Shown: in pieces, positions 1 to 53,568 of the stretch
Position numbering within the stretch: position 1 is the stretch's first letter
How the letters are laid out: every line of letters starts with the position of its first letter
Assembly: GCA_013388435.1 (NCBI GenBank)
Contig: JACAFE010000022.1
Location: 1-53,568 of the forward strand
From: Nitrospirota bacterium
Lineage (GTDB): Bacteria; Nitrospirota; Thermodesulfovibrionia; Thermodesulfovibrionales; SM23-35
Length of the DNA stretch: 53,568 nucleotides
Reading direction: 5' to 3'
Position numbers and translations under genes: made by a program
Notes under the pieces: model-generated
Told to the model about the DNA's origin: nothing
The model's input: only the letters and a program-made list of their open reading frames with translations
The model's database searches: none

Positions 1-378
1 GGAGGACATGTTCAGGTTGAAGATTACGCGGTAATAGGCGGCCTTGCTGCAATTCACCAATTTGCAAGAATTGGAGCATATGCAATGGTTGGTGGTTTCA
101 GTGGAATTAATCAGGATATTCCTCCATATACAATTGCTTCAGGTGCAAGAGTAAGACTCTATGGTTTGAACACAATTGGCTTGAAACGTCACGGTTTTTC
201 AGAGCAGACAATTAGCGAACTTAAAAAAGCTTATAAAATTATTTTCAGGGAAAAACATACACTAAAAGAAGCTATTAAAAAAGTACAGGAAGAGCTGCCA
301 TATACTGATGAGATTAAACATTTAATTGAGTTTATCCAGAAAAACAAACGTGGTATATGCAGAAAACAGGAAGAATAG
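1..378 (+). CDS. lpxA: Acyl-[ACP]-UDP-N-acetylglucosamine O-acyltransferase, C-terminal part (5' truncated by window edge)
   Basis: Frame open from base 1: GGHVQVEDYAVIGGLAAIHQFARIGAYAMVGGFSGINQDIPPYTIASG..., left-handed beta-helix LpxA motifs; directly followed by lpxI. Confidence 0.93.
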   Translation, partial: GGHVQVEDYAVIGGLAAIHQFARIGAYAMVGGFSGINQDIPPYTIASGARVRLYGLNTIGLKRHGFSEQTISELKKAYKIIFREKHTLKEAIKKVQEELPYTDEIKHLIEFIQKNKRGICRKQEE

Positions 379-403
379 TTCTCTAACCAAAATAATTTAG
401 ATA

Positions 404-1234
404 TTGGTAAATTTTGAATCAAATAAAAAATTAGGTATTATTGCAGGCAAAGGAGAACTCCCTGCAGCAATCGCTGTTGAAGCAAAATCACAGGGATATT
501 CAGTCTTTGCTGTTGCTCTTGAATCTCTTGCAGATGAAACTCTTTCAAAATATGTTGATGAAATAAAATGGGTAAATGTCGGGAAATTTGGCAAACTTAT
601 TGATACTTTGAAAAAAGCCGGGATTTCCGAAGCTGTAATGGCAGGGAAAGTCTCAAAATCACTCCTCTATAAAAGTAAAATTACTCCTGATTTAAGAGCT
701 GTAAAACTCCTTTTTTCCCTTAAAGACAGAAAAGATGATTCAATTTTGCTTGCTATTACAAACGAACTTGCAAATGAAGGGATTAAACTTCTTGAGATAA
801 CTAAATTCAGTTCCAGGATTTTAATGCCTGAAGGGATACTTACAAAAAATAAACCATCTAAAGAAGAATGGAAAGATATAGAATTTGGCTGGAACATAGC
901 AAAAGAAATTGGAAGACTTGATATTGGACAGACAGTTGTTATAAAAAATTGCGCAGTCATGGCTGTTGAAGCAATTGAAGGAACAGATGAAGCAATAAAA
1001 AGAGGGTGTAAACTCGCAGGCAAAGGAGCAGTAGTTATAAAAGTCAGCAAACCAGAGCAGGATATGAGATTTGACGTTCCTGCTGTAGGACTACAGACAT
1101 TGAATGTAATTAAAGAATATGGCGGCAGTGTACTTGCAGTAGAGTCCGGTAAAAGTCTGATTCTTTCCAAAGAAGCTGTTATAAAAGAAGCCCAGCGGGC
1201 TGGTATTTCTATCGTCGGTTACACACCTTATTAA
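404..1234 (+). CDS. lpxI: UDP-2,3-diacylglucosamine pyrophosphatase LpxI (DUF1009), TTG start
   Basis: KLGIIAGKGELPAAIAVEAKSQGYSV N-terminus, ...AGKGAVVIKVSKPEQDMRFDVPAVGLQTL...; synteny with lpxA. Confidence 0.9.
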   Translation: MVNFESNKKLGIIAGKGELPAAIAVEAKSQGYSVFAVALESLADETLSKYVDEIKWVNVGKFGKLIDTLKKAGISEAVMAGKVSKSLLYKSKITPDLRAVKLLFSLKDRKDDSILLAITNELANEGIKLLEITKFSSRILMPEGILTKNKPSKEEWKDIEFGWNIAKEIGRLDIGQTVVIKNCAVMAVEAIEGTDEAIKRGCKLAGKGAVVIKVSKPEQDMRFDVPAVGLQTLNVIKEYGGSVLAVESGKSLILSKEAVIKEAQRAGISIVGYTPY

Positions 1235-1250
1235 TGTGGGGTACCCACAT
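1234..1250. repeat. Perfect 7-bp hairpin ATGTGGG-GTA-CCCACAT immediately after the lpxI stop
   Basis: Read directly; no T-tract follows, so probably not a canonical terminator. Confidence 0.6.
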
Positions 1251-1807
1251 AATGCAGACATTTCCCCTAAATCAAAAAGGATAAAGCGAAGAGCGTTTGT
1301 TGCGTTTATAGCGTTTATCAAATTTAATGCTTCGCATTGGAAGTGAGACCCGCTTTGCGGGTCTGGAATTGAGTGCCGAAAAACGGCACTAGAAGTTAGT
1401 CGCTCTGGCGACTGGAATTTATCAAACTGTTTATAGCGTTTATTGAGTTCGTTGCGTTATAGCGTTTAGTTAAAACTGCACGGAGGACGGCACAACAACA
1501 AAGGCAAAGAGCGAAGAGCAAAAAAAGGCTGAAGGCGATAGGCTGAAGGCAATAGCGTTTATTGCGTTCGTTGCGTTCGTTGCGTTCAATTAAAACTGAA
1601 CAGCACAAAGCGTAAAAACAAGGGTGAAGGCAAAGAGCAAATAGCATATAGCGAATAGCTTATAGTAAACAACAATTAACATAATCAAATGGCGATAACT
1701 CAATTTATGGAACAAAATCACAGGTCTATTTTTATTCAGGAGCGAAGCTCACTCATACTTCAGCCTTCAGCCTTTTTTAAATTTCGCAACATTTGCATTA
1801 TTTCAAC
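1251..1807. repeat. Mosaic intergenic repeat element, copy 1 (outer inverted ends, GCGTTT-rich module, hairpin array, MITE half, GCTGAAGGC module)
   Basis: Right end CCTTTTTTAAATTTCGCAACATTTGCATTATTTCAAC (1771-1807) is the reverse complement of the left ends seen at 16549 and 44105; left end aatgcagacatttcccctaaatcaaaaagg is degenerate. Confidence 0.65.
1326..1420. repeat. Tandem array of four perfect hairpins with different stems separated by 7-nt RGAAKTK linkers
   Basis: aatgc-ttc-gcatt | ggaagtg | agacccgc-ttt-gcgggtct | ggaattg | agtgccg-aaaaa-cggcact | agaagtt | agtcgc-tctg-gcgact | ggaattt. Confidence 0.8.
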
Positions 1808-1834
1808 AACATTTTTAGGGTAAAATAATATTAA

Positions 1835-2686
1835 ATGGAACAGAAGGATTATTACAAAATACTTGGTGTAAGTGAAAACGCTTCTTTTGAAGATATAAAG
1901 AAGACATACCGCAAACTGGCTTTCCAGTATCACCCTGACAAAAACCCCGGAAATGAAGAAATGATGAAAGAACTCAATGAAGCTTATGCAGTACTTTCTG
2001 ATGAAAAGAAAAGAAGAGAGTATGATTTTTATAGAAATAGCTATGGATTTAATGCAAGAGACAGGTTCAGGCAGACTTATTCAGAACAGGATATCTTCAG
2101 GGGATCTGATATAAATCAAATCTTTGCTGAATTCAGCAAAGCATTCGGTTTTAACAGACCAGAGGATATTTTCACACGCAACAGTTTTTATGGAGAGCAG
2201 TTCAGGACTTTCCAGTTCAAAGGTCCTGGATTTGCCGGAAAAGGCTTTTTCTTTTTCGGAAATATCTCAAAACCATATGAGGATATTTTAAAAAATCATT
2301 CATATCAAACAGAAAATATCTCAGGTGAAAAACCTTCCTTTATCTTAAAACTTTTGCTTAAGGGATTCAAAGCAATACAGAAAAACATAGCAAAAAAATA
2401 TGGACTTGAGCTTCCGCAAAAAGGAAAAAATGTTGAAGATGAAATCACTATTTCTCCGGAAATTGCTTCAGCAGGTGGCAAAGTTAGCTACTTTTACTCC
2501 AATCCTGATAATCCGCGTGAAATAATGATAAAAATCCCACCCGGGGTAAAACAGGGCCAGAAAATTAAACTTAAAGGCATGGGCAAAGCCGGCAAATACG
2601 GCGCTGAAGCCGGTGATTTATATCTAAAAGTAAAGGTTCAAAAAACAATTCTCGGGAAAATCAAAAAACTTTTTAAGCTCAAATAA
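1835..2686 (+). CDS. DnaJ/CbpA-like J-domain co-chaperone with one C-terminal substrate-binding domain and no Cys-rich zinc domain
   Basis: [36 protein letters not shown] (HPD motif); C-terminal [35 protein letters not shown]. Confidence 0.9.
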
Positions 2687-2727
2687 AAATATAGATAATA
2701 GCTTCTATTTTTAATGCTTCTCACATC

Positions 2728-3399
2728 TCAGAAAAAAGTTTTTAACAAATCAAAAGGCATAGAGAAATCCTTTACTACATAATCTGCTCCTGCTTCTTGA
2801 AGTTCTGCAACACTATATGGACCTGTGGCAACGCCAATAGAAATGGCTCCATAAATATGTGCGCATTCAACATCGCGCGGGGTATCACCAATTACAATGC
2901 ATTCATGAATATTTATTTTACTTCCAGATAAAAGCTCAAACCTTTTCACAGCAATTGGCAGAAGTTGATTCCTGTCTTCGTGATCGCTGCCAAATGCACC
3001 TGCAGGAAAGAATTTATTAAGTTTGAAAGGTTCAAGTTTTATTCTCGCTCCCATCTCAATATTTCCTGTAAGAAGTCCTGTCAAAATATTTTCTCTTTGA
3101 CTCAAACTATTTAAAATTTCGTAAATTCCCGGTTTGACATGTTTTTTATCATTATTAATTTCTCTACTTAAATTGAACAAATAAGCTTCAATAACTGTTT
3201 CAAAATCTCCATTTGCTGACAGTCCATGTTTTTGCAAGCATTCCTTTATAATCTGTGAATCTGTTTTTCCAGCCATACTAATTTCTTTAAATGCATTTTC
3301 AATAGAAAAGATTTTTTTAAAGGCAAGGTTGAGTGAACGAACCCCTGCTCCGCCTGAATCAATAAGTGTTCCATCTATATCAAATAATAAAAGCTTCAT
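2728..3399 (-). CDS. HAD-family hydrolase (phosphoglycolate phosphatase-like)
   Basis: LLLFDIDGTLIDSGGAG ... GLLTGN ... IVIGDTPRDVECA. Confidence 0.88.
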   Translation of the reverse strand: MKLLLFDIDGTLIDSGGAGVRSLNLAFKKIFSIENAFKEISMAGKTDSQIIKECLQKHGLSANGDFETVIEAYLFNLSREINNDKKHVKPGIYEILNSLSQRENILTGLLTGNIEMGARIKLEPFKLNKFFPAGAFGSDHEDRNQLLPIAVKRFELLSGSKINIHECIVIGDTPRDVECAHIYGAISIGVATGPYSVAELQEAGADYVVKDFSMPFDLLKTFF

Positions 3400-3473
3400 T
3401 TTAATTACCCCAAAAAATACAGATTGTAAAATAAACCCAAAAAGTTATGAGCAAAGAGCAATAAACAGACAAC

Positions 3474-3812
3474 TTACTTTTTGAAGAGCAAAGTATAAAA
3501 TATATATTTCGCAATTGCTTCTGCATCATCGTCTGGAATTTCTTCTTTAGAGAATTTTGGCATACCTGCTTTTGGATTTCTTATGGCATTGATAATATCC
3601 TTCTCATCTTTTATTTCTTTCAATTTACTATTGTCCTGATGGCACATAATACAATGATTCTCAAATAATTTAGAACCAGAAATTTCCTGAGATGGAATTT
3701 TTGAAGACGGTTTTTGCATATCTAACTCTTTTTCATTTTTTGCACAACCATAAACAACTAATTGCAATGCGAAAAGAATTATTGAAATAAATAAGAATAA
3801 TTTACTTTTCAT
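3474..3812 (-). CDS. Small c-type cytochrome, probable lipoprotein
   Basis: Signal sequence with lipobox-like VVYGC; haem motif CIMCH; GMPKF distal Met region. Confidence 0.82.
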   Translation of the reverse strand: MKSKLFLFISIILFALQLVVYGCAKNEKELDMQKPSSKIPSQEISGSKLFENHCIMCHQDNSKLKEIKDEKDIINAIRNPKAGMPKFSKEEIPDDDAEAIAKYIFYTLLFKK

Positions 3813-3826
3813 ATAAGCTATCTCCT

Positions 3827-5119
3827 TTAAATATTTTTTTTTGAAAAAAAAGGCTTTCTAATATTATATTCTTTATCAATGCTATAAGCCATTATAACTG
3901 CTTTGTCAATATCTTCAAAAGGAAAATCTGGAGATTCAAGTATTAAATGTGGAGCCTTATCATCATATTTTAAATTAAATTCGGAACTTTTTTCATAAAG
4001 GATTGTTCCTGGCAATACATGCAAAATACTGAAAACAATATTTGAAGGTTTCATATCTATTATTGTTTTTGCGGAATGAACAAATTTAAAGAAATTATCC
4101 CCAGGCAAACCTATAATAAGATCACTGGTTACCTCAATCCCGTTTTCTTCAAGAAGTTTTATCGCGTTTCTAAATTTGTCTGCTTTATAAAATCTGTTAA
4201 CAATTTTTAAAGTATCTTCATTCACTGTCTGAGGACCTGTCTCAACACTTTTAATATTAGCTTTTTTAAATAAAGGGATTGTTTCTTCGTCAACAAATTC
4301 AGCAATAATCTCAACAGTTCTAAGCTCACTCCCAAAACGATTAGCAGAAGCAATTATTTCAGCAAGTTTTGCAAGACGTTCTTTTCTTAAATTAAAGACT
4401 GTATCTATAAAATGAAAACTTTTAATATCAGGGTTACTTAATACAAATTCAATTTCTTTTTTAACTCTATCTTCAGGGAAAAATCTTAATTTCGGTAAAT
4501 TTTTCCCTTCATAACAATAGTGGCATCTAAAGATACAGCCGCGATAAGTCTCTATATATGTAACCTTATCTCTCGGGATTAATATTCCCTCTAAATACGG
4601 AGAAGGAATTTCACCCAGATTTTCAATCGGCTCTCTGTCAGGATTTTCAATAATGCTTCCATTTTGTCTGAATAAAATACCAGGTATACCGTTTAGACCT
4701 GAATTATTCAAATAATGTCTGAGAACATCTGAAAAGGTTATTTCACCTTCTCCTTTGACAACTATATCTAAAAAAGGATTTTCTGCAAGGTATTTTAAGC
4801 CTGCTGGACCTGCTTCAGGTCCGCCAAGAACAATTATTGTATCAGGAAATAGTTTTTTAATTATTCTTGCAGTATCAAGTACTTTCAAAATATTCCAGCA
4901 GTAGCAAGAAAATCCTATCATTTCCGGTTTTATTTGAGATAGGTAATAGATAACCTGCTGGACATTAAGAATTTCGGTATCAAAATCAATTATTTCTATA
5001 TCAATATTTTTTCTTATCAAATCATCTTTTAAGGCATACGCCTTAAGATAGCCAAGAGCAAGAGAAAAATGGTTTGCCCAATTGAAGGATATTAGAGCAA
5101 CTTTCTTCCTATGATTCAT
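3827..5119 (-). CDS. B12-binding-domain radical SAM protein (BchE-like family)
   Basis: Start set at MNHRKKVALISFNW; VLGGPEAGPAG B12-binding region; CIFRCHYC (CxxxCxxC). The ORF track extends upstream to 5299 inside the neighbouring gene. Confidence 0.85.
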   Translation of the reverse strand: MNHRKKVALISFNWANHFSLALGYLKAYALKDDLIRKNIDIEIIDFDTEILNVQQVIYYLSQIKPEMIGFSCYCWNILKVLDTARIIKKLFPDTIIVLGGPEAGPAGLKYLAENPFLDIVVKGEGEITFSDVLRHYLNNSGLNGIPGILFRQNGSIIENPDREPIENLGEIPSPYLEGILIPRDKVTYIETYRGCIFRCHYCYEGKNLPKLRFFPEDRVKKEIEFVLSNPDIKSFHFIDTVFNLRKERLAKLAEIIASANRFGSELRTVEIIAEFVDEETIPLFKKANIKSVETGPQTVNEDTLKIVNRFYKADKFRNAIKLLEENGIEVTSDLIIGLPGDNFFKFVHSAKTIIDMKPSNIVFSILHVLPGTILYEKSSEFNLKYDDKAPHLILESPDFPFEDIDKAVIMAYSIDKEYNIRKPFFSKKNI

Positions 5120-5960
5120 AGAGCCGCCTGATATCTTCGAGATACTTGCTTTCAAGCACTGGTGAAAATTCAATACTATTGTTTTTGATATATTCAGAGT
5201 CGATTCCCGGACATATTGTTCTAAAAACACAATCCGAACATTTGTTATGATGTGTAAGATTATAGCCAATTGAAAATATACTGTCCCCGTAAATTTCATT
5301 CATATGTTTTGCCAGATCTTTCATCACACAAAAAGGAAATCCCTCTGTCAGAATCCAAGTACGGTTAAAAATACTGATATTTAGAGAATTGATTACAAAA
5401 GGTAAAATATCTTTAAGAGAAAGATTGGGGTCATTATAACTGAGAATTATACGGTTTACACCAAAATTTATTGAAAGTATCACTATATTCTGAATATCCC
5501 TATAATTGTCTTTACAAATTGGTATGCGTACAGCAACAAATTTATCCTGAATAGGTGCAAGATTATTAAGGCTACTGATGGTCTCATGAAAGCTGCCTGT
5601 TATACGAGTAATTTTATCATGAACAACAGGATTCGAACCCCATAACTTTATTTCAAACAGAAAACACCCTGCATCCATTAGGCTATATAGAGTATTAATA
5701 TCTGAGAGAATACGGCCATTTGTAAGAATTTTAATTCTCTTAGCACCTAAAGTTACAGCTTTCTGTATTATCTGAAGAATATCTTTCCTTAAAGTTGGTT
5801 CACCGCCATACAATAATATATTTTCCAAAGATTGCTTTTGCTCTAAGAAATTGAAAATAGTGTTTAAATCACTCTGGAATGGAATAGCTTTATTTGACAA
5901 ACATAAAGAACATTTATTATTACATATACTTCCAAGATATATTTTATCGTATTTTATCAA
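5109..5960 (-). CDS. Radical SAM protein with C-terminal SPASM-like cysteines
   Basis: CNNKCSLC (CxxxCxxC), LLYGGEPTLRKDI; C-terminal KCSDCVFRTICPG. Confidence 0.82.
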   Translation of the reverse strand: MIKYDKIYLGSICNNKCSLCLSNKAIPFQSDLNTIFNFLEQKQSLENILLYGGEPTLRKDILQIIQKAVTLGAKRIKILTNGRILSDINTLYSLMDAGCFLFEIKLWGSNPVVHDKITRITGSFHETISSLNNLAPIQDKFVAVRIPICKDNYRDIQNIVILSINFGVNRIILSYNDPNLSLKDILPFVINSLNISIFNRTWILTEGFPFCVMKDLAKHMNEIYGDSIFSIGYNLTHHNKCSDCVFRTICPGIDSEYIKNNSIEFSPVLESKYLEDIRRLYES

Positions 5961-6090
5961 AATAACAACTTATCCTTATTTTACTTATATAAAATTATAA
6001 CATAACAAATTGGATTATACTTTTCTCTTTAACTTAAAAATTGCAGTTAAAATAATTATGAATAACTAAACGTGATAACATAATGATGGC

Positions 6091-6249
6091 AATAACTCAA
6101 TTTATGAAACAAAATCACGGGTCTATTTATACTGAGGCTGAAGTCAAAGCGTAAGCCCCAGAGATAAAACATGCAATCACATCACAATAGAAAATAGAGC
6201 CATGTTCTTATATTAAGATAGTTTATTTTGTTTCATAAATTGAGTTATT
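6091..6249. repeat. MITE-like inverted-repeat element, 159 bp, perfect 25-bp terminal inverted repeats
   Basis: Left AATAACTCAATTTATGAAACAAAAT (6091-6115), right ATTTTGTTTCATAAATTGAGTTATT (6225-6249); internally homologous to 41040-41207. Confidence 0.85.
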
Positions 6250-6426
6250 CTCTGATTTTTTATTCTAATAAAAAAATCATCAGGCTAAATAAATTTATTT
6301 CTGTTATATGCATTTTTAATTTAACATTTAACTGCATTTTGGAAAAATATACTTGAAATTTATTTCATTTTAATTTATTATTAATATAATTACTATAAAT
6401 ATTATAATAACCAAAAGGGAGGTAAT

Positions 6427-6780
6427 ATGCTTACACTTGAAGAATTAAAAAAAGACAGGAAACTCGTAAACTCTATTGATTGGGAGATGACACCTGAGAT
6501 GGCTGTGAGAGTTCATCTTGAATGGGGAAATGTTTGGTCTGATATTAACAGGGGATATTTAATTCGTTCTAAAAATGATTATTCCGTCTATTTTCAATTA
6601 AATTGTTCTTCAAAACCTTGTTTTTTGAACTTGATACAATTATCTCCACACCAGGCGGTAGATATCGCAAAAATTGAAGTTCCAGAAAAATTTCAAAATA
6701 AATTCTGTAATTTTAAAGGCGTGTACGCTCCTGAAGAAGAGCTCAAGGAATGGTTAAAAAAAGAATTAAATGTCAATTAA
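6427..6780 (+). CDS. Conserved hypothetical protein (resembles the DVU0772-type family, from memory)
   Basis: AGGGAGG ribosome-binding site upstream; LVNSIDWEMTPEMAVRVHLEWGN... YLIRSKNDYSVYF pattern. Confidence 0.7.
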   Translation: MLTLEELKKDRKLVNSIDWEMTPEMAVRVHLEWGNVWSDINRGYLIRSKNDYSVYFQLNCSSKPCFLNLIQLSPHQAVDIAKIEVPEKFQNKFCNFKGVYAPEEELKEWLKKELNVN

Positions 6781-6809
6781 TTATTTAATTTGTTTTGTGA
6801 AATAATTCA

Positions 6810-6837
6810 AAAGGGAGGCTAAAACAAGTCTCCCTTT
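6810..6837. terminator. Intrinsic terminator-like hairpin between convergent genes
   Basis: AAAGGGAG-gctaaaacaagt-CTCCCTTT, A/T-rich flanks on both sides. Confidence 0.65.
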
Positions 6838-6866
6838 GAAAAACCATTTCTGAATATGTTTCTATT

Positions 6867-7454
6867 TTAATAGTGCTTCTTTAATTCAAACAGAACCTGT
6901 TTTGCAACAGCTTTTAGAGTCTCAAAAACTCCTTTTCCTGTAACCGCAACAGCTTCAAATGAAGGAACTTTTCTGTAATTTAACAGTTTCTCAAGGTCAG
7001 CTACAGGAACAATATTAGGCAGGTCTCTTTTGTTATATTGCATAGCAAAAGGAAGCTTATCAAGATCATATCCCTGTTCGGAGAGATTTATTTTCAAATC
7101 TTCAAGACTTTCAATATTCGATTCAGTTCTTTCTATCTGGCTATCAGCAACAAACACAACTCCGTCAACTCCTTTAAGAATCAGCTTGCGGCTCGCAGCA
7201 TAAAAAACCTGTCCCGGAACAGTATATAAATGAAATCTGATTTTAAAGCCTTTTATATCACCAAGAGCAAGTGGCAAAAAATCAAAAAATAAAGTTCTTT
7301 CTGTTTCAGTCGCAAGTGAGATGAGCTTTCCTTTTTGTTCTGGATTTGTTCTTCTATAAATAAACTGCAGATTGGTGGTCTTACCACATAAGCCGGGACC
7401 ATAATAAACAATTTTACAGTTTATCTCGCGGGAAGAGTAATTAATGAAAGACAC
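6867..7454 (-). CDS. mglA: MglA-like small Ras-family GTPase
   Basis: YYGPGLCGKTTNLQFIYRRT P-loop; FHLYTVPGQVFY; NKRDLP. Confidence 0.9.
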   Translation of the reverse strand: MSFINYSSREINCKIVYYGPGLCGKTTNLQFIYRRTNPEQKGKLISLATETERTLFFDFLPLALGDIKGFKIRFHLYTVPGQVFYAASRKLILKGVDGVVFVADSQIERTESNIESLEDLKINLSEQGYDLDKLPFAMQYNKRDLPNIVPVADLEKLLNYRKVPSFEAVAVTGKGVFETLKAVAKQVLFELKKHY

Positions 7455-7465
7455 AGGGGATACAC

Positions 7466-7960
7466 CTACCTGAAAAGATTATCAATATCTTCGTCACTGA
7501 TTTCAGCAAAAAGGGCTTCTTCAAGCTTACCTTCTCCTTTTTCCTTTTCAACCTTTTTAGTAATCTCATCAAAAATGCCAGCAAGTGATTCAGAAGATTT
7601 CTTAACTCTTAACCTAACAAGTCCGAGAGACGTTCTGTTGTCGAATATAACTACAAGAATAATTCTTTGCCCGATGAGTGAAATATGAATGTTGTCCTTT
7701 TCACCTTCGTGAAAAAGAATAGTAAATTCTTTCTCGCCGAGAAGTCTTGCTATCCCTCCAGTAGCAGCTATATTACCTGCTGTAAGAGATGCAAGAGAAG
7801 TTGTGTCTATATCATGGGTTTCACCTGCAGAAGCGATTAACTGGCCATTTTTGTCCACAAGAAAGACTACTTTGGCATTTGCCTGATGATAGAGTTTCTT
7901 GAGTTCAGCGTCAATACGCTGGAACTCTTCTTCATACATTATGAGGTCAGAACCCATCAT
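7466..7960 (-). CDS. mglB: Roadblock/LC7-domain protein (MglB-like)
   Basis: VVFLVDKNGQLIASAGETHDIDTTSLASLTAGNIAATGGIARLLGE; adjacent to the MglA-like GTPase. Confidence 0.87.
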   Translation of the reverse strand: MMGSDLIMYEEEFQRIDAELKKLYHQANAKVVFLVDKNGQLIASAGETHDIDTTSLASLTAGNIAATGGIARLLGEKEFTILFHEGEKDNIHISLIGQRIILVVIFDNRTSLGLVRLRVKKSSESLAGIFDEITKKVEKEKGEGKLEEALFAEISDEDIDNLFR

Positions 7961-7997
7961 ATCTTAACAATTATCATAACTGACTATTTTTTAATTA

Positions 7998-8936
7998 TCA
8001 AGATGAAAAACAGGCTTCTTCTTTTTGAAGTCTTTCCCATTCTTTGTCAATATCATCCTGAATTCTTTTAAGAAAATCTTCAGCATCAGGTTTGAAAAGG
8101 TGTTTAAATCTTCCCTGTGGTTTAAGAAAATCAATAATAGGTTTCTTTTCTCTTGGTTTGAAAGTTATTTTTGTTACACCATTTTCAATTTCATATAATG
8201 GCCAATAGCATGTCTCCACAGCAAGTCGGCTAAGCATTATTGCGTCATCTGTCCTTGATCTCCAGCCCCTGTTGCATGGTGAAATAATATTCATAAATTT
8301 CGGTCCAGGAATATCGAGCGCTTTTCGTACTTTTCTAACAAGATCAGCCCAATGGCTTGGAGATGCCTGTGCCGCATAAGGAATATTGTGCGCAGCCATT
8401 ATTTTCGTAAGATTCTTTCTCTGCTCGGTTTTTCCGGGCACAACACTTCCAGCAGGTCTTGTTGTCGTATCAGCTCCCAGAGGAGTTGCGCTTGAACGCT
8501 GGATACCTGTATTCATATAAGCTCCGTTGTCATAGCAGATATACAGCATATCATGCCCACGTTCCATGGCCCCGGAAAGACTCTGCAATCCTATATCATA
8601 AGTCCCTCCGTCACCACCAAATGCAATGAATTTTATATCTTTGTCTATTTTTCCTTGTTTTTTTAATGACCTGTACATTGTTTCAACACCTGATAGTGTG
8701 GCAGCAGCATTTTCAAACGCATTATGTATCCATGGAATCTTCCAGGCAGTATAATCAGATATACAGCTTGATACCTCAAGACAACCGGTTGCATTTGCTG
8801 CAATTAGCGGATAATCTGAAGCAAGCAGAACCATTTTTACTATTATCGGCGCGCCGCAACCTGCGCATAACCTATGACCGGATGCAAATAATATTTCTTT
8901 CTTTGAAAGTTCTTTTAAAGTAACAGGCTTTGCCAT
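7998..8936 (-). CDS. porB: 2-oxoacid (pyruvate-type):ferredoxin oxidoreductase beta subunit
   Basis: HRLCAGCGAPIIVK; GDGGTYDIGLQSLSGAMERG TPP-binding motif. Confidence 0.93.
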   Translation of the reverse strand: MAKPVTLKELSKKEILFASGHRLCAGCGAPIIVKMVLLASDYPLIAANATGCLEVSSCISDYTAWKIPWIHNAFENAAATLSGVETMYRSLKKQGKIDKDIKFIAFGGDGGTYDIGLQSLSGAMERGHDMLYICYDNGAYMNTGIQRSSATPLGADTTTRPAGSVVPGKTEQRKNLTKIMAAHNIPYAAQASPSHWADLVRKVRKALDIPGPKFMNIISPCNRGWRSRTDDAIMLSRLAVETCYWPLYEIENGVTKITFKPREKKPIIDFLKPQGRFKHLFKPDAEDFLKRIQDDIDKEWERLQKEEACFSS

Positions 8937-8937
8937 T

Positions 8938-10119
8938 TTATTCCCTCACTCCTATATATTCCTTATAACTTTTTACATTCCCAGTCTCTGCAATATCAAT
9001 AAGTTCATTAAGAACAATTTCAGCATGTTCAGGTAGATAATCCCTTCCGCCAAGGCCATATATCTTATTTATTAGTATAGGCTTATCGTTATAGGGATAA
9101 AGACTTGATGCTATATCCATATAAACCGGACTAAAGGATGAGCCAAAAGAATCCGCTCTGTCAAGAACACATAAAGCTTTCAGATGCTTTAATGCTTCAC
9201 CAGTTTCTACATATGGAAACGGCCTGTATAAACGCGGCTTGAGCAATCCAGCCTTAATACCTTTATTTCTGAATTCATCAATAACATCCTTTGTTGTTCC
9301 TGCTGCAGAATTTAAAATAACTATCCCAATTTCAGCATCTTCAAGTCTGTAAGTTTCAAACAAACCATATTTTCTTCCGGATATTTTCTCAAAATCAGCA
9401 GCAACATCCAGAACCACTTCAGGAACTTTTGTATTGACCTCAGCCTGAGCTTTCCTGAATTCCATATAATAATCGGGAAGAATTAACGGACCGTAACTGA
9501 CTGGATGTGCTAAATCAAGTAAAGGATAAAGTTGTTTGAATTCTCCTACAAAATTTTGAACCTGTTCATCTTCAAGGTATTCTATCCTTTCTATTGAATG
9601 GCTTATTATAAATCCATCAAGACATATCATTACTGGAAGTCTTATATCCATATGTTCAGCTATACGAAATGCCTGAATTGTATTGTCATATGCTTCCTGA
9701 GCATTCTCTGACCATAGTTGTATCCAACCTGAATCGCGAGCTCCCATTGCATCTGAATGGTCGCCATGAATATTTAGAGGTGCTGACAGTGCTCTGTTTA
9801 CAACTGGCATTACAATTGGCAATCTTGTTCCTGACGCAATATAAAGAATTTCATTCATCAAAGCCAGACCCTGAGAGGAAGTAGCAGTAATGACTCTGCC
9901 GCCTGCTGCAGAGGCTCCTACACAAGCACTCATTGAGCTATGTTCGCTTTCAACTAAAATTATTTCAGTTTTAACCTTACCGTCAGAAACAAAGCCTGAA
10001 AATCTTTGCATCATATCAGTCTGAGGAGTGATTGGATATGCAGCACATACATCTGGATTAACCTGTCTGAGGGCATTGGCTACTGCTTCATTACCTGTAA
10101 CAGCAACAATCTTTGCCAT
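8938..10119 (-). CDS. porA: 2-oxoacid:ferredoxin oxidoreductase alpha subunit
   Basis: AYPITPQTDMMQRFSGFVSDGKVKTEIILVESEHSSMSACVGASAAGGRVITATSSQGLALMNE. Confidence 0.93.
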   Translation of the reverse strand: MAKIVAVTGNEAVANALRQVNPDVCAAYPITPQTDMMQRFSGFVSDGKVKTEIILVESEHSSMSACVGASAAGGRVITATSSQGLALMNEILYIASGTRLPIVMPVVNRALSAPLNIHGDHSDAMGARDSGWIQLWSENAQEAYDNTIQAFRIAEHMDIRLPVMICLDGFIISHSIERIEYLEDEQVQNFVGEFKQLYPLLDLAHPVSYGPLILPDYYMEFRKAQAEVNTKVPEVVLDVAADFEKISGRKYGLFETYRLEDAEIGIVILNSAAGTTKDVIDEFRNKGIKAGLLKPRLYRPFPYVETGEALKHLKALCVLDRADSFGSSFSPVYMDIASSLYPYNDKPILINKIYGLGGRDYLPEHAEIVLNELIDIAETGNVKSYKEYIGVRE

Positions 10120-10412
10120 TATTTGCCCTCCTCTACCATAATAATTGCTTTATTGCCCTTTTTACCAGGGCATTCAAGAGCGCAAATTCCGCAGCCCTTG
10201 CAATATTCATAATCAAATTCTCCGCGTTTTCCATCTTTTACTTTTATTGCATTATCAGGACAATATATCCAGCAAAACAAACACTGAATACAATTCTCTT
10301 CTATCCATATAGGCTTAGAAGATCTCCATGAGCCTGTCTTGAATTTTTCAGAACTCCCGGGTTCTGTTATTACTGAACCGGGATTAACCTCTTTCCAGTT
10401 CTTAAGTTTCAT
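10119..10412 (-). CDS. porD: 2-oxoacid:ferredoxin oxidoreductase delta (2x[4Fe-4S] ferredoxin) subunit
   Basis: CIQCLFCWIYCPDNAI and CKGCGICALECPGK; overlaps its neighbours. Confidence 0.92.
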   Translation of the reverse strand: MKLKNWKEVNPGSVITEPGSSEKFKTGSWRSSKPIWIEENCIQCLFCWIYCPDNAIKVKDGKRGEFDYEYCKGCGICALECPGKKGNKAIIMVEEGK

Positions 10413-10984
10413 CCTTCCTTTACCTCCTCATATCCGCGCCTTGTTGCCTCGAGGTTTCCATCTATAATTTTTTGTGAGAATTTTTTGCCAAAACTTTTTC
10501 TAACATCTTCAAGGAGGTGCTCAAGAGTTACAAGTCCTGTAACTTTACAAACAGCACCAAGCATAGGTGCATTTGGAAGTGCTCGTCCTATATTTTCAAT
10601 GGCAATCCTTGTTGCATCAATGGTATATACTTTTTGAGTAGGTAATGCATTAAGTTTTTTTCTTATTTCCTGGGGATCCTTAGAAGTGTTTACAATAAAT
10701 GCGGCATCCTCTTTTGCACCTTCAGTAACATTTATTGAATCAAGCAGTGTTGCATCAACTATGCTTACTACCTGCGGATGTAAAACTGGACAGTGCATTC
10801 TTAATTCGTGCGAGCTAACTCTATTATAAGCTCTCAACGGTGCGCCAGCCCTTTCAGGTCCGTATTCGGGAAACGCCTGTACATGCCTTCCACCGCTTAA
10901 ACATGCATCTGCAAGAACCTTCGCTGCAGTAACTGTTCCCTGCCCTCCCCTGCCATGCCATCTGATTTCCAAAGTATCAGCCAT
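10409..10984 (-). CDS. porC: 2-oxoacid:ferredoxin oxidoreductase gamma subunit
   Basis: EIRWHGRGGQGTVTAAKVLADACLSGGRHVQAFPEYGPERAGAPLRAYNR. Confidence 0.93.
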   Translation of the reverse strand: MADTLEIRWHGRGGQGTVTAAKVLADACLSGGRHVQAFPEYGPERAGAPLRAYNRVSSHELRMHCPVLHPQVVSIVDATLLDSINVTEGAKEDAAFIVNTSKDPQEIRKKLNALPTQKVYTIDATRIAIENIGRALPNAPMLGAVCKVTGLVTLEHLLEDVRKSFGKKFSQKIIDGNLEATRRGYEEVKEG

Positions 10985-11153
10985 AGTCGCGTCCTCCAGG
11001 TATTTTAAAGAAAGTTTTTTATTTTAGCATAAAATACATCAAAAATTACAAAAAAGACAAGAAAACTACAAGCAAATATTTTCTTATTTTACTTAATAAG
11101 AGCAATATCTATTTTTCGGGAAGTAACTTTTAATTAAAAACGCAATTCATGGT

Positions 11154-13181
11154 TTAAACAGCTATTGCAGCAACAGCTTCCTTTAACCAGGCTAATCTTC
11201 TTCCTCTTAAAACAGATGCATTTATTGATTCAATAAATTCTCTGGGAGCTATCTCAAATCCATCTCTTCTGATAAAAGGATTAAAAGACAGTTTTGGCTT
11301 AACTTTTATAAGCTTGTTTATTTCGTTTTCAGAAGGTTTTTTAAGCGGTGATTTCATAATCTTTGATATTGCAACAAAAATATCCCTATGGGTCTTTGAT
11401 GTGCCTATCGGGTCTATAGCCCTGTTTAGTTTCTTTAATCTTCCAAGATAATCAATTATTGTTCCCTCTGTTTCGTATTGGGTAGTTGAAGGCAATACTA
11501 TATCCGCCTGTTCTGCAAGCTCTGTAAAATGCGAAGTTTGCACAATTAAAAAATCCGTATGAGAAGGCCTTGCATTTAAAGGAACTTCACCAATTACATA
11601 AAGAACCTTCATACCTTTATTGACCATATCTGAGTAAGACTTTCCCTCAGTCGTTAAGCCAATTAAGGCTACTCCCCTTGAATTGCTTTCAAAGCCAACT
11701 GCTATTACTTTGCCTTTAATTATTGTTAGATTTGCCGAGGAATCAAACAGTGAAGGAGAAGTGAATATAACAGGATTTTGAGCTTCTTCAACAAGTTTAG
11801 CCGCTTTTTCAATATCTTCCGTTACAACAGCATCTTTAACAGCATTTTCAAGTTGAATATCTGCTTTAAGCCCTTTGTCAATCAATGATTTTACAATAGC
11901 CTTTAAAATTGTAATTTCATCGCCTTTAAGGGTCAATGTAGCAGCTTCTTCTATTTTAATATCAGCAGAAGTTATAACCAAAAGTTTTCCACCTCTGTTA
12001 ACTCTCTTTCTTATGGATGCATCAAGAGCTGGCAAGACCCTGCTCCATTGCGAGGGATTAAGCCCTATAAGGATAATCAGGTCTGAATTTGTTATAAGCG
12101 CAGATTGAGAATCTTTCATTGAATGTATATCAGAATAAAGGCTTAAAGTTGTATCAAAATTCTTTGTCTTAACAACATTTTTCGCGAATCTTTTTAATGC
12201 CAGAGCATCTTCATTTGTAATACCCGCGGTACTTATAAAGCCTGTTTCATTTCCTGCTTCTTTTAGTTTTGCAGCTATTATGCTTAATGCTTCCTTCCAC
12301 GTGGTTTCTTTCAGAGTATCATTTTCTCTTTTTAAAGGAGTGGTTATTCTTGTTCTGTCTTCAATATAGTCGTATCCAAAACGTCCATAAGCACAAATAT
12401 ATTTCTTGGTTGAACCTGGTTTTTCACCTGTATTAATCTTCTGAATGCCACCGTCTTTCACACTTATTAAAATATCGCAACCATTTCCACAGAAAAGACA
12501 TACAGAAGGAATTTTTGTATATTCCCATTCTCTTCCTTTACGCCATCTGTCCGCTTCAGGAAGAGCATTGACAGGACATGCATCTACACAACTTCCGCAA
12601 AAAGTGCAACCCGATTCTCTTAAAGATTTATTATATGCCGTACCAATTTCTGCATTTATACCTCTTCCTATAAAATCAAGCACATTAGTCCCCTGTTCCT
12701 TGCACACACGCACGCATCTTCCGCATAGAATACAATATTCAGGGTCTCTTCTTATGAACGGATTTATCTGGTCTATAGGATAACCCATTTTTTTCTTTAT
12801 AAAAGAAGTGTTCTTTAATTCATATTCATATGCATATTCCTGAAGTTTGCAAATACCTGCTTTTGTGCATGTCATGCAATCAAGAGGATGTATGGAAAGT
12901 ATCAAATCAAGGATGAATCTTCTTATATTTCTGACTTTCTCTGTCTGGGTATGAACTACCATACCTTCCCTGACTTTTGTATTACAAGCTATGACTGGAG
13001 ACTTTAAACCTTCTACTTCAACAAGACAAAGTCTGCAAGCACCAAACCCTCTCATGCCTTTAAGGTAACAAAGATTTGGGATAAACACATCAACCAGATG
13101 TCCGGCATCTAATAAATTCATCCCTTCAGGTGCAATTACCTCTTTTCCGTCTATCTGAAGTTTTACCTTCTTTTCCATCAA
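11154..13181 (-). CDS. NuoG/FdhA-like Fe-S subunit with a shortened molybdopterin-type domain
   Basis: N-terminal [2Fe-2S] (CYLKGMRGFGACRLCLVEV), NuoG-type Fe-S binding (HPLDCMTCTKAGICKLQ), CILCGRCVRVC, CTFCGSCVDACP, CLFCGNGCD; C-terminal molybdopterin-oxidoreductase-like fold without an obvious catalytic Cys/Sec. Confidence 0.85.
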   Translation of the reverse strand: MMEKKVKLQIDGKEVIAPEGMNLLDAGHLVDVFIPNLCYLKGMRGFGACRLCLVEVEGLKSPVIACNTKVREGMVVHTQTEKVRNIRRFILDLILSIHPLDCMTCTKAGICKLQEYAYEYELKNTSFIKKKMGYPIDQINPFIRRDPEYCILCGRCVRVCKEQGTNVLDFIGRGINAEIGTAYNKSLRESGCTFCGSCVDACPVNALPEADRWRKGREWEYTKIPSVCLFCGNGCDILISVKDGGIQKINTGEKPGSTKKYICAYGRFGYDYIEDRTRITTPLKRENDTLKETTWKEALSIIAAKLKEAGNETGFISTAGITNEDALALKRFAKNVVKTKNFDTTLSLYSDIHSMKDSQSALITNSDLIILIGLNPSQWSRVLPALDASIRKRVNRGGKLLVITSADIKIEEAATLTLKGDEITILKAIVKSLIDKGLKADIQLENAVKDAVVTEDIEKAAKLVEEAQNPVIFTSPSLFDSSANLTIIKGKVIAVGFESNSRGVALIGLTTEGKSYSDMVNKGMKVLYVIGEVPLNARPSHTDFLIVQTSHFTELAEQADIVLPSTTQYETEGTIIDYLGRLKKLNRAIDPIGTSKTHRDIFVAISKIMKSPLKKPSENEINKLIKVKPKLSFNPFIRRDGFEIAPREFIESINASVLRGRRLAWLKEAVAAIAV

Positions 13182-13205
13182 ATCCTCCTCAATTTAGGAA
13201 TATGC

Positions 13206-15905
13206 TTAAGTTTTAGCAAACATTTCTTCTTTAACTTTTGAAATAATCTCAATAGCTCCAGTTGGACAATATTTAATACATTCACCGCACCGGGTACATA
13301 CTTTTTGCTTAATCTCAAAATATGTATATTCAGCTGGTTTTGATTCAGAAGCTTTTGCCATAATCGCTTCAAATTTACATTTTTTCAAACATTCACCACA
13401 TCTGATGCAAAGGTCGGGATTTATTAAATAAGAAATTGAGGTTATACATTCTCTGTTTGAGCAGATACCTGATAAATGAAGTCTGAATTCTTCTTCCGAT
13501 GAAGAGAGAATTTCAGAAAGAAATCTTCCTGTATCTCTTCCTTTTTTACAGAAAGAGGCTTCAATCATGTTTGATGCAATTGTCTTTAATGCATTGATGT
13601 CTTCTTCTCCTGCACCTTCAAGTTTCTGTGTAATTCTTAATAATCTTAATTTAGCTTCTTCTGTGCCAAATGAGCATGGATAACATCTTCCGCACATCGG
13701 GCCTTCAATAAACTCCTCGATAAAAGTGAGAGATTTTTGGACAGGGCATGCCTTCTTTTCAACATCATGGAATATTTCATCAAGAGGAATATCAACAGGG
13801 ATTTGTTCCTTCTCCTTCAGACCTTCATAAGAAATCTCGGAAGAAGCTATTTTTAAAAACTTGCCAATTTTTTCATACTTAATAGCTCCCATTTGACATA
13901 CATTGAAACAATCGCCGCATTTTTTGCATATATTACTGTCAATGATAAATCCTGTTGAAGTTTCTTTTATTGCATCAACTCTACAGACATTTATACAACT
14001 TCTGCAGAAATAACAGAGTTCTTTGTCTATATAGAGAATAGGCTGCTCTTTGATTTCAATAGCTCCTAAAGGACAGACATTAAAACATGCTTTGCATCTC
14101 TGGCAAAGTACTTGATCAATATAAAAGAAACCATCAGCAGATTCTTTAATAGCTTCAAATGGGCATGCATCCATGCATCGTTTGCATTGATAGCAGATAT
14201 CTGTATTTAAATGAAGCTGTCCTAAGCCCTGACAAACAAAAGCTCTGCAATATTTATTTTTTATATGCTCTTCGTATTCTTCCCTGAAATATTTTATTGT
14301 TGTGAGAACAGGATTTGGAGCGCTTTTACCGAGTCCGCATAACGAACTGCTTTTTATATAATTCCCGAGTTCTTCAAGTCTCTCTATATCTCCTTCTTCT
14401 CCGTTTCCTGATGTAATCTTCTCAAGTATCTGAAGCATCTGGAAAGTTCCCACCCTGCAGGGATAACATTTACCGCATGATTCAGACTGGCAGAAAGACA
14501 AGAAAAATTTAGCGACATCAACTATACAGTTGTCTTCATCAAGAACAACCATTCCGCCAGAACCCATTATTGAACCAATTTTTGTCAAAGAATCAAAATC
14601 TATTGGGAGATCAAGATATTTTTCAGGAATACAACCTCCAGAAGGTCCTCCTGTCTGTACTGCCTTGAATTTCTTATCTCCGATTATCCCGCCGCCAATA
14701 TCATAAATAATTTCTCTGAGGGTTATACCCATTGGCACTTCAACAAGTCCTGTGTTTTTAACTTTTCCAGTAAGAGCAAAAACCTTTGTGCCCGGTGAAT
14801 TAGCAGTACCTGTCTTTAAAAACCAGGTGGCTCCTTTTTCAATAATCGCTGGTACACATGCATATGTTTCAATATTATTCAAATTCGCAGGATAGCCCCA
14901 TGGACCGCCGCCTTTTTCAGATAATCTTGGTGGTCTCGGTCTCGGGAATCCCCTTTCGCCTTCTATAGAACTGACGAGTGCTGTAGCTTCACCACAGACA
15001 AAAGCTCCTGCACCTTCTCTAATCTGGATTGTGAAATTAAAGCCTGTTCCAAGAATATTTTCTCCAAGGAGCCCGATTTCTTCTGCCTGTTTTATGGCTG
15101 TTGAAAGGTGTTTTACAGCTAAAGGATATTCATGTCTAACATAAATAATTCCATGATGAGCCCCAATCGCATATGCGCAGAGCATCATTCCTTCAAGCAG
15201 ACTATGAGGGTCGCCTTCCATAATTGACCTATCCATAAATGCTCCGGGATCGCCTTCATCGCCATTTGCTATAACAATCTTCTCTGCACTAAAAGAATTT
15301 TTTGTATGCTCCCATTTTATTCCTGCAGGGAAACCTGCACCGCCTCTACCTCTTAAATTTGCTCTTTTTACTTCATCAAGAACCTGCTGGGGCGTCATAG
15401 AAGCAAGGGCTTTTTCTATGGCTTTATAACCACCAATAGCAATATAGTGGATTATGTTTTCAGGATCTATTCTGCCATTATTTCTGAGAGCTATCCTGAG
15501 TTGTTTTCTGTAAAAAGGAATATCTTTTATAAAATAAGCAGGCTTCTCACCAAGAGAACGCCTGAATAAAAGGTCCCATACAGGCCTTTCACCTTTCAAA
15601 GTGAAGGATATTATGTCTTCAGATCTTTCAGGCTTTACCTTATGATAAAAATAGCCCTGAGGTTGAATGGTCACAACTGGACCCAACTGACACAGACCCT
15701 GACAGCCGGTGGTTATTATTTCTGCTTCTACACCCGAAGTCTGAACATCTTTTTTAAGCTTATCAACAAGTTTAAGTGAATTATTCGCCCTGCAGGCTGT
15801 TCCGCAGCAAACTCTAATTCTTTTTTTGTTTGGAGCCAGAACCCCTTCTTTGAGTAATTTTTCGCGTAGGGACTTCAGGTCATCTAAGCTATTAAGTTTT
15901 TGCAT
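13206..15905 (-). CDS. NuoF/HydB-like NADH-binding flavoprotein fused to multiple ferredoxin motifs and a second NADH_4Fe-4S-type domain
   Basis: N-terminal thioredoxin-like [2Fe-2S]; NLRGRGGAGFPAGIKW; SESCGKCYPCRVGT and second GPMCGRCYPCSFGT; six CxxCxxCxxxC motifs. Confidence 0.9.
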   Translation of the reverse strand: MQKLNSLDDLKSLREKLLKEGVLAPNKKRIRVCCGTACRANNSLKLVDKLKKDVQTSGVEAEIITTGCQGLCQLGPVVTIQPQGYFYHKVKPERSEDIISFTLKGERPVWDLLFRRSLGEKPAYFIKDIPFYRKQLRIALRNNGRIDPENIIHYIAIGGYKAIEKALASMTPQQVLDEVKRANLRGRGGAGFPAGIKWEHTKNSFSAEKIVIANGDEGDPGAFMDRSIMEGDPHSLLEGMMLCAYAIGAHHGIIYVRHEYPLAVKHLSTAIKQAEEIGLLGENILGTGFNFTIQIREGAGAFVCGEATALVSSIEGERGFPRPRPPRLSEKGGGPWGYPANLNNIETYACVPAIIEKGATWFLKTGTANSPGTKVFALTGKVKNTGLVEVPMGITLREIIYDIGGGIIGDKKFKAVQTGGPSGGCIPEKYLDLPIDFDSLTKIGSIMGSGGMVVLDEDNCIVDVAKFFLSFCQSESCGKCYPCRVGTFQMLQILEKITSGNGEEGDIERLEELGNYIKSSSLCGLGKSAPNPVLTTIKYFREEYEEHIKNKYCRAFVCQGLGQLHLNTDICYQCKRCMDACPFEAIKESADGFFYIDQVLCQRCKACFNVCPLGAIEIKEQPILYIDKELCYFCRSCINVCRVDAIKETSTGFIIDSNICKKCGDCFNVCQMGAIKYEKIGKFLKIASSEISYEGLKEKEQIPVDIPLDEIFHDVEKKACPVQKSLTFIEEFIEGPMCGRCYPCSFGTEEAKLRLLRITQKLEGAGEEDINALKTIASNMIEASFCKKGRDTGRFLSEILSSSEEEFRLHLSGICSNRECITSISYLINPDLCIRCGECLKKCKFEAIMAKASESKPAEYTYFEIKQKVCTRCGECIKYCPTGAIEIISKVKEEMFAKT

Positions 15906-15942
15906 GGTTATTTGACCTTTCTAAAAATATGAGAATTAAAGT

Positions 15943-16431
15943 TTAATTTTTTCTAATAAATTTTATAAGCCCTTCAATTTTTCCTGAGCTTGTTATGTCC
16001 CCGACAACTTCGTCATTAACAGTAGTTACTGGTGCAAGACCGCAGCATCCAACGCAACCAACAGTCTCAAGGGTTATGGAAAGGTCACTTGAAGTTTCAC
16101 CACTTTTTATCTGGAATTCATTTTCCAAAGTATTAAGAACTTTTTTTGAACCTCTTACATAACACGCGGTACCGAGGCATACTTTGACAAGTTTTTTCCC
16201 GCGTGGTGTAAAACGAAACATTTTATAAAAACTTGCGACACTAAATATCTCGGACATGGAAAGACTTAATTTTGAAGAGAGCTTTTTTACAATTTCTTCG
16301 GGTATGTAACCATTTTCTTCCTGAATCTGCTGTAGAAGGTGAATTAATATGCCGCGCTTTTTCTGTTTACTATTTAAAAGACTTCCGATACTTCCAATTT
16401 GTGAATTTTCACTTACAGCTTCAATATCCAT
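15943..16431 (-). CDS. NuoE/HydC-like thioredoxin-fold [2Fe-2S] subunit
   Basis: EENGYIPEEIVKKLSSKLSLSMSEIFSVASFYKMF; CLGTACYVRGS ... TVGCVGCCGLAPV. Confidence 0.9.
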   Translation of the reverse strand: MDIEAVSENSQIGSIGSLLNSKQKKRGILIHLLQQIQEENGYIPEEIVKKLSSKLSLSMSEIFSVASFYKMFRFTPRGKKLVKVCLGTACYVRGSKKVLNTLENEFQIKSGETSSDLSITLETVGCVGCCGLAPVTTVNDEVVGDITSSGKIEGLIKFIRKN

Positions 16432-16548
16432 ATTGACTCCCTTTCAGCCCCCCCCGACTGAAATATCTTATATGTTCTTACTTTTTAAGTAATTTTATAA
16501 CTACTTAATTAAAAAAGCAATATTTTTTTATTAATCCAAAAAATGCTC

Positions 16549-16573
16549 ATGAAATAATGCAGACGTTGCGAAA
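16549..16573. repeat. Solo end of the mosaic intergenic repeat (GAAATAATGCAGACGTTGCGAAACT)
   Basis: Matches the 44105 element end and the reverse complement of 1780-1806. Confidence 0.6.
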
Positions 16574-16597
16574 CTATTCTCAATCATGAGAATGAGA
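16574..16597. promoter_or_regulatory. Putative operator: ATTCTCA-atca-TGAGAAT followed by a further GAGAAT
   Basis: 7-bp perfect dyad in the nuoE/PilZ divergent intergenic region. Confidence 0.35.
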
Positions 16598-16653
16598 ATT
16601 TATTAATTTATTTTAACTTTTTGAAAAATAAAGGAATTTTCATTTTAATATTC

Positions 16654-16669
16654 TGGCATTTATTTTGCT
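16654..16669 (+). promoter_or_regulatory. Putative sigma-54 (-24/-12) promoter for the PilZ-domain gene
   Basis: TGGCATTTATTTTGCT: GG and GC separated by exactly 10 nt; located 23 nt before ATG 16692. Confidence 0.6.
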
Positions 16670-16691
16670 CTTTATAAATCAGGAATTAACT

Positions 16692-17363
16692 ATGGTAGAC
16701 AAAAGAAGACATAAAAGATTTCAGGTTAACGGATTAGAAGGAGATATTTTTAATCTTTTTGATACAAATGTAATCAATATTAATATGAGAGGTATAGGAA
16801 TTGAGACAACCCGTCAAATAGATTTAAATAGAGAATGTATTATAAAGATTCAACATAAAGACATATTAATTGATTTTAAAGGCAGAGTAATATGGATGCT
16901 TCCTGCAAAAAAAGAGAATAAAGAAACAGGCGAAAATATCCATATTTATAGAGCCGGCATTCGTTTCCTCGATTTATGTAATGAAAAAACTGATACTATT
17001 CTAAGTGCATTAGATAAAAATTCCGGTGTTACTGAAAGAAGAATTGGAGGTGTAAGACTAAGCGTTTCCAATCCCGGTATTTTCAAACTATACTTTCCGA
17101 GCAGATTTTCTGTAAGGAATATAAGTTTTTCAGGAATGTTTGCGGAAACAGAAACATGCATTGATATGAGTTCATGTTGTGAAATGACTTTATTGCTCCA
17201 GGATAAAATATTAAATTTAATCGGAAGAGTGGTACATTTTAAAAATGGTTCATCACTCAGTTACAGATATGCGGCGGGGATTGAGTTTGTTGACATAAAA
17301 GAGGATGACAAAATAATACTGGACGAATACATCAAATCACTTGAAAAATTTGGGGCTGCATAA
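16692..17363 (+). CDS. Protein with two PilZ-type domains (putative c-di-GMP effector)
   Basis: DKRRHKRFQVNGLEGDIFN... and TERRIGGVRLSVSNPGIFKLYFPSRFSVRNISFSGMF; start chosen at 16692 because the tracked start 16665 lies within the putative promoter. Confidence 0.75.
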   Translation: MVDKRRHKRFQVNGLEGDIFNLFDTNVININMRGIGIETTRQIDLNRECIIKIQHKDILIDFKGRVIWMLPAKKENKETGENIHIYRAGIRFLDLCNEKTDTILSALDKNSGVTERRIGGVRLSVSNPGIFKLYFPSRFSVRNISFSGMFAETETCIDMSSCCEMTLLLQDKILNLIGRVVHFKNGSSLSYRYAAGIEFVDIKEDDKIILDEYIKSLEKFGAA

Positions 17364-17557
17364 TATTTTTTAAATTATCTAATGTTATCAGTAAATTAGT
17401 GTTCTTTCCAGCTATCATTTTTATCAAACTCAGGTATTATTTTATAACCATCTCTTAAGCCTGAAAATTTTTTAATAATATAATAAGTATTATAGAAAAA
17501 TTCTTATTGCAAATAAGAAATTTGACTTAATTTCTTTGCTACTATATATTTTATTAC

Positions 17558-18406
17558 ATGATACAGAGCATGACAGGATTTGGCAGTAGTTCAACGGATA
17601 TTTTCACTATTGAAATACGTTCCCTGAATCACAGGTATATGGATATTTTTATAAAAATGCCTTCTTACCTGAATCATGCAGAGATGCAAATACGGAATAT
17701 TATTAAAGAAAAATTTAGTAGGGGCAGATTTGATGTCACAATTTCTATTAATCCTGAAAAAATTTCACAGTTTACTATAAGTAAAATTGCTGCAGAAAAT
17801 ATTTATAAAGCACTTCAATCTTTACAGAGAGAACTTATGATACCAGGTGAAATAGGTATCGAGACACTGGCAGCTTATAAAGAAATATTGCTTGAGAAAC
17901 AGCCAGAATACAATATCAATGAATTGTATTCCACAGTTCATGAGGCGATTAATAATCTTGAAGCAATGCGGATAGAAGAAGGAAAGAACTTACAGAAAGA
18001 ACTTTTAAGAAGAATAGAAATTTTAAGGGATTTAAATGATAAAATTAATATTAAAGCTCCTGATGAAATCCCGAAGCTTAAAGAAAAATTTAAAGAGAGA
18101 TTGAAACTTTTCTTAGAAACCGAGAATATTGAAAGTAATAGAATCCTGCAGGAAGCAGCAATAATGGCTGAGCGACTTGATATTTCAGAAGAAATATTGA
18201 GAATACAAAGCCATATAAAACAGTTTAAAGAAGTTATAGATAGTGGGAAGGTTGTAGGGAAAAAACTTGATTTCATACTCCAGGAACTTGGCAGAGAGGT
18301 AAATACCCTCTCGTGCAAATCTGCAGATTATGAAATTTCAAGCATGGTAATCGAAATGAAAACAGAAATTGAAAAAATAAGAGAACAGGTTCAAAATATA
18401 CAGTAA
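17558..18406 (+). CDS. yicC: YicC family endoribonuclease
   Basis: MIQSMTGFGSSS...EIRSLNHRYMDIFIKMP; C-terminal GKKLDFILQELGREVNTLSCKS. Confidence 0.93.
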   Translation: MIQSMTGFGSSSTDIFTIEIRSLNHRYMDIFIKMPSYLNHAEMQIRNIIKEKFSRGRFDVTISINPEKISQFTISKIAAENIYKALQSLQRELMIPGEIGIETLAAYKEILLEKQPEYNINELYSTVHEAINNLEAMRIEEGKNLQKELLRRIEILRDLNDKINIKAPDEIPKLKEKFKERLKLFLETENIESNRILQEAAIMAERLDISEEILRIQSHIKQFKEVIDSGKVVGKKLDFILQELGREVNTLSCKSADYEISSMVIEMKTEIEKIREQVQNIQ

Positions 18407-18418
18407 TAGGGAGAAGTT

Positions 18419-18700
18419 ATGAAAAAAGGCGAAATTACAAATGTGCTGGTTAATATAGGTTTCGGGAATGTTGTAGCTGCCTCAAGAGTTGTTGCTATTG
18501 TAACTCCGGGTTCTGCTCCTATGAAAAGACTGAGAGAAGAAGCAAAAAAAACAGGAAGACTTGTTGATGCTACAGAAGGAAGACGTACCCGTTCGATTAT
18601 TGTTACTGATAGCAACCATATAATATTATCTGCAATACAGGCAGAAACCATTACCCAGCGTTTTATGGAAGGAACTGAAATAGGTGCAGAGGAAGAATAG
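18419..18700 (+). CDS. remA: DUF370/RemA-like regulatory protein
   Basis: [73 protein letters not shown]; yicC-remA-gmk synteny. Confidence 0.92.
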
Positions 18701-19310
18701 GGGCAGACTTTTTATTGTTTCTGCTCCTTCAGGTGCAGGTAAAACAACACTCTGCCAGAAAATAATTAAGAAATATCCTCAGATTAAATTTTCTGTCTCT
18801 TACACTACGCGTAAGCCACGTAAATATGAAGCAAATGATGTTGATTACACTTTTATTGACAGGGAAGAGTTTAAAAGAATGGTATCTGAGGGTAAGTTTC
18901 TTGAGTGGGCTGAAGTTCATGGAGAATTCTACGGGACATCGCGTGAGAGAGTAAAAAGCCTTACCGAAGAAGGTTTTGATGTGATTCTTGATATTGATAC
19001 GCAGGGAGCTCTTCAGTTAAAGGAAAAAGGAGAAAGAGGCGTTTTTATTTTTATATTTCCTCCATCTATGGAAGCCCTGAAACAGAGACTTGTTCGCAGA
19101 ATGACGGATTCCATGGATCAGATTTTGAGAAGACTTAAAAGAGCTATAGAAGAAATAAGAACTTATAATTTATACGATTATGTTATAATTAATGACGTGC
19201 TTGAAAATTCTATAAAGGAATTTGAAGCTATTATTATCTCAAACAGGGTAAAAACAGAAAATATTAATACCCTGTGGATTCAAGAGACGTTCTTAAATCA
19301 GGAGGTTTAA
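18684..19310 (+). CDS. gmk: Guanylate kinase
   Basis: [46 protein letters not shown]. Confidence 0.95.
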
Positions 19311-19316
19311 AGAAGT

Positions 19317-19721
19317 ATGGACATTATTTCATTGCCAATTGAATACGATCACTCAAAAATAGACAGCAGGTTCAGGCTGATCGCGATTGCTTCTCAGAGA
19401 GCAAAAGAACTTGCTCTGGGTGCGACTCCGAGAGTGAAAACAAAATCTAAGAAAGTAACCACAATCGCTATAGAAGAAACTATCAGTAACACTGTAGAGT
19501 TTCTTGTAGGTGAAGAAGCTGTAAAAGCAAAAGAAGAAGCCAGCAAATTTGATTACAGAAAACTCCTTGAAGAAAGGAAGAGAGAGGTTACTTCTGAAGA
19601 TCTTTCCGAATTCGAAAAAGACCTGAAAGTTTATCTCAACGAGAGAGAAGCGCTCGAAAGGGACAAAAAAGCGCTCGAAGGGCTTTTTGGAGAAAAACAA
19701 GAGGAAGGTGCTGAAGAATAA
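19317..19721 (+). CDS. rpoZ: RNA polymerase omega subunit
   Basis: SRFRLIAIASQRAKELALGATPRV...TTIAIEE; position between gmk and coaBC. Confidence 0.88.
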   Translation: MDIISLPIEYDHSKIDSRFRLIAIASQRAKELALGATPRVKTKSKKVTTIAIEETISNTVEFLVGEEAVKAKEEASKFDYRKLLEERKREVTSEDLSEFEKDLKVYLNEREALERDKKALEGLFGEKQEEGAEE

Positions 19722-20880
19722 AAATATACTTGTCGGCATTTCAGGCAGCGTTGCAGCCTATAAAACAATCGACCTGATTAGAAGACTTATAGATGAAGGC
19801 GCATCGGTTAGTGTAATCATGACCGATGCTGCCAGAAAATTTATCACACCATTAACTTATCAAGCAATTTCTAATAACAAAGTTTACACTGACCTTTATA
19901 GTGAACCAATGTCCCATATTTTACTCCCTGCGAATGCAGATTTATTTGTGATTGCTCCTGCAACCGCAAATATAATTGGTAAATTCGCATCTGGCATTGC
20001 AGACGATTTATTAACAACCTGTTTTATTGCAAGCACCTGTAAGAAAATTATTGCTCCCGCCATGAACTGGAGAATGTATGAAAATCCAGTTGTGCAGTCC
20101 AATTTAAAATCTCTGCTTTCCAAAGGAATTATTCAGATCGGGCCGGAAAAAGGTTCTCTTGCCTGCGGTGAAGAAGGCTCTGGCAGAATGTCTGAGGCTG
20201 TTGATATATTTGAAGCTGTAAAATCTGCTCTTACAGAAAAAGATTTGCAGAACGAAAAAATTATTGTCACAGCAGGACCAACAAGAGAATATATAGACCC
20301 TATACGATTCATTTCAAACAGGTCTTCAGGTAAAATGGGATACGCTCTTGCAAAAGTTGCGTTAAGACGCGGGGCTGAAGTCACATTGATAAGCGGATAC
20401 TCAAAACTCCCGCCTCCACGTGGTGCAGTTTTCATTTCCGTCGAAAGCGCAGAAGAGATGAATAATGCTGTTAAATCTGAGATTGCCTCATCATCTGTTC
20501 TCATTATGGCTGCTGCTGTATCTGATTTCAAACCATCAGATTTTTCATTCGAGAAAATTGATAAACATCAATTAGATAGTTTGAAAATTATAAAAACAGT
20601 TGATATTATTTCGGAGGCAAGAAAGAATAACCCCGAAGTCTTCATAATTGGATTTTCTGCTGAAACAGGATTTAAACCTGAAAGAGCATTGAAAAAAATG
20701 AATGAAAAAAACATGGATATGATTGTTTTCAATGATGTTACCGAAGCAGGTGCAGGATTTGATAAAGATACAAATAAAGTTATTTTAATTGACAGAAACA
20801 GTCAGATAGAATTACCTTTAATGGATAAAGAATCTGTTGCTAATGAGATACTTAACAGAATGAAAAAAATCAAGGCTTGA
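19687..20880 (+). CDS. coaBC: Bifunctional phosphopantothenoylcysteine decarboxylase/phosphopantothenate-cysteine ligase (true start possibly GTG 19708)
   Basis: NILVGISGSVAAYKTIDLIRRL; APAMNWRMYENP; TAGPTREYIDPIRFISNRSSGKMG. Confidence 0.95.
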   Translation: MEKNKRKVLKNKNILVGISGSVAAYKTIDLIRRLIDEGASVSVIMTDAARKFITPLTYQAISNNKVYTDLYSEPMSHILLPANADLFVIAPATANIIGKFASGIADDLLTTCFIASTCKKIIAPAMNWRMYENPVVQSNLKSLLSKGIIQIGPEKGSLACGEEGSGRMSEAVDIFEAVKSALTEKDLQNEKIIVTAGPTREYIDPIRFISNRSSGKMGYALAKVALRRGAEVTLISGYSKLPPPRGAVFISVESAEEMNNAVKSEIASSSVLIMAAAVSDFKPSDFSFEKIDKHQLDSLKIIKTVDIISEARKNNPEVFIIGFSAETGFKPERALKKMNEKNMDMIVFNDVTEAGAGFDKDTNKVILIDRNSQIELPLMDKESVANEILNRMKKIKA

Positions 20881-20916
20881 CTTTTTTTTTAATTTGATTG
20901 AAAATTTTGTCATAAC

Positions 20917-22149
20917 ATGTCAATTGAAGATATAGAAAGATTAAAAGAAAAAATCGCCAGGGATCCTAATTCAAAATTGTTTGTTCCTCTCGCAGAGGAA
21001 TACAAAAAAGCAGGGATGCTTGACGAGGCAATTGAGGTTCTTGTTAAAGGACTTGAAAATCAGCCGGGGTATCTTAGCGCCCGCGTCTCTCTCGGTAAGA
21101 TATTCATTGAAAGAGGAATGCTGCACGAAGCTCAGGCTGAATTTGAGAAAGTTATCATAGCTATTCCTGACAATCTCTATGCTCATAAAAAACTCGCAGA
21201 AATATACAGAGACTTAGGAGAAAAAGAAAAAGCAATAAAGGAGTTTCAGGCGGTTTTGAAACTCAATCCTTTGGATGAATGGGCAGCAACATCCCTTGCA
21301 GAAATTGACAGGCAGCCTGTTGAAGTAATTGAAGAACCTTCAATTATGGAAGAGCCTGCTGTAGAAACTACAGCTGTTGAAATTCCGCCGATCGAAGGAG
21401 AACCGACTTTTGAATTACCCGAAACCACTGAAGAGGAGCCTCAGGAAAGAGAATCTGAAATTATTTCTGCAGAGTCTGAGCTTGAATCAATTCCGGATAT
21501 GCCTGACATATCAGATTTATCATATACGTTTAAAGAAGAAAACTCTGGCACAGAGTCTGTAGAAGAAGATAAACAGGAAAATATTTCAAAAGAAATGGAG
21601 CAACACGAGCAGGAGCAAGAAGCATTAGAACCTTCAATGCCCGAGTTTTCAATAAGTGAAGAAGATAAGGATATATGGGAATCTCATAAAGAATCACTTA
21701 AAGCTATTGAAGAGGCTGCACCTGATACTGATTTAAATGATATATGGAAGCCGTTATATGAAAGTGAAAAGAAAATAGAGGAAGAGAAACCTGAAATAGA
21801 AACAAAAATTGAAAAACCCTTTTTCCCTTCCGGGTCTTCTTTGCCTGAAAAACCTGCAGAAGAAAAAGAGGAATTAAAGGAAAAAATCAAAGAGGAAATA
21901 ATTCCTTCTATTTCAAAAGAACCAGAAATAGAAGATGCAGACCAATTTATAATTGATGGAAAATATTTTTCAGCAATGAATATTTATAGAAAAATACTCG
22001 AGAAAGACCCTGAAAACAAAAAAGTCATGCAACGTGTTGAAGAACTTAGAGCTTTGATTAAACTTGCAGGGAAAGATAAAGAAGAACTTATTTCAAAACT
22101 TGATGGATTTCTCGATGCGATAAAAAAGAGGCGGGATGAGCTTCGCTGA
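20917..22149 (+). CDS. TPR-repeat protein with acidic Glu-rich central region
   Basis: Repeated TPR-like units (DEAIEVLVKGLENQPGYLSARVSLGKIFIERGMLHEAQAEFEKVI...), E/P-rich middle. Confidence 0.85.
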   Translation: MSIEDIERLKEKIARDPNSKLFVPLAEEYKKAGMLDEAIEVLVKGLENQPGYLSARVSLGKIFIERGMLHEAQAEFEKVIIAIPDNLYAHKKLAEIYRDLGEKEKAIKEFQAVLKLNPLDEWAATSLAEIDRQPVEVIEEPSIMEEPAVETTAVEIPPIEGEPTFELPETTEEEPQERESEIISAESELESIPDMPDISDLSYTFKEENSGTESVEEDKQENISKEMEQHEQEQEALEPSMPEFSISEEDKDIWESHKESLKAIEEAAPDTDLNDIWKPLYESEKKIEEEKPEIETKIEKPFFPSGSSLPEKPAEEKEELKEKIKEEIIPSISKEPEIEDADQFIIDGKYFSAMNIYRKILEKDPENKKVMQRVEELRALIKLAGKDKEELISKLDGFLDAIKKRRDELR

Positions 22150-22492
22150 GGTTCTAAAAGAAACAGTTGATAAAGTTGATGGCGCTGTATCAGCTATGAT
22201 AATAGGCTCTGATGGTATAACAGTACAGGAATATTTGACCGAGAAATTGATTGATCTAACTGAACTAAGCGCCGAAGCTTCTGCAATGATAAAAGACATA
22301 AATCTTGCTGCTTTAAATCTCGGGATTGGCGAAGCAAGAGAATTCTCTATTATTTCTGACAAATGTGGAATAATCATGAGAAAAATTACATCAGATTATT
22401 ATCTTGCTCTTATTATTCACCCTGATGGAAATTACGGCAAAGGTAGATTTGTACTTAAAACAGCGGTGCCCAAATTAGCAGGTGAATTCTAA
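22136..22492 (+). CDS. Roadblock/LC7-domain protein
   Basis: MSFAEVLKETVDKVDGAVSAMIIGSDGITVQEY...; overlaps the TPR gene by 14 bp. Confidence 0.78.
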   Translation: MSFAEVLKETVDKVDGAVSAMIIGSDGITVQEYLTEKLIDLTELSAEASAMIKDINLAALNLGIGEAREFSIISDKCGIIMRKITSDYYLALIIHPDGNYGKGRFVLKTAVPKLAGEF

Positions 22493-22497
22493 ATAGA

Positions 22498-22926
22498 ATG
22501 AAAGTGCTTGTAATACACGGACCGAATCTTAATCTTCTCGGGATTAGAGAAACAGGCATTTATGGCACCAAAACTCTTGAAGAAATCAATAATGAGATTT
22601 CCATTCTTGGAACTGAACTCGGAATAAGTGTCAGAACAATACAGTTAAATAGCGAAGGGGATATTCTCGACGTTATTCAAAAAAGCGATTACGATGCTCT
22701 AATTATCAATCCTGCTGCTTATACACATACAAGCATAGCAATACGGGATGCTATAGCAGCGGTAAATAAACCTGCAATAGAAGTTCATCTTTCAAATATT
22801 CATAAACGCGAAGAATACAGAAAAAAATCCTATATTGCTGAAGTTGCTGTTGGACAGATAAGCGGTTTCGGCCATGAAAGCTATCTTCTCGCACTACGTG
22901 CAGTTAAAAACCTCATTTCCAAATAA
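22498..22926 (+). CDS. aroQ: 3-dehydroquinate dehydratase, type II
   Basis: MKVLVIHGPNLNLLGIRETGIYGTKTLEEIN; INPAAYTHTSIAIRDAI; EVHLSNIHKREEYR. Confidence 0.96.
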   Translation: MKVLVIHGPNLNLLGIRETGIYGTKTLEEINNEISILGTELGISVRTIQLNSEGDILDVIQKSDYDALIINPAAYTHTSIAIRDAIAAVNKPAIEVHLSNIHKREEYRKKSYIAEVAVGQISGFGHESYLLALRAVKNLISK

Positions 22927-22939
22927 TGCATTTTTTGGG

Positions 22940-23707
22940 TTAATACAAAATTTTTTCTAAAAATAATCCCTGTGGCGGGGCTGTGGGTCCTGCAAGATTT
23001 CTGTTGCGCGATTCGAGAATATCTTTGACCTCAGATGCAGAAATCCTTCCTCTTCCAGCTTCAATCAATGTTCCAACAATAATTCTAACCATATGTCTCA
23101 AAAAACCATTAGCTTCAATGCGTATTTTTATAAAATTTCCCCTTAGCTTTATACTCATAAAATCTATTTCGTGGAGAGATTCCACAGTTAAAGAATATAT
23201 TTTCCTTACAGTATTCTTTATGCCGCTCCCTGTCCCCATAAATGATGCAAAATCATGTTCTCCTATCAAAAATTTTGAGGACTTAATCATGGAATCTATG
23301 TCTAAACTTTTCCTGACAGCAGATGTGTAACGTTGAAGGAAAACCGATGATTTTCTTTCATTGGCAATGATATAAAAATATATTTTACGAATCGCGTCAT
23401 CACGTGGATTAAAAGAATTTTCAACTTCATCAGCATTTAGTATTCTAATGTCAGCGGGCAGGGTCGCATTCAGGGCTTTTTTAATTGTTTCTGTATCATA
23501 TATAGTCGGAGTATTAAATGCTGCTACCTGAGAAAGAGCATGCACACCTGCATCTGTTCTGCTTGCACCATAAATTCTCGTTGGAAATCCATTTAATCTT
23601 TTTACCCTTTCTTCAATTATTCCCTGTATTGTAACAGCATCATCCTGAACCTGCCAGCCGTGATAATTAGTGCCGTCATACTCCAAATCCAGTTTTATTT
23701 TTCTCAT
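22940..23707 (-). CDS. truA: tRNA pseudouridine(38-40) synthase
   Basis: RKIKLDLEYDGTNYHGWQVQDDAVTIQGIIE; GASRTDAGVHALSQVAAF; start set at MRKIKLD. Confidence 0.95.
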   Translation of the reverse strand: MRKIKLDLEYDGTNYHGWQVQDDAVTIQGIIEERVKRLNGFPTRIYGASRTDAGVHALSQVAAFNTPTIYDTETIKKALNATLPADIRILNADEVENSFNPRDDAIRKIYFYIIANERKSSVFLQRYTSAVRKSLDIDSMIKSSKFLIGEHDFASFMGTGSGIKNTVRKIYSLTVESLHEIDFMSIKLRGNFIKIRIEANGFLRHMVRIIVGTLIEAGRGRISASEVKDILESRNRNLAGPTAPPQGLFLEKILY

Positions 23708-23878
23708 TATCAAAATATTTAAACACAGATAAAGAAAATAGTCTAATTGACGAAAAAATGCGATTGAAAATTGCAATGATTTATATTAATATTAATGTGA
23801 CAACGTTTTATAATATAATTTTTTAATAAACAGAGTTCCATTCATTAATGCTATGATGTAAACATGAAAAGGAGAAAC

Positions 23879-24073
23879 ATGGGGGGGACTGATAAAGAAA
23901 GTAGTTCTACCAATTATTTCAAAACTGTAATGGCAATAACCCCTGCAATTTCAATTAAACCTGATATCTTCCGTTCAATATCAAACATAATTTCAAAATC
24001 ATACAAAACACATTTTATCTGTCAGCTATTAAATATAAAAAACCTGAAAGGAGGTATCATACTATTTTTATGA
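23879..24073 (+). CDS. Putative 64-aa leader ORF translationally coupled to the TPR-barrel gene
   Basis: AAAGGAG-AAAC-ATG start, G7 tract just after the start, TGA stop overlaps the next ATG (ATGA at 24070). Confidence 0.45.
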   Translation: MGGTDKESSSTNYFKTVMAITPAISIKPDIFRSISNIISKSYKTHFICQLLNIKNLKGGIILFL

Positions 24074-25578
24074 ATAAAAACTTTCTAAGAGCATTTATTT
24101 TTACATTCATTTTTATCTGTTCAATCTATGCTGAAAGCATCTATGCTGCAAGTGATTTTCTCGAAAAAGGAATAGAAAATTACAGGAATGAAAACTATGA
24201 AGAAGCATTGGCTCTGCTTATTGAGGCGAGGAAAGAACAACCCGATTCATCTATTGCTGCATTTTATCTGGGTGTTGCTTATAAGCAACTCAGAGAATAT
24301 CAATTAGCAGAAAAAAATTTGAGAGATTCTCTGCAATTGTCTCCTCCTGTAAAAGATGCATATATTGAACTGGCTGAGGTTCTTTATACACAGAATCAGC
24401 TTAATGAAGCTGAAGGCTGGGCATTGAAAGCAGAAACAGAGGGCATAAATCCTGCAAATGCTGTTTTTCTCAGGGGAATGATACTCTCAAAAAGAGGCAT
24501 GTCAGAAGAAGCTGTTATGACTTTTAACAAAGCAAAACAGATGAATCCAGCGCTTATTCAACCTGCAGATTTTCAGATTGCCATGATTCAATTAAAAACA
24601 CAGAATTTTAAAGATGCTCAAAAAACCTTCAAAGCTATTGAAGAAATTGACCCATCCTCAGAACTTGCTTCATTCGCAAAAGAATACGAAAAATCACTTT
24701 CAAGAACCCTTGATATGTATAAAACATGGCGCTTCAGCATAGGAGTTGGTTATCAGTATGATGACAATGTAATTCTCAAGCCAACAACAAGTATTCCCGG
24801 GGTTGAAATAACAGGAGAGCGTGACAGCAGTATTCTTGCAACTCTGGGCATTATTTTTAATCCTATTATGAAAGAACCTTTTTTCTTTAATTGCCAGTAC
24901 AATCTTTACACCAATACTTATTTTGATACAAATACACATAATTTGATGACTCATACTCTGTCTGCAAATCCAGGCATATATATTAAAAATGGAAGCATTT
25001 CTCTGCCATTGTCATATTCTCACATCTGGGTACACGAAAGACAATATATGAGTTTATTTAGTGCTAAACCCGGCATTCAGTTTGCTTTTTTACCACAACA
25101 TATAGCAAGGTTTTCAATTGGCTATGAAAAAAGAGAGCTTCTTGAAGCGCCCATAGACAGTGATGAAGATAGAGACGGTAATGTCTTCACTGCATCAACA
25201 GGCTATATACATCCCTTTTCTGGTGGAAAAGGTTTATTCAATCTGCTGTATGAATTTTCATATGACAATACTGATGGTAAAAACTGGGATAATATTGGAA
25301 ACAGGTTCACAGCTGGATTATTGCTTCCTTCATTGATATTGAAAACAGATTTCATTCTTTCAGGTGAAGTTTTTCTCCAGAATTTTAAAAATACTCATAC
25401 TGTATTTGATAAAAGAAGAAAAGACAATAACTATACCTTATCTATTAATCTTGTAAGACAACTTATTAGAGGGCTTTTCTTGAATCTTCAGTACTCATAT
25501 ACAAGGGCTGATTCAAATATACCAATTTATGACTATGACCGCAATATTTACACAGCGGGGATAGAGTATAGATTTTAA
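24070..25578 (+). CDS. N-terminal TPR plus C-terminal outer-membrane beta-barrel protein
   Basis: Signal peptide; TPR units; C-terminal alternating-strand region ending in aromatic ...YTAGIEYRF. Confidence 0.75.
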   Translation: MNKNFLRAFIFTFIFICSIYAESIYAASDFLEKGIENYRNENYEEALALLIEARKEQPDSSIAAFYLGVAYKQLREYQLAEKNLRDSLQLSPPVKDAYIELAEVLYTQNQLNEAEGWALKAETEGINPANAVFLRGMILSKRGMSEEAVMTFNKAKQMNPALIQPADFQIAMIQLKTQNFKDAQKTFKAIEEIDPSSELASFAKEYEKSLSRTLDMYKTWRFSIGVGYQYDDNVILKPTTSIPGVEITGERDSSILATLGIIFNPIMKEPFFFNCQYNLYTNTYFDTNTHNLMTHTLSANPGIYIKNGSISLPLSYSHIWVHERQYMSLFSAKPGIQFAFLPQHIARFSIGYEKRELLEAPIDSDEDRDGNVFTASTGYIHPFSGGKGLFNLLYEFSYDNTDGKNWDNIGNRFTAGLLLPSLILKTDFILSGEVFLQNFKNTHTVFDKRRKDNNYTLSINLVRQLIRGLFLNLQYSYTRADSNIPIYDYDRNIYTAGIEYRF

Positions 25579-25589
25579 GGAGAGACAAA

Positions 25590-27785
25590 ATGATTAATAT
25601 AAGAAAAAAGATTGATTTTTTAAAGCTAATGGTTATATGTATGTCTTTTCTTTTTGTTTTTAATAATTTCTTATTTACAATTTCATCTTATGCTGAAGAA
25701 CCTGCTGGAAAATTCACATATGTTGAAGGGAAAGTGGATGTTCTGCGAGGAGGCTCAGCACCTGCGATACCTGCAAAAGTTCCTGACAATGTTTTTCCAA
25801 AGGATATTATAAGAACAAAAAGCAATTCAAAAGCAGAACTTGTAATGAGAGACAATACAGTATTACGAATCGGGCAGAGAAGCAGGATAGACATCAGCGA
25901 ATATTTGACAGATGATAAAAATTATAAAAGCTCAATTAAACTTCAAAGGGGTCAGGTTAAAGCAGTTGTTGACAAAAACATATCCAAACGCATTTCTTTG
26001 TCACCTGACGCAAACCGCTTTGAAATACAAACACCTAATGCAGTCGCCGGCGTCAGGGGCACAGAGTTTTTTGTTGCATACGAACAAAATGTAACAACTG
26101 TTCTTTTAAAAGAAGGAGAAGTCTGTGTTTATAATATAAAATCCCCTGATAATATAGTGTGTCTTCCGCCTTCATATATAGTTACAATTTCAGGTGTATT
26201 GATACCTCAACAACCAAGAAAAGCAACTGAAACTGAAATGCGTATATTTGAAACCGCAACTGAGCCGGGCTCTCCTTTTCCAAGAGTTTTCCCCGAAAAT
26301 ATTATTTCTGACAGACCAGAAATTACAGGAGGCGAAACAGATAGAAGAACAAGCAGTCATCCTGAGATCATATCTTTGACCGGAACTCCAACAAATATAG
26401 CAGATATGCCTTTAAATCTGCCTATAACAGATATTATAAATCCTGAACCTGGTCCGCAACCTTTTAATGACAGATTTAGAACTGTTTTCAGCGCAAATGT
26501 ATGGTCTGCATATCCAGCAAATTCTGACGGAAGTATTGGCGCCGCAATGTTCGGAAATACATCACCCTGGTCTTCTTCGACTTCAGCCCTGATAGAAGGT
26601 TCATATCTTACAAACAGCAATTCGCCACATATCTGGTTTGAAGACAATATTTACAGCTTTAACGGAAGAAACTCTACTAATACAACATTTGATGGAGGTG
26701 CTTATAGAGGTTTTCTTTCAGGAAAAGAAATTAATGGTTCAGCTGACGCAAGATTTAACGGTCTTTATATTGATCCTTCAGGAAATATAGGGATTCTAAA
26801 AGGAAGCTTTACAGGCACAGCAGGGAATAATTCTATACTACTAAATGGAAATTTATCTTCAATCCAGTTAGGAAGCGATTCAATGAATGCTGCTAATTTC
26901 TATAATAATGTTACATCCTTTACCGCTCCATTTTTGATAAATAGTGAAACAGGAATAACAGGTTCTGGCACTTTTAATTCAATGAATATATCAGGACACA
27001 ATGACTGGGGAATATCACAGATTGAATCAGGCGGTTCATTCACAGAAACTCCCCAAAATTCATGGCTTTTTACTGCATCTGGTTCGGGTGCAGGATTTTC
27101 TTTTGAATCTGACATAACTGGTTCCCAATGGTCTTCTAACAGAATATCAGGTTCTGCTGCCGGCTACTGGACAGATGTAAGAACATCCATGCCGACAACT
27201 GGAATATATATAGGAGAAACAACAGGAACATTTAATCCTGCTGACCACACATGGCAGTCTATAACAACAGGAACATGGCTTGAGACAGGCAAATTTCTTC
27301 AAATGGCATCAGATGCATCAGGCAGGAGCAAACTTCAGCAGTTAAACATTCCTGCTTTTGAAGTAGGAAGAACAACACTTTCAGGCTCTTTAATTGCTGG
27401 CTCTGAATCTTCTCTTGATTACGTAAGTGTAACAATGAATAATGTTGCATTCTTTGCCCCTTCCACGGGGGCTAAGCCTTCAATCTGGGCAACAGATGAT
27501 ATTACAGGTCAGTATAATTTCACCAATGGGTTCCTGAATGCTGGCAATATTACAAGTGCAGAAAATTCATTCACTTTAAGCAATGGAGATAATATAAATG
27601 CTGATTTTCGTTTTACCCAATGGAATACTTCTAATAATACATGGTCTGCAAATATAAATGGCTCTGGAACACTTAGCAATGGTTCATATAATGGGGCTGT
27701 CTCCTTCAGAGGAGGCGCTGCAGGCACATTAACTGGCACAAACTCAGGCAGTCTTTCAGGTACAGGAGCAGGAATTGTAAGATAA
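25590..27785 (+). CDS. FecR-domain secreted protein with long Gly/Ser/Asn/Thr-rich C-terminal region
   Basis: GKFTYVEGKVDVLRGG..., RIGQRSRIDISEYL, RFEIQTPNAVAGVRGTEFFVAYEQNVTTVLLKEGEV (FecR hallmark). Confidence 0.82.
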   Translation: MINIRKKIDFLKLMVICMSFLFVFNNFLFTISSYAEEPAGKFTYVEGKVDVLRGGSAPAIPAKVPDNVFPKDIIRTKSNSKAELVMRDNTVLRIGQRSRIDISEYLTDDKNYKSSIKLQRGQVKAVVDKNISKRISLSPDANRFEIQTPNAVAGVRGTEFFVAYEQNVTTVLLKEGEVCVYNIKSPDNIVCLPPSYIVTISGVLIPQQPRKATETEMRIFETATEPGSPFPRVFPENIISDRPEITGGETDRRTSSHPEIISLTGTPTNIADMPLNLPITDIINPEPGPQPFNDRFRTVFSANVWSAYPANSDGSIGAAMFGNTSPWSSSTSALIEGSYLTNSNSPHIWFEDNIYSFNGRNSTNTTFDGGAYRGFLSGKEINGSADARFNGLYIDPSGNIGILKGSFTGTAGNNSILLNGNLSSIQLGSDSMNAANFYNNVTSFTAPFLINSETGITGSGTFNSMNISGHNDWGISQIESGGSFTETPQNSWLFTASGSGAGFSFESDITGSQWSSNRISGSAAGYWTDVRTSMPTTGIYIGETTGTFNPADHTWQSITTGTWLETGKFLQMASDASGRSKLQQLNIPAFEVGRTTLSGSLIAGSESSLDYVSVTMNNVAFFAPSTGAKPSIWATDDITGQYNFTNGFLNAGNITSAENSFTLSNGDNINADFRFTQWNTSNNTWSANINGSGTLSNGSYNGAVSFRGGAAGTLTGTNSGSLSGTGAGIVR

Positions 27786-27836
27786 TAAATTAAAAATAAA
27801 TTGATATTAAGTTTAATTCGAAGGAGTGACAAAGTT

Positions 27837-30800
27837 ATGGAAAAAATATTTACATTATTCATTGCTTTCATTTTGTTTGCTTCAGGCTTTATTGCCGTAC
27901 CTGAAAAATCAGATGCTGAACTGACAAATATTTCTAACCAATTAAAAAACCATCCGCAAATAAGCGAAATTCAACTGCCTTTCATTTCAAATGAAGGGCA
28001 GTTTGATAAAAATATAAAATACTATGCTCGCATATTCAGTGGAAATCTTTTCGTTACACAGGAAGGTGATATTGTTTATTCAATACCACAATCAGGAAAA
28101 GATTCTAAAATTAATGGAAAAACCCCTGATTTGAAATTAAAAGAAAAATTTATAGGTGAAACCAATATGCCTTCTTTCAAAGGAGAATTGGCAAAAACTA
28201 AAGTCAGCGTATTCAAAGGCAATGACCCTTCAAAGTGGAAAAAGAATATTAATTCATATCAGCAAATCAGTCTTGGAGAGATTTATAAAGGAATCGAGAT
28301 TAAGTTAAAGGCTTATGAAGACACAATCGAAAAAATATTTTCTATAAAACCAGGCTCTAATCCAGATGCTATAATGCTTAAAATCGAAGGAGCAAAAAAC
28401 CTTAACATCAATGAAAAAGGTGAGCTTGAGGTTCTAACTGAAAAGGATAAAATTATATTCAGTAAACCTATTGCATACCAAATAAAAAATAACCAGCAAC
28501 AAGAAAAAGAATATGTTCAGGTTTCTTATATTGTTGTGGGCAACCAATACAGCTTTAAAGCCGGAAAATATGACAAAAATCGTGAACTTATAATTGACCC
28601 TTATGTTATTACAAAACCCATAGATTCCAATAAATCTGGAATACATATTACTGCAGGCACCCCATTATATAATGGTGTAAAAATCAGGGGATCTGGAGAA
28701 GACAGAGCTTATGCAATATTGACATATTTTGATGGAGATATAAATCGAGTTTTTGTTGCAGGATATTCCTATTCTTCAGACTTTCCAATTGAGGCATTTT
28801 TCGGTACGCCCGGAACAAATGATTCTGATGCTTTTGTGGCAAAGCTTTCTGAAAACCTTGATTATTTTGAGCATATTGTTTTTATTGGAGGTACTGCAGA
28901 TGATTTTGCGTATTCCATAGCAATGGATAGTTCGCAAAATGTTTATATAGCAGGAACTACAAATTCATCCAATATGCCTTTGCCTAATGCTAATGCTTAT
29001 GATGAAACTAATGCCGGTACAGATGCTTTTATCGCAAAACTTTCATACGGACTTGATGATTTAATATCTCTTACATATCTCGGTGGAAGTTCACTCGATG
29101 CTATTAATGAAAACTCACTTCTAATAAATGGATATGACGTTGTAGTTGCAGGTTATACAAATTCTACTAATTTTCCGACTCCTGATGATTATGCATATGA
29201 TAGAACCCACAATGGCGGTGAAGATGTTTTTATCGCGATTTTAAATACAGGTCTTGAGGGTACTCCAAACCCAACACCGGGACTCGAAACATTGAAAAGC
29301 TCAACCTTTATTGGTGGCTCAGGGAATGAAAGGCCTTTCGGACTTGCTCTTAGAAATGGATATAATGAATATTATGTTGCAGGATATACCACCTCATCTG
29401 ATTATCCAACAACTACAGAAGCTTATGATGAAGATTTTAATGGAGGAACAAGCGATTGTTTTATATCAAGAATAATGAATCTCGGATACAGTCCGCTTCA
29501 ATCTCTTGCTTCTTCAACTTTTCTTGGAGGCAATGGAACTGATGAAATACATGGTCTTAAAATAGGAGATTCACCGGATTTTTATGTATATGTAACCGGC
29601 AACACTAATTCTTCTGATTTTCTCGGAACCTGTGATCATGGCAATTGTGGTGGAACCGATGTTTTTATAGCACGTTTTGAACCCTCCTTATCAAATGCTT
29701 ATACACCTGTATTTACAAAGCTTGGTGGTACAAGTTCTGATTATGCCAAATCCATAATTTTAAACAGCGGTATGGTATTTGTTTCTGGAGTAACTTATTC
29801 AGATAATTTTCCAACAACTTCAAATGCTTTTGATCAAACATTTGGCGGAACTCATGGAACTAATTCAGATGGTTTTGTCTTAAGATATGACAGTAGTCTG
29901 ACTAATTTTGATGCATCAACATATCTTGGCGGCTCAGCTGATGATTTTGCTCCTGCAATAACTTCAGATTCCATAGAAAATATTTATGTAGCAGGCAGCA
30001 CAAATTCAACAGATTTCCCTACAACATCAGCTTCATTTGGAATAGCAGGCGGAAACTTTGAAGCTTTTGTCTCACATTTTGATGATATGCTTAAAGGCAC
30101 TTCCTGCATTTATACATTTAACCCAGAAAATATAACTGTATCATCAGCTGGAGGTAATTTCAGTATAAATATTTCAACATCATTGGGCTGTGATTGGACC
30201 GCCTATAGTGAAGATTCATGGATAAATATAACATCTGGTGGTGGAACGGGAAATGGCACAATTAATTATACAATTTCAGCAAACTCAGGCAGGGTCAGAA
30301 AGGGTTCAATTTATATTCAAGGTAAAGTTTTCACTATTTTCCAAAACGGAGTTAATTCCGCAAGAATCACCAATTCTTCAAATGGACATCAATATCAACG
30401 ATTTGATTTATTAAGAAATTTTAATGGTGCAAATTCCTACTGTCAGAGCCTTGGAGGTTATCTTGCAACAATTACTTCAACCTCAGAACAAGATTTTATT
30501 TATAACAATTTAGTTTATGGTGCAGATATGGAGAATGAGCTTCAGGAATGCACGATTGGTGCCATTCAAACCGCTTGTACACCAGAGCCTTCATGTGGCT
30601 GGCAATGGGTATCAGGTGAAACATGGGGATTTACAAACTGGTTAGGATCTGAACCAGATAATACTGGCGGCATAGAAAATAACATAGCTATGTTAGAAGA
30701 TGGCAAATGGGATGATTACTACGGAAATAAATTAAAAAGTTTTATATGTGAATTTGAACAGACTTTTGCGCTAACTGTCAGCAAAACAGGAACAGGCAGC

Positions 30801-32243
30801 GGTACTGTTACAAGCAATGAAACAACAAATCCAAAAATTAATTGTGGAAGTGTATGTGGAGCTGTTTATAATTATGGTGAAAATGTAACACTGAATGCTG
30901 TAGCTGACACTAATTCTGTATTTACCGGTTGGAGTGGAGCAGGATGCAGTGGCACAGGTTCCTGCACAATATTAATGGATTCAAGCAAAGCAGTAACAGC
31001 AATTTTTACTAAAACAAAGTTCACAGTAACACCGATATTTGATGAACATGGCACCATGACTCCTTCAACACCTCAACTTGTTGATTCAGGCTCTACAGTA
31101 CAATTTACCATAACGCCAAACTCTGGTTATAGAATACTTTCAGTAAGCGGGTCATGCGGAGGCACTCTAAACGGAAATATATATACTACATATCCAGTAT
31201 TAGAAGATTGTAATGTAAGAGTATATTTTACAACCAATACATTTAATATAACAGCAAGCGCTGGTCAGGGAGGAAGCATTAGCCCAACTTCTGCAACAGT
31301 CAATTATGGCGAAACAGTTGAGTTCACTGTGACTCCTGACGAAGGATACCATATTTCGTCAGTAACAGGTTGTGGAGTTACAAAAAAGACAATATTAGCC
31401 GCAGGAACAAAAAAGAAAAAGAAAACAAAAACAACAGCAGCTTCAGAAACATATGTAACAGCACCTGTAACAGAAGCTTGTTCAGTTACTGCTACTTTTG
31501 CTATAAACACATACACTGTCACGCCTTCAGCAGGAGAGCATGGAACAATGACTCCTTCAACACCTCAGACTGTAAACTACAATGATACAATTACATTTGA
31601 AATTAAAGCAGACGAAGGATACCACATAGTATCTGTTTCAGGATGTAATGGCACTGCATATACAGCAGCCAAGAAGAAAAAGAAAAGGAAACTACAGGCA
31701 GTAAGCGAATATACATATACAACAGGGAAAATAACAGGAGATTGCACTGTTGAAGCCACTTTTGGGATTAATACATATACAGTAACTCCAAAAGCAAATG
31801 CGCATGGAAGCATAAATCCTTCAACACCTCAGACTGTAAACTATAATGACAAAATTTCTTTTACATTAACACCTGATTTGCACTATCACATCTCATCTGT
31901 TACAGGATGCGGTGGAAGTCTTTCAGAAAATATTTATACAACAGGAAATATAACAGGCGATTGTACAGTAGAAGCTACATTTGGTGCAGATACATTTGAG
32001 GCTGTAATTCAGCAGACAGGCGGAAGCGGAACAATAACAGGCAGTGGTATTTCATGCGAAGGAACTGCATGTTCAGGGTCATTTGAGTATGGAGCAAAAC
32101 TTGTACTGAAAATTAAACCCGACGCAGGATATAGAATAAAAGATATTAAGATAAATGGAGTCTCAATTGGTTCAATATCAGTTATTACAATAAAACAGGT
32201 ACTGAGTAATTACAATATAGAAATTATATACGAACCTGTGTAA
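27837..32243 (+). CDS. Large secreted protein: SBBP-like repeats, BACON domain, C-type-lectin-like domain, four C-terminal beta repeats
   Basis: AAGGAG RBS and MEKIFTLFIAFILFASG signal peptide; repeated 'VFVAGYSYSSDFP...GTPGTNDSDAFVAKL'; CIYTFNPENITVSSAGGNFSINISTSLGCDWTAYSEDSWINI; GHQYQRF...CQSLGGYLATI...WLGSEPDN. Confidence 0.85.
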   Translation: MEKIFTLFIAFILFASGFIAVPEKSDAELTNISNQLKNHPQISEIQLPFISNEGQFDKNIKYYARIFSGNLFVTQEGDIVYSIPQSGKDSKINGKTPDLKLKEKFIGETNMPSFKGELAKTKVSVFKGNDPSKWKKNINSYQQISLGEIYKGIEIKLKAYEDTIEKIFSIKPGSNPDAIMLKIEGAKNLNINEKGELEVLTEKDKIIFSKPIAYQIKNNQQQEKEYVQVSYIVVGNQYSFKAGKYDKNRELIIDPYVITKPIDSNKSGIHITAGTPLYNGVKIRGSGEDRAYAILTYFDGDINRVFVAGYSYSSDFPIEAFFGTPGTNDSDAFVAKLSENLDYFEHIVFIGGTADDFAYSIAMDSSQNVYIAGTTNSSNMPLPNANAYDETNAGTDAFIAKLSYGLDDLISLTYLGGSSLDAINENSLLINGYDVVVAGYTNSTNFPTPDDYAYDRTHNGGEDVFIAILNTGLEGTPNPTPGLETLKSSTFIGGSGNERPFGLALRNGYNEYYVAGYTTSSDYPTTTEAYDEDFNGGTSDCFISRIMNLGYSPLQSLASSTFLGGNGTDEIHGLKIGDSPDFYVYVTGNTNSSDFLGTCDHGNCGGTDVFIARFEPSLSNAYTPVFTKLGGTSSDYAKSIILNSGMVFVSGVTYSDNFPTTSNAFDQTFGGTHGTNSDGFVLRYDSSLTNFDASTYLGGSADDFAPAITSDSIENIYVAGSTNSTDFPTTSASFGIAGGNFEAFVSHFDDMLKGTSCIYTFNPENITVSSAGGNFSINISTSLGCDWTAYSEDSWINITSGGGTGNGTINYTISANSGRVRKGSIYIQGKVFTIFQNGVNSARITNSSNGHQYQRFDLLRNFNGANSYCQSLGGYLATITSTSEQDFIYNNLVYGADMENELQECTIGAIQTACTPEPSCGWQWVSGETWGFTNWLGSEPDNTGGIENNIAMLEDGKWDDYYGNKLKSFICEFEQTFALTVSKTGTGSGTVTSNETTNPKINCGSVCGAVYNYGENVTLNAVADTNSVFTGWSGAGCSGTGSCTILMDSSKAVTAIFTKTKFTVTPIFDEHGTMTPSTPQLVDSGSTVQFTITPNSGYRILSVSGSCGGTLNGNIYTTYPVLEDCNVRVYFTTNTFNITASAGQGGSISPTSATVNYGETVEFTVTPDEGYHISSVTGCGVTKKTILAAGTKKKKKTKTTAASETYVTAPVTEACSVTATFAINTYTVTPSAGEHGTMTPSTPQTVNYNDTITFEIKADEGYHIVSVSGCNGTAYTAAKKKKKRKLQAVSEYTYTTGKITGDCTVEATFGINTYTVTPKANAHGSINPSTPQTVNYNDKISFTLTPDLHYHISSVTGCGGSLSENIYTTGNITGDCTVEATFGADTFEAVIQQTGGSGTITGSGISCEGTACSGSFEYGAKLVLKIKPDAGYRIKDIKINGVSIGSISVITIKQVLSNYNIEIIYEPV
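31018..31990 (+). repeat. Four tandem divergent beta-repeat units in the SBBP protein
   Basis: 'TVTP..xxHGTMTPSTPQTVNYND..F.I..DEGYHI.SVSGC.....YTTG.ITGDCTVEATF' repeated; CCTTCAACACCTCAGACTGTAAACTA conserved at DNA level in units 3 and 4. Confidence 0.85.
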
Positions 32244-32274
32244 TTTAAGGATACAATTAATAATCTAACCGGCT

Positions 32275-32334
32275 AAAAAAGCAGATGTTGCAAAAACATC
32301 GAAAAATAATTTTTATCGCAACATCTGCTTTTTT
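32275..32334. terminator. Perfect 17-bp inverted repeat ending in T6: terminator, built from the same GCAGATGTTGC motif as the mosaic repeat ends
   Basis: AAAAAAGCAGATGTTGC (32275-32291) / GCAACATCTGCTTTTTT (32318-32334), 26-nt loop. Confidence 0.8.
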
Positions 32335-32351
32335 CGGATTTATTACATCTT

Positions 32352-32897
32352 ATGAATCCAGTATCTATAATCAAAAAATTTTATCACCCTGATACAAGAG
32401 CATACTATTTTCTTGTTCATCATAGCTGGATGGTTACCCGGAAAGCTTTAACAATTGCAAAGAAAATGAGCCACATGAAACCTAATCTCAAATTTATTGA
32501 AGAAGCCGCTATGCTGCATGATATCGGGATACTTGTTACTAATGAGCCCTCAATTGGTTGTTTTGGAGATAAGCCTTATGTATGTCATGGTTATGCCGGA
32601 AGAGAAATGCTCGAGAATGAAGGATTGTATGAACATGGACTTGTGTGTGAAAGGCATATAGGTGTTGGCATTTCACTTAAAGATATAAAAGATAAAAATT
32701 TGCCATTGCCTGAACGAGATATGATGCCTGTTACAATAGAAGAACAGATTATATGCTTTTCGGATAAATTCTTCTCAAAAAATCAGGAATTCCTTCTTAA
32801 AGAAAAGCCGGTTGATTTAGTAATCAATGGAATTTCAAAGTATGGCAGGGAGAAACTTGAGATTTTCAAAAACTGGTTAAAACTTTTTAAAGAATAA
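32352..32897 (+). CDS. HD-domain phosphohydrolase-like protein
   Basis: EEAAMLHDIGILVTNEP; VCHGYAGREMLENEG; VCERHIGVGIS. Confidence 0.85.
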   Translation: MNPVSIIKKFYHPDTRAYYFLVHHSWMVTRKALTIAKKMSHMKPNLKFIEEAAMLHDIGILVTNEPSIGCFGDKPYVCHGYAGREMLENEGLYEHGLVCERHIGVGISLKDIKDKNLPLPERDMMPVTIEEQIICFSDKFFSKNQEFLLKEKPVDLVINGISKYGREKLEIFKNWLKLFKE

Positions 32898-32898
32898 A

Positions 32899-33906
32899 CT
32901 AAGAGTTCATTTTTATCTCATAGCATTTGTGCGCTAATTCTACAAGTTCGTTTAACCCCCATGTCTGCCTGTCTGTAAGATATTTTGTAAGATTCGAAGG
33001 TATTGCATTAATGCCGAGAAATGCACCACTGATTGCGCCTGCCATAGCTGCGGTTGTATCAGTATCACCTCCCCCGGAAATTGCGGTACAGATTGTTTCC
33101 ATATAATCGTATGGATTCTTTAAAAATGAATATAGACTCCAGAGAACACTGCTTACAACATACCCTGAAATTCCTTTCCATTCATCATCATCAATAAATT
33201 CTTCATCATATCCTGCTTTTGATATTTCTTCAAAAGCATCAACAACTGATAGAGTTAGCCAGAAAGAAAGTTTTTTAAGTTCAGATGAGAATATATACGA
33301 AATTTTTTCTGTCCATTCTTCAAGTTTTAAGAGAAAGTAATTCTGGTCAAAAGATTTCAGGGTTAATACGAGAGCAACAGCTCCGCTTATGGCTACAGCT
33401 CCTGCCAAACTTCTCGGGTCTTGATGGGTTATTCTTCCCTGATCTTGAGCTGCTTTAATAAGCATTTCTGGATTATCATAAAAGAACAAACCTATTGGCG
33501 CTGCCCTCATTGCGCTTCCGTTACCTGCTGCAGGTGGAGGTGTGCCTGATTCCTGCCATGAAATCCCGCAGCAAAGTCTCTTAACTGATTCTTTAGTAGA
33601 GTAACCAAAAGCAACTATTCTTTTCTCTATAAATGTCATTGCAATCCTGTTTGCGTAATCTGCGGGATCAAATTTTTTGCAGGCAACATAACTCTGCATT
33701 AGCTCACGTGCGAGCTGCGAATCATCTGAATACTGGCCAAAAGCAAATGGAAATCTGCCAAGCTCAGCGGCAAGACCTGTTTTCAGATAATCTTCTACAT
33801 AGCGGATGGATGCCTGTGGAGAATAACCTTCTGTAACAAATCCCGCTGCATCACCCAGACATTGTCCGATAATACAACCGCTGAATTTATCTTTAAGTTC
33901 TATCAT
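32899..33906 (-). CDS. ADP-ribosylglycohydrolase family protein
   Basis: FSGCIIGQCLGDAAGFVTEGY; QYSDDSQLARELMQ; ISGGGDTDTTAAMAGAISGAFLG. Confidence 0.9.
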   Translation of the reverse strand: MIELKDKFSGCIIGQCLGDAAGFVTEGYSPQASIRYVEDYLKTGLAAELGRFPFAFGQYSDDSQLARELMQSYVACKKFDPADYANRIAMTFIEKRIVAFGYSTKESVKRLCCGISWQESGTPPPAAGNGSAMRAAPIGLFFYDNPEMLIKAAQDQGRITHQDPRSLAGAVAISGAVALVLTLKSFDQNYFLLKLEEWTEKISYIFSSELKKLSFWLTLSVVDAFEEISKAGYDEEFIDDDEWKGISGYVVSSVLWSLYSFLKNPYDYMETICTAISGGGDTDTTAAMAGAISGAFLGINAIPSNLTKYLTDRQTWGLNELVELAHKCYEIKMNS

Positions 33907-34854
33907 CTATCTCCCATAAACTTCATTAAGTATTGCTCTCGCGCCCCTTAGAAGAATATCTTCAGCCAGTTCAATACCTATTTTCTCCGCATCAGAAATA
34001 GAACCTTTTTTATTCCCTCTGATTATCCTATCACCTGTTATACTGCCAACAAGCCCGTCAAGAGAAATTGAATCCGTATTTTCAAATACAGCATGGGCTG
34101 CAATAGGAACCTGACAGCCACCTTCAAGCTTCTTCAAGAATGCTCTTTCTGCACTTACACAAATTGCGGTTTCTGCATGATTCAAAGGCAAAATAAGTTT
34201 ATTAATGAATTCGTCATGCTTTCTGCATTCAATGCCTATAGCACCCTGTCCTATTGCCGGAAGGCTTACTTCAAATGAAAGAAATTCTGTAATCCTGTTG
34301 CCAAGCCCCAATCTTTTAGCTCCAGCAGCAGCAAGTATGATTGCATCATACCTGCCTTCATCAAGCTTGCGAATTCTTGTATCAACATTGCCTCTTAATT
34401 GTTCAATTATTAAATCAGGTCTTATATTAAGAAGCTGGCAGGAACGTCTCAAACTGCTTGTTCCTATTTTTGCTTTATGAGGTATTGATTTAAAATTTCG
34501 AATTTCGAATCCCGAACCCTGAATTCGGGATATAAGTACGTCCCTGGGATCTTCCCTCTTACAGATTACAGCAAGATGAAGACCATCGGGAAATTCAGTA
34601 GGCACATCTTTCATGCTATGCACTGCTATATCTGCTTCCTCTCTTAATAATGCTTCCTCTATTTCCTTTACAAAAAGTCCCTTGCCACCTACTTTTGCAA
34701 GCGGCACATCAAGAATTTTATCTCCTGTGGTTTTTATTTTATTTAACTCTACATTGATTCCGGGATAAAGTTTCTGAAGTTCTGCTTTAACGAATTCTGC
34801 CTGCCAGAGCGCGAGTTTACTGCTTCTTGTGCCGATGATTATCTTTTTTCTCAT
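33907..34854 (-). CDS. hemC: Hydroxymethylbilane synthase
   Basis: [64 protein letters not shown]. Confidence 0.97.
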
Positions 34855-34872
34855 AAATAAAAAGAATACCTT

Positions 34873-36141
34873 CTATCCTTTCTTTCCGTCCATACCATAT
34901 AATTTTCTAATAGCAGCCACTAAAATATCTCTGTCATCAGAATCTTCTTTCAATGCTGCTGTTGGCGGATGAATCAATTTATTTACTATAGCAGTAGCCA
35001 TATATTCAATGGCTTCTCTTTCTTTCTGACCCATGTTAGGAATTTTGTGCATTAATTTTTCGAGTTCTTCTTTTTTTATCTCTTCAGCTCTTTCCCTGAT
35101 AGCAATAATAGTCGGGACCGAATCAAGAGATTGAAGCCATTTATAAAAAGTTTCAATCTCTTCTTCTATAATTTGTTCTGCTTTTTCAGCTTCCTTTTTC
35201 CTCTCAAAAAGATTTGTATCAACAATTCCCTGAAGGTCATCAACATTATAGAGATAAACATTATCGAGTTCATTTATCTCCGGGTCTATATTTCTCGGGA
35301 CAGAAATGTCAATTATAAAAACCTGTCTCTGCTTTCTTTCTTTCATTACTTTTTGCATCTGATTTTTCAAAAGGATATAATGTGATGCGCCGGTAGAACA
35401 GATTATTATATCTGCTCTGTGCATTTCATCTATAAAATTCTCAAATTTAACAGGTCTTCCATTAAATTCTTTAGCGAGATCACATGCACGTTCATAAGTT
35501 CTGTTTGCGACAAGAACATCTCTTACGCCATTATTTATAAGATGCCTTGCAGCAAGTTCTGCCATTTCACCTGCACCAAGCAACATGAAAACTTTTTTTG
35601 AAAGATCCGTAAATATTTTTTTAGCTAACTCAACCGCTGCAAAACTTATTGAAACAGCATTTTCCGCTATTTTTGTTTCTGTTCTTACGCGCTTTGCGAC
35701 TGATATGGCTTTTTTCATAAGTTTGTTCAGGAGTATTCCTGTAGTTTTTTTTGCGAGGGCAAGTTCAAATGCGTCTTTTAGTTGTCCAAGTATCTGGGGT
35801 TCGCCAATCACCATTGAATCAAGGCTTGAGGCAACCCTGAAGACATGCTTTACAGCATCCATATCAGAATGTATATATAAAGACCTGTCAAGAGCTGTCC
35901 TGTTGATGTTATGATAGTCTGCAAGAAAAACTCTTATTGCTTCTGCTGCTTTTTCTATATCATCTACATTTGCATAAAGTTCAACTCTATTACAGGTTGA
36001 TAAAATAATGCCTTCTTTGACATGTGGAAGTTTATGAAAAAGCAATAAACCTTCTTCAAGCTTTGGACCGTTAAAAGCAAGCTTTTCCCTTACATCTACA
36101 TCTGCTACTTTATGATTGAGTCCTACTACAAGAACTTTCAT
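34873..36141 (-). CDS. hemA: Glutamyl-tRNA reductase
   Basis: VVGLNHKVADVDVREKLAF; ILSTCNRVELYA; SSLDSMVIGEPQILGQLKDAF. Confidence 0.97.
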   Translation of the reverse strand: MKVLVVGLNHKVADVDVREKLAFNGPKLEEGLLLFHKLPHVKEGIILSTCNRVELYANVDDIEKAAEAIRVFLADYHNINRTALDRSLYIHSDMDAVKHVFRVASSLDSMVIGEPQILGQLKDAFELALAKKTTGILLNKLMKKAISVAKRVRTETKIAENAVSISFAAVELAKKIFTDLSKKVFMLLGAGEMAELAARHLINNGVRDVLVANRTYERACDLAKEFNGRPVKFENFIDEMHRADIIICSTGASHYILLKNQMQKVMKERKQRQVFIIDISVPRNIDPEINELDNVYLYNVDDLQGIVDTNLFERKKEAEKAEQIIEEEIETFYKWLQSLDSVPTIIAIRERAEEIKKEELEKLMHKIPNMGQKEREAIEYMATAIVNKLIHPPTAALKEDSDDRDILVAAIRKLYGMDGKKG

Positions 36142-36953
36142 AAGAAAACGTGAAGACCCTTTTTAAGAAGTTTAATTCCAAAAAAAGCTATTAATATTGT
36201 TAAAAATCCAAGAATTGAAAGAATAGCAGCTCTTTTGCCACGCCACCCAGCTATTAGCCGTGCATGAAGGATAATCGCATAAATAAACCATGTTACCAAA
36301 GACCATGTTTCTCTTGGATCCCAGTTCCAGTAACTTCCCCATGCAGTTTGCGCCCATAATGCTCCTGTTATAATTGCAAAGGTAAGCAACGGGAATCCAA
36401 AAGTTATAAGTCTATAATTTATTTCATCAAGGCTTTGCAGGCTCGGGAGTCTTTCAAATAACCCTGATATTTTTTTGGTTTTAACATAATGCTCCTGAAC
36501 AAGATACATTATGCCTATTCCAAAAGCGAGGGCAAAAGCCGCGTTTCCAAGAAAAGCAAAAACAGTATGAATCCCAAGCCAGTAACTCTGCAAAACCGGA
36601 CTTAAAGGTTTTATTTCTCTTGGCAGTATTGATGAGGATAACATTAGTAATAAAACAAAAGGCAATATAAAAGAAGGAAGTAAATTTATCCTGTATCTGA
36701 AATTCAACAGAAAAAAAATGAACACTATACACCACGAGAAAAACGATGTTGCTTCATGAGGGTTAGTTATTGGTATATGTCCGGCAACGACATAACGATA
36801 TATAATATTGACAGTATGGATGAAAAACCCTGCTGCTGCAAAAATAAGCATTATCCTGTGAGTTATTTTTGACTCTTTGAAGATTTCTGTAATGCTTACT
36901 ATTGCGGAAGCAAAATAGCAAGTGAGAGCAAGTTCAAACAGAATTATATCCAT
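36138..36953 (-). CDS. ccsA: Cytochrome c biogenesis protein CcsA/ResC-like (HemX-type membrane protein)
   Basis: Multiple TM helices; WGSYWNWDPRETWSLVTWFIYAIILHARL tryptophan-rich haem-handling motif; start at MDIILFELA, overlapping the upstream small ORF as TAATG. Confidence 0.92.
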   Translation of the reverse strand: MDIILFELALTCYFASAIVSITEIFKESKITHRIMLIFAAAGFFIHTVNIIYRYVVAGHIPITNPHEATSFFSWCIVFIFFLLNFRYRINLLPSFILPFVLLLMLSSSILPREIKPLSPVLQSYWLGIHTVFAFLGNAAFALAFGIGIMYLVQEHYVKTKKISGLFERLPSLQSLDEINYRLITFGFPLLTFAIITGALWAQTAWGSYWNWDPRETWSLVTWFIYAIILHARLIAGWRGKRAAILSILGFLTILIAFFGIKLLKKGLHVFL

Positions 36954-37123
36954 TAGAAACAACCAAGTTCACAATTTGCGATTTTAACCTTCAGCTCATC
37001 AGCAACTTTTCCAATATCCCGATAAGAAACCGAAAGGTCTTCTGCTATCTTTCTTGCTACTTTACAGGGTATCTTGTTATCAATAGCTCTTTTTTTTATT
37101 TCCTCGGCAATTTTCTCTTTCAT
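36953..37123 (-). CDS. 56-aa small conserved-looking protein, C-terminus CELGCF (not in the ORF track)
   Basis: Translated by hand: MKEKIAEEIKKRAIDNKIPCKVARKIAEDLSVSYRDIGKVADELKVKIANCELGCF*; TAATG overlap with ccsA. Confidence 0.7.
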   Translation of the reverse strand: MKEKIAEEIKKRAIDNKIPCKVARKIAEDLSVSYRDIGKVADELKVKIANCELGCF

Positions 37124-37187
37124 AATGATATATAAAAATATTACACCATAAAGTATTGAAAACTCAAATATGTAATAATATATATCA

Positions 37188-40100
37188 TTATTTCTTCAGC
37201 CAGTGCATGATTCTGGAATAAACAGAAAAGAGTGGTTTGTTTTCTATTTCTACTACAGCACCTGTTGTTAGCTGAATTTTCTTTCTGATCTGCTCTTTTT
37301 GCTTCTGCGTTCCTGCAGTTAGAATAGCCTCACCATATGCAGGTGCGCCACTTCCTATCTTAATGTTACTTTTAATAATAATTTCAGAGCTACCATTTTC
37401 GGCTATCGCATCCGGCGAAAGTATGGCTATATTTGAAGGAGCAATACCGGTGTTATACTCAAGAGCATAAAGATAGGAACTTCCGCCATATGAACAAATA
37501 TCTGATTCAGGCTCATAACTTACAAAGTCTGCAAGACCTCCATAAAGCATCGGGCGTGAAATAATTCTCTGGCCTGCTGGAAGATATATTTTCCACCCAT
37601 TCTTCGGCTCAGAATGTCTTCCTGAAACAAGCTTTACCGCTGAAGGCATTTTCTTTACTACAAATCTCTTCGCTGAAGGATCATAAATGCAAACCTCTTT
37701 TCTATCTAAAACCTCGACACGTGTTTTATCATTAGTTGTATCAATAAAATTATCTTCACTAAAAGTCTTACCGATATCTTTAAAACCAATAAAAATCTGC
37801 TGTGATTTATCTTTTTCATCAATATCGCCATAATACTTTCCCGAACCAGCATAAACCCATATATCTCCTTTTGCATCTTTGACAGCGACAGGTGATGCTG
37901 TAAAAGGATAGTCTCCTATAAAAAGAACAGAACATGCCCCATTATGAGAAATATCGCTCCATGATATGTTCTTTTGAGAACCTGTTACTTCTATCATTTT
38001 TTCGATATCAAGACCGAATATATTTCCTTTCCATTTGTTTGATGTTCTGTATGACGTCCCAAAATATATTTTTTCCGACGTATAATTCATATCAGCATCT
38101 ATTGATGAAATGTCGCTTACAATATGATTTACTCCTCCGTAATCCAATGAGATTTTTTTTATGAGTTCACCTGAATAAAGATCAAGTATATACAAATAAC
38201 CTTTTTTACTTCTCCCTATGTCAATACTTGCTTTAGGTAAAATATCTGACCCGGAACCAAAAACAACAAACCATTTCCCGTTTCTATTCATTTCACCTAT
38301 TCTTACAATCGCGGGCATGCTTGTTGTATAGCCAAGGTCTGTGTCACTGAATTCCCATAAAGGCATTGGTTTTTCAGGATTTGTTATATCTATCGCAAAA
38401 TAAGAAGAAAAACCTGTATTCAATGCTTTATCGGTTTGCATATTCAGAAATTTACAATCATATTCTGCCGAGCCTCCAAATCTCATACCACCTATAAGTA
38501 TTGACCTCCAGCTTCCTTTTGTTTTTTCCGCATATTCACCTCCGGAAATACTTGCGTCAACAATCTTTACAGACAGATCAACATAAGGTATATGGCAGTA
38601 ATATGGATTTGCAAGATATTTGAGGTAAGGAAATGCATTATAAGGAATGAATGCCCATATCTCTTCCCCAATATCTCCATGATCCTCCTCGCCAAAATTG
38701 AAAGCCCTTTTAAATACTGCTTTGACATTATTTAAGAGTCCTGAATTCTGAAGGTATCCTGCTCTGAAAGCATGGAGCATACCATCATTTGAGCCTGCAA
38801 AGATAACTGAGAAACTCTTGCTATAATTATCATCAGAAATAAATTCAAAATATGAAAAATCTCCATACTCTGTATGAAATGCATTCACAGGTCCTGCATG
38901 AAATAATTTTGGAGAAGAATTCACTATATCACCAAGTTTCCAGACACCTCTGTTTCCATCAATATAAACTCTTCTATCTCTGAACAAAGGATTCCTTTTC
39001 GTTCCACAACTTTTACCTTCAGAATTGAAAGTTTCAAGACACTCACCTCTAACATATTTTATTATTGAATCAGCGGTGTAAAACCGTTCGGGAAAAAGGG
39101 AATCCTTCATCCCGCTATTCATTTCAGTGTTGAAAAATACTGTACCTGAACCTGAAATAATTTTATTTTCACCCCTTATTATATTTGAGGAAGTATAAAT
39201 AACTCTTTCAGAAGGACTTTTTTTGAAAAGCTGTCTGCCTGCTTCCCAGATAGCTTTAACTTCTTCCAGACTTTTTGGCTGCCCGCTTTCAGAGGGGCAG
39301 CCGATCCCCTCTATATCCGTAGAAAACAATGAAACAGATGAGTTCAGGTCTTCAGAATTGTAACGAACTATTTTATCCTGATCCAGAATCAATTTAAAAT
39401 CATTTGAAGTATCTTCTCTGATGTTTTTATCAGGATCAAGCCAAAGGCTTTGCAAATATCCAAGCCATCTTAATTCATTAGAGCTGTCATACCTGAGAGG
39501 TGAATAAAATGCCTGATAAATTCCTCCTGCTTTATCCTCTCCGTTAGTTAAAATTGTAACCGCTGTTCCTGAAGCAAAACCTATAGCAATATCCTGTATA
39601 ATACTTTCTATTGAAGCTAAAAAATCTTCTGTATCAGAAGCCTCAAAATATGTATCCGGCATATTGTCTTCATTCATATCCCATTCTGATTCATCGGGTT
39701 TATTATTTTGATTTATATCTAAAAATCCTCCATTCCTTGCAACTTCTTTTAAAAAATTTTTACCGGTTTCTGTTCCTGCAATATGAATACTGTAGAAAAT
39801 TATATTCTGCATACCTTTAATATCTTTTCTTATATCGCCTACATGGCTTTCTCTTATCAAATTATTCAAATTGTATATATAATCTGTTGCATCGCCACTT
39901 CCTGCCACAACTACAATATTCTTTCTGCAATGCACAGATGAAGAAGGGTCTTTCCTGCATGAACAATTACTGCATTCATTCTTAAAATAATCAATTGACT
40001 TCTGGATTGCACTATAAAGCGGAGACTCTATCCATTTCTTATCAGGTAAAGAAATATTTTTATTAATAAATTCTGCTATACTTCCTGAATTCTCTGTACA

Positions 40101-40799
40101 ACAGGCAAATATTTTTGTTTGATTAGAAGAATAACTTATTATCCCAATCCTCGGGCTTCCATTATCCCAGATTCCATCGTGGTCAGAATCCGCGAGATTC
40201 TGTATGACTCCAATATTTTTAACAGCTCCATATTCCTGCAAAGATATCACAACAGGCACGCCTTCAGGGTATGTTTCAGGCAATTTGCAACTTCCTTCAT
40301 TTGAAATAATCAAATTACCTTCATCATTTATTTTAAAAATGCAGCCCAGAAAAGAAGTTGTTGTTTTTTCATTCGCCTGATTTATTCCCTTCAATTTTTT
40401 TCTTGAAGAAGGCTCGGGTGTTCCCAATCCACCTATTAAAACTTTCATCATAATATCATATCTGCTCATTGTTGCCCAGTTAAGAAGACTGCCAGGATAT
40501 GGTCCTTTATCAGGATATTCACATTTTTCAGCCTCATAAAATCCTGAAGAAGATGCGCAATATTTCTTATCATATTCGAAGTAACCCGAATAATTATATG
40601 CTTTCTCTGAAATATACTCGCCCATATAAAAAGGCTGAAGCATTGAAGAAGAATTATCAATAATAAACATTATGTTAGGCGGCACAGAACGGGTTACATA
40701 AGGCGGCGAAATACAATAATCCCTCATGGATTGCGTATATAAAACAGAAGGAATCAAACCAAGCAATAAAATAATGAATATAATTTTAACTTTATCCAT
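37188..40799 (-). CDS. pilY1: PilY1-like type IV pilus tip/adhesin protein with VWA-like N-terminus
   Basis: VPPNIMFIIDNSSSMLQPFY; C-terminal DNYSKSFSVIFAGSNDGMLHAFRAG...EEIWAFIPYNAFPYLKYL; located with minor pilins. Confidence 0.92.
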   Translation of the reverse strand: MDKVKIIFIILLLGLIPSVLYTQSMRDYCISPPYVTRSVPPNIMFIIDNSSSMLQPFYMGEYISEKAYNYSGYFEYDKKYCASSSGFYEAEKCEYPDKGPYPGSLLNWATMSRYDIMMKVLIGGLGTPEPSSRKKLKGINQANEKTTTSFLGCIFKINDEGNLIISNEGSCKLPETYPEGVPVVISLQEYGAVKNIGVIQNLADSDHDGIWDNGSPRIGIISYSSNQTKIFACCTENSGSIAEFINKNISLPDKKWIESPLYSAIQKSIDYFKNECSNCSCRKDPSSSVHCRKNIVVVAGSGDATDYIYNLNNLIRESHVGDIRKDIKGMQNIIFYSIHIAGTETGKNFLKEVARNGGFLDINQNNKPDESEWDMNEDNMPDTYFEASDTEDFLASIESIIQDIAIGFASGTAVTILTNGEDKAGGIYQAFYSPLRYDSSNELRWLGYLQSLWLDPDKNIREDTSNDFKLILDQDKIVRYNSEDLNSSVSLFSTDIEGIGCPSESGQPKSLEEVKAIWEAGRQLFKKSPSERVIYTSSNIIRGENKIISGSGTVFFNTEMNSGMKDSLFPERFYTADSIIKYVRGECLETFNSEGKSCGTKRNPLFRDRRVYIDGNRGVWKLGDIVNSSPKLFHAGPVNAFHTEYGDFSYFEFISDDNYSKSFSVIFAGSNDGMLHAFRAGYLQNSGLLNNVKAVFKRAFNFGEEDHGDIGEEIWAFIPYNAFPYLKYLANPYYCHIPYVDLSVKIVDASISGGEYAEKTKGSWRSILIGGMRFGGSAEYDCKFLNMQTDKALNTGFSSYFAIDITNPEKPMPLWEFSDTDLGYTTSMPAIVRIGEMNRNGKWFVVFGSGSDILPKASIDIGRSKKGYLYILDLYSGELIKKISLDYGGVNHIVSDISSIDADMNYTSEKIYFGTSYRTSNKWKGNIFGLDIEKMIEVTGSQKNISWSDISHNGACSVLFIGDYPFTASPVAVKDAKGDIWVYAGSGKYYGDIDEKDKSQQIFIGFKDIGKTFSEDNFIDTTNDKTRVEVLDRKEVCIYDPSAKRFVVKKMPSAVKLVSGRHSEPKNGWKIYLPAGQRIISRPMLYGGLADFVSYEPESDICSYGGSSYLYALEYNTGIAPSNIAILSPDAIAENGSSEIIIKSNIKIGSGAPAYGEAILTAGTQKQKEQIRKKIQLTTGAVVEIENKPLFSVYSRIMHWLKK

Positions 40800-40885
40800 C
40801 GTTCAGTTTTATAAAGTAAAATTAACCCAAAAAAATGCAATTTATAAATAATACAGATGTTGCAAAATCTTTTTTATAACAACCC

Positions 40886-41009
40886 CCTTAAAAAAGGGGG
40901 AACATGGCAAAAAGCAAATAGCGTTTGTTGCGTTCATTGCGTTATAGCGTTTAATATACAACCCTTAATCCTCCTTAAAAAAGGGGGAACATGGCAAAAA
41001 GCAAATAGC
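40886..41009. repeat. Direct repeat pair CCTTAAAAAAGGGGGAACATGGCAAAAAGCAAATAGC (40886-40922 and 40973-41009)
   Basis: 37-bp identical copies, 87-bp spacing. Confidence 0.85.
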
Positions 41010-41039
41010 TTATAGTAAACAACTAATAACATAATCATA

Positions 41040-41207
41040 TGGCGATAGCTCAATTTATGAAACAAAATCACGGGTCTATTTTTACTGAGGCTGAAGTCGA
41101 AGCGTAAGCCTCAGAGATAAAATATGCGACTGCATTAAAATATAAAAATAAAGCCATGTTCTTGTAATAAGTTAGTTTATTTTGTTTCATAAATTGAGAT
41201 ATTGCCA
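41040..41207. repeat. MITE-like core, 168 bp, 29-bp near-perfect terminal inverted repeats
   Basis: TGGCGATAGCTCAATTTATGAAACAAAAT / ATTTTGTTTCATAAATTGAGATATTGCCA. Confidence 0.85.
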
Positions 41208-41316
41208 GATATCCTGTTTTCATAAAATCATCGGGTTTACCCGCCTCAGATGGATTTATCCGCCTTTGGCGGACAAAATAAATTTTTAAGCAATGTCTTC
41301 ATTATTCAGTTTAAAG

Positions 41317-41823
41317 TTAATTTACATACCTATACAAAACTGTTGTCTCTGCTCTGGTAGCATCAGGTCCTGCAACAACAGTGTTTATTCTGTAAAAAAC
41401 CGATGAGCCTTTGCTCTTTGCAAAATCCAAATCAGAGCCAGGCGACTGAATTGAGTAAAGTCTTCTAACTGTTATATCTGCATGATATGGTTTAAATATC
41501 TCTATGCCAGGAAGAATCAAGGTTACCGTACAATCTTTATTGCCTTCTATAACGGATTTAACGAGACAGGATGAATGATCAGAAAAAGGCAAATCTTCAA
41601 TTCTGTCGCCCAACATTACAAGGTTTATTGCATTTTCCATTAATTGAACTGCTCCATCTGCTGCTTCTTCTGCTGTAGAATATCTTTTGCCAGCACCTGC
41701 AATTCCAGTTGATATTACAAGGAAATAGATAGTGCCTGATATTAGCAACATTACCACAAGGCTTATGATTAATGCAGTCACAAGTGCTATTCCATTTTCA
41801 TTTAAAAAATTAAATCTTTTCAT
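41317..41823 (-). CDS. PilX-like minor pilin
   Basis: MKRFNFLNENGIALVTALIISLVVMLLISGTIYFLVI prepilin motif. Confidence 0.78.
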   Translation of the reverse strand: MKRFNFLNENGIALVTALIISLVVMLLISGTIYFLVISTGIAGAGKRYSTAEEAADGAVQLMENAINLVMLGDRIEDLPFSDHSSCLVKSVIEGNKDCTVTLILPGIEIFKPYHADITVRRLYSIQSPGSDLDFAKSKGSSVFYRINTVVAGPDATRAETTVLYRYVN

Positions 41824-42854
41824 TAAAGATTTCTCGGAGTTACACTGAAAGAAATTAATCTCCAATTGTAATTTTTCTGCTCACTTCGAAGTGTTACGTA
41901 TCTGCCCGAATTATTTAATTTTTCTCCAACATATATTTTCCACGGGGAATCAGGTTCATCAGGATTTTTGTAAACATAACCAGAGTCATAATTGCCTTTT
42001 TGTACCAGTAAATAAACTTTTATCTGTTTGATTCTTTGCTTGAGAGTTTTTGTATCGTACTTGTTCGATATGATTTCACCATTTTCCGGTTCCCAATGGT
42101 CAATAATTCCGTCATCATCCTCATCGAGTCCTATCGCCACCTGAAAATCTTTCACACAGCTAAGCAAAGGTCTTCTAACTGAAGGCGGAGGAGGGTCGCT
42201 GTCTTTACTTTCTGCTCTTAAAAGACTATATGTTCCTGGAGCACATCTTGAAGGTGATGTCCCGCCAAGGAGATATTGAACTGAATAATAAGGTATTTTT
42301 GCATCTTCGGAATGGATACCATAAACCAAAGTGCCATCTTCATATGAAGAAGGGCTTTCTTTCGGATATTTAAATACTGCTTTTCCGTCACTGTCAATGA
42401 GTTTGCGGCTGACAGGTTCAATAAAAATTACAATATCATTTTTATTTATGTTTTCCCTTGCATCATTCCATTTATATAATTTTAAGAAATTTGCATTTTC
42501 TACATAAGACCATGCCTGAGATGCTCTCGAAAATATCCCAATTGCAGTTCCTCTTAAAGTTAGAATATCAAAATCATTTTTTGCACTCTCATTTATCAGT
42601 TCAATAGGTCTGGGATCATAATTTAAATTTCCATAATCATCGGCAATTCCATAACCAGCCATCATTATATCCCTTGATATAATATCTTTAACAATCGTCA
42701 ATTCTGAATCTGATTCAGCTATGCAATATTGCCTCGTTGTGTGTTTGACAAGCGCGGAATAGACACTAAAAATAGAACCCATTGCAAGTGAAAATATAGC
42801 GAGTGTAATAAGAAGTTCAGTAAGAGAAAAACCATTTTTACTGCTTAGCTTCAA
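41823..42854 (-). CDS. PilW-like minor pilin
   Basis: MKLSSKNGFSLTELLITLAIFSLAMGSIFSVY prepilin motif; long variable domain. Confidence 0.83.
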   Translation of the reverse strand: MKLSSKNGFSLTELLITLAIFSLAMGSIFSVYSALVKHTTRQYCIAESDSELTIVKDIISRDIMMAGYGIADDYGNLNYDPRPIELINESAKNDFDILTLRGTAIGIFSRASQAWSYVENANFLKLYKWNDARENINKNDIVIFIEPVSRKLIDSDGKAVFKYPKESPSSYEDGTLVYGIHSEDAKIPYYSVQYLLGGTSPSRCAPGTYSLLRAESKDSDPPPPSVRRPLLSCVKDFQVAIGLDEDDDGIIDHWEPENGEIISNKYDTKTLKQRIKQIKVYLLVQKGNYDSGYVYKNPDEPDSPWKIYVGEKLNNSGRYVTLRSEQKNYNWRLISFSVTPRNL

Positions 42855-43330
42855 ACCCTGCTCCTGTAAATTACAGATTGTGTTGAATGAGAAACTCCAT
42901 TATGTATATAAGATGTTGTAATAGTTATCTGTATAGCAGTATTGAATATTTTTGTATCCCATATAATATTAAATTTTTTCTTGAATGTATTTATTGTCTG
43001 TTCGGGATAAGGATATTGTTTATAAGAATTTTCATTTACGCCAAGACATTTATTGTTACTATCGTAAATATAAGAACTATTATAATTTGGTGCTTCAGGA
43101 TCCAGAGTTATTCCACAAGTTGAAATTTCATTATAAGGGACACTCATTAATGTTTCCGCTGTTTGGGTGTTCAATCTTGATGCAGTATTTTGCATCTCAT
43201 TTTCAAGACTTATATTGATTGCGCTTGCCATAACTGCTGATAAAGCAAGAAATGAAATTAAAATAATTACAAAAGCAATCATCATCTCAACAAGTGAAAA
43301 ACCGCTACTGTTCAAGACAATCCTTTCCAT
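42851..43330 (-). CDS. PilV-like minor pilin
   Basis: MERIVLNSSGFSLVEMMIAFVIILISFLAL; start at 43330 overlaps the upstream gene end. Confidence 0.8.
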   Translation of the reverse strand: MERIVLNSSGFSLVEMMIAFVIILISFLALSAVMASAINISLENEMQNTASRLNTQTAETLMSVPYNEISTCGITLDPEAPNYNSSYIYDSNNKCLGVNENSYKQYPYPEQTINTFKKKFNIIWDTKIFNTAIQITITTSYIHNGVSHSTQSVIYRSRV

Positions 43331-43916
43331 TCCATAGTCCTTCTCTAATTCTGGTAAAAGCAATGCTTATACATTTTTTTGTGGCTTCATTATCAATTAA
43401 ACTTTCTACAACCATTGTCATCATTTGAAAGGCTCCTGAAGGTTGTCTCGGAATTCCGCGATTGTCGAATATAAGAACGTTGTCATGAGGATTAATAAGA
43501 CTATCTTTTTCTTTTATTTGAATCCTTAAAGTATCTGATATTTGTTTTTTCTTCAATTCAGTTTCACCATTTAAAGGTGCTTCCTCATCGACTCCGCTAT
43601 AGAACAAATCCTGATTTTTATCATTAACTCTGAATAAATAGTAGGTATTAGAATCCTGAAATCTTATTCCATATCCTCTCATATATGGGAAATTTACATC
43701 ATGATTTCGGGTCATGGAAGAATACCTAAGATTAATCATGTCACCGTATAACTCTCTTGAGAAACTTCTTATTTTGTCTTCACTAATAAAGCTGTTGCTT
43801 ATTGTTGCAACAAATAATACAATACTTACAATTGCAAGTGAAATCATTAATTCAAGAAGAGATTTCCCTTTATTTTCAAATAATACAAATAATAACGTAT
43901 TATTAATTCTCATCAT
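43305..43916 (-). CDS. GspH/FimT-like minor pilin
   Basis: NKGKSLLELMISLAIVSIVLFVATISNSF prepilin motif; first gene of the minor-pilin operon. Confidence 0.8.
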   Translation of the reverse strand: MMRINNTLLFVLFENKGKSLLELMISLAIVSIVLFVATISNSFISEDKIRSFSRELYGDMINLRYSSMTRNHDVNFPYMRGYGIRFQDSNTYYLFRVNDKNQDLFYSGVDEEAPLNGETELKKKQISDTLRIQIKEKDSLINPHDNVLIFDNRGIPRQPSGAFQMMTMVVESLIDNEATKKCISIAFTRIREGLWNGKDCLEQ

Positions 43917-43949
43917 TCTTTACATTTTGGAGACTTAAGAATTGCAGAT

Positions 43950-43978
43950 AATATAATCAGTTGCTATATTTTAGTCAA
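43950..43978 (-). promoter_or_regulatory. Putative sigma-70 promoter of the minor pilin operon
   Basis: On the minus strand TTGACT-N17-TATATT, upstream of the fimT-like start. Confidence 0.6.
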
Positions 43979-44104
43979 GATTTTTTATCTCTCGTTCCAG
44001 CATCTATTTGCACTATTTTTATTTTATCTGGTGCTGAAAAAATACCTTGAATTTGTTATATCTCTCGCAAAATTATTTCGTTGAGCTTAGCACATGAAAT
44101 TCTA

Positions 44105-44345
44105 TTGAAATAATGCAGATGTTACCTTGAAATTTAAAAAAGGTTAAAGGCTTAAGTCTGCAGGCTGAATAATGAGTGATCTTCGCTACTGATTAAAAAA
44201 GACCCGTGATTTTGTTTCATAAATTGAATTATTCCCATTTTATTATGTTATTAGTTGTTTACTACGAACCATAATCTCTTCGTTATTTGCTAAATTCCCC
44301 CTTTGTTAAGGGGGTCAGGGGGTTGTATATTCCTTTTTTATACAA
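44105..44345. repeat. Mosaic intergenic repeat element, copy 4 (MITE half and GGGGGTT module in inverse orientation)
   Basis: TTGAAATAATGCAGATGTTacctTGAAATTTAAAAAAGG; GACCCGTGATTTTGTTTCATAAATTGAATTATTCCCA; AAGGGGGTCAGGGGGTTGTATATTCC. Confidence 0.7.
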
Positions 44346-44508
44346 TTTTCTTTATAATTAGAAAAAAAAAGTTTTGCGTTAAGGATTTATTAATTGTTTA
44401 AAATCTTTTTACTCAACAAAGGAGATTGAAGAAAAGTTTAATCAGGATAATTTATTAACTTTTAAATATTAACATTATTAGTGAATTATCTTAAAAACGG
44501 AGGCTGTT

Positions 44509-47500
44509 ATGAAAAAAATTTATTATGTTTTTATTTTACTCACCTTAATGTTTTTTATCATAAATCCATCATTAGGACATTCCGCTCCTGTACCATCGGT
44601 GAGTCTTGATGTTCCTTCACAGCCATTTATTGGACAGAACTTTAATTTCACTGCCACATTTGATAATACATCAGCAACTGACACGGGTTATGGACCTTTT
44701 ATAGATTTAATTTTTCCTTTAATTGGAGCTGATGGTGATGATGGTATTGATTTCTTAGGAGCCTCCTATCTTGGAATACCTTTAAGTGCTGGTGACATAA
44801 TTGTGAAGACTTTTCCTTCAACTGGAAGCGGATGTCCTTTGGGGTTAAGACCTGTTACTCACCCTTTTGCGGTTGATAATACCGGAGCTCCTTTAATAGT
44901 TTGTGGAACTCCTGGGAATAAACTTGTAGTCCTTCGCCTTCCGTTCGGTTCATTCACCCCTGACCAGCCTTTAGCTGCTCTTACAATAAACGCTTCTATA
45001 AGTAATCTCGCAGATTTGAATGTGCCTCTTACAATCAAATCCCGTGCTGGTTTTCAATTTGGCGCAAATGCTGTCTATGACCCTGCAACAGACCCGACTA
45101 TTTTAGGTCCTAATGCAGGGGATTCTTCAACAAACAGCAATAACTGGAGTGTTTCTGCTACAACAACTCCTCGGCTTCTTACGTTAACTAAAGCATATAA
45201 TGGACCTGAAGATGAAACAGCTACAGGACGAAATTATCCAAGACAATACACTATCACAGTTAATATAGCCCCGGGGCAGACTATCACAAATCTTGATATT
45301 ATTGACAATCTGCCTGAAAATATGCAGTTTATTGGTGTTATAAGCACAAATCCTGCCGCAGTATGCGGGACGCAACCAAGTACATCTACACCAGGCGGGA
45401 CGCTTATATGTACTTTTGCATCAGTTACTAATTCTGCTTCAGTTACATTCAATTATTATATTCCTTTACTTGATGCTTCAAACAATCGTGTTATAGACCC
45501 TTCAACTGGAGATGATGTGTTATCCAATAACAATGCTTCTGCAGTTGGTGACTGGACACCTATTGATACTCGTGATGCAGGAGGAACAGATAATGCTGTT
45601 GCAGACCCTGCTGGTTACGAGCATGTTCTTAATGATAAATCAATTGCTATTCAAAAAAGCGTGGCTAATATAACCGATGCTACTAACTCACCTGGAGATA
45701 CTCTTGAATACACTCTTACTTTTCAGATATCAGATTACTTTGCATTTGACGGGATTAATGTAACTGATATTATCTCGGATGGACAGCATTTTGATAGTTC
45801 ATTCACACCAACCATGGAAGTTAATGGAAATCCCTCGCCAGCTAACGATTCATCAGGAAATATGAATATAACAAATTACAAAGTTACATGCAATTATACC
45901 GGAGGGCCTGGTACAGAATGCAACGTTAATGATTCTTCTCCTGATGACGGAACTTCCAAAATTGAATTTAATGTTTCAGGAGAACTTATAAGCCGCTCAC
46001 AACCTTCAAGGCTTGTTGGCGGTTGCATTAATCCTTCAGCAGGTGGTTCAGAACCTCCTGATTGTTCTATATATAATGATGGACCTACCACTGTAACTAT
46101 AAAATTCAGAACCATAATTCAGGAAGCATATACAAACATTAGTGGTGACTTAAGTGTTGATCAGGGAGATTCATTAAATGATGATGTTACTGTAAATGCA
46201 GAAGTTTTAAATAACGGGACACTTGGACATCAGGACCCAATTCAACTTGAAGAAGATGGAAGTTCTGCGGATGTAAGCATTGATACCGGTCATGTAGTTA
46301 AAACAATCTATGCGATTAATGGAACTGCCTGCAGTCCGCAGCCATGCACTAATGTTAGAGTAAAGCCCGGAGATACAGTAACGTACCGTATCAAATATAC
46401 TATGCCAACCAGTGATGTTGAAAATTTGCATTTTCATGACTATCTGCCACTGCCTATTTTTCACGCCTCAGAAGTCACAACATTTAATGACATAATAGAT
46501 GCAACAGCACCTGCTGCAGGGAATGCAAAATTTGGTCCTGATGATACTTTTCGCACTTATTCAGGTATAGTACCTGTATTAACTAATGATACTGTCTCAA
46601 ACAGTCTTCTTTTTACTTATGGAAATTATGATGATACGAGAAATCAGACAAATACGGTTGATATATTATTTACTGTGACAGTATCAAATGACCCTTTTGC
46701 CGATGGTCTATATCTAACTAATCAGGTAAGAGCGCATGAATCAAATTCTCAAAACGATTCAACTGAAGGTGATTCAATAATTCAGATACTTCTTACCGAA
46801 CCTCAGTTAAATATACGCAAAGGAATAATATCAACAAGCAATTCTTCAGGAACATATTCTCCAACTGGACGTGTACCTTCAAACATAACTGTTTCTGCAC
46901 CTGGAAGCAGTTGCCCAAGGCTTTCAGGTTCCGGAATGCCTGTTAACTCTTCTAATCTTGGCACTACATTTAATAGTAATCTTTCAAATGTTGATGCCGG
47001 CGATCTTGTAACTTTTGCGATTGTAATTGAAAATACAGGAAGAAGTGTTGATGGAGCCTTTGACATCAAGATTCGTGACACATTGCCTGCGGGATTTTCT
47101 ATTCCCTCAGGAGGAGCAGGTTTAAACCTTTGTGTTACTGATGGAACAGGAGCGCCAATAAGTTATACAAACATAGGCACTGGTCTTTTTGACGCTTCCG
47201 GAGGAATTGAACTTACAGACCCCGGACCAACAAATCCTTCACCAGGCGCACTTGACAATGGGAGGGATTCTAATGATGTTATTATAACAACAGGAAGAAA
47301 TATTGCTATTATCACATTTGACCTTCAGATTGATTCAACTGTAACTCCAAGACAGGTTATTACAAACACCGCAACCTTATTTAATTATTCAAACAGAGAA
47401 GGTGGAGATAATTTTGTTCCCGGTGGAATAAGTGATAATGCAACGGTTACTATTTCTTCTCCTTCAATGAGTAAAACAATTACATATGTAACACCATATG

Positions 47501-50500
47501 GTGTTGGAAGTAGCAACAATGTATCTGCTGGAGATACTATTACATATAAAATAGCTGTGACATTGCCAGAAGGCAATACCTCTGGTCTTATAATAACAGA
47601 CACTTTACCTGCAGGCTTTCAGTATGTAGCAGGTTCTGTTACTGTTTCAGCAGACACTTTTAATGGTACTGTGACAACAACACCTACAGTTACACCTTCT
47701 TCATATTCACCGCCAACAAGACAAACTGTTCAAATTGATTTTGGTGATGTAACAACGACAAACGATAATAACCCATCTACCAACAGTTTTGATATTACAT
47801 TCAGGGCATTGGTAATGAATAATCCGGTTAATGATGGAACTCCTGCACAAAACAAGAGGAATGATGTTTCACTTAACTTTACAGGAAACCCAGGGAGTGC
47901 TATAACTGCATCTGTAACAAACCAGTTCAGGGAGCCCGAATTGCAGATTTCAAAAGGGATTACTCCTACAAATCCTGATGCTGGTGATACAGTTACCTTT
48001 ACAATAACAGTTAAGAATAATGGAACTTCACCTGCATACGATGTTACAGTAACAGATGATTTATCGTTAAATACTATTTCGAACCTTATTGACCTTTCTA
48101 CAGTTGCTTGTGGGACTACACAGTGCGGTCTTGTTTGTAATTATGCTAATCCTGTTGTTACTTATACAACAGCAGGACCGATATCCGCAGGTTCTACATG
48201 TGTTTTAACCTTTACAGCAACTGTACGTTCAGATGTGGTTACAGGTTCTACTTATCAAAATACAGTTTCGGTAACTGGAGATAGTCAGCCCGGTGATATA
48301 ACAGAAGAACGAGATACTACTTCAAGTAACAATGCAAATGCTTCCACTTCTTCTTCAAATGCTAAAAAAGAAGTCTTTGCAACATCTGAAAACAGCACTG
48401 ACCCAGGTGATACAAATAAAAACAACAATCCTCCCGTTGCAATCGGTGAAGTTGTTACATACAGGGTCACTTTCAATCTTCCCGAAGGTGTTACAAAAAA
48501 TGTCACAATTTCTGATACCCTGCCTGCGGGAATGAGCTATATTTCAAACACTTCGAAACTTGCGAGAGTTTTCGACAATGATATACAGGCAGTGAATGAT
48601 GTCGGAGGCATTAATTCAGCTTCAAGCGGTACATTTGTAAATCTCACCGATGGGGTGGATGTTTCAGTTGCAGGACAGGTTATAAGTGTCTCTCTTGGAA
48701 ATGTAACAAATTCAGATAATGACGAGAATATAGAATCATATATACTTGAGATAAAAGCTGTTGTGCAGAATATATCAGGCAATAATGCAGGAACAACACT
48801 TGGCAATAAAGGTACTATTTCCTATGAAAACTATTCAGGCACTCAATTTAATGTTGATTCAAACATAATTAATGTTCACATTGCTGAACCTGTAATTCAG
48901 GTTGCAAAAACTGCAAACCCTCTTACCGGAAGCGGTGGAGATACAATTACTTTTACTCTTACTATAACAAACAACTCAACAGGCGCTAATGCAGCAAGCG
49001 CATTTGATTGGGTTATAACTGATACTTTACCATCAGAGTACGAAGCACCATTTGATGTAACAAATATAGATGCTGGCACTTCAGGCGCAAATGTAACCGC
49101 ATCCTTTACATCAAACACATTAAATGGCACCATTGACCAGCTTGACCCGGGCGAGTCCGTAACAATTGAATATACTGCTAAACTTAAAACAACTGTATTT
49201 TTTGGGCAGATTATAACAAATACAGCAAATGTAACAACAACCAGCCTGCCGGGCTTAAAAGGAACCGGAGACGCAACTCCGGGTGATTCAGGCACTTCTA
49301 CAGGTGAAAGAACAGGCAGCGGAGATGTTAATAATCTTTATGGTTCAGACCCTGCAAGTGTAACAGTAAATATTCCTAATCTTACAAAAGAAATTTTAAA
49401 TCTCCAGAATTATTACGCAATTGAAGAGACTCCTACATTCAGAATTACACTTGGCATTCCTACAGGTATTACAAACAATCTTATTGTTACTGATGTACTG
49501 CCTTCAGAACTCGGTTATGTAAGCGGCTCTCTCAGTGTTGTATTGCCTTCAGGCGCCAGTTCAAATAATAGTCCATTAAATGAAAGCAACGCAGCTTTCT
49601 TCAATCAATCAGGAAATACTCTAACATTTAATTTCGGCACAATCACAGCACCCTCAGGAGGAAATATTACAATTACATACAATACTATTGTTCTAAACGT
49701 TATCACAAACCAGGATGGTTATTTACCAGATAAAAATTCTGTTACAGTAATTTTTGATGATCCAAATACACCTGGTAATACTATACAGGTAGGTCCTGTT
49801 TTAAATAATGATCAGGTAAGAGTGGGAGAACCAAATCTTTCAATGAATAAAACAATAACAGCTGGAGCAACTGGTTCTGATGCAGGTGACACAGTAAGCT
49901 GGCAGGTAGTTATACAAAATACAGGTCATACAACAGCCTATCAGGTAAATTGGCAGGATGTACTTCCTGATGGTTTATATCAGATCAGCAATCCCGGTAT
50001 TTCTATAAGCGGTGGCAATGTATATTTAAATGGCACTACAAATTCTGTTGGTACAGGAGATGTAATAATCAGCTCATCAGATGCAGACCCAGAGCATCTC
50101 AATAACACAATTTCTCTGCCATTAATTCAGATTGAAGCTGGTGCGAGTATTACGATTACTTTTGACAGTGTTCTAACAAATTCTGTAACCCAGGGAGAAG
50201 TGCTTAACAATCAGACAAGAGCTTCTTATACCAGCATTGTAAACGGTGGTAGAGATAATTCTTCTAAACCGGGTAGTGTTGACGATGATGACAATAGTGA
50301 TCTTAACAACTACGAAGAATCAACAAGCCAGTCACTTACTGTTAATTCAGAAATTGCTATTGACAAGACTGTAAATAAGACCTCATTCACAATTGGCGAA
50401 AATGTTGTTTATACAATTCGTGTTGATGTTATTGAAGGAGTTACACAAAATGTATCTGTAATAGATACTTTGCCTGATGGATTAACATATGTATCACATA

Positions 50501-53031
50501 ATATTTCAGTAGGACACATAGGACTTGATTTCAGCAATGCAGGATACAATAGTCCATCATTTAATGGACAGGAAATAACTTTTGATTTTGGAGATATTTC
50601 TAATCCTTCAAATAGTGTAACAACTGATGATTTCTTTACCATTGAAATCACTGCTCATGTTGATAATGTGACAGGTAACCAGAATGGGGTTATTCTTGAA
50701 AACAATGCATATGTTCTTTATGGAGGCGGACAGGATAGAACAAGACTTGATTTTGATTATGATGCAGGCGAACAGGGTATTCAGGGATTGCCAATAAATA
50801 TTGTTGAGCCTGAACTCAATATATCAAAGACTGTAAATCCCTTATCCCAAAGTCTTGGAGATATTGTTACATATACAATCACCATACAACATACGGGACA
50901 AAGCACAGCAGATGCATATGACATGGTAATTACAGATGTTCTGCCTTTTGATTTGATTTATGTTTCAGGATCTGCATCATTGCCGCCTGCAGATGTCACG
51001 GTCTATGACCCTCATAATATTGAGTTTAGAATCAGCAGCCTTACCTTGCTAAGTGGTACTATTTCATTCACATATCAGGCTCAAATTGATATAAATGCTG
51101 TTGTTGGTGAACCTTTAAGCAATAATATGGCATTAACTTACAAAAGCATTGCTGGCGCAAGCGGCGCACAGGATAGCGGACGAACAGGAGATGACGGAGA
51201 AGGAGGCGCTCTTAATGATTATGCTGACAGCACCAATGCTATTATTACACCTAATGCAGAAGCCTTTATTGATGCTGTAAAAATTGTTTCAGATCTGAAT
51301 GGTGGAACTGTTCAGCCAGGTGACGTCCTTCATTATACAATAACACTTCACAATACAAATGGCCCTGTAACCGGTGTAGTTTTTTATGACTCAATTCCTG
51401 CAAATACAACTTATGTCCCTGGCAGTTTGTCCTCTACAAAAGGTACAGTTAATGATTCTTCACTTCCAAACCTTTCAGTAAATATCGGATCAATGGCATC
51501 TGATGAATCAGTAGTCATTACATTCAATGTTACAGTTAATCCAGGCACACAAAATGGCACTGTTATATCAAATCAGGGTTTTGTCAATAGTAATCAGACT
51601 GTTCCTGAACCTACTGACGTTGACGGCAATGATAGAAATGGAGATCAGCCAACAGATGTTATTGTTGGTGTTAGCCAAACAGGCACAAATCTTAGAATAG
51701 AGAAATACGTTTCATGGCTTAATGATGTTGACAGCAGTGGTTCAATAACTCCTGGTGATATAATGCAATATTATATCGCCTTTATAAACAATGGAGGCAC
51801 TAATCTAACCAATATCCATTTTACAGATACAATACCTGCGGGACTTACCTATATAAGTGATACTGCTTCTATAACCGCAGGGACAGTTAGTATAATTGAA
51901 AGCTCAATTACAGCAGATATTCCTTCTTTGCCTGCTGGACAGGGTGAAAATCTTATATTCAATGTTACTGTTAACCAGGCAGGTACTTTTCAAAATCAGG
52001 GGACTGCCACTGCAGACGGAGGAGTTTCAGCGCTTAGTGATGGTGATGGGAATCCTGAAAATGGTGAACAGCCTACAGTATTTGTCGCTGTTCAATCAGG
52101 CAGTGGAACCCCGAATCTACAGATACAAAAGAGCTCTGAACTATATCAGGACAATAATCTGAACAATACGCTAAACCCTGGTGATACCCTAAGATACACA
52201 ATCTATATTACAAATACAGGTTCAGCCGCTGCCCTTAATGTCAGACTTACAGACCCAATACCCGCTAACACCACACTTGTTGCGGGCTCAGTTGTAACAA
52301 GCAAAGGCATAGTAATTACTGAAAACCCTGTTGATGTAAATATTGGAACCATAAATCCTGGAGAATTGGTAACAGTGCAATTTCGTGTAGTTCTTTTACC
52401 AGTACTTCCAACCGGAACTAATATAAATAATATAGTTACAGTTACAGCAACTGGTGACATAACAATACAGGCAATAAAAACTGATCCTGTAACAAGTAAT
52501 CCAAATTTCTTCGACCCTCAGAATGTAATAAAAACTGCAACCTTATCAATTGAAGGTATCAACAGATATCTCACCTATACTGCTGTAATAGTCAGCACAG
52601 GTGATGCACCTGCTGAAAATGTAGTTTTTACTGACATCATTCCTGCAAATACAACCTATGTCCCTGATACTATTACACTTAATGGGTCGCCTGTATCTGA
52701 TGCTTATCCTGATGCAGATGGGGGGTTTGATAGCGTAAATAATAGGATTGTTGTTAATATAGGAACTCTTAATCCCGGTGTTACAGCAACAATAACATTT
52801 AGGGTATTGATAAATAATTATTATTCAGGCACCATCTTAAATCAGGGTGTTTTGTCTGGAGATAATTTTCCTGATGAGCCAACTGATGACCCGGGCACAC
52901 CTGAAAATAATGACCCAACTATAACAGATGTGCAAACTATTCCGACACTTAATGAATGGGGTATCATACTTTTCTTATCTCTTGCAGGAATAGTCTCTAT
53001 ATTCCAATTAAGAAGACGCCAGAAAATATGA
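44509..53031 (+). CDS. 2840-aa secreted DUF11-repeat protein with IPTLxxWG-type C-terminal sorting signal
   Basis: CGGAGG RBS; signal peptide; many repeats of 'KxxxPxxxxxGDTVTYTITVxNTGxxxAxxVxVTDTLPxGLxYVSGS'; C-terminus QTIPTLNEWGIILFLSLAGIVSIFQLRRRQKI. Confidence 0.93.
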   Translation: MKKIYYVFILLTLMFFIINPSLGHSAPVPSVSLDVPSQPFIGQNFNFTATFDNTSATDTGYGPFIDLIFPLIGADGDDGIDFLGASYLGIPLSAGDIIVKTFPSTGSGCPLGLRPVTHPFAVDNTGAPLIVCGTPGNKLVVLRLPFGSFTPDQPLAALTINASISNLADLNVPLTIKSRAGFQFGANAVYDPATDPTILGPNAGDSSTNSNNWSVSATTTPRLLTLTKAYNGPEDETATGRNYPRQYTITVNIAPGQTITNLDIIDNLPENMQFIGVISTNPAAVCGTQPSTSTPGGTLICTFASVTNSASVTFNYYIPLLDASNNRVIDPSTGDDVLSNNNASAVGDWTPIDTRDAGGTDNAVADPAGYEHVLNDKSIAIQKSVANITDATNSPGDTLEYTLTFQISDYFAFDGINVTDIISDGQHFDSSFTPTMEVNGNPSPANDSSGNMNITNYKVTCNYTGGPGTECNVNDSSPDDGTSKIEFNVSGELISRSQPSRLVGGCINPSAGGSEPPDCSIYNDGPTTVTIKFRTIIQEAYTNISGDLSVDQGDSLNDDVTVNAEVLNNGTLGHQDPIQLEEDGSSADVSIDTGHVVKTIYAINGTACSPQPCTNVRVKPGDTVTYRIKYTMPTSDVENLHFHDYLPLPIFHASEVTTFNDIIDATAPAAGNAKFGPDDTFRTYSGIVPVLTNDTVSNSLLFTYGNYDDTRNQTNTVDILFTVTVSNDPFADGLYLTNQVRAHESNSQNDSTEGDSIIQILLTEPQLNIRKGIISTSNSSGTYSPTGRVPSNITVSAPGSSCPRLSGSGMPVNSSNLGTTFNSNLSNVDAGDLVTFAIVIENTGRSVDGAFDIKIRDTLPAGFSIPSGGAGLNLCVTDGTGAPISYTNIGTGLFDASGGIELTDPGPTNPSPGALDNGRDSNDVIITTGRNIAIITFDLQIDSTVTPRQVITNTATLFNYSNREGGDNFVPGGISDNATVTISSPSMSKTITYVTPYGVGSSNNVSAGDTITYKIAVTLPEGNTSGLIITDTLPAGFQYVAGSVTVSADTFNGTVTTTPTVTPSSYSPPTRQTVQIDFGDVTTTNDNNPSTNSFDITFRALVMNNPVNDGTPAQNKRNDVSLNFTGNPGSAITASVTNQFREPELQISKGITPTNPDAGDTVTFTITVKNNGTSPAYDVTVTDDLSLNTISNLIDLSTVACGTTQCGLVCNYANPVVTYTTAGPISAGSTCVLTFTATVRSDVVTGSTYQNTVSVTGDSQPGDITEERDTTSSNNANASTSSSNAKKEVFATSENSTDPGDTNKNNNPPVAIGEVVTYRVTFNLPEGVTKNVTISDTLPAGMSYISNTSKLARVFDNDIQAVNDVGGINSASSGTFVNLTDGVDVSVAGQVISVSLGNVTNSDNDENIESYILEIKAVVQNISGNNAGTTLGNKGTISYENYSGTQFNVDSNIINVHIAEPVIQVAKTANPLTGSGGDTITFTLTITNNSTGANAASAFDWVITDTLPSEYEAPFDVTNIDAGTSGANVTASFTSNTLNGTIDQLDPGESVTIEYTAKLKTTVFFGQIITNTANVTTTSLPGLKGTGDATPGDSGTSTGERTGSGDVNNLYGSDPASVTVNIPNLTKEILNLQNYYAIEETPTFRITLGIPTGITNNLIVTDVLPSELGYVSGSLSVVLPSGASSNNSPLNESNAAFFNQSGNTLTFNFGTITAPSGGNITITYNTIVLNVITNQDGYLPDKNSVTVIFDDPNTPGNTIQVGPVLNNDQVRVGEPNLSMNKTITAGATGSDAGDTVSWQVVIQNTGHTTAYQVNWQDVLPDGLYQISNPGISISGGNVYLNGTTNSVGTGDVIISSSDADPEHLNNTISLPLIQIEAGASITITFDSVLTNSVTQGEVLNNQTRASYTSIVNGGRDNSSKPGSVDDDDNSDLNNYEESTSQSLTVNSEIAIDKTVNKTSFTIGENVVYTIRVDVIEGVTQNVSVIDTLPDGLTYVSHNISVGHIGLDFSNAGYNSPSFNGQEITFDFGDISNPSNSVTTDDFFTIEITAHVDNVTGNQNGVILENNAYVLYGGGQDRTRLDFDYDAGEQGIQGLPINIVEPELNISKTVNPLSQSLGDIVTYTITIQHTGQSTADAYDMVITDVLPFDLIYVSGSASLPPADVTVYDPHNIEFRISSLTLLSGTISFTYQAQIDINAVVGEPLSNNMALTYKSIAGASGAQDSGRTGDDGEGGALNDYADSTNAIITPNAEAFIDAVKIVSDLNGGTVQPGDVLHYTITLHNTNGPVTGVVFYDSIPANTTYVPGSLSSTKGTVNDSSLPNLSVNIGSMASDESVVITFNVTVNPGTQNGTVISNQGFVNSNQTVPEPTDVDGNDRNGDQPTDVIVGVSQTGTNLRIEKYVSWLNDVDSSGSITPGDIMQYYIAFINNGGTNLTNIHFTDTIPAGLTYISDTASITAGTVSIIESSITADIPSLPAGQGENLIFNVTVNQAGTFQNQGTATADGGVSALSDGDGNPENGEQPTVFVAVQSGSGTPNLQIQKSSELYQDNNLNNTLNPGDTLRYTIYITNTGSAAALNVRLTDPIPANTTLVAGSVVTSKGIVITENPVDVNIGTINPGELVTVQFRVVLLPVLPTGTNINNIVTVTATGDITIQAIKTDPVTSNPNFFDPQNVIKTATLSIEGINRYLTYTAVIVSTGDAPAENVVFTDIIPANTTYVPDTITLNGSPVSDAYPDADGGFDSVNNRIVVNIGTLNPGVTATITFRVLINNYYSGTILNQGVLSGDNFPDEPTDDPGTPENNDPTITDVQTIPTLNEWGIILFLSLAGIVSIFQLRRRQKI

Positions 53032-53036
53032 TAAAT

Positions 53037-53066
53037 AAAGGGCTGAGGTAATAACTCAGCCTTTTA
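53037..53066 (+). terminator. Intrinsic terminator after the DUF11 gene
   Basis: GGCTGAG-gtaataa-CTCAGCC followed by TTTTATTTT. Confidence 0.85.
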
Positions 53067-53153
53067 TTTTAATGCATTTCTTATCTTAAAAAGTAAAGAT
53101 GGTATTATAATACAAATTTATAAACCAGGAAATCTATTTATCCAAAAATACAA

Positions 53154-53383
53154 TTGAAATAATACAGATGGCATAAAATAAAAAAGACTGAAGGCTTCAG
53201 GCTGAAGGCAAAAGGCGTTTATTGCGTTATTGCGTTTAAATAAAACAACAAGATGACAAAGGAATATACAACCCCCTTAATCCCTCTTGACAAAGGGGAA
53301 ATCTTACTTATAGCAAATAGCTTTTGGTTCCTCGCTCTTTGCTTTTATCCTTTTTAAATTTCGTAACATTTAAATCATTTCAA
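53154..53383. repeat. Mosaic intergenic repeat element, copy 5, with both outer inverted ends
   Basis: TTGAAATAATACAGATGGCATAAAATAAAAAAG ... CCTTTTTAAATTTCGTAACATTTAAATCATTTCAA; internal GCTGAAGGC, GCGTTTATTGCG, TATACAACCCCCTTAATCCCTCTT modules. Confidence 0.7.
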
Positions 53384-53568
53384 CTTCACTTTTTTAGTAA
53401 AGATGAGACAGATTCAACAGATGATATATACTTTTTTTAACTTGCAGGTTTAGAATTCGTAGGAGAAAAATACAGCTATAGATTTGCTTTCTGCATAACT
53501 TACTACAGAAGGTTTTGCTGAATGAGTTACCATTAATAAGAATTTATCACCGTGTATTATTGGTTCAA

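Follow-up and report, generated by a model that had tools for sequence, protein, structure and literature searches.

Sequence-divergent hairpins with perfect pairing are usually read as functional RNA. The 53,568-nt Nitrospirota stretch analysed here (referred to in full as the window) carries four such hairpins in a row at positions 1326–1420, which raises the question of whether the array is a structured RNA under selection or a DNA sequence that is copied and altered for reasons of its own.

Structure and folding of the hairpin array

A sequence-only reading of the window had described four perfect stem-loops separated by 7-nt linkers at a pitch of 20, 26 and 26 bp, and this description matched the sequence exactly. 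On the forward strand, hairpin 1 (AATGC-TTC-GCATT, 1326–1338) is followed by the linker GGAAGTG (1339–1345) and hairpin 2 (AGACCCGC-TTT-GCGGGTCT, 1346–1364) by GGAATTG (1365–1371), both assigned from sequence and folding. Hairpin 3 (AGTGCCG-AAAAA-CGGCACT, 1372–1390) with linker AGAAGTT (1391–1397) and hairpin 4 (AGTCGC-TCTG-GCGACT, 1398–1413) with linker GGAATTT (1414–1420) were assigned from sequence and alignment of the copies described below. The linker AGAAGTT is unique to the window copy, with GGAAGTT at the same place in the other copies, and linker position 5 alternates between G and T (GGAAGT., GGAATT.). Direct TTTATCAAA words lie on either side of the array (1314–1322 and 1418–1426, forward strand), and the four hairpins between them form a core module of approximately 115–120 bp (1314–1434, forward strand).

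The same four hairpins were predicted to form on both strands (RNA z = −3.7; opposite-strand DNA z = −5.1), with no shuffled sequence being equally stable. A scan for chains of four perfect hairpins (stem at least 5 bp, loop 3–5 nt, gap 5–9 nt) found one in the window, at the 1326–1420 locus, whereas 20 Markov-1 sequences of equal length had no such chain, so that the suggested comparison with shuffled sequence came out in favour of the array. The four-hairpin stretch is real, and its many copies in the genome close off an origin by chance.

Strong folding and the location of GGA in unpaired linkers are both features expected of a structured RNA, such as a terminator, a 3′-end stabiliser or a small RNA whose GGA sites would bind a CsrA-type protein, in which selection would maintain the pairing and keep the GGA linkers unpaired. 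Against this, the hairpins are not followed by a T-run, and a search of Rfam 15 returned no match at gathering thresholds and no credible weak match. Together with the placement and variation of the copies reported below, these observations make a structured RNA quite improbable.

Copies and genomic placement

Searching the genome to which the window belongs (G000; 2.15 Mb in 88 contigs) with a 561-bp query gave 91 matching segments. The array module was present in 33–34 contig instances, 17 of them wholly internal, confirming that the linker-hairpin pattern recurs at other loci. Thirty-three instances could be aligned over approximately 120 bp with 93–100 % identity, sharing the core TTTATCAAATTTA-[h1]-GGAAGTG-[h2]-GGAATTG-[h3]-GGAAGTT-[h4]-GGAATTTATCAAACTG; the 34th, at C2:16707, is partial. 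Approximately half of the instances lie at or near contig ends, where one copy may count twice, and the end of contig C30 and the start of contig C2 carry a common variant, and synteny with a same-genus genome (G001) links them. Based on the 17 internal instances, we estimate roughly 25 or more independent loci. The suggestion that the array arose by something other than simple duplication does not hold within the genome, where the copies are ordinary near-identical duplicates; here the array is more widespread and less mysterious than it had first appeared.

All array copies are intergenic, barring overlaps with short ORFs of 81–124 codons that are probably spurious. The window array is flanked by lpxI and a dnaJ-like gene. 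The upstream neighbour was on the same strand as the array in 14 cases and on the opposite strand in 13, giving no orientation bias relative to flanking genes, which indicates that the array has no fixed relation to the starts or ends of genes. Intergenic placement without such a bias argues against a gene-linked RNA element. Coding on the antisense strand was also considered and rejected: although some copies have an open frame tens of codons long, indels and mixtures of 8- and 9-mers disrupt it.

In a comparison of L211 (G001:C2) 2095–4065 with contigs C73 and C29 of G000, one gene was found to differ in orientation, with respect to its neighbours, from one genome to the other. Arrays are located at the G000 contig edges near this inverted gene, and may mark rearrangement points.

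Composite islands and a second repeat

Array copies are framed by 9-mer tracts of the form TTTATWGCG (TTTATAGCG, TTTATTGCG). For the window copy, sequence reading placed the left tract (TTTGTTGCG/TTTATAGCG words) at 1286–1313 and the right tract (TTTATAGCG/TTTATTGAG words) at 1429–1470, both on the forward strand. Tracts of this kind lacking arrays are present in other genera of the family. Several genera of the family commonly carry intergenic word mosaics built of 9-mers (GCGTTTATA), the heptamers GCGAATA and GGCTGAA, and AAAGTC words (L163, L169, L175, L178 and similar); these look like a short-word satellite and had no match to a described family.

The window array was confirmed to lie inside a mosaic repeat element, a composite island at approximately 1241–1825 with its left end (CCCACATAATGCAGACATT) at approximately 1243–1261 and an inverted motif at its right end (1779–1825). 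Many copies are bounded on the left by TTAACCCAAATAATGCAGACATTGC and on the right by inverted TTAACCCAAAAAATGCAATTGAAATAATGCAGATGTTGC. Where an island has both ends, terminal inverted repeats are present, with the end motif on the plus strand at the left and on the minus strand at the right, and these inverted ends measure approximately 40 bp. Read by eye, the left island end was present in roughly 15 of the 27 copies with enough left flank, and since not every copy has both island ends, the array may also move alone.

These features bear on a passive origin, in which satellite tracts of 9-mers would have slipped and recombined, spreading the array as just one more word, with no mobile element involved. 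Copies do lie within 9-mer tracts of widely varying length and order, and TTTATCAAA acts like one of the 9-mers on both sides of the array. However, the array core varies far less than the tracts, the islands have inverted ends, and insertions at orthologous loci (see below) are aligned to those ends, making a purely passive mosaic very improbable.

Array-free sister islands with TTAACCC-family ends were identified in the window at 40822–41335 and 53136–53401, as well as further single ends of this family, also without an array, at 44087–44135 and 16531–16573. The island at 40.8 kb contains a second MITE-like repeat and a TCCGCC-TTT-GGCGGA hairpin. As the sequence-only reading had it, this hairpin is present at approximately 41.26 kb and absent from the 6.28-kb place; it lacks the linker and was rejected as a member of the array family. 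Full copies of the second repeat were found at 6085–6262 and 41039–41203, and partial copies at 1689–1740 (forward strand) and 44196–44238. It has 25-bp perfect inverted ends (AATAACTCAATTTATGAAACAAAAT at 6091–6115 and 6225–6249), adjoins about a dozen arrays in G000 and had no plasmid matches.

Probable gain of islands at orthologous loci

One same-genus genome (G001) was available for comparison and was sampled over 0.69 Mb, with at most 20 kb taken from the start of each of 40 contigs. The TTAACCC end family also occurs there, bounding short elements of approximately 190 bp. Neither the array nor the second MITE-like repeat was found in the 0.69 Mb, and genome BLAST found no array in G001.

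Three orthologous loci (C30/C2, the C53 end and the C16 end) have an island in G000 and none in G001. At C30/C2, the 9-mers, array, heptamers and MITE of G000 together span several hundred bp, against 67 bp between the same genes in G001. At the C53 and C16 ends, the two genomes are collinear almost up to a TTAACCC or TTAATCT end and then diverge. With two genomes compared and loss in G001 as the alternative, a lineage-specific gain in G000 at the three loci appears favoured, and the near-identity of the copies suggests that it would have been recent. Such lineage-specific insertion is a further point against a structured RNA. The TTTATCAAA words were rejected as a target duplication, a pattern search having found no array-free GNGTTNRTCAAANTGTT in G000, G001 or G006.

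Variation among copies

Measured per site against the consensus, the 33 instances differed most in flanks (4.1 %) and loops (2.7 %) and least in linkers (1.0 %) and stems (0.7 %). On raw counts, which include changes shared by descent and so overstate the effect, stems varied less than loops (Fisher p = 0.001). The lower divergence of stems and linkers relative to loops and flanks is modest when such shared changes are taken into account. The lower rate of change in stems than in loops could reflect constraint, and the lower divergence of stems and linkers compared with loops is the pattern that a structured RNA would predict.

The stem-pair changes point the other way. Eleven were listed, of which 10 were distinct, a change of pair 36/46 to C-T being common to two copies (C57:54745 and C83). 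Pairing was broken in nine of the 10, and one was compensatory, a G-C to A-T double change in hairpin 3 of copy C1. An excess of compensatory over breaking changes, as expected for a structured RNA, was therefore not seen within the genome (one versus nine), and the proposed selection on structure through pairing was not borne out there. Likewise, the claim that stems are unrelated while pairing and linker are conserved fails within the genome, where stems are nearly invariant; it is upheld across genomes, as described in the next section.

In copy C54, the hairpin 2 loop TTT is exactly inverted to AAA between unchanged arms. Template switching between inverted repeats is reported to yield loop (spacer) inversion and arm correction (PMC8604942), and perfect stems can be created and maintained by this process (PMC8794818). 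The within-genome variation fits recent amplification and DNA-level hairpin mutation better than RNA selection, and the array in G000 resembles a sequence that was copied recently and bears slight marks of such mutation, not an RNA under strong selection for pairing. Positive support for an RNA function does not extend further than folding and modest constraint.

Relatives with the same linkers and different stems

Among 231 genomes of the class, with matches read individually, real arrays were found only in G000 (87 linker-pair matches) and G015, and another pattern applied to 396 genomes of the phylum recovered the same two. Matches in other genomes of the family were 9-mer or heptamer tracts only and were rejected as arrays, and a loose structural pattern was discarded as evidence, having matched all 41 genomes at near control level except in G000. 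In GTDB r220 contigs, the linker-pair pattern matched 31 places, three of which were real on inspection: Nitrospirae bacterium Kmv42, Bacillota SpSt-1200 and candidate division WOR-3 RS_19_7. The Kmv42 match has the same coordinates as that of G015 and belongs to another genus of the host's family. An exact 28-mer had no match in these contigs, phage and plasmid collections had no match to either the window array or the Kmv42 array, and IMG/VR scans gave chance coding matches only.

The Kmv42 array reads AATCC-TTC-GGATT GGAAGTG AGC-TTC-GCT GGAATTG AATGC-TTC-GCATT GGAAGTG AGCC-TTC-GGCT GGAA, with a second, shorter array 130 bp upstream. SpSt-1200 carries AATCC-TTC-GGATT GGAAGTG AGC-TGC-GCT GGAATTG along with another copy that is degenerate, while WOR-3 RS_19_7 has a single hairpin, AGCC-TTC-GGCT, between GGAAGTG and GGAA. 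Thus, another genus (Kmv42) and other phyla (SpSt-1200 and partly WOR-3) have relatives with TGGAAKTGA linkers and intact pairing, and with stems unlike those of G000; in hairpin 1, the fourth pair is C-G in some and G-C in others. This cross-genome set consists of few sequences, all from metagenome bins in which binning errors are possible. The part conserved across genomes is the linker and not the stem, which is unusual.

Pairing kept across genera despite different stems would again suit a structured RNA. A different reading of the same relatives is a cross-phylum family of head-to-tail arrays in which the TGGAAKTKA linker is recognised, stems may be any perfect palindrome, and a dedicated enzyme, RAYT-like or other, copies the element as single-stranded DNA while hairpins are remade between linkers; we regard this as unlikely.

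Comparison with REP sequences and other repeats

The resemblance to REP, BIME and REPIN sequences with their RAYT transposases (PMC3116915, PMC3733652) lies in short, palindromic, intergenic repeats in high copy number, an unpaired constant tag beside each stem and the presence of a RAYT-like gene in the genome. The latter, at G000:C37 (L142:1333–1980), encodes a 215-aa Y1 transposase and was the sole Y1_Tnp gene found in the genome. It scored above the cut-off for PF01797, and 66.7 bits against NF047646 (REP-associated tyrosine transposase), for which the curated cut-off is 80. It lies among small genes resembling toxin–antitoxin pairs and is closely preceded by a near-perfect hairpin (CTTGCACTTC/GGAAGTGCAAG).

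The array could accordingly be pictured as a REP-like element moved in trans by a RAYT-type (HUH, Y1) transposase, with hairpins and unpaired GGAA words serving as single-stranded recognition sites. One transposase gene and many dispersed hairpins is indeed the REP pattern (PMC3116915, PMC3733652). In contrast to REP systems, no array occurs within the 3.3-kb locus of the transposase gene, and the NF047646 score is below the cut-off. The terminal unpaired GTAG or CGTC tag is absent, the unpaired words being GGAAGTG, GGAATTG, GGAAGTT and GGAATTT (TGGAAKTKA). The copied unit is the whole module of four different stems, often within islands bounded by terminal inverted repeats, and its strictly head-to-tail arrangement is unlike that of described REPs (PMC3733652). 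Movement by a RAYT-type enzyme is consequently rather unlikely, and the array looks like a new kind of small REP-like intergenic repeat.

The islands share with MITEs and nested MITE islands their inverted ends, non-coding and intergenic nature, lineage-specific insertion and versions in a same-genus genome. They differ in having a variable cargo as interior (9-mers, heptamers, hairpin array, second MITE) and in lacking an identified autonomous partner or target duplication. Cyanobacterial small dispersed repeats are also proliferating intergenic hairpin repeats scattered among taxa; the present repeats differ in forming arrays of four with near-constant 7-nt linkers. The repetitive hairpin-forming elements of sponge mitochondria (PMC2800124) proliferate between genes and are scattered among taxa in the same way, whereas the array resides in a bacterial chromosome and combines four hairpins with near-constant 7-nt linkers.

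Origin and significance of the array

Taken as a whole, the array is probably a non-coding selfish dispersed module, often the cargo of MITE-like islands, whose hairpins originate and mutate through DNA-level processes; we hold this with moderate confidence. A transposase acting on the inverted ends would move the islands, and recombination between 9-mer tracts may also spread or homogenise the arrays. Template switching during replication would create and alter the hairpins, giving perfect, unrelated stems between constant words; the loop flip in C54 and the compensatory pair in C1 are the two changes that suggest it. Such a scheme would not require an RNA or host function.

With tens of copies, empty sites in a same-genus genome and distant relatives with other stems, the array offers a natural test case for the origin and spread of hairpins at the DNA level without RNA selection. 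It also allows the question of which enzyme moves such arrays to be asked.
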